Translations under genes and position numbers: made by a program
The notes under the pieces: generated by a model
Told to the model about the DNA's origin: nothing
Databases searched by the model: none
The model's input: the letters and a program-made list of their open reading frames with translations, nothing else
Source: a virus
DNA length: 37,070 bases
IMG/VR virus record: IMGVR_UViG_3300012920_000108
Location: 1 to 37,070 of that record
Strand: one strand, 5' to 3'
Shown: piece by piece, positions 1-37,070 of the stretch
Position numbering within the stretch: position 1 is the first letter of the stretch
How the letters are laid out: every line of letters starts with the position of its first letter

Positions 1-1
1 A

Positions 2-811
2 GCGGAGTGTGACATACGTTTTGGAACAGGAACACTGAATATGCAGTTTGCTCTTAACCAAACATTTACGTCAACAGCACAAACTTACACATTCACAGAA
101 ACTTTTGATACTCTTGCAACAGGCCAATTAGATGCTGTTGACTTTTTATTCGACGGAACAAAAGCACCTTTTGATCTATTAATTGATGACGTAAAAGTTG
201 AAGAGTTAGGCGTAGAAGGCTACCTCACAAAGCTCCACGATCAGACAGGCAATTTGAATCATGCCCTTCAAGCGACTGCTGCTAATCAGCCTCAGATTGT
301 TTCTGGTGGAGACTTAATCAAGTCAGGTAATCGTCCTGCTTGGTACTACAATGTAAACAATCCTCAGAGGAATTTAGCGGTACAAGGAATGGAAAATCTA
401 ACAACATTAGACGCATTCTTTGTTCACGAAACTGGAAGCGATCAACAATTTATTTATCCATCGAGTAATAATAGTAGTTATTTTGGTTTTATTGCACACA
501 ATGGAAACGCTACTGCCTCAACGACAGTAAACTATGGTTCACCTATTTTAGAAGTGAATGGGGTTGAGAAAAATCCTAGCGACCGAGATGATGTTTACGA
601 TGAAATTGCAGGACGCAAGTTAGTTTATCATCGGAGTGCTTCTACTACTACTTGGACTGGATTTAATGTAGGCTTCTTTGATAATAGTTCTAATAATAGT
701 TGGAATTTAGAAGACGTTAAATTTTCTGAAATGGTATTCTGGGACTCAGATCAACACAGCAACCAGTCAGGCATTGAAAGCAACATAAACACTCATTATA
801 ACATTTACTAA
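2..811 (+). CDS. Tail fibre / receptor-binding protein, C-terminal part (5' partial)
   Basis: The frame is open through the left edge, so the ATG at 41 is probably internal and the gene begins outside the window. The first ~65 visible residues, ending in LLIDDVKVEE, look like the last strands of a carbohydrate-binding jelly roll. They are followed by DQTGNLNHALQATAANQPQIV, a stretch I recognise from phage fibre proteins with a concanavalin-like or arabinofuranosidase-like lectin fold, and by a C-terminus (SEMVFWDSDQHSNQSGIESN) common in such adhesins. The probable role is host surface glycan binding. Two small genes and the lysis cassette follow, the usual place for the end of a tail module. 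Fold assignment is from motif memory, not a search. Confidence 0.6.
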   Translation, partial: AECDIRFGTGTLNMQFALNQTFTSTAQTYTFTETFDTLATGQLDAVDFLFDGTKAPFDLLIDDVKVEELGVEGYLTKLHDQTGNLNHALQATAANQPQIVSGGDLIKSGNRPAWYYNVNNPQRNLAVQGMENLTTLDAFFVHETGSDQQFIYPSSNNSSYFGFIAHNGNATASTTVNYGSPILEVNGVEKNPSDRDDVYDEIAGRKLVYHRSASTTTWTGFNVGFFDNSSNNSWNLEDVKFSEMVFWDSDQHSNQSGIESNINTHYNIY

Positions 812-813
812 TT

Positions 814-1218
814 ATGGCATATCTAATATTCGAATCAAAAGAAGAAGCACAAGCTCGAAGCGAACAGGCAGCACAACAAAAGAACACTTCATTTTGGTCT
901 ACAGGCAGTGGCACAAAATACTGGTGGGGATGGAGTGAAGAAGCAGCCGAAGAGAATCCAAGAGCGTATATCGAAATTAAGAGACTCGTTTGGACTGATG
1001 AAGAATCAGGTGAAGAAAACGTAAGCATTCCTGATCAAGCATTACTCACTGATGATGACGCTCTTGTCAATTCATTACCAGAAGATTGGGTTTACCCACC
1101 TGATCCAATGGCAGATACTACAGAAGCTGTGGTCGCTGATCCAATGGCAGATACTACAGAAGATGTGGTCGAAGAGCCTACAGAAGAAGATCCAGAAGAA
1201 CCACCACTCGCTGACTAA
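814..1218 (+). CDS. Small acidic fibre-associated protein (134 aa)
   Basis: The gene starts 2 nt after the fibre stop codon and its TAA overlaps the next ATG (TAATG). The N-terminus (YLIFESKEEAQARSEQAA) matches the opening style of the next gene's product, so the two are probably distant paralogues of a small family often found just after tail fibres. The middle is Trp-rich (KYWWGW). The C-terminal ~35 residues are very acidic and contain two copies of a 12-residue unit (DPMADTTE followed by A/D-VV). A chaperone or accessory fibre role is plausible from position only; I do not recognise a named family. Confidence 0.6.
   Translation: MAYLIFESKEEAQARSEQAAQQKNTSFWSTGSGTKYWWGWSEEAAEENPRAYIEIKRLVWTDEESGEENVSIPDQALLTDDDALVNSLPEDWVYPPDPMADTTEAVVADPMADTTEDVVEEPTEEDPEEPPLAD
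1102..1173 (+). repeat. Two-copy 36-bp in-frame tandem repeat
   Basis: Copies lie at 1102-1137 and 1138-1173. They differ only near their 3' ends and keep the reading frame, giving two DPMADTTE units in the acidic tail of the 134-aa protein. The near-identity suggests a recent slippage duplication. Confidence 0.9.
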
Positions 1219-1610
1219 TGAAAGACATACTTTTAAAATTTGATTCAAAAGAACAAGCCGTTACTTTCGCAGAGGACAACGGCTTTACTTCTGTTGTCGA
1301 AAAGGATGGTGAGGAACAAGTTAATGTCATTGAACAGGGAGAAGATTATGTCTTTACCGTCATCGGTGAACACTGGACAGAGACTGGTGAAACTGAAACA
1401 TTTAGAGACGAAACTGGCATTGAATACGAACACCCGATCATGACGACTGACGATGCATGGTGGGTATTGTTTCGTGACATGGCCGACAGGGACATGACTC
1501 CCGCAGAAGATTTTATTGTATGGCATAGTGCCATGACTGAACAAAACGAGGAAGGCGAAGAAGTGCCTATCCCAAGACCAACTAACGCACCCAATCGGGT
1601 TTTTTTATAA
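1218..1610 (+). CDS. Small fibre-associated protein (130 aa)
   Basis: The ATG overlaps the preceding stop (TAATG), so translation is probably coupled. The N-terminus (ILLKFDSKEQAVTFAEDNG) resembles that of its upstream neighbour. The protein is acidic and ends in PRPTNAPNRVFL; the last codons are written over a short hairpin plus T-run. Function unknown. Its position between the tail fibre and the holins suggests a tail accessory or fibre assembly role. Confidence 0.6.
   Translation: MKDILLKFDSKEQAVTFAEDNGFTSVVEKDGEEQVNVIEQGEDYVFTVIGEHWTETGETETFRDETGIEYEHPIMTTDDAWWVLFRDMADRDMTPAEDFIVWHSAMTEQNEEGEEVPIPRPTNAPNRVFL
1589..1606 (+). terminator. Weak intrinsic terminator candidate inside a coding end
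   Basis: A 4-bp stem (ACCC/GGGT, loop AATC) is followed directly by six or more T residues. It lies in the last codons of the 130-aa gene and would separate tail from lysis transcripts. The stem is short, so it could be only a partial terminator. Confidence 0.3.
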
Positions 1611-1611
1611 A

Positions 1612-1785
1612 ATGACTAATAGCGAAATAATCTCAAAAGGAGTGACAGGCATATTTGGTTCATTGATAGCCGTTACAATCCCTTACGCTGAATTTATTCA
1701 ATGGGTTATACAGGTTATTGGTGGGCTATTAGGAATAGCTGTTGCTATAATTACACTTTACAACTTAATTAAAAGGAAAAAATGA
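1612..1785 (+). CDS. Small two-helix membrane protein, holin-like (57 aa)
   Basis: It begins 1 nt after the previous stop and ends in an ATGA overlap with the next gene. The translation has a hydrophobic segment at about residues 11-27 (VTGIFGSLIAVTIPYAEF) and another at about 31-51 (WVIQVIGGLLGIAVAIITLY), then a basic tail NLIKRKK. This is the size and charge pattern of a class II holin. With a second holin-like gene immediately downstream, the two may act as holin and antiholin. Assignment rests on topology and context, not on a recognised family. Confidence 0.55.
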   Translation: MTNSEIISKGVTGIFGSLIAVTIPYAEFIQWVIQVIGGLLGIAVAIITLYNLIKRKK

Positions 1786-1946
1786 ATAAAGACTCAATAC
1801 TCGGAATCGTAAGACACATCCTCACCTTCGGTGGAGGATTCATGACACAGAATGGATTAGCAACTCAAGATGAAGTCACTACAGGTGTTTCAGCAGTTGT
1901 TACTCTTGTTGGTGTTATATGGTCAATTTTATCTAAAAAGAAGTAA
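1782..1946 (+). CDS. Pam3-gp28-like putative holin (54 aa)
   Basis: Start and previous stop overlap as ATGA. The sequence opens DSILGIVRHILTFGGGF, a pattern I recall from the Pam3-gp28 family of putative phage holins, and ends with a second hydrophobic stretch (VVTLVGVIWSIL) and a SKKK tail. Two membrane segments of this kind, next to endolysin genes, fit a pore-forming holin that times lysis. The family match is from memory of the motif. Confidence 0.7.
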   Translation: MNKDSILGIVRHILTFGGGFMTQNGLATQDEVTTGVSAVVTLVGVIWSILSKKK

Positions 1947-1947
1947 A

Positions 1948-2067
1948 ATGCCTTTTAGTAAGTACTCAAAAAAGCAAAAAAAGTTAGCTTCTATAGAAGA
2001 ACCAAGAGATAAAATAACCAAAGCTGACTTCATAAAACTCAATTCAAAAAAGAAAAATAAAAAGTGA
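1948..2067 (+). CDS. Tiny basic protein (39 aa)
   Basis: The ATG lies 1 nt after the holin TAA, and the TGA overlaps the next ATG (TGATG). A longer frame opening at 1870 exists, but it would overlap the holin gene almost completely, so the internal ATG is the better start. The peptide begins PFSKYSKKQKKLAS and is Lys-rich throughout. I recall similar short basic proteins in aquatic phages but know no function. It may bind DNA or simply be a translational spacer in the cassette. Confidence 0.55.
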   Translation: MPFSKYSKKQKKLASIEEPRDKITKADFIKLNSKKKNKK

Positions 2068-2258
2068 TGCATTTTTTCCGTATAATTGTATTAGCGTTAG
2101 AAGCTTACGTAAACTATACTAGGGGTAAGCAACGCAGATACATTTATGACTTGGAAGATAAAATTGATAAGCTTGCTGCTGATGGCAGTCCTGCTGCCAA
2201 GCTGCAAATTGAGAGACTTAGTGGGCGACTCAAGCTTGAACGAAAGCGCAATATATGA
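2067..2258 (+). CDS. Inner-membrane spanin-like protein (63 aa)
   Basis: The TGATG overlap with the preceding gene fixes the start at the ATG. The N-terminus (FFRIIVLALEAYVNY) could be a membrane anchor; the rest is charged and predicted helical (DLEDKIDKLAADG, IERLSGRLKLERKR), suiting a coiled coil. A lipoprotein gene starts inside it in another frame, the classic nested layout of i-spanin and o-spanin genes (Rz/Rz1). It is shorter than most i-spanins and the anchor is weakly hydrophobic, so this is a candidate only. Confidence 0.45.
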   Translation: MHFFRIIVLALEAYVNYTRGKQRRYIYDLEDKIDKLAADGSPAAKLQIERLSGRLKLERKRNI

Positions 2259-2388
2259 TCCTCCTACAATAACCCTTATAAAAGGGTACGATTATCCATT
2301 TAAAGAGGGCAACTTGATGGGCAGGGGGCAGAAGTTTCACAGTGATTATTCTTATAGGAGGGCTATAATAATTGGGGGAGATAAATAA
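2146..2388 (+). CDS. Small lipoprotein, outer-membrane spanin-like (80 aa)
   Basis: Residues 1-20 form a lipoprotein signal: a basic start (MTWKIK), a hydrophobic core (LISLLLMAVLL) and a lipobox ending PSC, with Cys20 as the acylation site. The gene begins 79 nt inside the previous gene in a different frame and ends in a TAATG overlap. An overlapping lipoprotein next to a small anchored helical protein in a lysis cassette is typical of Rz1-like o-spanins, which implies a Gram-negative host. The C-terminus (GQKFHSDYSYRRAIII) recurs as a truncated copy at 2839-2910. Confidence 0.5.
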   Translation: MTWKIKLISLLLMAVLLPSCKLRDLVGDSSLNESAIYDPPTITLIKGYDYPFKEGNLMGRGQKFHSDYSYRRAIIIGGDK

Positions 2389-2819
2389 TGCCTGATAAAA
2401 AATCCGATAAGAAAAAAATACTAAAAAAAGCTTTTAGGGATTTGAAAAAAAGAAGAGCTAACAAAACAAAAGCAGATAAAAAAAGAATCCCTGAAAAAAG
2501 AAAAGACGGTACTAAGAGACCAAAGTCAGAACATTCTGATTTGTACACAGATGAAGATCCAAAAGGCACAATAAAAGGTCTTGGGTTTAAAGATGTTGGG
2601 ACTGCTAAGAATAGTGTTGCGATTATTGAGAAAGCCAAAAGACCACATAAACACAAAGTGCAAGCTACTATGGCTATGGAGCAAAGATCTAGATTTGCAG
2701 CTAAAAACGCTAAAGACCCTGCGAAAAAGAAAAACCTATCTTCTGCAAATAAAATATATAAAGGTTATCTAGAAAAATTAAAAAAAAGAACGCAAGAGAA
2801 AAACAAGGAGAAAGCATAA
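2388..2819 (+). CDS. Lysine-rich basic protein (143 aa)
   Basis: The ATG overlaps the lipoprotein stop (TAATG). The first ~45 residues are mostly Lys/Arg. The middle (GTIKGLGFKDVGTAKNSVAI) and the stretch ending HKHKVQATMAMEQRSR resemble a small protein type I associate with marine phages; no function is known to me. High charge suggests nucleic acid binding. It sits between the intact lipoprotein end and a diverged partial copy of that end, so it may be an inserted gene rather than part of the lysis machinery. Confidence 0.55.
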   Translation: MPDKKSDKKKILKKAFRDLKKRRANKTKADKKRIPEKRKDGTKRPKSEHSDLYTDEDPKGTIKGLGFKDVGTAKNSVAIIEKAKRPHKHKVQATMAMEQRSRFAAKNAKDPAKKKNLSSANKIYKGYLEKLKKRTQEKNKEKA

Positions 2820-2838
2820 AGAATTTTATGCATAACAA

Positions 2839-2910
2839 GGCAACCTCATAGGTCGGGATCAGAAGTTCCATAGTGATTTTTCGTACAGACGTGCTATAAT
2901 AATAGGAGAT
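2839..2910 (+). pseudogene. Diverged partial copy of the lipoprotein C-terminus
   Basis: In one frame this reads GNLIGRDQKFHSDFSYRRA then IIIGD, against GNLMGRGQKFHSDYSYRRA then IIIGGDK at the end of the 2146-2388 gene. Most DNA differences are synonymous, so this came from a coding homologue rather than a fresh duplication. A TAA two codons upstream leaves it without a start. It ends on the endolysin ATG. Confidence 0.75.
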
Positions 2911-3463
2911 GATAGCAATCTGCGTAGGACACAGCCGACCAAATGATTCAGGAGCAGCTTCTGTAACTGGAGTCACTGAATGGGATTACAATTCGGAGCT
3001 TGCCGAGATGATTGGCAAGGAACTAAAACAACCGTATAAGGTTTACCACACCTATAAAGGTGGGAGTTATGTCACTGCTATGCGGTGGTTAGCTCGTAAA
3101 CTCGATGAAGATCGTGTAGACACAGCCGTTGAATTGCACTTCAACGCAGCAACACCCAAAGCAACAGGCCATGAATGGTTACACTGGCACACCTCTGAGA
3201 AAGGAAGATTACTTGCACGTACACTAAGGGATTCTTTTGAAGACTCTTTCCCTCTATTTAGGAGTAGGGGAATTAAGCCACGTAAAAAAGGAAGTAGAGG
3301 AGCTTACTTTCTACGTGCGACCTCAATGCCCGCTTGTATCGCAGAACCATTTTTTGGGACTAATAAAGAAGATTGGGATTTAGCTGTAAATAGTAAACAA
3401 GGAATCGCCTCTGCTATAGCAGGAGGTATTACATTATACTCGGAGCTTGTGGAAAGGTGGTAA
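2909..3463 (+). CDS. N-acetylmuramoyl-L-alanine amidase endolysin (Amidase_3 type)
   Basis: The 184-aa product has the zinc amidase signature: GHS near the N-terminus (H8), E24, ELHFNA (H77) and the catalytic Glu in AEPFFG (E146). Such enzymes cut the amide bond between the glycan strand and the stem peptide of peptidoglycan. It has no cell-wall-binding domain and no signal peptide, so it should reach the wall through the holin. The GGAG just before the ATG has almost no spacing, and the gene may depend on readthrough translation from upstream. It is one of two wall-degrading enzymes in this cassette. Confidence 0.85.
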   Translation: MIAICVGHSRPNDSGAASVTGVTEWDYNSELAEMIGKELKQPYKVYHTYKGGSYVTAMRWLARKLDEDRVDTAVELHFNAATPKATGHEWLHWHTSEKGRLLARTLRDSFEDSFPLFRSRGIKPRKKGSRGAYFLRATSMPACIAEPFFGTNKEDWDLAVNSKQGIASAIAGGITLYSELVERW

Positions 3464-3464
3464 G

Positions 3465-3767
3465 GTGGTACTCCCAAAAACAGTTTCTATTGCTGGCAGA
3501 CGAGTAAAGATTGCCTTAGTTCCCTTTAATGGCGATAGCCCTGACTACGGATTATATCTACACGACAAGAAAACTATTGAGATAAATAATACTCTCAAAG
3601 GTAAAGCCCTTATACACACCATAAGGCATGAAATGATGGAGGCTAGTTTATTACTGAGTGGTGTAGGGTGGTTAGAGAACTACGATCAAGAGGCTATTGT
3701 CCGTTGCATGGAGGAGATATTCTTCCCTGCATGGGAAAATTTTTTAAAGAAATATAACAATGAGTGA
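3465..3767 (+). CDS. HExxE zinc-metallopeptidase-like small protein (100 aa)
   Basis: The GTG at 3465 is chosen because a GGAAAGG sits 7-8 nt upstream; an earlier TTG at 3447 would overlap the endolysin end. The core HTIRHEMMEASLL contains H55-E56-x2-E59, like the zinc helix of SprT/ImmA-type peptidases except that the second ligand is Glu rather than His. The product is short and mostly helical after a small beta region (VSIAGRRVKIALV). Position between two endolysins makes a lysis-related or regulatory proteolytic role possible; activity is unproven. Confidence 0.5.
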   Translation: MVLPKTVSIAGRRVKIALVPFNGDSPDYGLYLHDKKTIEINNTLKGKALIHTIRHEMMEASLLLSGVGWLENYDQEAIVRCMEEIFFPAWENFLKKYNNE

Positions 3768-4299
3768 ACAAGACAAACAACCTGATTATTATTCATATAT
3801 AAAAGCCAACGAGGGTCTTAAATTAAAGCGGTACTTAGATTCAGAAAACAATCCAACTATTGGTGTTGGGCATCTGATAAAAAAAGGCGAGAACCTAACT
3901 GAAATAACAGAAAGTAAAGCAAAAGAAATTTTTGATGTAGATGTACAAGAAAAAATAAATTATGTTAGGAATGATATAGACAAGGATTTAGGTAAAGGGA
4001 CTTTTGATTCTTATCCTAATGACGTTAAGATTTCTTTAGTAGATTTAGATTTTAGAGGCGACTATAGGCAATCACCTAAAGCTGTAGGTTTATTTAAGCA
4101 AGGTAAGTATTATGCTGCTGCGGAAGAACTTCTTAATAATGATGATTATAGAAAATCTTTAAAACAAGGTACTGGAATTGCTCCAAGAATGGAGAGGAAC
4201 GCTCAATCTTGGGTTGATTTAGGGAACGCTAAATCCCTAAATACAAGTTTTGAAGGGGCTGTTGAAGAGAGGATTAAACTTCTCAATGAGAAAAAATAA
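3760..4299 (+). CDS. T4-type lysozyme (glycoside hydrolase family 24)
   Basis: The 179-aa protein has E18, D27 and T33 in the context IKANEGLKLKRYLD and NPTIGVGHLI. The spacing (9 and 6 residues) equals that of the E11/D20/T26 triad of T4 lysozyme. This muramidase cleaves the MurNAc-GlcNAc bond in peptidoglycan. There is no signal or SAR segment, so export should be holin-dependent. The start overlaps the preceding gene by 8 nt. Together with the amidase it gives the phage two different cuts in the wall. Confidence 0.85.
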   Translation: MSEQDKQPDYYSYIKANEGLKLKRYLDSENNPTIGVGHLIKKGENLTEITESKAKEIFDVDVQEKINYVRNDIDKDLGKGTFDSYPNDVKISLVDLDFRGDYRQSPKAVGLFKQGKYYAAAEELLNNDDYRKSLKQGTGIAPRMERNAQSWVDLGNAKSLNTSFEGAVEERIKLLNEKK

Positions 4300-4816
4300 A
4301 AAATTTTTTACGGTTGATGGTGACTTTGTTGTCTATAAACCGTCGAGCGAAGACTTAGTCCTTGCTCATAAACGCTCTTGTAAATTGGGAGTGCTACCTA
4401 ACTCATTTACTCAGGGTTTAGGGCGCATGGCAGGATACTTAGGTGAGATAGCAGTACAAAAATATCTGAAGAGGAGCAAGTATGTAGGTGACTCCGTGTA
4501 CACACATGACATTGAGTACAAGAAAAGAAAGATAGAAGTTAAATCAAAGTCTTGTGCTACTCCACCAAAACCTCATTACTCTGCGTCTGTTAATTGTAAG
4601 AAACAGTTTATGCCAGACAACGATGTTTATTTTTTCACTAGAGTACGTAAGGATTTCATGGTTGTTTGGCTTGTAGGTTGGTTACCAACCACAAAACTAT
4701 TAAAGAAAGCTGAGTATAAACAAAGAGGAGATAAAGATACTGATGGCTTTGTGTACAAAACCTCTGGTCTACATATTGATATAGGCGATCTAAAATCACC
4801 TACGTTATTTCAATAA
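4286..4816 (+). CDS. PD-(D/E)XK nuclease-like protein (176 aa)
   Basis: The ATG at 4286 overlaps the lysozyme end by 14 nt and is preferred over the upstream non-ATG start. The motif order E54 (GEIAVQKYL), D75 (HDIEYKK) and E84-V-K86 (IEVKSKS) matches a PD-(D/E)XK nuclease core, where Asp, Glu and Lys bind metal and the scissile phosphate. Holliday-junction resolvase-like or host-DNA-degrading roles are both possible. It is the last plus-strand gene before converging with the replication operon; the two stops overlap by a few bases. Confidence 0.55.
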   Translation: MRKNKKFFTVDGDFVVYKPSSEDLVLAHKRSCKLGVLPNSFTQGLGRMAGYLGEIAVQKYLKRSKYVGDSVYTHDIEYKKRKIEVKSKSCATPPKPHYSASVNCKKQFMPDNDVYFFTRVRKDFMVVWLVGWLPTTKLLKKAEYKQRGDKDTDGFVYKTSGLHIDIGDLKSPTLFQ

Positions 4817-5076
4817 GTTTCTTCAGGCGTAGATATAAAGATAGGATACCCTTCACCTCTTGACCCTGCTACATTAACCCAAAAATATTCTTCGGCTTCA
4901 TCAGGTTTCATTTCCTTAGATAATATTTGTATGCATCTTTCTATAGAATATACAGCTCTTGTAGGATCTTCATCTAAAGCGACTCCAATAAAAGCTCCGT
5001 CAAGACCATCAGGAACTATAACATCTTCACTGGGAACTACTGTTTCACAGAACTCGTTTATTTCATCTCTAGTCAT
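4810..5076 (-). CDS. Small conserved phage protein, paralogue of 13755-14012 (88 aa)
   Basis: The ATG at 5076 overlaps the end of the primase-helicase gene; a GTG at 5085 is an alternative start. The core GLDGAFIGVA, then AVYSIERCIQILSKE, a Glu-rich helix and GYPIFIS aligns with GLEDAYIGTV, ACYSKQMTIDLLQKN, an ERYEYEY helix and GTPCFLD in the 85-aa protein near the small terminase. I recall this small family from many phages, without a known function. It is the last gene of the replication operon. Confidence 0.6.
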   Translation of the reverse strand: MTRDEINEFCETVVPSEDVIVPDGLDGAFIGVALDEDPTRAVYSIERCIQILSKEMKPDEAEEYFWVNVAGSRGEGYPIFISTPEETY

Positions 5077-7258
5077 CAAGATCACTTATATCCCATTTCA
5101 GATCTAAATCAATGGAATAAATTTTGTTGTGTTTCTTGTACTGAGAAGTAACTGGTCTGATAGTAGAATCAGCTTTGCAAGCTTCCTCTAGCGACTGCAT
5201 ACTGCGACGCATAAACTCTGTATTCACGGTTAAGTTATTTAATGGTTTACCACCATTCAATTCTGTTACAAGGGACATGAAGTCTGTAGCAGATCCTCTC
5301 CATACAGTTCTTGTAGAATCGTAGTCTCTAAATTTACGAACAAAAAATTCTACTGTTTCTATTAAAATAGACCTTGTTGAATTAGCAAAAGCAACTTCTT
5401 CTATCTCAGGATCAATGAAAGATTTAATACCAAACCTTGAGTCGCCCTTTATGTGTTTAGGAACTTTAAATTCGTGTAGTAACCATTGAGCAAAGTATGG
5501 AAGTTCTTCAGCTATCTTTGATTCTATAATAGTATTACTGGCTTCTTCGACTCCTAACAACTTAGCAAAGTTGCTTTCTGCCTTATCGGAAATACGTAGT
5601 GCTAGTATTTTATCTCTGTTACTTGAGTCCAAAGCAGGAATAACTGATAAACTGGTAGGGTCCATGTTTAAAGACATGATTACACGACCTGCCCAACTAA
5701 TAGTTATAGTGTCTTCAAACTTTGCTTGATACTCAATTCTTGGGTTAGCGGTTGCTTTTTTAATCAACTCAGTGGCTCTACGTTGTTCTGCAAAAGAAGC
5801 AGCCGAAGTTGTATCATCAATAACCCAAGCAGCTACCCTACCTAATTCTTTGTTGAACTTACTATCACCACTAAGGTAATCTGAAGCATCAGCAAACCCA
5901 CCAAGCAAACCACCAATCAATTTGTTAGATAACAAAGACTTACCTTTGTTTGTTGGTCCTACTAATATAAGAGCGTGTCCTTGTTTAGACTCTTTCTCAT
6001 AGACAGCAGAATAAATTCTTTGTAGCCACCCATAAAAATAATCGAGAGATTCTTTATCTTTAAAGAATTGAGTGAGCCATGTATCTATAAACTTCCATTT
6101 ACTTTTGTCAGCATCTCCCGCAGGTTGTACTGGTTTAAGTGTACTGGTGTTTAAAATTTTATTTGGTCCTGACTCCACTATTTGTCTTTCATCAAATATG
6201 ATAGGGGCCACTTCATCTATTCTACTATTTTGTTGGATTATTAAAATAGCGTTTTCTACTTCGGTCAAAGGTTGTCCATTTCTTGTAGTTCTGAAACCTG
6301 CTTGTCGCAGTTCTAGTTTAAGTTGATCTTTATCTAAGGTACATGCTTTCCCGTTTATAAAAGTGTAGAAAGTCTTACCTGTAAACCAATATTTCCCTAC
6401 AAGATAATCTAGTTTTGTATTCTCAAACTCATCTACAAAAGCTTGCCCAAATATTTCTTTCCAAGTTAAGAATCCTTTACCTGCCCTGTCTGAGTAACAG
6501 ATCATACCATCTAGAGTCACCTGACATCCATCTCTTTCTATACCATCATCTATCCAGAATAATGGTCCTCTATCCCCCACATTAAATCCTGAAGTCCATC
6601 TACCTTTGTATTTCTCGTTCTCACGAACTTCTTTTTCAATAACATCTAATGGGATACTTAAGGCAGTTGGTGCTTGTGGTGGGTTTTTAATACTAGTTTT
6701 TATTAATAACTTTGTATAAAAGTCTTTCTTTAGTCTTTTTTCAGTAACATGAATAATATCACCTAGAAACCAATATTTAGCTGCGTCTAAACAGGACTCA
6801 TCAAAACCTGCAAACATACGCCTGACTCTTAACTTGTCTGCTAGTGCTTTGGCAAAAGCATTAAACATTCTGTAGTCTATCAGGAGCTTTCCTTCAAACT
6901 CCCATATAAGTCTGATACCACCAGAAGGAGTTCTAGTTATAACAGTTGGTGGTAACGGTCCACATTTAGAAAGTACTTCTTCTACTACCTTATCCCAATC
7001 AGGGTCAATATTATCATACTCAACAACGAAGCCATACATTGCTTCTACTTTGTTACCACCCCTTTTAGATATTCTTGTAGAGGCTATTGTTCCTTCATTC
7101 AGAGAATAGAATACGTAATCTGTATCTGGATGATTCATCCATGCCCTACGCTTTTCTTTATCTGTAAACTTCTTCGGAGTTTTATTAAATGTTGTTAGTG
7201 TTTCGCTAGTGTTAGTGTGGTGGTCTGATAGGTTTTTTAAGTATCTATAATGGTGCAT
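5069..7258 (-). CDS. Primase-helicase (AEP-like primase plus SF3/D5-type helicase)
   Basis: The 729-aa protein starts at the ATG one base after the polymerase stop; an earlier start at 7297 would overlap polA. The N-terminal half has an AEP-like pattern: acidic pair VVEYDN (E80, D82), TPSGGIRLIWEF (~110-121) and DESCLDAAKYWFLGD (~153-167). The C-terminal half carries a helicase ATPase: Walker A GPTNKGKS (434-441) and Walker B AWVIDD (D481, D482). It should unwind and prime at the phage fork, working with the neighbouring PolA. The primase part is degenerate, so its activity is less certain than the helicase. Confidence 0.75.
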   Translation of the reverse strand: MHHYRYLKNLSDHHTNTSETLTTFNKTPKKFTDKEKRRAWMNHPDTDYVFYSLNEGTIASTRISKRGGNKVEAMYGFVVEYDNIDPDWDKVVEEVLSKCGPLPPTVITRTPSGGIRLIWEFEGKLLIDYRMFNAFAKALADKLRVRRMFAGFDESCLDAAKYWFLGDIIHVTEKRLKKDFYTKLLIKTSIKNPPQAPTALSIPLDVIEKEVRENEKYKGRWTSGFNVGDRGPLFWIDDGIERDGCQVTLDGMICYSDRAGKGFLTWKEIFGQAFVDEFENTKLDYLVGKYWFTGKTFYTFINGKACTLDKDQLKLELRQAGFRTTRNGQPLTEVENAILIIQQNSRIDEVAPIIFDERQIVESGPNKILNTSTLKPVQPAGDADKSKWKFIDTWLTQFFKDKESLDYFYGWLQRIYSAVYEKESKQGHALILVGPTNKGKSLLSNKLIGGLLGGFADASDYLSGDSKFNKELGRVAAWVIDDTTSAASFAEQRRATELIKKATANPRIEYQAKFEDTITISWAGRVIMSLNMDPTSLSVIPALDSSNRDKILALRISDKAESNFAKLLGVEEASNTIIESKIAEELPYFAQWLLHEFKVPKHIKGDSRFGIKSFIDPEIEEVAFANSTRSILIETVEFFVRKFRDYDSTRTVWRGSATDFMSLVTELNGGKPLNNLTVNTEFMRRSMQSLEEACKADSTIRPVTSQYKKHNKIYSIDLDLKWDISDLDD

Positions 7259-7259
7259 G

Positions 7260-9023
7260 TTATTTTTCGTATTTATCCAGAACTTTACCTTCGGCATCTA
7301 GGGGGATATCAGGTAACCACTCTGGTGGGGTTCTCATTTCTTCTATGACAAGATCCAAAGTTTCTTCTGCATCTTTCTCATCCACTTCTATGACAACTTC
7401 GTCATGTACGTGGAAAATAATTTCCATCCCTCTATTTTCGAGGCGGGTGAGTATATCAGAAAATATGTCCCTTGCAAGTGCTTGAGATGCATTTTCTGTT
7501 AAAAGTCCTCCGTATAGTTTCACAGGAATCTTTTTAGCTCCTTTAGCAATCAAAGCTATGTAGTTCCTCCTACCAAATTGCATGGCAGTTTGTATCTTAC
7601 CGTAGTCCAAACTACGTCCAGATGGTAATTCAATACTAAAATCATCTCCTAATGAATATGCTACGTGCAACTTTCTTTGTAATTTGTTCCAAAGAGCCAC
7701 AACTCGTTTCATTTTTGTTCTATATAAATTTACAGCCTTGACAGCTTCGTCTTCATCCATACCCGATATCAGAGCAAACTTACCTGCTGATACAGAGTAA
7801 CCACAACCAAGGACCATAGTTTTAACTAGATGCCTTAGTGAAGGGTCTTCATCTTTTAACACCCCTTTTGATTTGTCCCATTTATCAAACCTGATAGCAA
7901 AGGCTTCGTAGATATCGTCACTTGCTTTTATTTCATCTAAGGAGTCTTGATCTTCCGCTAACCAACATAAAGTTCTAACTTCAATTTGCGATAAGTCTAC
8001 GACGACTAACTTCCTACCCTTCTTTGGAGATATTAAACTACGTAAGTTGACTCCAAACATTTCTCCTCTAGGTAGGTTCTGTAAATTTAAGTTACCACCA
8101 CTACCACTAAATCTACCTGTATGCGCTCCATGATATAATATACCTCCGTAGTATCGTTTATCTCCCATCGTAGCGTACTCAAAAGCTTCTAACTTTCTTT
8201 TAAGTGAGTTGATCCTTCTGTAATCACGTACCGCAGAAATCCATTTATACTTGCCCTCATTTTCTTTTATCCAGTTATTAGCGTCTTCATCTGTAAGAGC
8301 TAAACTTGCAGGAGGTTCTAGACCTTCTTTTTTACACTCATCATTAAATGCTTGCCTAGATAGTATGGGTCTATCATCAATCCAAGGAATAGAGTTCTCT
8401 GCTTCAAAAAGTCTTTCATTGATCGTTACTAAAGATTTTTTAAGTAGGTTAGTATTAATTGGAATCCCTCTTTGCACACACCTTCTATTCATCAAACTGA
8501 TATCTCTCTCCATCTGAGGCCAATCTCCTTCCAAGTCTTGCCATAACTTCAAACAAAGTTCTGAGTCCTTCAGAGCATACTCATCAACTTCATCTTGGAA
8601 CTCTTTAGTCATGTCCTCCCATCGTTTACCTGACATGTTATCCCTTGTAGATTTATCGACTTCTAAATTGTATAGGGTGGTGGTTGCCCCCTTCAAAGAT
8701 CTAGGTAACCCAGAATATGCTGCTAAATCTGCGGTACACACCCATTCAGCATACTCATATTTTTTCCACCACCCTTTATCAACTCCATACAAATAAAGTG
8801 TTTCATCAAATTGTGCGTTGTGTGATAGGACTCTGTTATTTTCTATAACGCTCCAATCAAATTCTTCTTTGGGACATCCAACAAAGTTAGTCCCCTCATC
8901 TCCTACAGCACTAACTCTGTATGCATCAAAGTCGGTATGGCTGAAGTATCCTAGTAGTCCAAGGAATTTTACCGAACAATCTTTGTCGTAGTAACTTTCA
9001 AAATCAATAGCGATTGTATTCAT
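7260..9023 (-). CDS. polA: Family A DNA polymerase with 3'-5' exonuclease
   Basis: The N-terminus holds a DEDDy exonuclease: D7 and E9 (IDFESYY), D73 (SHNAQFDE) and YALKD (Y149, D153). The polymerase part has motif A VVVDLSQIEVRTL (D343), motif B R-x3-K-x3-L-G (RHLVKTMVLG) and motif C HDE (540-542). There is no 5'-3' exonuclease domain, as usual for phage PolA. The residue matching Phe762 of E. coli Pol I is Leu (L405). The ATG at 9023 is chosen over a GTG at 9044 because the GTG lies inside a perfect 13-bp hairpin; no strong ribosome binding site is visible for either. Confidence 0.93.
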   Translation of the reverse strand: MNTIAIDFESYYDKDCSVKFLGLLGYFSHTDFDAYRVSAVGDEGTNFVGCPKEEFDWSVIENNRVLSHNAQFDETLYLYGVDKGWWKKYEYAEWVCTADLAAYSGLPRSLKGATTTLYNLEVDKSTRDNMSGKRWEDMTKEFQDEVDEYALKDSELCLKLWQDLEGDWPQMERDISLMNRRCVQRGIPINTNLLKKSLVTINERLFEAENSIPWIDDRPILSRQAFNDECKKEGLEPPASLALTDEDANNWIKENEGKYKWISAVRDYRRINSLKRKLEAFEYATMGDKRYYGGILYHGAHTGRFSGSGGNLNLQNLPRGEMFGVNLRSLISPKKGRKLVVVDLSQIEVRTLCWLAEDQDSLDEIKASDDIYEAFAIRFDKWDKSKGVLKDEDPSLRHLVKTMVLGCGYSVSAGKFALISGMDEDEAVKAVNLYRTKMKRVVALWNKLQRKLHVAYSLGDDFSIELPSGRSLDYGKIQTAMQFGRRNYIALIAKGAKKIPVKLYGGLLTENASQALARDIFSDILTRLENRGMEIIFHVHDEVVIEVDEKDAEETLDLVIEEMRTPPEWLPDIPLDAEGKVLDKYEK

Positions 9024-9038
9024 AATTTGCGATGAGTT

Positions 9039-9075
9039 GTCCACCTACGTGAAAACCTATGACACGTAGGTGGAC
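9039..9075. promoter_or_regulatory. 13-bp perfect inverted repeat upstream of polA
   Basis: GTCCACCTACGTG (9039-9051) and CACGTAGGTGGAC (9063-9075) form a perfect hairpin with an 11-nt loop. It lies in the 92-nt leader between the coiled-coil gene and the polA ATG, with no T-run on the minus strand. It is therefore more likely a translational, attenuation or RNA-processing site than a simple terminator. Confidence 0.75.
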
Positions 9076-9115
9076 TCCCCCATTTCGTATTGCGGAACTC
9101 CTACCGCTTACGAGA

Positions 9116-9316
9116 TTATATTAGTTCAGGCTGAGATGCCTTTAGCACCTTTAAGTTTTTGATCTGAGCTTCAAAAGCTTCAGTTGTTGCTATCATCTTA
9201 GTATCAGAGGATTCTAACTCTTCTATTTTAGAAGTGATTTCTTCTCTAATTTTGCGTACTTGCTCAAGTTCACTTTCAAGATGTGCTATCTTTATATCTA
9301 GATCAATATTACTCAT
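9116..9316 (-). CDS. Small coiled-coil protein (66 aa)
   Basis: The product is almost entirely a heptad-rich helix (IAHLESELEQVRKIREEI, SKIEELESSD), with a second helix near the C-terminus. Its start lies 2 nt from the end of the upstream gene, so it is in the same transcript. No catalytic motif is visible. It may be a scaffold or partner for the preceding DNA-binding candidate or for the polymerase; function unknown. Confidence 0.6.
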   Translation of the reverse strand: MSNIDLDIKIAHLESELEQVRKIREEITSKIEELESSDTKMIATTEAFEAQIKNLKVLKASQPELI

Positions 9317-9318
9317 AA

Positions 9319-9975
9319 TTAAGAAGGGATAATTCTAGATACAAAATCAACAACTTGTGGATCGGTATCAACCTTAGTTACAGTCATTTGTGGTATGTAC
9401 CAACTGACTCTGTTAGCCGTAGCTTGATCTGCCTGAAACTTCCAGTGTTTTGCACACAGTGGAGCATCTGGATTCATCGCTTGAAATAGCCCAAGTCTCT
9501 TGAACGTATTTCTGTATGCTGCCTTACGTACATGAAGCTTACCCATTGCATAAGAGGTATCTCCTATTGGGAAAGGAAATGCATCAACAGCTTCTTCCGA
9601 TATTTTTGCAGGTTCAGGGATGAGTAGGGTTACATCAGCAAACTCAATCGTACCGTAGTCCGAATCCTGTTCTATTGCTTGTTTCTCATCTGCCGTATAA
9701 GCAACTCTCGCTACTTCGTTAGAACCGAATGGTACGTTTTCTGCCCACCCTTTTGCTGCCGTAATTGGAATAACAGATATTGCTTCACCTGTAGGCATAA
9801 TAGTGTGGGTTCTATTGATAACGAGCGCACCCTCGTCACCATCGATTTCCGAAGATCCTTGTATAACATTGAGTCTTGGAATCTCGATATCTTCTGCTGA
9901 TATCGCAAGCCTTGGAGCAGCTACTGGAGCTGCGAGTTCTTCTTTCTTTGCTTCTACTAACTTAGTCTTGGGCAT
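9319..9975 (-). CDS. Probable single-stranded-DNA-binding-like replication protein (218 aa)
   Basis: After an Ala/Lys-rich linker (EAKKEELAAPVAAPRL) the protein reads EIPRLNVIQGSSE, then beta-rich segments (THTIMPTGEAISVIPITA) and a C-terminal part with aromatics (FKRLGLFQAM, RVSWYIPQMTV). The layout resembles phage proteins that occupy the ssDNA-binding slot between a nuclease and PolA. I see no classic OB-fold signature or acidic C-terminal tail, so the call is mostly contextual. Its leader is an unusual AAAACC-type repeat. Confidence 0.4.
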   Translation of the reverse strand: MPKTKLVEAKKEELAAPVAAPRLAISAEDIEIPRLNVIQGSSEIDGDEGALVINRTHTIMPTGEAISVIPITAAKGWAENVPFGSNEVARVAYTADEKQAIEQDSDYGTIEFADVTLLIPEPAKISEEAVDAFPFPIGDTSYAMGKLHVRKAAYRNTFKRLGLFQAMNPDAPLCAKHWKFQADQATANRVSWYIPQMTVTKVDTDPQVVDFVSRIIPS

Positions 9976-10020
9976 GGTCTTAGTTTTGGTTTTGGTTTTG
10001 GTCTTAGTTTTATTTTAGTT
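9976..10020 (-). repeat. AAAACC/AAAACT hexamer-repeat leader
   Basis: Read on the minus strand, the 45 nt between two genes contain AAAACTAAGACC twice, at both ends of two AAAACC units, running straight into the ATG at 9975. There is no Shine-Dalgarno sequence; the leader is A/C-rich and nearly G-free. It may be a standby site for the ribosome or simply replication slippage. Confidence 0.8.
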
Positions 10021-11139
10021 TTAAGAAAGGGTAAACCTTTCCTCTGACGTTTCTATAATGCCATTGTTTTTAACAGCGTCAAGAAAAGATCTTGATTTTT
10101 CTCCTTTTTCTCCTTTAGGAGCATTATCCCCCACAGCATTAGCTACTTTTTTGAGGGGGATATTAATCAAATTAAGTAAATCTTCTTGTTCTAAATCGTA
10201 CTCTTTTGCTATCTCTAAGAGCTTTATGTTATCTGTACACTTACGAGTAGCTCCCATAGATTTAAGTTTTAAGTTCTGAAACTCCATTCCATCTTTAGCT
10301 AGAGCAACAGCTTTTTCTTTTACCCTCCTTGCCCAATTCTCTACAACTTTGGCTACAATATAAAGATGCTCTACTGTCTCAGGGTCATTAGGATCTTCTA
10401 TATTTTCTTTAGGTAAATTATCTCCTGATATACGTTGTACTATTTCAACTGCTAAACCGCCAAGTGAAGGGCAATAATCTTCGTGTTTACAGAATCGGCA
10501 GTTAACCGAAGGAGAAAGTGCGTCTGCTTCTGGGAAACCACCATCCCATTGAGGGCGCACTTTCTCCCCATTTCGTATTACGTCGGCTAGTTGCTTAACC
10601 AATAAGGGCAATTCCTCTCGTGTAAATGTTCCTTCCAGTACTTCATTGCGTACAGGTATATAGAACACAAAAGTGATTTCATCAAGCTCTGGATATTTTT
10701 GAAAAGCTCCAACCGTGTAAGCCCTTGCTTGCCAGTTACTTCTAGGTGGGTCTATTTCACTGACCCCTGTTTTGTAATCTGCTAGTATGGCTCTATTACC
10801 AAATGTAAGTAGTCTATCGCAAGTTCCCCACGTATTTGTAGAGTCAAGATCAACATCTAGTAAGATCTCATTCTCTTCCTTGTACTCCTGCCCTTTAGCA
10901 TAATTCTTGGTATACTCATCCTCTTGCTTGACGATTGCTTCATAGATCATGACTTCGTCTTCATCGTGCAGGGCAGAGGGATCACGAACTTCTAAGGCTT
11001 CGTGGATACGAGTACCTTTTTCAGCAGCAGCGTTTGTACCTGATCGTCCTTCGTAACCAGAACAACCTGCTACGTACTTGAGACTTGATGGTGAGAAAGG
11101 AGCGTGTCCTCTACTACTATGATCTGGTTGGCTGTCCAT
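10021..11139 (-). CDS. RecB/Cas4-like nuclease with predicted Fe-S cluster (372 aa)
   Basis: Nuclease motifs in order: GTRIHEALE (H46), GTCDRL (D108), ILADYKTG (D121, K123) and NWQARAYTVGAF (Q137, Y141), the RecB-type PD-(D/E)XK pattern. Four cysteines, C26 before the core and C214-x2-C217-x5-C223 (CRFCKHEDYC) after it, match the split Fe-S site of Cas4, AddB and related nucleases. It probably resects DNA ends in phage recombination or degrades host DNA. The ATG at 11139 is preferred to an earlier start at 11250 that would lie well inside the HNH gene. Confidence 0.8.
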   Translation of the reverse strand: MDSQPDHSSRGHAPFSPSSLKYVAGCSGYEGRSGTNAAAEKGTRIHEALEVRDPSALHDEDEVMIYEAIVKQEDEYTKNYAKGQEYKEENEILLDVDLDSTNTWGTCDRLLTFGNRAILADYKTGVSEIDPPRSNWQARAYTVGAFQKYPELDEITFVFYIPVRNEVLEGTFTREELPLLVKQLADVIRNGEKVRPQWDGGFPEADALSPSVNCRFCKHEDYCPSLGGLAVEIVQRISGDNLPKENIEDPNDPETVEHLYIVAKVVENWARRVKEKAVALAKDGMEFQNLKLKSMGATRKCTDNIKLLEIAKEYDLEQEDLLNLINIPLKKVANAVGDNAPKGEKGEKSRSFLDAVKNNGIIETSEERFTLS

Positions 11140-11692
11140 GATGGGTAAATTCTTTGTGTAGTGAGGCTCTTTTCTCTCTGAGTGCCTGTATAGCCTTTGC
11201 TTTTCCTTCTTCTGTATAAGGATATTTAGACGTACAGTATCGCCTACCATTATAATCTACTACTCCAACGTACACTCTATGGTAGGAGCCGTCTTTTCTT
11301 TTAAACCTTGGCGCTCGTAGTCCTTTTACTCCTGTTTTGCTTTTTGCTTCCCAACGGTTTGCTTGGTTTTGGGCGTTGGTACATTCCCTTAAATTTTCTA
11401 TTCTATCATCTAAAGTATTATTATTTATATGATCGATCATTTTTTCTGTGTCTCCGTTGAATAAAGTCCACACAACTCTTGCTCTATAGTACACCTTACC
11501 TTTAAATTTTAATCTCCATCTTGTTCTCCTACCCCTTTCGCTACTACCTTGTGATGGGCTATATAAACAACCTGCAACGTCACCTACTTTCTTTCTTCCT
11601 CTACTTACTTTGTAATACAAAACTCCATCTCTATACTCAAGTACATCTAAAAAATCTTGTGGTATAGCCTTTGCTATTTCTTTACACTCCAT
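11117..11692 (-). CDS. HNH homing endonuclease with AP2-like domain (191 aa)
   Basis: The HNH core lies at about residues 72-105: RVVWTLFNGD, then MIDHINNNTLDDRIENLREC. The C-terminal part, TGVKGLRAPRFKRKDGSYHR through VDYNGRRYCTSKYP, resembles the AP2-like DNA-binding domain often joined to phage HNH enzymes. It overlaps the helicase end by 11 nt and the Cas4-like gene start by 23 nt. It is therefore a free-standing mobile gene that has been fitted into the operon without breaking either neighbour. Confidence 0.8.
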   Translation of the reverse strand: MECKEIAKAIPQDFLDVLEYRDGVLYYKVSRGRKKVGDVAGCLYSPSQGSSERGRRTRWRLKFKGKVYYRARVVWTLFNGDTEKMIDHINNNTLDDRIENLRECTNAQNQANRWEAKSKTGVKGLRAPRFKRKDGSYHRVYVGVVDYNGRRYCTSKYPYTEEGKAKAIQALREKRASLHKEFTHHGQPTRS

Positions 11693-12977
11693 GTAGTTCC
11701 GTTAGGTTATTTATTTTTCTTTCAATAGAGTCTATAACATTTTCTTCTATAGACCCTGATGTAACTAAAACTTTTTGTATAGCGTCAGACTTTGCACCAT
11801 TACGGTGAATACGCCCTAAAGTTTGGAGGTAGTCTTTAGCATTGAAAGAAGGGCAGATCAAACTAACTCTTGGTCTATCTCCATTACAATCATGTAATGA
11901 TAGTCCAGTACCCCCTGCTGCAATGTTAGCGACCACAATAGTTGATTCATCATTTTGGAATTCGTCTACGATTGCTTGTCGTTCTTCTACTGTCTGACCC
12001 CCCTCTATAGCTTTGCATTCCAGTTGATCACATAGTATTACTACAGTGTCTCTGAAGTTAACAAACAACACTACAGAGTTACCTTGTTCTTCTAAGTCTT
12101 GTGCGTATGCAACTAAATCAGGAACTTTCATAGCTTCTGTTAGTTGTCTTGCACGTAGGATGTTAACGATCACATGGTCACTATTTCCAACAGAACCATT
12201 TTCGATAAGTTCTGTTATTATTTGTGGTGTTAACCCTAACTTTTCATAAGTCTTTATGATCTTCTTAGAATCAGCAAATTCCATAGGCTCTATGAAAACC
12301 CTGTTATTTCTGAATGAATCAGGGAAATCTGCTACAGTTAACTTAGCCCCCATAACACCATAGATCTTTTCGTGTATCTTTTTGAGGTTACTCTTTGATC
12401 CTAAGTGCCAACCATTCCACTCATCTTGATAACACCCATTAACTTTCATCCAACTAAACCAGTTATATAGACCATTTTCTGTTTTAGCTAGGCTATGTAG
12501 TCCTAACATATAACCGATAGACCTCATCTCTGTAGGATCTTCACACGCTGTTGCTGACATCCCATGTACTAGAAACCCTTGTTTAACTAGGCTTATAATA
12601 AGCTGTGCATTTTGTGTATATGGACCTTTGCATTTATGTATCTCATCTACTAAAAACAAAGTGTTCTTAGGGACTTTCCAGTTCATTATCTTTTTACCCC
12701 TCTTAGACATATGTGGCGTATTACCAGTCCTTACCTTTTCAAAATTAAGTACGAATATAGGATCAATACCCACTTCCTTTAGCTCTCTTTCCCATGAAGG
12801 GATCACTGCTTTAGGACACATGACAGCTACAGGACGGTCTAAACGTAAAGCTAAATGGGATGCTACTACTGTTTTTCCAGTACCAACAGAGCTAGAATCT
12901 AGAGTGTTTTTATTTTCTCTTAGTTTTTCTTCAAAGAAGTCAGCCACTTTGGACTGAGCGGGGAATAGGTTTTTCAT
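11682..12977 (-). CDS. SF2 DEAD/DEAH-type helicase (SNF2-like), 431 aa
   Basis: The product has Walker A SSSVGTGKT (28-36), an aspartate box DEIH (111-114), a motif III-like MSATA and a C-terminal motif VI TLGRIHRNGAKS. The layout matches compact phage SNF2/UvsW-like helicases. A role in branch migration or recombination-dependent replication, with the RuvC-like resolvase upstream and the RecB-like nuclease downstream, is likely. The start follows a 45-nt gap from the resolvase gene. Confidence 0.85.
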   Translation of the reverse strand: MKNLFPAQSKVADFFEEKLRENKNTLDSSSVGTGKTVVASHLALRLDRPVAVMCPKAVIPSWERELKEVGIDPIFVLNFEKVRTGNTPHMSKRGKKIMNWKVPKNTLFLVDEIHKCKGPYTQNAQLIISLVKQGFLVHGMSATACEDPTEMRSIGYMLGLHSLAKTENGLYNWFSWMKVNGCYQDEWNGWHLGSKSNLKKIHEKIYGVMGAKLTVADFPDSFRNNRVFIEPMEFADSKKIIKTYEKLGLTPQIITELIENGSVGNSDHVIVNILRARQLTEAMKVPDLVAYAQDLEEQGNSVVLFVNFRDTVVILCDQLECKAIEGGQTVEERQAIVDEFQNDESTIVVANIAAGGTGLSLHDCNGDRPRVSLICPSFNAKDYLQTLGRIHRNGAKSDAIQKVLVTSGSIEENVIDSIERKINNLTELHGV

Positions 12978-13022
12978 TTAAAACATAGTAAAAGAACTTG
13001 AATTGAAGGCAAGGAAAACTTT

Positions 13023-13529
13023 TTACAATTTATCATACCCTACTAAAGCATGACCTTTGCGTATGTATCTAGCTATCAGAAAAGCGTCTACCATACCATC
13101 GTGAGGTTTAGAACAGCGTTTACTTTTTAACCAACATTCTTCAGGAGCTAATATATTAGCAACTCCTAATGCAGCTTTCTTTGTATCATATGGTGGGGCT
13201 AAGTGGCCTAACATAGCCTTTTGCCAGTTACGTACTTTGACGCATTGTACATCCCACTGCCTACTTTCAGCTAGTCCTAATAATTTTCCAAATGATATTG
13301 CCATAGATCGAACAGCTTGTGAACTCTTTGCATGGTGTAATGGCTCTTCGATAGCAAAGATAAAATCTGATTCAAGTGCCATCACCCATTCATATACTTT
13401 ACGAGTATCAGTTTCTCGTTTCTTACAACGATGAAGTGTAGGCATCACTGTCTTCTCAATGACAGCTCCTGTTTGTTTTGATATGGCGACTAACCCACCG
13501 TTGAGTCCGTTATCAACTCCTATAATCAC
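13023..13529 (-). CDS. RuvC-like Holliday junction resolvase (168 aa)
   Basis: The RNase H-like fold is marked by IIGVDNGLNGG (D6), FIFAIEEP (E61/E62) and the C-terminal HDGMVDAFLIA (D144, D148), the acidic metal-binding set of RuvC-type resolvases. It would cut branched DNA before packaging or during recombination. The likely start is a GTG at 13529, overlapping the previous gene by 17 nt. It lies next to the SF2 helicase, a natural partner. Confidence 0.8.
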   Translation of the reverse strand: MIIGVDNGLNGGLVAISKQTGAVIEKTVMPTLHRCKKRETDTRKVYEWVMALESDFIFAIEEPLHHAKSSQAVRSMAISFGKLLGLAESRQWDVQCVKVRNWQKAMLGHLAPPYDTKKAALGVANILAPEECWLKSKRCSKPHDGMVDAFLIARYIRKGHALVGYDKL

Positions 13530-13755
13530 AATGTTCTATAGCTTTAGCAGAAAGTATTACGCCATCTCCTTCTTCTGGAATTAAGGCATCTACGTTTGGG
13601 ACAAGCATCTGTATATAAAATACTTCTTTTGCTGAGTTAGGTATTACTCTGTAATAAGTACCAGACCTACGTTCTACAATGTATGTAAAATCTTTACCCA
13701 TTTCTTTACGTACCATGACACAGGGGTTTTCTTCAACCTTCCTGTCTTCAAACAT
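13513..13755 (-). CDS. Hypothetical protein (80 aa)
   Basis: The ATG at 13755 overlaps the previous stop as TAATG, which argues for this start over two upstream in-frame ones. The sequence (FTYIVERRSGTYYRVIPNSA, then VFYIQMLVP) suggests a small beta-rich domain. No family recognised. It is translated in a tightly coupled run between the small terminase and the resolvase. Confidence 0.55.
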   Translation of the reverse strand: MFEDRKVEENPCVMVRKEMGKDFTYIVERRSGTYYRVIPNSAKEVFYIQMLVPNVDALIPEEGDGVILSAKAIEHCDYRS

Positions 13756-14012
13756 TACTCCGATAGATCGTCTAAGAAACATGGTGTACCCTCCCAAAAG
13801 TTTGTTTGTAGGTATTCATATTCATACCTTTCATAAGCTTGTTGCTTTGTAAGGTTATAATTTTTTTGTAGTAAATCTATTGTCATTTGCTTTGAGTAAC
13901 AAGCAACAGGTGGTCTGCCATACTGTTCTACCGTGCCTATGTAAGCATCTTCTAAACCACTAAATAGAAGTACAGGTTTATCTAAGTCTTCTTTTGTTTC
14001 AGGATTTATCAT
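13755..14012 (-). CDS. Small conserved phage protein, paralogue of 4810-5076 (85 aa)
   Basis: The core LFSGLEDAYIG, PVACYSKQMTIDLLQK, then YERYEYEYLQ and GTPCFLDD aligns with the 88-aa protein at the other end of this operon. The start at 14012 overlaps the small terminase by 14 nt; an alternative start lies at 14027. Function unknown. Keeping two divergent copies suggests they are not interchangeable. Confidence 0.6.
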   Translation of the reverse strand: MINPETKEDLDKPVLLFSGLEDAYIGTVEQYGRPPVACYSKQMTIDLLQKNYNLTKQQAYERYEYEYLQTNFWEGTPCFLDDLSE

Positions 14013-14619
14013 CGTCTGGCTCAACATCTATTATTTTATCTTTGTTTATTTTAACAGCTCCATCTCCACGGTCTGCCTTTGCGTTATTTAAAATACTAAT
14101 ATCTATCTGCAACTTGCCTGAACCCCCTGCTGTACGTGCATTTAAACCTAAATTCCTACGTATTAACTGATCTAACTCAGATAGTTCTTTAACTGTACGT
14201 GGCCCTCTAAGGTTTTTAATACTGTCTCGCAGAAGTTTGATAGCCGAAGCAGCTACATAAGATTGATACTTTTCTGCTGGAGATGATTGTGATTGAGCAA
14301 TCTCCATAAGTTTCTTGTCCTCATCTATACGAGCTTCCAGTTTAGCTTCTTTTATAGCCTCATCTGTTTTACCTTCTAGGTTATCATCAAGTGTTTCTTG
14401 TAAAGGATCTTTATTTTCTTTTACTTCTTCTACTTCTTTCAGAGATGGGTTATTTGCATGAGGATCTTTTTTTGGTTTTGCACCCTCATCCCTTAACCAT
14501 CTACGGAGAGTAGACACATTGATTCCTAACTCCTTCGCAATAGTAACAAGTTTATATTGCTGCTCGTACATTTCGAGAGCATGTTTAAGCAGTTTGGATT
14601 TTTTAGATTTATAAGCCAA
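13999..14619 (-). CDS. Terminase small subunit-like protein (206 aa)
   Basis: Residues ~20-46 (YKLVTIAKELGINVSTLRRW) form a helix-turn-helix like that of small terminases, which recognise the packaging site. A Lys/Glu-rich linker and a helical, possibly oligomerising region follow. Only a TTG is available at 14619 for the full protein; the first internal ATG (14571) would still keep the HTH. It lies on the opposite strand from the large terminase, which is unusual but keeps the pair adjacent across a 43-bp divergent promoter. A transcription regulator role is the alternative. Confidence 0.6.
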   Translation of the reverse strand: MAYKSKKSKLLKHALEMYEQQYKLVTIAKELGINVSTLRRWLRDEGAKPKKDPHANNPSLKEVEEVKENKDPLQETLDDNLEGKTDEAIKEAKLEARIDEDKKLMEIAQSQSSPAEKYQSYVAASAIKLLRDSIKNLRGPRTVKELSELDQLIRRNLGLNARTAGGSGKLQIDISILNNAKADRGDGAVKINKDKIIDVEPDDDKS

Positions 14620-14657
14620 AGCACTTAATATATACTATATATTCACATAGCTTTCAA
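14608..14657. promoter_or_regulatory. Divergent promoter region with a 17-bp palindrome (14627-14643)
   Basis: AATATATA-C-TATATATT (14627-14643) is a perfect palindrome between the terminase genes. It overlaps both candidate -10 boxes: plus strand TTTATA (14608-14613), 17 nt, TATACT (14631-14636); minus strand TTGAAA (14652-14657), 17 nt, TATATA (14629-14634). A protein bound here could switch between the replication and packaging transcripts. Promoter matches are moderate. Confidence 0.45.
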
Positions 14658-14662
14658 ATTAA

Positions 14663-16432
14663 ATGACGCAGACCTTACGTATATATGAACCAAGGATAGA
14701 TGAGAAGACATCTAAGATGGATGTAGGTGGGATGAGTATTGATGCAACAAACACAGTGACAGGTTTATTGTTTGGGTTAGCCAATCATAAAAGTAATAAG
14801 GCAAGAGAGTATTACTTCTGGAGATTGTGTGACGAACTATGGAACCATGATGAACTTCCTGAACCTCTGATGGTTAAGCATCCTTGGGCAGAGAGTATGA
14901 TACAAGCTGTTATACAAAATAAATATGTATCTATTGGTGGTGCTGCTTCATCTGGTAAGTCACACACTATGGCTGCATGGGGAATCCTGAACTGGTTAGC
15001 TGCTCCAAGAGATACTCTTGTTCTACTAACATCGACTACGTTACGTGAAGCGAGAAAAAGAATATGGGGTTCTGTTATTAGTTTGTTAACAGTGTTAGAT
15101 GGCGCACCATTTAAGATAAGAGATTCTATTGGTAACGTCGCTTACGTAAATGAGAATGGGACTCTCATAGAGAAAGCTGGTTTGAGTTTGATTGCAGCAG
15201 AACGTAGTAAGACTAGAGAAGCTGTCGGTAAGTTTATTGGAATCAAACAAAAGAATGTTATTTTGATTGCAGACGAGCTTTCAGAACTATCAACAGCAAT
15301 TCTTCAAGCAGGTCTATCTAACTTATCAAAGAACCCATCATTTAGTTTAGTTGGTTTATCAAACCCCGCTTCTCGTTGGGATGCTTTTGGTGAGTGGAGT
15401 GAACCAGCACAAGGCTGGGATTCTATTGATCCAAATACAGAAGATAGTTGGAAAACAAAATGGGGAGGTCTTTACAAAAGATATGATGGGGAAAGATCTC
15501 CTAACATACTCGCTGGTGAAACAATCTACCCTTGGCTCCCTACAGAAGAAAAGATAGAGGAAGACAAAGCACTGCTGGGGCAAGAGAGTAGAGGTTACTA
15601 TCGAATGGTACGTGCTGTATTCTTTGACTCTGATGAAACCGATGGAGTTTATACAGACGCTGAATTAGTTAAGTCAGGAGCTATGGGTAGCATAGAATGG
15701 GAGGGAACTCCTACACCCATTGCTGGTTGTGACCCCGCATTTACTAACGGTGGTGACCGAACAATACTATATACTGGTTATGTTGGGTATGATAAGTCTG
15801 GTCAATTTGTTTGCCAGCTTGATGAAGCAATAGCTCTTACTGACGATGCCACCAACAAAGCCGTCCCCCGATCTTATCAGATTGTTCAGCAGATAAAGGA
15901 CGAGTGCAAGAAGAGGAAGATACTCCCAGCCAACTTAGGAATCGACTCCACAGGTGCAGGTAGTCCTTTGGCTGATATTCTTGCTGCTGAGTTTGGTGAT
16001 GATATTCTTCGTGTTTCATTTGGTGGAAAAGCTTCTGACAAACGAGTCAGCACTAATAGTAAACTGGTAGGTAATGAACTGTATGTCAATCGAGTTACTG
16101 AACTTTGGTTTGTGGGTAAAGAATTCTGTAGAACTAACCAGTTATTTGGTATTACTAATGAGTTAGCTCAAGAAGTTGTAGGTCGTAAGTACGATATGGT
16201 CAAAGGTTCTACCCTTAGAATGAAGCTAGAATCCAAGCCAGATTATAAAAATCGACTAGGAAAATCTCCTGACTTAGCTGATGCTGCTTTTATCTGTATT
16301 GATGTCGCAAGGCAACGTCATGGTCTTGTAGCTGTAGAGCCTCTTGATTTAGGAGACAAGGTACAGGGATCAAGGCGCAGGAGGTCTATAAAACAGCTTA
16401 CAGGCGTACTAACAAATCAACCTCTCGCTTAG
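14663..16432 (+). CDS. terL: Terminase large subunit (589 aa)
   Basis: The N-terminal packaging ATPase has Walker A GGAASSGKS (92-100) and Walker B ILIADE (199-204). The C-terminal nuclease shows the three acidic sites GCDPAF (D356), GIDSTG (D427) and SPDLADAAF (D536, D539), as in RNase H-like terminase nucleases. It pumps DNA into the procapsid and cuts the concatemer. It is the first gene of the plus-strand block and its ATG has no strong ribosome binding site. The next genes encode large virion-type proteins rather than a portal. Confidence 0.93.
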   Translation: MTQTLRIYEPRIDEKTSKMDVGGMSIDATNTVTGLLFGLANHKSNKAREYYFWRLCDELWNHDELPEPLMVKHPWAESMIQAVIQNKYVSIGGAASSGKSHTMAAWGILNWLAAPRDTLVLLTSTTLREARKRIWGSVISLLTVLDGAPFKIRDSIGNVAYVNENGTLIEKAGLSLIAAERSKTREAVGKFIGIKQKNVILIADELSELSTAILQAGLSNLSKNPSFSLVGLSNPASRWDAFGEWSEPAQGWDSIDPNTEDSWKTKWGGLYKRYDGERSPNILAGETIYPWLPTEEKIEEDKALLGQESRGYYRMVRAVFFDSDETDGVYTDAELVKSGAMGSIEWEGTPTPIAGCDPAFTNGGDRTILYTGYVGYDKSGQFVCQLDEAIALTDDATNKAVPRSYQIVQQIKDECKKRKILPANLGIDSTGAGSPLADILAAEFGDDILRVSFGGKASDKRVSTNSKLVGNELYVNRVTELWFVGKEFCRTNQLFGITNELAQEVVGRKYDMVKGSTLRMKLESKPDYKNRLGKSPDLADAAFICIDVARQRHGLVAVEPLDLGDKVQGSRRRRSIKQLTGVLTNQPLA

Positions 16433-16478
16433 ATTTGAGCGGTTGCCTTTAGCTGAAATAGCAGTAAATTTATAGGAT

Positions 16479-18491
16479 ATGGCTAAAGCTAAAAAGGAAT
16501 ACGAAAGTCCCCTATCTAAAGAGGATTTTGTAGATGGCAAGCCTTGGTGGGCAGACCTTTGGGATAAAGGTCAATTAACCAAAGAACAAGAAAAGTTAAT
16601 CTTAGAGGGGAAAAGTGACCTCGCTAAGAAAATTAAAACAAAAGCAGAACAATCGTATAAAGATTCAGATAGATATAACAAACAATTAAAGGCCGTTGAA
16701 ACAGCAGAGACTGCAATAGATGTAGGCTCTTTAGTTCTGGGTGCGCCCGCACTTATAAAAGGAACAGGAAAATTAGCTTATAAAGCAGCAACACAACCAA
16801 AACCAATGAAACTTTTACTAAAGCAACTTACAAATAAAAAAAAGGAGTTAGCATTTCCTAAAGAAAAACCACCTGTCAAAAGAGGTAGAAAACCTCAAGA
16901 GAAACTAACTGAAATTGAAAAGGTTGCGAAAGAAAAGGGAGTTACTAAGCAAGAAGCTGCTGTTGGTACTTCACCACAAGTAAAAGCTAGTAGATCTGAA
17001 AACCCTGCTAGATTACTTGGTTCACCTGAAGCAAGATCTAGAAGAGTTAAAGAGGCTATTGATCGAAAAGATAAGAAGGAAGCGATTGCAAAAGCTAGTA
17101 AGACTATAACACAAAAGAAAACACCACCTACTAGTAGAACTAAACGTGAACTTGATGATGATGTTATTAAAGGATCTAATAAGGCTAGGGAGGCTGAGTA
17201 TAGAAAGAGGGTTAAACCTATACGAGACAAGAATGAGGAAATTGCAGCCCGTAATAAAAAAGCACAGGATGAGTATGCCAAAAAGTTAGCTGTTTATAAT
17301 AAACGCAAGGCTGCGGGAGGTCGTCCTAGAAAACCAAAGGAACCAAAATTTGAAGAACCATTAGAATTTCCCCCACTTTATTTAAGAAGAGAAACTGGTG
17401 TTAAACCACCAACAAAGAAACCTGCTGATACTAAAGCTGCTGCAAAGGATACTACTCCTTCACCACAAACTCCTAAAGATAAAGGTGTTCAACCTACCAA
17501 ACAAGGTGATACACCTAAAGCTACATCACAAGCAGATGATGTAGCTACAACACCCAAAGGGGATACACCTAAAGCTACATCACAAGCAGATGATGTAGCT
17601 ACAACACCCAAAGGTGATACACCTAAAGGGGATACACCTAAAGCTACATCACAAGCAGATGATGCAGCAGCACAACGAGAAAAGTTCCCTGAATTTTTTG
17701 ATACTCCCCCACCTAAAAATATTAGAATGCCTAAAGAAGCTGACGTACCAGCTCCAACAGGATCTAAAAATCCTTTCAAGACTAGTGGGCAAATAAATAT
17801 AATTAAAGGTGCAGCTAGAAAAATTAAAGGTGTAGATGGTAAAAAAGTTGCTGACTACGCTGGTGGTGCTTTAGGTCTTGGGGCAACGGGGTATGGAATT
17901 AGTAAAGGGATGTCTTTGTTTTCTGGTGATGATGAAAAAGAAAAATCAAATAAGGTAAATCAAACCAAAGATAAGAAGACTACCGATGTTGCTTCAGCAG
18001 GTACAGTAGCACCAAAAGGTACTACGAGAGGAATAGACCCACTAACAGGTGAGCCTGTAAGCAGAAAACCGTTTTCATTAACACCACCTAAAGCTACAGA
18101 GGTAGCCAATACTCCACAAGCTGATAAGATAAGCCCTGAATCTGGTAATGCTCCAGCTAACCAAACTGATCCAGCAGAACCAAAACGTCTTCAATCTGAA
18201 ATAGATTTAGCTAATGCTAAAAATAGATCTAAGATAAGAGAGATTGAGATAGCTGATCAGAAAAGAAAAGAGGAAGAAGAAACCCGTAGAAATCTAAGAG
18301 ACTCTGTTAATACGAGAGGATATGCAGGTGGGTTTGGTCAATATCAAGCAGACCTTGAAACTATGAGGGTTACTAGACAAAGAGAAATGGCAAGAGACCA
18401 GCCTATAGGACTTGGTTATTTAAGATCGGGGGCAGAAGTTGATGCTCAAAACAGGATGAGAAGGTTTAGACTTAAAAATAAAATTGCTTAA
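16479..18491 (+). CDS. Lys/Pro-rich low-complexity protein, probable virion-associated (670 aa)
   Basis: The product is highly charged and largely disordered. It has a short apolar segment near residues 84-96 (AIDVGSLVLGAPALIKG), a long basic middle and a Thr/Pro/Ala tract built on a repeated 18-residue unit (GDTPKATSQADDVATTPK). A Gly-rich apolar stretch follows (YAGGALGLGATGYGISKG), then a charged helical end (IREIEIADQKRKEEEETRR). Coupled by an 8-nt overlap to the next gene and set between terL and the giant protein, it is probably an internal or ejected virion protein. No homologue recognised. Confidence 0.5.
   Translation: MAKAKKEYESPLSKEDFVDGKPWWADLWDKGQLTKEQEKLILEGKSDLAKKIKTKAEQSYKDSDRYNKQLKAVETAETAIDVGSLVLGAPALIKGTGKLAYKAATQPKPMKLLLKQLTNKKKELAFPKEKPPVKRGRKPQEKLTEIEKVAKEKGVTKQEAAVGTSPQVKASRSENPARLLGSPEARSRRVKEAIDRKDKKEAIAKASKTITQKKTPPTSRTKRELDDDVIKGSNKAREAEYRKRVKPIRDKNEEIAARNKKAQDEYAKKLAVYNKRKAAGGRPRKPKEPKFEEPLEFPPLYLRRETGVKPPTKKPADTKAAAKDTTPSPQTPKDKGVQPTKQGDTPKATSQADDVATTPKGDTPKATSQADDVATTPKGDTPKGDTPKATSQADDAAAQREKFPEFFDTPPPKNIRMPKEADVPAPTGSKNPFKTSGQINIIKGAARKIKGVDGKKVADYAGGALGLGATGYGISKGMSLFSGDDEKEKSNKVNQTKDKKTTDVASAGTVAPKGTTRGIDPLTGEPVSRKPFSLTPPKATEVANTPQADKISPESGNAPANQTDPAEPKRLQSEIDLANAKNRSKIREIEIADQKRKEEEETRRNLRDSVNTRGYAGGFGQYQADLETMRVTRQREMARDQPIGLGYLRSGAEVDAQNRMRRFRLKNKIA
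17505..17668 (+). repeat. 54-bp in-frame tandem repeat
   Basis: Full units lie at 17505-17558 and 17559-17612. A 15-nt fragment (17613-17627) and a further partial unit (17628-17668) follow. Units are nearly identical and encode the linker unit of the 670-aa protein, so copy number probably varies between relatives. Confidence 0.9.
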
Positions 18492-19857
18492 TATGCCATC
18501 AGGATTTACATCACGTTCAGCACAATCTGTTAGACGACTCGGTCCAGAGTCTAGTAGAAAACTACGTATTGCAGAGGAGTTAAAAGATAAAGGTTTTACG
18601 AGAGCTGCAAATGAAGTTGCTTATGAAGCAGCTCAGATCAAAGCCTCTGAGTCTCCAATAGATACTCCAACACAGAGGAGAGCTAGGGAAGCTGCCAAAG
18701 AAGCTATTGCCATAGGACAACAAGCTGCTATAAAAGGAGACTTTGACCCAGCAGCCGTCGTAGCTCCTATGAAACAACAGTTCTTTGGAGCAGTAGCAAA
18801 CTTACCTAAACAACAAAGGGCTGATTTGTTGAATAGGTTTGAGCCACAGTTCCGTAAACAACGTATGGATAATATGGCAGAGCAACAGAGTTTCTTACAA
18901 CTCAAGGATGCTCAAAGGAAAGCAAAGATCAATCAAGACATCGATGCTGTAAAAGTACAAGTGCAACAGAGGTTAGCTGAGATAGATCCATTGGCTCCTG
19001 CTAAAGAACAGTCACGACAAATACAAAATATTGTTAGGCAGAACCCTTCTGTGTTAGGTGATATGCCTACAGTCCGTAACATCAACCTGATGTATGACCC
19101 AATCAACAGGGAGTTATCTGCACAGCAGGGTAGGGAGTCTTCTCAGTTTCAAGCAGGTATTAGCACAATAAGTTCTTTAGCTAACAAAGGCGTATTTAAA
19201 CCTGAGTTACTCAAAGCGATAAATTCAGGAAAAGAATTTGATACTGTTATGCAAGAAGCTGCTGCTATAAATCAAAGGCTAAATGCACGGACAGCTAATA
19301 CTGATTTCCAAGAGGACTTACTTACTCAACTTCAAAAAGGAACTGTAGCTGATATTGATGCAGTGGCAAATCAAGGAGCCTTTAATGAAGCAAGTGCTAA
19401 TACAATTTTAGAATTAAACCTTTTACGTAACATAAAGAATAGAGAAGAAAAAGGAGAATCCGTAGATGTCCGTCTGAAACAAATTGAACAGTTCAAAAGT
19501 TTTGGTAAAACCATTTTATCTATGGCAGGTTATAAAAGAACTGAGGGCTCAGACTTTTCAAACCAAATAAAAGGCGCACTTACTTATTTCTTTAGTGTGT
19601 ACAGAGGTGGTGCTGAAGAAATATATAAGAATTTAGGTGGTGGCTTTCCATTATCAACAGATAAAAAAGGCAACGTAATTACTTTACAACAAGCCGTTGG
19701 TACGAGACCCACTAAGGTATCTATTGAAAAGGCTATAATAAAAGAAATAGATACACCTGACGAATACCAAGGATTTTTAACTGCTTTAGGAGCTAAGATC
19801 GCTTTTGGAGGTAAAGAAAAACTTAGCGACGCAGAAAAAATACCTTCAAAGTTTTAA
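18484..19857 (+). CDS. Helical virion-type protein (457 aa)
   Basis: The start overlaps the previous gene by 8 nt. The protein is Ala/Gln-rich and almost wholly helical (for example RRAREAAKEAIAIGQQAAIK and FRKQRMDNMAEQQSFLQLK), with no enzyme motif. Size, composition and position just before the giant protein resemble the smaller internal core or ejection proteins of short-tailed phages. This is inference from order and composition, as no family is recognised. Confidence 0.5.
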   Translation: MLNMPSGFTSRSAQSVRRLGPESSRKLRIAEELKDKGFTRAANEVAYEAAQIKASESPIDTPTQRRAREAAKEAIAIGQQAAIKGDFDPAAVVAPMKQQFFGAVANLPKQQRADLLNRFEPQFRKQRMDNMAEQQSFLQLKDAQRKAKINQDIDAVKVQVQQRLAEIDPLAPAKEQSRQIQNIVRQNPSVLGDMPTVRNINLMYDPINRELSAQQGRESSQFQAGISTISSLANKGVFKPELLKAINSGKEFDTVMQEAAAINQRLNARTANTDFQEDLLTQLQKGTVADIDAVANQGAFNEASANTILELNLLRNIKNREEKGESVDVRLKQIEQFKSFGKTILSMAGYKRTEGSDFSNQIKGALTYFFSVYRGGAEEIYKNLGGGFPLSTDKKGNVITLQQAVGTRPTKVSIEKAIIKEIDTPDEYQGFLTALGAKIAFGGKEKLSDAEKIPSKF

Positions 19858-19890
19858 CAAATAAACACATAATCCCTAAACATAACTGCT

Positions 19891-22800
19891 ATGACAGAAG
19901 ATGATAATCAGGGGGTAGACATCTATACCCTTCTCGACGACTCCAATACCCCAATCGACGAGGCTTTAGATAGGCAAGAATGGACTACTACTTACGGGCA
20001 AGGTATTGAAAGTGAGCCACAACAAGTATTTGCTTACGGAAATTATTTAAGAAACTTTAAAAGAGAAAGAGGTAGTTTGTTCATAGAAGATGAGCGAGCT
20101 ATCAGGCAGTCGGTTCAGGATACTATCAAACAAATAGATCCTGAATATAAAATATCAGATTACACAGGGACTGTGGATACAGATATAGCTTTGGTACGCA
20201 CAGCCTTTGGCGAACAAGCAGGACAAGATGTACAAAGTATCATAGATAATGGAGGGAGTAGGGAAGACTTAGATGATTATGTTAACGATGCTAAGTCTTA
20301 CTTAGTAGATATGGACTATCTAAAGTTTGCTTCCCTTAAAAAAACTAATGACAACGGGGAAGTGTTCTATGATTTAATAGGTAGCCCTAACATACAAGAT
20401 CAAGAACAGGCACTTAGTGATTCCCTTAGTCTAGGAGCTGTAAGAAATCGTGACCTCTGGCAAGTACAATCAGGAATGACTGAGGAGTATGAGGGAGTTA
20501 GTAGATTCAAAGGAATAAGGTATAATAAAATAGGAGATGCTTTTGCTGAAGCATCCAAAGATGAAGATGACCCTGATGCTTTTGTAAATTTAATTAAGGA
20601 AGCTAAAGAATTCTTTAGTCAAAAAGATGCTGATCCCTCTGCCCTGATTACTAATGCCAGAACCCTGCTTGGTAATTCATATGCCAAAGGCAGAACTATC
20701 GGGGCTGATATTGCAAGGAACAGGTTTCAGGATGCAGAAATCATTGCTACTCTAGAAAACATAGCAGAGGCTGAGAGGTATAACAAAGGGGAGGTTGCTT
20801 ATGTTACCAACCGAACAAAGATAGCAGACAATATTAAGATAACTAAAAGTGGTCTAGCAATAGCCCACAAAAATCTTTTATTGAACCGAGTAAATTTTCA
20901 GACTGCTGTTGAAGCGAAGGAAGAACTTACAGAAACACAAAAGCAACAGTTATATAACACAAGAACATTATACTTAACTAATAGCTTCGGTGCTTTCGAT
21001 GAACTGTTTAGTGAAGGGACTGTAGATAAGAAGTGGTTGAAAGCCAAAACTGAAAGAGGTTCAAAAACAAATGCAGAAGTTCTGGATGATTTCTTATCTG
21101 ACCCTAAGAACTATAGTAGATTTAAAAATAGAATAGGTGCTATCAGTGACTCTATCGTAGATTCCTTTTCAGGATTAGTTGCTGTGTTACCTGCTTTACT
21201 GAACAATCAGAAAGCTATTGATTTCTTAGTTGAGCAAGAAGAAGGCAGACAGAATAGGCGTAATGTAGCTGAAGTCTTTGGAGATAAGTTTGGTATAGGG
21301 ATGGATGTAGCTACAACTTTATTCCCCGCAGTTGTTGACATAGGGGCTACAGTATTAGCAAGTTCTACTACTTTAGGTGCTGGTGGTATTGCTTATCTGT
21401 CTGCTAAACAAGGAGCTAAACTAACTACAAAAGGTTATGTAAAAAGCATGGCGGGAGCTGCTCTTACTAGACAATTTGGAGAGACAGCTAAAGATACTGC
21501 TCTAAGATTAGAAGCTTCTAAAGTTATTAAGCTACAAACCAGTGGGGTAGTAACTGAAGGTGTTACAGAAGCTATTGAATCATATAACAAATTGATAGCA
21601 AACAAAGCAGTAGTCAATCGTGTACAGAATACAGCGATTTTCTTAACGGCTGCTAACAGATCAGCAGGTAATACATATGCTACTGTCTATAGCAATCTAG
21701 ATGGTGACCATTCAGAGAAACATGACAAAGCTTTAGGGGCTGCTTTACTAGCAGGAGCTGCAACAGGCATCATAACTACTGGATTTAGTGCGATAGGTAG
21801 AGGTGGTCTTGAGAATGCTTTTCTTAGAGGAGCTACTTTTAACCAACAGAAGTTTGTTCTTGAGCGTATGGCTAGAACTAAACTAACAAAGGTAGACGCT
21901 GAGAACGTAATAAGAAATACATTATCAAAAAGAATAAAGGAACTTTCAAAGAATAGGTTTGGTACTTTTTATAATAGCTTCGTCAAAGGGGGAGCTGAAG
22001 AATTTGTTGAAGAAGCTATAGATGATTTCGTAAACGCTTTCATTGTTGATGCTGCTCTAGACGCAGACACACCAATGATTGAAAAGGTATCTGGTGCTTT
22101 ATACTCTGGTTTAATTGGTGGGATTATTGGATCAGGAGCTACTACTGTACGTGCCATAAGTGATAGTAGACAAAGTATAACTACAGGGCAGTTAGCAGAA
22201 TTTCAATTTGAAGAAGAGACTAGATTAGTAGAGACATTAAAAGCTAAAGAGGCTCCTTTAACAGCAGCTTTAGTTGAAAGTCGTATACGTGATTTAGTAA
22301 GAGACCCTTCTGCTGCACTTACTCCAGAAGAAGAAATAGCTGTTGCAGCAGAAAGACAAGGAGTTCCTGTTGAGGAGTATGTCGAGCCTGTAAAAGAAGG
22401 TGTTGAGCTACCCCCCGAAGTTATGGCAGGGGTGATACCAGAAGGTAGTACTGCTGAAGATTTGTTAGCGGGCAACATACCTACTAAGAAACAAGAAAAA
22501 GAAATAATAGATTCTACACTAGATGGTACTGTCAACCCAGAGGAGGAAGAACAAAACCAAGATAACGCTAAACAAAGTAACTTAGAATCTCAGTTGGAGG
22601 CTGCTCCTGAATTTGAATATAGTAAAAAAGGATTATCAAAAGATGACCAAGCGGTACGTCAGTTAACACAAGACTCTATAGCAGACCTAACTAAACAAGC
22701 AGATCAGTTTGGGGTTGATTTCCGTTTGGTTACACAAGCCGACAGGGAAGCTGCTACTGAAAGAGGAGATCGTTTAAAACCATTCCAAGTAGTTCCGAGT

Positions 22801-25800
22801 GCGTCTGGTAACTACGTACTAATAGATCCAGTAGGGGTAGCTGCTTTGATAGAAGGTAAATCTTCTTTTAGTGCGAAGAAGATAACGAGGGCTTTGATGT
22901 CCGAGGAGATAGCACACCTCGCTGCTTTAGATAACATGACTAATGAAGAAGTCATGGAGATATATCAGTCGTTGCCTTCGTCTACAATACAAAACACCAT
23001 CAATACTTACTATCAGAACAGTGCTTCAAGAGAAGCAGCTAGAGCTAGACTAGCAAGCACTGATGAGTCAGAAGCGAATCAAGAAGGGTATAGGCTTACT
23101 CAAGAGTTTCTAAGAATGGAAGCGCAGAAATCTGTTCGAGGATATACAACGGAACAAGACTTCGCTTTCTATAGGAACAATCCAAGTATACTCAGGTCTC
23201 TGATGAGATACTTAAAGTCTTTTGTAGAAAGACTAACTAAAAATTTAAAGTCAGATAATAACAATCCTTACTTATCTATGGGTATAAATAGGGTTGTTAC
23301 TATGTACAACCAAATGAGGAAAGGGTTTAGGTCAGACATGGTAAAGACCTTTGACCCAAACAACCCACAAGAAAATTTATCTATCTTACAATCACAGATC
23401 TATGTAGATCCTGAAGAACCTTTAGATAGTGTAACAGGACTAGATTCAGAAATAGAATCTGAAGAAGGGGCAAGTAAACTATTGATGCGGTTCGGAGATC
23501 TAACTGGAATGTTAGAGCTACCACTCCTCTACTCAGGTAAATACAGAGGCAGATACAAAGGAGGGCTAAGTAAATTCTACAACAAGATCGTTGGCTCAGA
23601 AGACCCAAGACTAAGGAAGTTATATGAAAACGAAATCCAGTTACGCAACACTATCTTTGATGAGGTAGAACTATATAGGAAAAAATTAGAAGAGCTTGTC
23701 GCACAAGAGTATCCAGATGGAAACGCCCCAACAGAACTATTTAAATTAATAACAGGAGAGGGTGCTTCTACTAGACTAAGTGATGATAATGCATCAGAGA
23801 TAGAAATGTTCTTTTTAGAACAAGAACAAACACTAGATAGAGCAAGGCAAAGCGAACTACGTACTGAGTTTTCAGAATTTAAAGTAAACCAAATCATATT
23901 GAAGTATGAAGGGCTATTTGATTTACTTGCTGAAAGAAAAGATAAAGCGTACAAGAATGCTTTTGAGGCACAGAAGAATAGGATATCTAGAGAAAGGAAT
24001 GATGCTATCGAACAGCTTGGTGGTTTTGAAGCAGATGGTGTTACACCTAAAGGAGAGTTAGCAAAACATTTATTGTCCTTGAGAGAAAAGGTAGATGCTT
24101 TTTCTAAAAAAATTAAAGAACTCTACCCTAATAATCCCGAAGCAAGTAAAGAACTTAATGCAACTATTGATCACAACTTAGGAATCTATATAACCAAATC
24201 ATACAAACTATTCTCAGAAGCTGGTTATGCTCAGAAGGTTATGGAAGAACCTGAGTATGCAGGTATCAGAGAAAGAGTAGCTGACTTCTTCAGAGAGCAA
24301 TACATTTATCACAGATCTAGGGAGATATATAAGGGAGGTGCTACTAATCTAGCAGGTACAAAAATTAAAGCTACTTCTCTGATGGACGCAGAGCTTATAG
24401 CTGAAAAAGAAATAACAGATTCTACAGAAGGAGAAGAAGGCAGACCCATCATCATTGAAAATATGATGCTAGATTTCTTAGCTTCATATGCTCCAGATGG
24501 TGCAGGATTTGGTTTACCCAAAGTAAACTATCAGTGGAAAGAAAGATCACAGAGCATAACTAAAACATTAAAAGAAAAACTAGAGAAGAGAGAAGATATC
24601 CCTGCTGTACTCAAAGACTTTTTAGGAGAAGAAGCAGACGCTACTGGATACAATGCGATACTTAAAACATATATGCACGTTGGTGTTATGGCAGCCCACC
24701 AAGCTTTCATTAAGAATATCTATACGCTTGGGCGTAACCCAGAAAACAAATGGATTCTAAATGCTGAAGAGCTTAGTCAGTTACCAGCAGAAGAAAGGTT
24801 TGAGGATGCTGAAAACAGGACAGGTAATAAGTGGCAACGGATACAAGCAGGAACGGATGAGAGATATGATCCTTTTATGAGCGAGGGAGTTCATTTATAT
24901 GCACCAAAAGATTTGGTACAATCTGTACAGAACATTGCAGATAGTATGAACTACTCTTTGAACGATGCCGATCAAGTAGTTTCCGCTACAACAAAAGTAC
25001 TAGCACAAATAACTGGTGGTTCGATGGCTCTTAAAACTTTGGGTTCTGTAGGTTTCTATCTACGAAACGCATTAGGTAACGCTACCTACTTCGCTATGTC
25101 TCAAGGGATGTTCAATCCTTTCAAGATGTCTAAGACAGCTTGGAAAGAGTTCACTAGGAAAAACTTTTTCTTAGGTAAGAAAGCTGAAGATATCGAAGCT
25201 GCTTTCTCTGAGCTATCTGCTTTGGGAATCATCAATGATGAGGTAAGACCTAAGATGATTGATGAACTTGTGTTCGGTGAGAAAGATGCCACTGAACTCA
25301 TGCAGGAGCTATCTGATAATTTAGATATCGTTTCTAAAACAAAAGAGACAGTTGGTGAACTTAAAGGTAAAAGTGATGAAGCGTACAAAAGACTTAGGGA
25401 ACTATCTGCATCGATGGATACTTTCTACAAGATATACTATTACGGAAATGAGTTAGAGGTTCTGAAGAAAGCTAGGGCAAGAAAGAATGGCGACATCTAC
25501 GAGACCATGTCTGACTACGACCTCAAAAGAATGGCAGCAGATAAAGTTAAAGCAACTGCTCAGTCATATAGTCAGGCAATACCTTTAGTAAAAGGATTAG
25601 CAAAGTCTCCTTACGGAGTTATGTTCGCCCCATTCTTGAGGTTCAAGGGAGAGGTTGTTCGTATCGTTGTTAACACTTTGAATTTAGGTATCAAAGAAAT
25701 AAAAGATTCCAATCCTGTAATTAAAACTAGAGGGATTAAAAGACTGACTGGTTTAAGTTCAGTTATGATAGTTGGTTCCGCAGGTATAGCAGCTCTTACT

Positions 25801-26745
25801 AAAGTTATTGCAAACATCAGCGACGAGGAGGAGAGGGCGTTAAGGAGAATGATTCCTACCTACCTAAATAGCCACACTTTCTTTTTCTTCAGAGATAAGG
25901 AAGGTAACGTAAGAACAATGGATATGACTTACATTAATCCTTACTCTCAATTAGTTGATCCATTCTTACGTGCGTACACAAAAGCATTTGCAGGTGAAAG
26001 CACAGCTAGTATAACTGGAGAGTTTTTGAAGACACTAATTATAGATGAGTACTTTGATGAGCAAATTTTCTCAGGTGCTTTTAATAGCGTTATTAAAAAT
26101 AGAGACCCACAGACAGGTAAAAAGATATGGGAAGATAGAGATGATCCACTAGATATATTTACTAGAGGAGCAGGATTTTTATTTGGAGAAGCTTTCCAAC
26201 CACGAACCCTTAAAGCTTTAAGAGAAGTATACAGTTTATATGGGGGCAATGCTTCTGCGGAAGAAATATTCAGCAGGATATCTGATGAGTTCTATCCTGT
26301 ACGTAGATACAAGATTGATTTTTATCAGAGAATACAAGGATACTTGTACTCAGCCAGACGAGAGAACCAAAACATTTCTCTCAGAAAGAATGTCGTACTA
26401 CAAGAAACTCCAATGTCTGATGCAGAATTAAGAGATCTTGTTTATGATGAGATGGAACACAGGAGACGTATTGATAGGGATGTAATGGAAACTGTTAAAG
26501 CTGCTCAGTCTATGGGCAACTTAACAGATGATCAGATATTTAGTGCGGTTAAGAAAGCTAATTTCGGACAGAAGAGGTGGCAGTATATGCTAAAGGGATA
26601 TACACAGACACCTGCCGAGGCGCACAAAGGATTACAAGAAAGACTTCGTGAACAAGCGGACAGAAAAAACAATCCCATCTTTATCCAAAGAGCTTTAAAA
26701 CTAAATAGAATTTACCAGAGCCTTCCAAGGTTCACCAAGTTTTAA
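19891..26745 (+). CDS. Giant virion/ejection-type (polyvalent-like) protein, 2284 aa
   Basis: One unbroken frame of 6.9 kb. The protein is mostly helical with short Gly/Ala-rich apolar stretches at about residues 470-500 (VATTLFPAVVDIGATVLASS), 615-640 (LGAALLAGAATGIITTG) and 730-755 (LYSGLIGGIIGSGATTV). Further ones lie near 1710-1737 (LKTLGSVGFYLRNALGNATY) and 1951-1976 (LSSVMIVGSAGIAALTKVI). An acidic linker lies near 830-920 and a region near 1004-1012 (SEEIAHLAA) recalls a zinc-peptidase helix without the first His. The C-terminal third resembles, in my memory, large polyvalent-protein-associated regions of ejected phage proteins. It probably enters the cell with the DNA and spans the envelope. 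Its stop overlaps a convergent gene. Confidence 0.6.
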   Translation: MTEDDNQGVDIYTLLDDSNTPIDEALDRQEWTTTYGQGIESEPQQVFAYGNYLRNFKRERGSLFIEDERAIRQSVQDTIKQIDPEYKISDYTGTVDTDIALVRTAFGEQAGQDVQSIIDNGGSREDLDDYVNDAKSYLVDMDYLKFASLKKTNDNGEVFYDLIGSPNIQDQEQALSDSLSLGAVRNRDLWQVQSGMTEEYEGVSRFKGIRYNKIGDAFAEASKDEDDPDAFVNLIKEAKEFFSQKDADPSALITNARTLLGNSYAKGRTIGADIARNRFQDAEIIATLENIAEAERYNKGEVAYVTNRTKIADNIKITKSGLAIAHKNLLLNRVNFQTAVEAKEELTETQKQQLYNTRTLYLTNSFGAFDELFSEGTVDKKWLKAKTERGSKTNAEVLDDFLSDPKNYSRFKNRIGAISDSIVDSFSGLVAVLPALLNNQKAIDFLVEQEEGRQNRRNVAEVFGDKFGIGMDVATTLFPAVVDIGATVLASSTTLGAGGIAYLSAKQGAKLTTKGYVKSMAGAALTRQFGETAKDTALRLEASKVIKLQTSGVVTEGVTEAIESYNKLIANKAVVNRVQNTAIFLTAANRSAGNTYATVYSNLDGDHSEKHDKALGAALLAGAATGIITTGFSAIGRGGLENAFLRGATFNQQKFVLERMARTKLTKVDAENVIRNTLSKRIKELSKNRFGTFYNSFVKGGAEEFVEEAIDDFVNAFIVDAALDADTPMIEKVSGALYSGLIGGIIGSGATTVRAISDSRQSITTGQLAEFQFEEETRLVETLKAKEAPLTAALVESRIRDLVRDPSAALTPEEEIAVAAERQGVPVEEYVEPVKEGVELPPEVMAGVIPEGSTAEDLLAGNIPTKKQEKEIIDSTLDGTVNPEEEEQNQDNAKQSNLESQLEAAPEFEYSKKGLSKDDQAVRQLTQDSIADLTKQADQFGVDFRLVTQADREAATERGDRLKPFQVVPSASGNYVLIDPVGVAALIEGKSSFSAKKITRALMSEEIAHLAALDNMTNEEVMEIYQSLPSSTIQNTINTYYQNSASREAARARLASTDESEANQEGYRLTQEFLRMEAQKSVRGYTTEQDFAFYRNNPSILRSLMRYLKSFVERLTKNLKSDNNNPYLSMGINRVVTMYNQMRKGFRSDMVKTFDPNNPQENLSILQSQIYVDPEEPLDSVTGLDSEIESEEGASKLLMRFGDLTGMLELPLLYSGKYRGRYKGGLSKFYNKIVGSEDPRLRKLYENEIQLRNTIFDEVELYRKKLEELVAQEYPDGNAPTELFKLITGEGASTRLSDDNASEIEMFFLEQEQTLDRARQSELRTEFSEFKVNQIILKYEGLFDLLAERKDKAYKNAFEAQKNRISRERNDAIEQLGGFEADGVTPKGELAKHLLSLREKVDAFSKKIKELYPNNPEASKELNATIDHNLGIYITKSYKLFSEAGYAQKVMEEPEYAGIRERVADFFREQYIYHRSREIYKGGATNLAGTKIKATSLMDAELIAEKEITDSTEGEEGRPIIIENMMLDFLASYAPDGAGFGLPKVNYQWKERSQSITKTLKEKLEKREDIPAVLKDFLGEEADATGYNAILKTYMHVGVMAAHQAFIKNIYTLGRNPENKWILNAEELSQLPAEERFEDAENRTGNKWQRIQAGTDERYDPFMSEGVHLYAPKDLVQSVQNIADSMNYSLNDADQVVSATTKVLAQITGGSMALKTLGSVGFYLRNALGNATYFAMSQGMFNPFKMSKTAWKEFTRKNFFLGKKAEDIEAAFSELSALGIINDEVRPKMIDELVFGEKDATELMQELSDNLDIVSKTKETVGELKGKSDEAYKRLRELSASMDTFYKIYYYGNELEVLKKARARKNGDIYETMSDYDLKRMAADKVKATAQSYSQAIPLVKGLAKSPYGVMFAPFLRFKGEVVRIVVNTLNLGIKEIKDSNPVIKTRGIKRLTGLSSVMIVGSAGIAALTKVIANISDEEERALRRMIPTYLNSHTFFFFRDKEGNVRTMDMTYINPYSQLVDPFLRAYTKAFAGESTASITGEFLKTLIIDEYFDEQIFSGAFNSVIKNRDPQTGKKIWEDRDDPLDIFTRGAGFLFGEAFQPRTLKALREVYSLYGGNASAEEIFSRISDEFYPVRRYKIDFYQRIQGYLYSARRENQNISLRKNVVLQETPMSDAELRDLVYDEMEHRRRIDRDVMETVKAAQSMGNLTDDQIFSAVKKANFGQKRWQYMLKGYTQTPAEAHKGLQERLREQADRKNNPIFIQRALKLNRIYQSLPRFTKF

Positions 26746-26969
26746 GCCATAGCAAAACTTCTGAAAGGGATAGTAGCAGATAACGCCCCATGCTTATGGG
26801 CGAGATACTTGAAAGTATCTATGCTCTTTTGTTTGTCTTTGTTTCTATACAGAAGGACTCTTGAATCTTTGATGCTTGCAACAATCTCGTATGAGTTTTG
26901 TTTTTCCAACATCGCAATCCAATCATATCTACTATCTGCATCCGTTTGTATGTAGCGTTTAACACTCAT
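26742..26969 (-). CDS. Hypothetical protein (75 aa)
   Basis: The ATG at 26969 overlaps the upstream gene by 11 nt and is preferred to a longer frame from 27056 that would cover that gene. The sequence (RYDWIAMLEKQNSYEIVASI, then KDSRVLLYRNKDKQKSID) suggests a small alpha/beta fold. Its stop shares bases with the stop of the giant protein on the other strand. No intrinsic terminator is visible at this convergence. Function unknown. Confidence 0.5.
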   Translation of the reverse strand: MSVKRYIQTDADSRYDWIAMLEKQNSYEIVASIKDSRVLLYRNKDKQKSIDTFKYLAHKHGALSATIPFRSFAMA

Positions 26970-27165
26970 GGAAATATTGCTTCGGCAGAATTGCCTTGGC
27001 AGCTCCCAGAGGCATAAAGATCTCCTCCCCAACTCTAGGGTTAGCTCCAGTCTCATCCCTAAATACAGGATAAACTTTAAATGTCTCTGGCATTACTCTG
27101 TGGTTTTTTGTTTGCATGGACATAAGGAGTTCAAACTCTTCAAAGTATATTCTCAAAATGTTCAT
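26959..27165 (-). CDS. Hypothetical protein (68 aa)
   Basis: The ATG at 27165 is chosen over a TTG at 27177. The N-terminal half is helical (NILRIYFEEFELLMSMQ); the second half (ETFKVYPVFRDETG, EEIFMPLGAAKAI) looks like a small beta domain. It is near the end of the minus-strand tiny-gene run and overlaps the next gene. No family recognised. Confidence 0.5.
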   Translation of the reverse strand: MNILRIYFEEFELLMSMQTKNHRVMPETFKVYPVFRDETGANPRVGEEIFMPLGAAKAILPKQYFHEC

Positions 27166-27331
27166 GGTCTTTAACAATATTTCTAAAATGATATAAAAGC
27201 AAGACAGAAAATACCCTGACCCCTGTAGTCTGAACTAGGTGTTCATCAAAGACGCATTGAACAACTATGCAAAAAATAACGCCTCATCTAGAGTTCTCCT
27301 CTAGCTTTATTCCTAGTCCAGAGTACAGGAG

Positions 27332-27427
27332 TCAGGGTTCATGGTTAAAATTAGTGTCAGGTTTTATGCGTTTACCTGACGGGTGTATGAAAATAACCAG
27401 AGTACCAAGCTCCGACGCAATACCCAA
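27332..27427 (-). CDS. Possible 31-aa microprotein
   Basis: A TTG-initiated frame directly after the 30-aa membrane peptide reads GIASELGTLVIFIHPSGKRI then KPDTNFNHEP. It has a beta-strand-like hydrophobic core and looks more protein-like than chance, but has no ATG or clear ribosome binding site. Its stop lies within a CAGGGT-type intergenic repeat. It could be a gene remnant. Confidence 0.3.
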   Translation of the reverse strand: MGIASELGTLVIFIHPSGKRIKPDTNFNHEP

Positions 27428-27432
27428 TTCTA

Positions 27433-27525
27433 TTAATCTTTATTTATCTCAGAGGAGACAGCGAAGAACTTTAGTACAAGGTAGATCAACGCAAACCAGA
27501 TAACTATTCCTGCTAGTATTGTCAT
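27433..27525 (-). CDS. 30-aa single-pass membrane microprotein
   Basis: The ATG and the previous TGA overlap as ATGA, strong evidence of coupled translation. The peptide is TILAGIVIWFALIYLVLKFF (one membrane helix) followed by a short charged tail (SSEINKD). Likely inserted in the inner membrane with the tail in the cytoplasm. It may act in superinfection exclusion, lysis timing or modulation of a host membrane protein. A truncated copy of its first codons occurs at 28441-28462. Confidence 0.6.
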   Translation of the reverse strand: MTILAGIVIWFALIYLVLKFFAVSSEINKD

Positions 27526-27857
27526 GATGTGAATTTGTTTAAAAGATTTACTACAGATTCTTGTGTACTTAAATAGTGATGGGCTTCAAACGTAGCTTCA
27601 CTTTCAGGCACACACCCATATTCCTCAAGGAACTTTTGGCGTAAAGCTCTAAGAAGTTCTGGAGCCTCTACCCCAAAACTTTCTGCGGTGGAATGAAACT
27701 TACGCTCTCGTTTCTTTAGTTTATTATAATTCATATTAAACTTTTTTGCGTGACGAGTTGCGTCTGCTTTGTTTTTAAACCATTTGGTTTGTGTACCTGC
27801 TGTTGGGCAGTCGCACCCATCCATTTCGTTAGTTGTTACTTTATATATTGTGTTCAT
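27522..27857 (-). CDS. Hypothetical protein (111 aa)
   Basis: The ATG overlaps the TGA of a short upstream remnant (ATGA). The N-terminus (TNEMDGCDCPTAGTQTKWF) has a Cys-x-Cys that could bind metal; the remainder is a basic helix (KLKKRERKFHS) and an acidic helical end. It is one of two genes flanked by duplicated gene junctions. Function unknown. Confidence 0.55.
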   Translation of the reverse strand: MNTIYKVTTNEMDGCDCPTAGTQTKWFKNKADATRHAKKFNMNYNKLKKRERKFHSTAESFGVEAPELLRALRQKFLEEYGCVPESEATFEAHHYLSTQESVVNLLNKFTS

Positions 27858-27892
27858 AAACTTATATCTACTTCGGGTTCTATTGGATTCAC
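27854..27892 (-). pseudogene. Truncated C-terminal tail (IEPEVDISL) at a gene junction
   Basis: A GTG-led 12-codon frame ends NPIEPEVDISL with its TGA in an ATGA overlap with the next gene. It matches the C-terminus TIEPEIDLDL of the 28459-28719 gene. It is probably the surviving end of a related gene. Confidence 0.6.
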
Positions 27893-27893
27893 T

Positions 27894-28433
27894 TTATAAA
27901 GAATAGTTAAGTTGCATTGGATTGTTTGAAGGCATCTTCTCGCAAGCAGCTCCAAATTGAGTTAAGTGGTTTTCGTAAACTTCTTCATCATCAGGTCTTA
28001 CAGTTGGGAAACTTTTAAAGTCAGGTTGCCTTAACGCAAACCGACTCATCAATTTCTTTTTACGCTCAGGAGACATCAGTACTTTTAATCTCTCAGTTCT
28101 TTCTGCCTCTGCTTCTGCTTCCCTCTCTTTTTCTTTTTCTAAAGCAGCCCAATATTCTTGCCTCTCCTCTAACCATTTCTTTTTAAGCTTTATTCGGTCT
28201 TGCTCGGCTTCTTTTTCTTCCCTCTCTAGTCGTGCCTCCATATCCTCCCTGTCCTTTTCTAGTTTTATCTTGTACCATTTTAATTTTAGTTCTTTACGTA
28301 AAGCTCTTATGTATTGAGAATCAGATCCGTTCCCAATAGCTAGAGCCGTATAGTAATTAACATCTTTTATGTAGTCTCCGTAGAACCCTGCTAAAAGTTT
28401 AGCCTCCTCTGTAATATAATTTGAATCTAACAT
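27894..28433 (-). CDS. Highly charged coiled-coil protein (179 aa)
   Basis: Residues ~50-130 form a continuous charged helix (KLEKDREDMEARLEREEKEA, then WAALEKEKEREAEAEAERTE) typical of an extended coiled coil. The ends are more globular. There is no membrane segment or catalytic motif. It is bordered on both sides by partial copies of neighbouring gene ends, so it may be a late arrival in the operon. It could be a structural or host-modifying scaffold; function unknown. Confidence 0.6.
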   Translation of the reverse strand: MLDSNYITEEAKLLAGFYGDYIKDVNYYTALAIGNGSDSQYIRALRKELKLKWYKIKLEKDREDMEARLEREEKEAEQDRIKLKKKWLEERQEYWAALEKEKEREAEAEAERTERLKVLMSPERKKKLMSRFALRQPDFKSFPTVRPDDEEVYENHLTQFGAACEKMPSNNPMQLNYSL

Positions 28434-28440
28434 TTTACTC

Positions 28441-28462
28441 TAATTCCTACTAGTATTATCAT
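28441..28462 (-). pseudogene. Truncated start of the membrane microprotein
   Basis: The minus strand reads ATGATAATACTAGTAGGAAT, against ATGACAATACTAGCAGGAAT at the start of the 27433-27525 peptide. Both follow a gene end in the same ATGA arrangement. The frame soon diverges and stops after 11 codons. Confidence 0.65.
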
Positions 28463-28719
28463 AAGTCTAAATCTATCTCAGGTTCTATTGTGTCTGTGTG
28501 TTCTAGTGCTTCTTTGAAGCACCCCGACTCTCTAGCCTCTTTGATCCTCTTGAATAGGTAAGCTACTAATACTTCATCGCTAATCATCCAAGGATCAAGG
28601 TGCAGGGAGTCAACGGAGAATGAGATGTTGAAGTCATGCGTAAACAGCTTTGGTTTGCTACTAATAACATCCCTCAACCATTCATGGTAGGGTTCATTTG
28701 ATATGTGATTGCTCGGCAT
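28459..28719 (-). CDS. Hypothetical protein (86 aa)
   Basis: It overlaps the previous gene by 26 nt. It is a mixed alpha/beta protein (NISFSVDSLHLDPWMISDEV, then VAYLFKRIKEARESG) with the acidic end TIEPEIDLDL. That end is repeated as a remnant at 27854-27892. No family recognised. Confidence 0.55.
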   Translation of the reverse strand: MPSNHISNEPYHEWLRDVISSKPKLFTHDFNISFSVDSLHLDPWMISDEVLVAYLFKRIKEARESGCFKEALEHTDTIEPEIDLDL

Positions 28720-28891
28720 CGTTTAGTTCCTCCATTCTTTCTGATAGTGAATTGATTCTTCTTTTGTATTCTAAGATACGTTCGTTGTGTATACGTATCT
28801 CATCTGCCTGTTCATGCAACTTCTGTAACAGTCGCAGACAGATGAGAACGATACCAACATACACTCCTATGATTAAAATTGCGTATATCAT
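28694..28891 (-). CDS. Membrane-anchored coiled-coil protein (65 aa)
   Basis: One N-terminal membrane helix (IYAILIIGVYVGIVLICLRL) is followed by a charged helix (LHEQADEIRIHNERILEYKR) running to the end. The topology is that of a small type II membrane protein, as in i-spanins, but the gene lies in the early operon far from the lysis cassette. It may instead act on the host membrane or tether another phage protein. Confidence 0.6.
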   Translation of the reverse strand: MIYAILIIGVYVGIVLICLRLLQKLHEQADEIRIHNERILEYKRRINSLSERMEELNDAEQSHIK

Positions 28892-29109
28892 TTTTGTCCT
28901 TTAATATTTGAAAATCGGCTAACTTGAATAAATGGATTGAGCATATATTTATTACTAGCCGATATATTCAGACTACGATACTTTGCCACATAAGCTCCGT
29001 CAGTAGGGGTTTTATTTTCTGTATTCCTAAGATTATCTATTTTCTTTTTACGCCTAGCTTTACGTAAACCTTTTGCTTTTGCTTTCGCATTCCTTTGGGA
29101 TCTGTTCAT
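28888..29109 (-). CDS. Basic small protein (73 aa)
   Basis: The N-terminal ~25 residues are strongly basic (RSQRNAKAKAKGLRKARRKK), suggesting nucleic-acid or ribosome binding. The rest (YVAKYRSLNISASNKYMLNP) is uncharged and possibly beta-rich. Its start is 1 nt from the previous stop and its end overlaps the next start. Function unknown. Confidence 0.55.
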   Translation of the reverse strand: MNRSQRNAKAKAKGLRKARRKKKIDNLRNTENKTPTDGAYVAKYRSLNISASNKYMLNPFIQVSRFSNIKGQK

Positions 29110-29110
29110 T

Positions 29111-29500
29111 TTACTCTGGTCTAATTGCTATTTCTATCGAGCCGTCTGTATGCCACAGGATATCAGCTAGTTGTTTCTTTCTCACAACGGACTGGTACTC
29201 ATTCCATGCGTCGTTAAACTTTGGATAGCTGTACTTCGCCCACATCTTGAGATCACTCGGATGAATGTAATCTATATCAGATGGTTTATAATCACCGATT
29301 GAATCCCAATCCCTTTGAGTCATCTGAGTTTCTCTTTCATCTGCCTCCAGTAAATCTGCAAGGGCGGTTTCACTGGCTAAGTTCTTATGGCGTTTCTTTC
29401 GGAGCGTCACCCTTGGTGGGTTCGGCTCCAATGAAACAATATAAGATTCACCATTTAATTCTACAGCTCTGTGTATTGCTTTGTTTAAATCTGTAGCCAT
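29111..29500 (-). CDS. Hypothetical protein (129 aa)
   Basis: The ATG overlaps the previous stop (TAATG) and follows AAGGAGATATCAT, a good ribosome binding site. The N-terminus is helical and basic; the middle (DWDSIGDYKPSDIDYIHPSD) is acidic and aromatic; the end (ILWHTDGSIEIAIRPE) looks like a beta hairpin. No family recognised. Confidence 0.6.
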   Translation of the reverse strand: MATDLNKAIHRAVELNGESYIVSLEPNPPRVTLRKKRHKNLASETALADLLEADERETQMTQRDWDSIGDYKPSDIDYIHPSDLKMWAKYSYPKFNDAWNEYQSVVRKKQLADILWHTDGSIEIAIRPE

Positions 29501-29685
29501 TATGATATCTCCTTAATATAATCTTCCCATTGGGATGCTTCTTCTAATTTATAAATCAAATCATCTATAACATCTCCGATAGTAAAACCAGATCCGTTAT
29601 TATCCTTTGGTTCATCCATCAACTTGCGTAGCTCTAAGAACTCCTTGATGTCATTTAAATCACATAGGGTTTCTGATACGTTCAT
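29500..29685 (-). CDS. Small acidic helical protein (61 aa)
   Basis: It starts in an ATGA overlap behind a GAGGAGAT ribosome binding site and ends KEIS in the recurrent junction motif. The product is mainly helical and acidic (DLNDIKEFLELRKLMDEP, then VIDDLIYKLEEASQWEDY). Possibly an inhibitor or adaptor of a host protein, as for many small early phage proteins; no direct evidence. Confidence 0.6.
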   Translation of the reverse strand: MNVSETLCDLNDIKEFLELRKLMDEPKDNNGSGFTIGDVIDDLIYKLEEASQWEDYIKEIS

Positions 29686-29837
29686 TCTGATATCTCCTCC
29701 TCTGTTATAACTTCACACTCAGCAGATAACAAAGTATCTGCTCCTCCCTCCCACAAGAATACGTTACTAATTGAACCTTCGTAATAAATAGCGATGTGAT
29801 CATCACTGTTTGGTATCTTAACTTCTAAGAGTTTCAT
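29682..29837 (-). CDS. Small acidic protein (51 aa)
   Basis: A full frame fills an otherwise empty gap. It starts in an ATGA overlap after GAGGAGGTATCAGA and ends EEEISE-stop in the same junction motif. The sequence (KLLEVKIPNSDDHIAIYYEG, then SISNVFLWEGGADTLLS) looks like a small beta-rich domain. Coupling on both sides makes it a convincing gene despite its size. Confidence 0.7.
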   Translation of the reverse strand: MKLLEVKIPNSDDHIAIYYEGSISNVFLWEGGADTLLSAECEVITEEEISE

Positions 29838-30211
29838 TCTGATACCTCCTCAAAGTCCCAATAAATGTCAGATATGTTATTCTTGATATACTCGTGTACG
29901 TGTTCTTCCAAATCATCTTCTTTACATTTGAAGTGTATATTATCACAAGCGTGATGCTTCAGATAAACTGAAAATAATTTCTCTTCTGCCTCTTGATGGG
30001 TGACTACCCAATGCTGATCAAAGCTAATCTCCTGTTCACAAGTAGAACAACGACCATCTCTAGCAAGGAAAGATACTATTTTATCTTCGTGTTTAGTTAT
30101 CCACTGGAAATGATCTAAATCTACGTCATCAGGAAATACACTGTATGTAGCTTTGTCACTGCATTTACAGGGAGAGAAGTTTGTTTCGACTACGAATCCT
30201 CGGTTTCTCAT
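29834..30211 (-). CDS. Cys-rich hypothetical protein, possible zinc binder (125 aa)
   Basis: C-x-C near residue 15 (SPCKCSDK), C-x2-C near residue 55 (GRCSTCEQE) and later Cys/His residues (KHHACDNIHFKC) could form one or two zinc sites. It starts in an ATGA overlap behind GAGGAGGT and ends FEEVSE-stop in the repeated junction. No family recognised. Confidence 0.6.
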   Translation of the reverse strand: MRNRGFVVETNFSPCKCSDKATYSVFPDDVDLDHFQWITKHEDKIVSFLARDGRCSTCEQEISFDQHWVVTHQEAEEKLFSVYLKHHACDNIHFKCKEDDLEEHVHEYIKNNISDIYWDFEEVSE

Positions 30212-30333
30212 TTTGATACCTCCTCAATCAATTTAAGTATCTCAGCGAACTCATCACTAGGATCATTCTCACTCCAATCTACGTCCAAGTTTGTAGTGCA
30301 AATGGTTTTAATTTTTTCTAGTAGGTCTTTCAT
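30208..30333 (-). CDS. Small acidic protein (41 aa)
   Basis: The frame runs exactly between two junction motifs. It has an ATGA start after AAGGAGGTATCAGA and ends LIEEVSK-stop overlapping the next ATG. The peptide (KDLLEKIKTICTTNLDVDWS, then ENDPSDEFAEILKLI) is two acidic helices. Tight coupling supports it as a real gene. Confidence 0.65.
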   Translation of the reverse strand: MKDLLEKIKTICTTNLDVDWSENDPSDEFAEILKLIEEVSK

Positions 30334-30545
30334 TCTGATACCTCCTTACCAACTTTATCTTGTACGGGGTTCTCCCACAGTTTGAGTTTGTACTCCTCTA
30401 CTTCTAGCTCCTTGATGATAGTCATTGAGTCACAACACCAGATAGCATCATCAACTTCTTCAATTATATCTGCCTTAGTTCTGTTAGCAGACATCGGGTG
30501 TACACATCCATAGAATGTGAACTTATATACTTTAGGTTTTTTCAT
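30330..30545 (-). CDS. First gene of the tiny-gene operon (71 aa)
   Basis: This is the promoter-proximal gene, about 90 nt downstream of the predicted start site. The N-terminus (KVYKFTFYGCVHPMSANRTK) and middle (EEVDDAIWCCDSMTIIKELE) suggest an alpha/beta fold with several Cys. It ends GKEVSE-stop in the junction motif. The upstream A-rich sequence offers no strong ribosome binding site, unlike the following genes. Function unknown. Confidence 0.6.
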   Translation of the reverse strand: MKKPKVYKFTFYGCVHPMSANRTKADIIEEVDDAIWCCDSMTIIKELEVEEYKLKLWENPVQDKVGKEVSE

Positions 30546-30570
30546 AGTTATTTTATTTAGAGTTAATGCC

Positions 30571-30607
30571 CCCTCAGATAGAAGCCGTATAAGAAACTAT
30601 CTGAGGG
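30571..30607 (-). promoter_or_regulatory. Leader hairpin of the tiny-gene operon
   Basis: CCCTCAGATAG (30571-30581) pairs perfectly with CTATCTGAGGG (30597-30607), loop 15 nt. It lies between the promoter and the first ATG, so it would be in the mRNA leader. It may protect the 5' end or control translation. Confidence 0.75.
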
Positions 30608-30643
30608 AGCTGTGTTTCATTACTGTTTGAGTAACGGAAATTC

Positions 30644-30672
30644 ATTATAGCATCGAGTGAATATTGAGTCAA
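30644..30672 (-). promoter_or_regulatory. Sigma-70-type promoter for the tiny-gene operon
   Basis: On the minus strand: TTGACT (-35, 30667-30672), a 17-nt spacer, TATAAT (-10, 30644-30649). Eleven of twelve bases match consensus. The predicted start is near 30637. It would be recognised by unmodified host RNA polymerase, so the downstream genes are likely early. Confidence 0.8.
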
Positions 30673-30790
30673 GATATTTTCTTCAATTATTTTCAATTAG
30701 TACATACCTTTTTTTCATGACTCATGCTCACTAAAAACTATCTCCCTATTCATGGGTCAGGGTGCAGGGCGCAGGGTGGGGGAGTCCGAA

Positions 30791-30829
30791 GTCTCTGAAG
30801 TCTGACAGTGTGCGTCTCTGAAGTCTGAC
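30791..30829. repeat. Direct repeat of a 16-mer within a CAGGG-type repeat block
   Basis: GTCTCTGAAGTCTGAC occurs at 30791-30806 and 30814-30829. Its last 12 bases recur at 35862-35873. The block is preceded by CAGGGTGCAGGGCGCAGGGT. Confidence 0.85.
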
Positions 30830-30879
30830 TAGGGCTTGGTTTGTTTTTTAGATGAGTATGTGGTGTGCTTTGAATATAT

Positions 30880-30908
30880 AAAAAGAGTATCAGCATAAGC
30901 TGATACTC
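30880..30908 (-). terminator. Intrinsic terminator after the gp88-like gene
   Basis: GAGTATCAGC / GCTGATACTC is a perfect 10-bp stem with a 4-nt loop (30885-30908). On the minus strand it is followed by a T-run, 6 nt after the gene's stop codon. Confidence 0.9.
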
Positions 30909-30914
30909 AATGTG

Positions 30915-31610
30915 TTATACGTATACAGTAAAGCCTGATTGATCTTTGGTGGCTTTACCTTTTGCTTTGAGTGCTACTATTCTGTTTGGTTTATCTAGGA
31001 ATCTTAGGTCATGTTTATCTCCGTTGATTGTTATCATGTCTTCCCATCCACCACCTCCGTTTTGTTGTAGGTCTTTGTCGAATACAACTGCTACATTTGT
31101 ACCTAAGTTTACCATACTTTGTATGAAACTTATTTTGTGATTCTCTGACCTTGAGAATGTTAAGTGGTAGTTTTCAGGTAGTTCTTTGTTAGCAAACTTT
31201 ATTGCTCTTACATGGTTTTTTGTGTAGTCGTAGAATTGTACATCTGGATTGCTTTGTATGATTCCGTATCTTTCCCATGAGATGTCGCTTGTTAGGTTTA
31301 GTCTGAAGCAAGGTTGAAGATCTTCTCTTTTAGCTTTGCGTTTAGCTGCATAGATATCTTTGTTTAAGAAGTGTAAGAAGTTAGCTTTGCTTTCATAAAA
31401 CATTTTAGTTTTACGTATCCTTGCTTCTTGTACTGAATTCATATGTCCTCTACCTGCTGTGTTGAGACATGCTTCAGCACATCCTTTGCTTGCATATGGA
31501 CATACGTTTCTACCAGACAGGGTATAGGGTGCAAGGTGGAGACCAAAGGTCATCCACCCATACCCTTTACTTTTGTTTATCTTTTGATTGTCTACAGTAA
31601 GAAGTCTCAT
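30915..31610 (-). CDS. gp88-family phage protein (231 aa)
   Basis: The N-terminal signature TFGLHLAPYTLSGRNVCPYA, then SKGCAEACLNTAGRG (C37, C44, C48), is the pattern I recognise from the Pfam Gene product 88 family of phage proteins. The Cys triad suggests a metal site. The family is widespread in phages, without an established biochemical role that I know of. Start and previous stop overlap as TAATG, and a strong terminator follows. The C-terminal half has no obvious motif. Confidence 0.7.
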   Translation of the reverse strand: MRLLTVDNQKINKSKGYGWMTFGLHLAPYTLSGRNVCPYASKGCAEACLNTAGRGHMNSVQEARIRKTKMFYESKANFLHFLNKDIYAAKRKAKREDLQPCFRLNLTSDISWERYGIIQSNPDVQFYDYTKNHVRAIKFANKELPENYHLTFSRSENHKISFIQSMVNLGTNVAVVFDKDLQQNGGGGWEDMITINGDKHDLRFLDKPNRIVALKAKGKATKDQSGFTVYV

Positions 31611-31921
31611 TAGTCTTGGATTAAGTATTCTTTTTTGTATCCTTTATCATCAGATTCTTCGTGATTACTTATGTGCATTTTGAATGTGTAACCATCTTCT
31701 ATTCTTTCATGCCAATCATCTGGGTAATCTTTTTTTAACTCTTTCAGAGTTTTGTAATGATTCCAGTATACGATTGTATCATGTAAGTCTACAGGTCTAC
31801 CTTCGTGTCGTTCCCATTCTGCTTGGAATGCATAGATGAGTGCGTAAGGTTCCCAGCCTTCAGTTATGTGCCAGTCTTTTACAATTAGGTAGGCCTCGTT
31901 TGGAGTTATGTTAGTTAACAT
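31610..31921 (-). CDS. Hypothetical protein (103 aa)
   Basis: The ATG at 31921 is preferred. An earlier in-frame start (32014) would cover the 24-aa membrane peptide and a G/C hairpin. The product (EAYLIVKDWHITEGWEPYAL, then YAFQAEWERHEG) is helical and Trp-rich, with an acidic end. Its stop overlaps the gp88-like start, so the two are translationally coupled. No family recognised. Confidence 0.55.
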   Translation of the reverse strand: MLTNITPNEAYLIVKDWHITEGWEPYALIYAFQAEWERHEGRPVDLHDTIVYWNHYKTLKELKKDYPDDWHERIEDGYTFKMHISNHEESDDKGYKKEYLIQD

Positions 31922-31933
31922 TGTATGAAATGT

Positions 31934-31952
31934 GGGGGGACTCTCACCCCCC
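31934..31952 (-). promoter_or_regulatory. GC hairpin in the leader of the 103-aa gene
   Basis: GGGGGG / CCCCCC stem (31934-31939, 31947-31952), 7-nt loop, 12 nt upstream of the ATG at 31921 and 7 nt after the microprotein stop. With no T-run on the minus strand it is probably a translation or mRNA-stability element. Confidence 0.65.
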
Positions 31953-31959
31953 TTGGGTT

Positions 31960-32034
31960 TTAGTTTACTATGAAGAATGCTATTACTACTATGATGAGCC
32001 ATGTGATAGCCCATGCAAATGTTGCTGCTTCCAT
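31960..32034 (-). CDS. 24-aa membrane microprotein
   Basis: The frame starts 1 nt after the DUF932-like stop (TAACATG). The peptide is almost entirely one membrane helix (AWAITWLIIVVIAFFIV after MEAATF), with no charged residues except Glu2. Its placement between two tightly packed genes and its clean hydrophobicity support translation; there is no independent ribosome binding site, so it would depend on coupling. Possible roles are modulation of a host membrane protein or exclusion. Confidence 0.5.
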   Translation of the reverse strand: MEAATFAWAITWLIIVVIAFFIVN

Positions 32035-32035
32035 G

Positions 32036-33208
32036 TTAGCTGATAAGATTAGCGAACTGTTTTGGATTACTGTATGTAGCAGGTAGAGTTTCTATTTTAG
32101 TATTGAGTAGTTGTCTACCTCTTTCAGCTTCTGCATGTAGCTCATTGTCATCTATGACTTTGCACAACCATGATGCAAACCCTGCTTTGGCATCTGCTCC
32201 AGCTCCGAATTCACTTGATGTGTATTTTTTCCATGCTCTGTCTGTTGTACCATTATCATGGCCTGAACCATCACCGCTTGTGTAGTATTCAGTCACTGCA
32301 TTGAATAAGTCATAGAGTGTTTCACCTTTGTTGCCTTGACCGTTTTTGTGAAGGTAAGCAATATCAATGATCTGATTGAAGGCTCTTGTAGATACGATTG
32401 TGTTTGGATCTACTTTGATACCTTTGTATGCAGACATAAGTGCTTCTGCTTTTTGTGTATCACATGCTACTTCAGCAAAGCGTTTCATCATATAGACGAA
32501 TTGATCTCTGCCTTTGTATATGTTAGCAATCGTACGTCCTGCTTCATCAAGTCTTAGATCTGCATTAGATGTTTTCTTGATCTTGATTGCAAGGTCACCT
32601 TGATCGCCAAGTGCATATTTGAATGTGTTAGCACATACTACTCTTGTGTTTGAATCAAACATTGTCATAGCATATGAACCATCATGTGACTGAAGCAAGT
32701 TAAGATAGAATAGGAAGCTATCTCCATTGATTAGTCGTTGAGCATCATCTGCAATTTCAAGTGATGAGAAGAATAGTTTACCATTTTTCAGAGTACCTAA
32801 GGTTTCGATATTGTAATCAATACCTTCATCATCTAGTGAATTGCATACAGCTTGCACTAGTTGTTGGTTAGGTATTGATTTGTATCTAGCTGATGGTACA
32901 CCAAGGCCATATCGTATACCTTCAAACTGTCTGGTTAGTATCTTGTTTTCAGGACACTCTGACCATGTGTTGATTAGTTCTACGATTGATGCATGTGGAA
33001 GACCATCTTGCCTTGCTGATATATCTATCAGTTCGTCTCTGAGTTTAGGGTTTACATCCGCATATGCAGTGCCTTCTTCAATGTCGAAGTATACATTGCG
33101 GTGATCACTATCAATGATTTCTTTTGATAGTTCTGGCTTGATGACTTGAAGGTCATGCCATTCTTTTTTAGTGGATATTACGGTATCGGTATGTTCGATT
33201 TCGTGCAT
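32036..33208 (-). CDS. DUF932 / phage-plasmid-like protein (390 aa)
   Basis: The segment LFYLNLLQSHDGSYAMTMFD followed by NTRVVCANTFKYAL is the hallmark of the DUF932 (phage/plasmid-like TIGR03299-type) family. A long helical C-terminal part contains the stretch AWKKYTSSEFGAGADAKAGF. Members occur on phages and plasmids next to DNA-handling genes; the biochemical role is not established to my knowledge. It sits in the right-hand minus-strand operon with the gp88-like gene, a common pairing in mobile elements. Confidence 0.8.
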   Translation of the reverse strand: MHEIEHTDTVISTKKEWHDLQVIKPELSKEIIDSDHRNVYFDIEEGTAYADVNPKLRDELIDISARQDGLPHASIVELINTWSECPENKILTRQFEGIRYGLGVPSARYKSIPNQQLVQAVCNSLDDEGIDYNIETLGTLKNGKLFFSSLEIADDAQRLINGDSFLFYLNLLQSHDGSYAMTMFDSNTRVVCANTFKYALGDQGDLAIKIKKTSNADLRLDEAGRTIANIYKGRDQFVYMMKRFAEVACDTQKAEALMSAYKGIKVDPNTIVSTRAFNQIIDIAYLHKNGQGNKGETLYDLFNAVTEYYTSGDGSGHDNGTTDRAWKKYTSSEFGAGADAKAGFASWLCKVIDDNELHAEAERGRQLLNTKIETLPATYSNPKQFANLIS

Positions 33209-33241
33209 GTTATTTATGTTTTGTATTTAGTATGTTGTTGA

Positions 33242-33266
33242 TTATGATGAAGTTGTATCATCATAA
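33242..33266 (-). promoter_or_regulatory. Hairpin upstream of the DUF932-like gene
   Basis: TTATGATGA / TCATCATAA, a perfect 9-bp stem with a 7-nt loop, lies in the 65-nt gap before the gene. There is no T-run on the minus strand, so an attenuator, processing site or operator is more likely than a terminator. Confidence 0.55.
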
Positions 33267-33273
33267 AATTGTA

Positions 33274-33909
33274 TTAATATTCTCTTGCTAGTTCTTGTAG
33301 TATGTCAGCTACTTTGTTTGATGTTTTCTTTAGTTTTTCTGTATTGAGTTTTAATTCTTCATACATGAGGTTTTTCAATTCGTTTATGTTTGAATCGAGT
33401 CTTTTGATTCTATTGTCTAGTATCTCATCTTCATCTTCTTTTCTGTCTTCCATGCGATCATGGATGATGTCAGCGATATCAGATGGATCAAAGTGTTCCG
33501 CAATTTCGTAAGATGAGAATTGATCAGCTATTTGATATGATAGATCGTTGAGATCTATATTGTTTGCGATACTTTCATGATCAACTTCGTATGCAAGTTG
33601 ATCGTAGTTTATACCATTAGCTATGACTTCAAGTGCTGAGTCATTTTCTAGTATATTGTCTGCAACTATTTGAACAGTTGTTTCAAAGAAGTCTTTGTCT
33701 TTCATGACTTCATCAGCAATTTCAATACTGATTTCACCGTTATATAATTCTAATGCTACTTTGTTTGCAGTGATGTTGGCTCGTTTGATGATTGCATCAA
33801 GTAGTTTGTTTTTGATAGCTTTGAATGGAGCTAGTAGTTTACTTTTCACAGTTTGTTTTGGGATGTTTAGTCTGTTGTTACAGATTATTCTTAGTGGTTC
33901 TATTTTCAT
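33274..33909 (-). CDS. Nonapeptide-repeat acidic protein (211 aa)
   Basis: Residues ~90-155 are built from 9-residue units of the form [IL][AS]xx[IVF][DN]xxx, for example LAYEVDHES, IANNIDLND, IAEHFDPSD and IADIIHDRM. A basic N-terminus (KQTVKSKLLAPFKAIKNK) precedes them and a charged coiled coil (KRLDSNINELKNLMYEELK) follows. I recall similar repeats in phage proteins of unknown function. The repeat suggests an extended helical solenoid for protein binding. Confidence 0.55.
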   Translation of the reverse strand: MKIEPLRIICNNRLNIPKQTVKSKLLAPFKAIKNKLLDAIIKRANITANKVALELYNGEISIEIADEVMKDKDFFETTVQIVADNILENDSALEVIANGINYDQLAYEVDHESIANNIDLNDLSYQIADQFSSYEIAEHFDPSDIADIIHDRMEDRKEDEDEILDNRIKRLDSNINELKNLMYEELKLNTEKLKKTSNKVADILQELAREY

Positions 33910-33912
33910 AGG

Positions 33913-34086
33913 TTATTGTTTGTTGTATTCGTATAGTTCGTTGATTGAATAGTTAGTTGGATCATCATTTAGATAACAATCATCATATCTATTTTGAATC
34001 TGTAAGTCATTAGACCCACATACACATTGCCGTCCATCATTACTGCGACCGCAATCATTGCAAATATATAGGGGTTCATCTGACAT
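33913..34086 (-). CDS. Zinc-ribbon-like small protein (57 aa)
   Basis: Translation of an otherwise empty stretch gives an ATG frame with YICNDCGRSNDGRQCVCGSN. This is C-x2-C then C-x-C, a probable zinc knuckle, followed by an acidic, Tyr/Asn-rich tail ending YEYNKQ. It is the first gene of the right-hand minus operon and its ATG lies 4 nt from a long leader hairpin. A small transcription or translation regulator is possible. Confidence 0.65.
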   Translation of the reverse strand: MSDEPLYICNDCGRSNDGRQCVCGSNDLQIQNRYDDCYLNDDPTNYSINELYEYNKQ

Positions 34087-34090
34087 CTTT

Positions 34091-34173
34091 ATTTTCTAGG
34101 CTTCGGGATTTACTTTTTTGCTTCATATGGCCCAAAGGGCGAAGCAAAAAATACAGCCCGAAGAATAGAAAAT
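34091..34173 (-). promoter_or_regulatory. Long nested leader hairpin before the zinc-ribbon gene
   Basis: Four nested stems share one axis: ATTTTCTA/TAGAAAAT (34091-34098, 34166-34173), CTTCGGG/CCCGAAG (34101-34107, 34157-34163), TTTTTTGCTTC/GAAGCAAAAAA (34114-34124, 34141-34151), and GCCC/GGGC around AAA (34130-34140). That is 30 paired positions in 83 nt. It lies wholly between the predicted transcription start (~34186) and the ATG at 34086. Confidence 0.85.
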
Positions 34174-34192
34174 TGAGGTCAGCTATGAACCC

Positions 34193-34220
34193 ATAGTATT
34201 TGATAATTATTTTTTGTCTA
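34193..34220 (-). promoter_or_regulatory. Sigma-70-like promoter for the right-hand minus operon
   Basis: On the minus strand: TAGACA (34215-34220), 16-nt spacer, TACTAT (34193-34198); each box is one mismatch from consensus. The start would be near 34186, giving a ~100-nt leader occupied by the long hairpin. It would drive the zinc-ribbon through gp88-like genes. Confidence 0.5.
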
Positions 34221-34331
34221 CAGGTCTCTGACACTAGGCAACTGAGCAACACAGGAATTAACGTATGCCTGTGATGTACTTAGTAGTTATTTATTGAGTT
34301 TGTATTAAGTGTGTTTTTTGTTGGGTTGTAT

Positions 34332-34367
34332 AAAAAAACCCTAGCGAGTACGAAACTCACTAGGGTT
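34332..34367 (-). terminator. Intrinsic terminator after the GC-rich gene
   Basis: AACCCTAG-x-GAGT / ACTC-x-CTAGGGTT forms a 12-bp stem with one mismatch and a 5-nt loop (34337-34367). On the minus strand a run of seven T follows. It lies 15 nt beyond the stop of the 34383-34925 gene. Confidence 0.9.
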
Positions 34368-34382
34368 GTGATGCGCTTGCGG

Positions 34383-34925
34383 TTATTTGTTTTTGTTCTT
34401 ACGTGCGCCTTTGGGTCTATTGGCTTGAGTTTTGGCGTAGCTGAATGTGGTAGCTGATGCGCTTCCGTAATACAATGCTCTTCCAGTAACGGTTCCTGCT
34501 TGCGTATCGGGTAAGCCACCGTTAAAGAACTCACGAGCTTCTTTAACCTGAGGGTCAGTTGCGACTCCACCTACGACGGGTCGGGCGTAATGAGTAGCTT
34601 TTGGGTTGCTTATGTTCTGACGAGGGCGAATTGCCGTGTTAGCGTAGTAGGTGACTGCGCCCGTGCCGTCAGCAACGTGTTTCCAAGCAGTCAACGCTAA
34701 TGCGGAGCCTTCGACTGACTCATTTGCATAGTCTCGAAGTGCCTTCTCAACTTGGACCGCATTGTCCATGTCAACTTCGGCTTCCTTCAAGATTTCCTCG
34801 TGAATGTCAGGGTGAGGCCAGAACATTATAGTAAGGTCCATGTTGAAGGTTACTTCGACTGAGTGTGTTGTGCAGTTAGTTGCAGTTAACGCTGATGCTG
34901 GAGTGTCATTAGTTATTTTTTTCAT
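34383..34925 (-). CDS. GC-rich orphan protein (180 aa)
   Basis: A single gene with its own terminator, set apart from both neighbours. Base use differs: I count 29/60 and 37/60 G+C in two 60-nt rows of it, against roughly one third in the giant gene. The sequence (THSVEVTFNMDLTIMFWPHP, later TGRALYYGSASATTFSYAKT) mixes beta-like and Ala/Gly/Thr-rich segments and ends in a Lys/Arg/Asn tail (RPKGARKNKNK). No family recognised. Composition suggests separate acquisition or a highly expressed product. Confidence 0.6.
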   Translation of the reverse strand: MKKITNDTPASALTATNCTTHSVEVTFNMDLTIMFWPHPDIHEEILKEAEVDMDNAVQVEKALRDYANESVEGSALALTAWKHVADGTGAVTYYANTAIRPRQNISNPKATHYARPVVGGVATDPQVKEAREFFNGGLPDTQAGTVTGRALYYGSASATTFSYAKTQANRPKGARKNKNK

Positions 34926-34946
34926 ATTATAATATAGTTTAGTTAA

Positions 34947-35819
34947 TATATATCTTTTGATATAAATACAGGAAAGGTGCGATCTGATTTGTCAAATCTG
35001 TGATTTTACAAATCAAGGTCAATAGTGCGTGTATAAAACTTTATACAAAAGCACTATCATCAATATAAAGATGTTTTAGTGTTCCGTTAGAATTTGATAT
35101 AAATTTTAGAGGGGCAAACTCGAAAGAGATTCATTCAAACAGGTGTCGATGGGAAAGTGAGGACACCTGTTTGAATGAATCTCGTTAATTGTTATTTGTT
35201 ATTTTCAGAGTAGCCGAAGAGGCTGGTCTGAAAATAACAAATAACACTAGAAGGGGCGGGTCGTTTAACTACCATTACACATTGAGTTTTATGCCAAATT
35301 CTAACGGAACATTAAAACATCCTAACTGAGAGCATCCTTATAATGTCCGACGTGTGGGATCGATCCAAGGGTCGCAACTTTTCTCAAAGTTGCCCCCTTG
35401 TATCGATAGGTGAGTCTAAGTCAAAAGACGTACGGTCGCTTCCACGGAGTGGTGAGATTATTACGAAGCCCGAAATAAACTAAAAAAATCCCCACTGAAT
35501 ATCTAAGACTGGTCGTGCTTCAAAACGACAACGGAGAGTTTTGAAATTCAAAACTTGTTTTGAATTCTTCCGAAAACGTCTGGGGATTTTTTCCAAGTAT
35601 TCGTTGAAGAGGCGCAAAGATCGCAACTGATCTAAATACATTTTACAAATGCCCTTGTAAAATTTATTTCGATTAGTTGCTCTTTGCTGGTCCAACTCGT
35701 TGGACCTTGACTCAAGGTTGATGTCACTACATGCATGCACTTCAATATAAATCGGTGTTCATCACCGAGTGGACGAAATTGCCAGTGACTCCTTAGTTCA
35801 TGAAAGGTAACCAATTTCG
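34947..35819. ncRNA. Large structured noncoding locus (~870 nt), candidate ornate RNA or structured DNA element
   Basis: No convincing gene lies in 34926-36072. A chain of inverted repeats fills most of it: 34985-34992/35008-35015 (8 bp); 35022-35028/35051-35057 with inner 35031-35036/35041-35046; a closed domain 35070-35321 (27-bp arms) holding two long hairpins; 35359-35407 (20 bp in three helices, loop TCTC, which is GAGA on the minus strand); 35483-35494/35581-35592 (12 bp) around TTCAAAAC-type repeats; 35614-35687 with inner 35640-35663 (9 bp); 35689-35706; 35753-35767; 35774-35781/35812-35819. Size, phage context and helix density recall GOLLD and ROOL RNAs, but no sequence match is claimed. 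The strand is undecided; the GNRA-type loop favours minus. A replication origin or packaging element is the main alternative. Confidence 0.55.
35070..35321. repeat. 252-nt nested inverted-repeat domain with 27-bp closing arms
   Basis: Arms 35070-35096 and 35295-35321 match over 27 nt with one G:T-type mismatch. Inside are a perfect 22-bp hairpin (35126-35147/35162-35183, 14-nt loop) and a perfect 18-bp hairpin (35191-35208/35228-35245) capped by AGCC/GGCT. The three helices make a multibranch junction. Confidence 0.92.
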
Positions 35820-35821
35820 CA

Positions 35822-35905
35822 ACACTCAGGACTCAGGCTACAGGGTTCAGGGTACATCAACCTGAAGTCTGACGAAATGAACCATGAATCATGGATCAGG
35901 GTTCC
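35822..35905. repeat. CAGGGT-type dispersed repeat block
   Basis: It contains CTCAGGCTACAGGGTTCAGG, the 12-mer CTGAAGTCTGAC (35862-35873) shared with 30795-30806 and 30818-30829, and a CCATGA-A-TCATGG palindrome (35882-35894). Related degenerate blocks occur near 27219-27240, 27324-27341, 30751-30830 and 37016-37055. Confidence 0.6.
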
Positions 35906-36072
35906 TTGACCGTGCATAAGTCATTTCCCTTTATATCGAGAATGAGCGGTGTATAAGGATTTATTGTGCATACGCCACCCCCGTATAGGGTAATTTTTTT
36001 GACAGCGAACTGTATATATAGAGGGCTGTAAGAAAAAATTTGACTTATTTTTGCCCGCTCATATTAGTAGCT

Positions 36073-36321
36073 ATGGCAGACCTTAAAAAGCAAGAATACT
36101 ACAAGAATAACAAGGAAAAAAGACTAGAATACCAGCGTAAATACTACGAAATGAACAAAACTAGTATCGCTGAAAAACGAGAAAGAGAAAGGGCTGATGA
36201 CCCAAAGTGGAGAGAAAAACAAAGGGCTTATAACCGAGCTTACTACCTACAGAACAAAGAGCGCATAATGGAACAAAGAAGGCTCAAGAAACAAGGTACA
36301 GAAAACCGCTCACAAGAATAA
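36073..36321 (+). CDS. Small basic helical protein with YYxxNKEK repeats (82 aa)
   Basis: The ATG at 36073 gives MADLKKQEYYKNNKEKRLEY and the related units RKYYEMNKTSIAEK, AYNRAYYLQNKERIMEQ. Such repeats are familiar as the basic helical N-terminal region of phage HNH and GIY-YIG endonucleases, but no nuclease domain follows. The in-frame TTG at 36040 is better read as the -35 box of a promoter (TTGACT, 36040-36045). A DNA-binding regulator or a decayed endonuclease end is possible. Confidence 0.55.
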   Translation: MADLKKQEYYKNNKEKRLEYQRKYYEMNKTSIAEKRERERADDPKWREKQRAYNRAYYLQNKERIMEQRRLKKQGTENRSQE

Positions 36322-36419
36322 GCGGGCATTCACCAAAAAAGCGGGAACAAAGAATTGACCATATGGATTTTGAGCGTCTTTATTATTCCCCAAAACTTTT
36401 TCTAATAAATATGAAAATG

Positions 36420-36476
36420 TCTAATACAGTTTATGATATATGTAAATACATTGTATATGTCATAAACTGTATTAGA
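36420..36476. promoter_or_regulatory. 17-bp perfect inverted repeat before the last gene
   Basis: TCTAATACAGTTTATGA (36420-36436) and TCATAAACTGTATTAGA (36460-36476) are perfect arms around a 23-nt AT-rich spacer, itself containing ATGTA/TACAT. It lies 75 nt upstream of the 36551 start in a 229-nt gene-free gap. It suits an operator for a dimeric protein or a strong hairpin; no T-run follows on either side. Confidence 0.8.
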
Positions 36477-36550
36477 AGAAAATAACATTATCTATATTAA
36501 TATATGTAATATGTATTGATTCAATTTCTTTTCTGTGTTACTGCTTACTT

Positions 36551-37015
36551 ATGGAAAACCTATTAGAAAAAACTGAAAGAAGACCTATCCCCAAAACAAA
36601 ATATGAAATAGACCAACATGGGTTTGTTTATCGCAATGGAAACCGTTTACGATCTCAATATAAAAGTGGCCGTTGGTACGTAGTATTAACTAAAAAATCT
36701 GGTAAGCGTTTAACCGTAGACACCGAAAGACTAGCTGAATTGATTTTCAGCGACGAGAATCCTCCAGAATTGACGAGAACCATGATTGAGGATCAGATGA
36801 AGGCTCGACAGGTTCCAGAGTATCCTCGCTACTCTGTGACCGAATATGGGGCTATCTACTGTATGGTCCCTCCCAAGAGGGGTCCAAACTCAGGGAAGAT
36901 GTATCTTGTCAGAGAAAAAACAAATACAGCAGGTAAGCAATACGTAGCCCTGTACGACTACGAAGGCTGCCGTCGTTATGTACAAGTTCAACATATCGTG
37001 GACTCTGTATGGTGA
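36551..37015 (+). CDS. Duplicated NUMOD4-like DNA-binding protein (154 aa)
   Basis: Two similar modules: residues ~18-66 (YEIDQHGFVYRNGNRLRS, then GRWYVVLTKKSGKRLTV and AELIF) and ~94-154 (YSVTEYGAIYCMVPPKRG, then KQYVALYDYEGCRRYVQV and HIVDSVW). The Y-x-hydrophobic-x3-G-x-hydrophobic-Y opening followed by a strand-rich part and a final helix resembles the NUMOD4-type module at the front of HNH homing endonucleases. No HNH residues are present. It may be a free-standing DNA-binding regulator acting at the nearby palindromes. Confidence 0.5.
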   Translation: MENLLEKTERRPIPKTKYEIDQHGFVYRNGNRLRSQYKSGRWYVVLTKKSGKRLTVDTERLAELIFSDENPPELTRTMIEDQMKARQVPEYPRYSVTEYGAIYCMVPPKRGPNSGKMYLVREKTNTAGKQYVALYDYEGCRRYVQVQHIVDSVW

Positions 37016-37054
37016 TCCCTGATTCATGATTCCTGACTCAAGGTACAGGGATCA
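37013..37054 (+). promoter_or_regulatory. Hairpin over the last stop codon, in a CAGGG-type repeat
   Basis: TGATCCCTG (37013-37021) and CAGGGATCA (37046-37054) are perfect 9-bp arms with a 24-nt loop. The first arm includes the stop codon. It could be a terminator-like or stabilising hairpin, but no T-run follows within the window. Confidence 0.5.
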
Positions 37055-37070
37055 GATTCACCCTTGTAGA

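Follow-up and report, generated by a model that had tools for sequence, protein, structure and literature searches.

Between two divergent gene blocks, the phage fragment analysed here (the window, 37,070 nt) carries an element of about 0.9 kb, at 34,979-35,869 on the plus strand, in which long helices follow one another end to end. Its structure lies well above chance, and the comparison with related phages supports a conserved structured element with compensatory changes. On balance we marginally favour a large structured non-coding RNA of a new family, read from the plus strand (left to right) and probably acting in trans. The first-pass annotation had described a chain of long inverted repeats of ~870 nt at 34947-35819, free of any credible ORF; the repeat list, the comparison of the fold with shuffled sequences and a 200-nt scan all bear this out. 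The element is slightly wider than first described, its helices running from 34981 to 35869, as 35709-35724 pairs with 35854-35869.

Inverted repeats of 26, 25, 26, 14, 17, 13 and 12 nt, with small loops, are placed end to end along the element, and a 34-nt pair (35070-35103/35288-35321, 91% complementary), which surrounds two other repeats, tops the inverted-repeat list of the whole window. Folded as the plus strand, the segment 34980-35600 reaches -231.3 kcal/mol versus a mean of -142.7 for 20 shuffles (z -27.6) or of -141.8 for 40 shuffles (z -12.9), the z score thus varying with the shuffle sample. The opposite strand gives a similar value (z -12.7 with 40 shuffles) because the repeats are near-perfect. 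When the 37 kb were scanned in 200-nt windows, 35101-35300 came top (z -11.9) and 35001-35200 next (z -11.5); for the 358 windows lying outside the element, the mean z was -0.67, the standard deviation 1.55 and the minimum -7.9. Two minus-strand ORFs lie inside the element (35480-35740, 86 aa, and 35632-35814, 60 aa) and neither is credible. An ORF conserved across homologues had been named beforehand as evidence against a structured RNA; tblastn found nothing matching the 86-aa frame in the syntenic relatives. The parts of the element are as follows.

34979..35869, plus strand: whole structured non-coding element, candidate large RNA, based on repeats and folding, with homologous pieces in three relatives (G001, G002 and G019)
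34981-34992 with 35008-35020, plus strand: helix A, with one bulged A, starting inside the conserved GCGATCTG at 34979-34986
35022-35028 with 35051-35057, plus strand: helix B, from the core alignment
35060..35069, plus strand: conserved unpaired linker TCAATATAAA, from motif comparison
35070-35103 with 35288-35321, plus strand: helix C, 34 nt, enclosing helices D and E
35126..35183, plus strand: helix D, 22 perfect pairs and a 14-nt loop
35190..35246, plus strand: helix E, 26-nt arms and a 5-nt loop
35359..35407, plus strand: helix F, with an inner hairpin at 35374-35393
35483..35592, plus strand: helix G, AAAAAATCCCCA/TGGGGATTTTTT flanking an 86-nt loop with small hairpins
35614..35687, plus strand: helix H, a long stem with its core at 35623-35648 paired with 35655-35680
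35689..35706, plus strand: hairpin I, GGTCCAAC/GTTGGACC
35709-35724 with 35854-35869, plus strand: helix M, surrounding the 3' module
35753..35825, plus strand: 3' module, made of hairpin K (35753-35767), AGTGGA, stem L (35774-35781 with 35812-35819) and CAACAC

In the predicted RNA, helices A, B and C with the conserved linker would thus form a 5' domain and AGTGGA-stem-CAACAC a 3' module, to which extension helices are added that vary. CACTTCAATATAAA, from the linker region, is found again at 35738-35751.

Among the genes of the window, which covers part of a phage genome, are those for a family A DNA polymerase, a DUF2800/PD-(D/E)XK exonuclease, a helicase and a terminase. Hundreds of IMG/VR contigs carry a related terminase, while none was found in 50,697 named phage records, and since the longer relatives measure ~50-63 kb the window must represent a partial genome. 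The element sits between a minus-strand block starting at 34925 and the plus-strand gene 36073. We collected this locus from 19 records by using gene 36073 as an anchor; besides G001, G002 and G019, 12 of the 19 extend 1.5 kb or more upstream of the gene. Both G001 and G002 are syntenic with the window; their identity to it is 94-98% across much of the genome, 89-92% in the sequence directly following the element and 77-79% immediately ahead of the interval 33.9-36.0 kb. In blastn this interval itself is unaligned to either of them, though the rest largely aligns. It holds other genes in the relatives (other small genes in G001 and G002), and the genes neighbouring the element, which have no known domains, vary among close phages. 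G019, a more distant relative (terminase 90%), has its own chain of long helices (z -10.4) and has in common with the window only the 3' module, not the 5' domain. The chain is missing at the locus in most of the clade members examined, including the close relative G004, and the relatives without it retain gene 36073 and the minus-strand block. Some others, such as G063 and G045, hold shorter structured stretches there, whose relation to the element is not clear. The locus is therefore a variable, optional accessory spot between divergent gene blocks, which argues that the element is optional in the clade and not a fixed origin or packaging site. That close phages differ in the genes next to it suggests exchange by recombination in the flanks.

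The element was found in four genomes only (the window, G001, G002 and G019), and since G001 and G002 are near-copies these amount to about three independent alleles. When the element and its relatives were compared by BLAST with named phage records, nothing matched, and among the terminase-bearing contigs related pieces were found in G001, G002 and G019 only. Pattern scans of IMG/VR with TAGTGTTCYGTTAGAAT and with GTGGACGAA-N-TTCGCAACA returned only the already-known records and chance or coding matches. We judged that a covariance model of the element would add no reach, given the small number of alleles (about three) and the strongly unequal loop lengths.

Several short motifs recur at this locus in other relatives. 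TTCYGTTAGA, spotted by eye and in another arrangement, is found in G053 and G063, and we left it out of the evidence. In the loci L272 and L273 of these two genomes, ~340-760 nt upstream of the gene 36073 homologue, there are further repeats: TCTAACAGAA, which matches the heart of helix C, in both, and TAACNNNTTGAG...CAANGGGTTA in G063. Of the TTCTGTTAGA motif, 9 of the 10 copies within the 255 kb examined fall in the element locus.

The case for conservation comes from two separate parts of the element. In the 5' domain, GCGATCTG of helix A is common to the window, G001 and G002, and GCGATCTG, TCAATATAAA, TTCYGTTAGAAT and ATTCTAACRGAACA occur in the same order in the two relatives, at positions that fit helices A, B and C of the window. 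Plain sequence alignment of this domain scores 88, versus a mean of 52 and a maximum of 76.5 in 200 shuffles. Over the core pairs of the three sequences, 98.3% of the cells are paired (2 of the 117 are unpaired, both in G002) and both sides have changed in 7 of the 39 pairs, in an alignment assembled by hand from pieces cut by helix, which favours structure, and with G001 and G002 being near-copies, so that it is essentially one comparison. Neither value was reached in any of 500 shuffles, and slid structures give 0 or 1. Five of the seven double changes are located in helix B (5 of its 7 pairs, 100% paired in the window, G001 and G002). In helix A, 94% of the cells are paired, with one double change and a conserved U-G, and helix C is kept in G001 and G002 with one C-G to U-A change. 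The position of helix D is occupied there by a helix of other sequence, and helix E is not present in these two genomes.

In the 3' module, the connectors AGTGGA and CAACAC and their spacing are identical in G019, and the alignment scores 52.5 versus a shuffled mean of 26.6 and a maximum of 45 (200 shuffles). Stem L shows compensatory double changes in 2 of its 8 pairs between the window and G019, a count that 121 of 500 shuffles equal or exceed, two sequences making this a weak control. G019 also holds a pseudoknot, in which GATCAGCCCCATC/GATGGGGCTGATC (11 perfect pairs) is crossed by TTAAAGAGCAC/GTGCTCTTTAA (13 perfect pairs), whereas 300 shuffles never gave more than 8 pairs. The compensatory changes that the first-pass annotation had proposed to look for in homologues were thus found, in both the core and the 3' module. 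Its suggestion of one folded RNA with several domains holds as regards a structured and conserved element with compensatory changes; the RNA nature of the element is only favoured.

Indeed, RNA is favoured over DNA by the conserved plus-strand G-U pairs and by the pseudoknot in one relative. In the core alignment the plus strand shows G-U at five pairs and A-C at none, and the helices of G019 contain 13 G-U on the plus versus 4 on the minus strand; from these wobble pairs we lean towards a predicted plus-strand RNA. Over the whole elements the asymmetry is indecisive, with 3 wobbles on the plus versus 2 on the minus strand in the window and 2 versus 4 in G001, hence no plus-strand preference, and we dropped it as proof of the strand. 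The base composition is balanced (G+T 0.50 to 0.53). The inverted repeats could instead belong to a structured DNA element, extruding as cruciforms or folding in single-stranded form at an origin, packaging or recombination site. Watson-Crick pairing in the arms is close to complete, wobbles being scarce, and such perfection is unusual for an RNA; this would suit DNA, as would the lack of plus-strand wobble bias in the window and G001, the iteron-like CAGGGTTC/ATCAGGG repeats at 35826-35911 (again at 16342 and 37024) and the placement of the interval between divergent gene blocks. However, we hold this rather unlikely, since an essential origin or packaging site would hardly be expected to be missing from most of the clade members examined, as the chain is, and the locus shows no cumulative GC-skew extreme (the window has its minimum at 14.7 kb and its maximum at 26.6 kb). 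Moreover, a cruciform needs no compensatory drift, no conserved unpaired connectors, no conserved G-U pairs and no pseudoknot. Optional presence, the pseudoknot and the conserved unpaired connectors agree more readily with an RNA than with an origin or packaging site.

A long RNA could also act in cis, as a very long leader or read-through segment steering the flanking operons by antitermination or attenuation. The element does lie directly between two transcription units, and cis-acting structured phage leaders are known. The put sites of HK022, for instance, are structured phage leaders acting in cis, and the element resembles them in having phage hairpins close to an operon start; yet it is far larger and apparently the leader of neither operon. 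Gene 36073 carries its own promoter (TTGACT at 36040, a 16-nt spacer and TATTAG at 36062), directly before the ATG and nearly invariant in the relatives, which argues that the element is not its leader. For the minus-strand block, the G-U evidence points to the opposite strand, and both gene 36073 and that block are kept in relatives without the element. We regard a cis-acting RNA as quite improbable. No good sigma-70 promoter was found upstream of the element, nor an intrinsic terminator at its 3' end. At 12-13 nt before GCGATCTG stand TATAAA (34961) in the window and TATACT in the corresponding place of G001, a lead only.

It is very unlikely that the element has no retained function and owes its self-complementarity to mutation or assembly (quasi-palindrome growth, amplification chimeras). 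The locus is variable, and the L008 contig of one relative begins inside a hairpin of the region; however, separate assemblies contain the same core, in which compensatory changes and conserved unpaired motifs are seen. Least of all do we expect that a ribozyme or an RNA from a mobile element, for example a group I or II intron or HEARO, has remained beside the HNH endonuclease gene (36551-37015, matching PHROG 959 and 6086) that lies ~0.7 kb downstream, since Rfam gave no convincing intron, HEARO or ribozyme match even permissively, no gene is interrupted, and the HNH gene still adjoins gene 36073 in relatives that lack the element, G004 for one.

The Rfam covariance-model search proposed in the first-pass annotation (GOLLD, ROOL and others) found no family. 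The element matches none at the gathering threshold and only generic hairpins at E up to 5; G001 and G019, also at E up to 5, match none, apart from one marginal plastid group II D5 hit in G019 (E 2.9), and ~246 kb of relatives hold no family match at the gathering threshold. The permissive matches (miRNA precursors, snoRNAs) were set aside as generic long-hairpin matches, far below gathering scores. GOLLD and ROOL membership was rejected, as neither covariance model matches the element, G001 or G019. Group I and II introns were rejected for want of an Rfam core match on the element, at a site that is intergenic. HEARO and omega-RNA (PMC9755519), likewise structured RNAs close to an HNH endonuclease gene, differ in that no model matches and the protein here is of the phage type, not IscB/IsrB-type; the association with the HNH gene was also dropped, that gene being kept where the element is absent.

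The comparison with GOLLD and ROOL drawn in the first-pass annotation stands as an analogy and fails as membership. GOLLD is phage-associated, elaborate, modular and over 800 nt long, with a conserved part and variable extensions; one member was first found in a marine metagenome, and it often lies near tRNA islands (PMC12286853). Further traits of GOLLD are its assembly into an RNA-only cage and expression that rises at lysis. The element is likewise large, elaborate, phage-associated and modular, with a more-conserved part and variable extensions, but it lacks an Rfam match, its helices are longer and nearly perfect, and ARAGORN found no tRNA gene in the 37 kb of the window, itself part of a genome. 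ROOL is a large structured RNA, with pseudoknots, that occurs in phages and prophages (PMC12286853); the element resembles it as a large structured phage RNA candidate with a pseudoknot (in G019) and differs in having neither an Rfam match nor a tRNA island. The functions of both are still open (PMC12286853), and the element may work like either without being a member of them.

Other structured spots and repeats were seen in the window. A second, small element at 34083-34175 is a hairpin of three tiers that includes a T6/A6 stem and a conserved tip; G003 and G004 keep it, with both-sided changes in 4 of 30 pairs. Its counterparts are listed here.

L009 7575-7685, minus strand: counterpart of the 34083-34175 hairpin
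L008 760-866, minus strand: counterpart of the 34083-34175 hairpin

L009 holds at 6755-6855 (minus strand) a hairpin of the same layout and of different sequence. Degenerate iteron-like repeats (CAGGGTTCAGGGT, CATGAATCATGGATCAGGG) occur at 16342-16372, 35826-35911 and 37024-37060; they are concentrated in the stretch from the element to the promoter of gene 36073, and several relatives have member-specific variants upstream of that gene. Gene 36073 encodes a very basic protein of 82 aa (96-98% identity in close relatives), and its -10 hexamer ends 5 nt upstream of the ATG, so that the gene seems to have little or no leader. Between gene 36073 and the HNH gene lies an almost perfect, AT-rich hairpin of 26 bp (36420-36476, z -8.9), and a similar AT-rich inverted repeat adjoins the G019 copy of gene 36073. 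Two adjacent hairpins, one with a 12-bp stem TCCACCTACGTG, are found at 9040-9120 beside the DNA polymerase gene (z -7.7).

Returning to the plus-strand RNA that we favour, we infer its RNA nature, its strand, its transcription, the part played by recombination and its action in trans. The contents of the accessory spot, which differ between close phages, would probably be exchanged by recombination in the conserved flanks. The pairing is kept while the letters change, which suggests action in trans through shape, and the predicted RNA would probably serve as a scaffold, decoy or sponge. Its partner might be a host or phage protein or RNA, during host takeover; this target and an early timing are guesses.

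Very few phage RNAs of such size are known, and this candidate would escape both protein-based annotation and Rfam. As an optional and variable family in an uncultivated clade, it would supply closely related phages that naturally differ in having or lacking the RNA, a help in testing what such RNAs do. A further, rather doubtful proposal is that it represents a new class of large modular phage RNA, with alleles shuffled as cassettes in the accessory spot and diversifying while their shape is kept. Such a molecule would act by shape in counter-defence or host takeover, and could be the RNA counterpart of the variable early anti-defence proteins.
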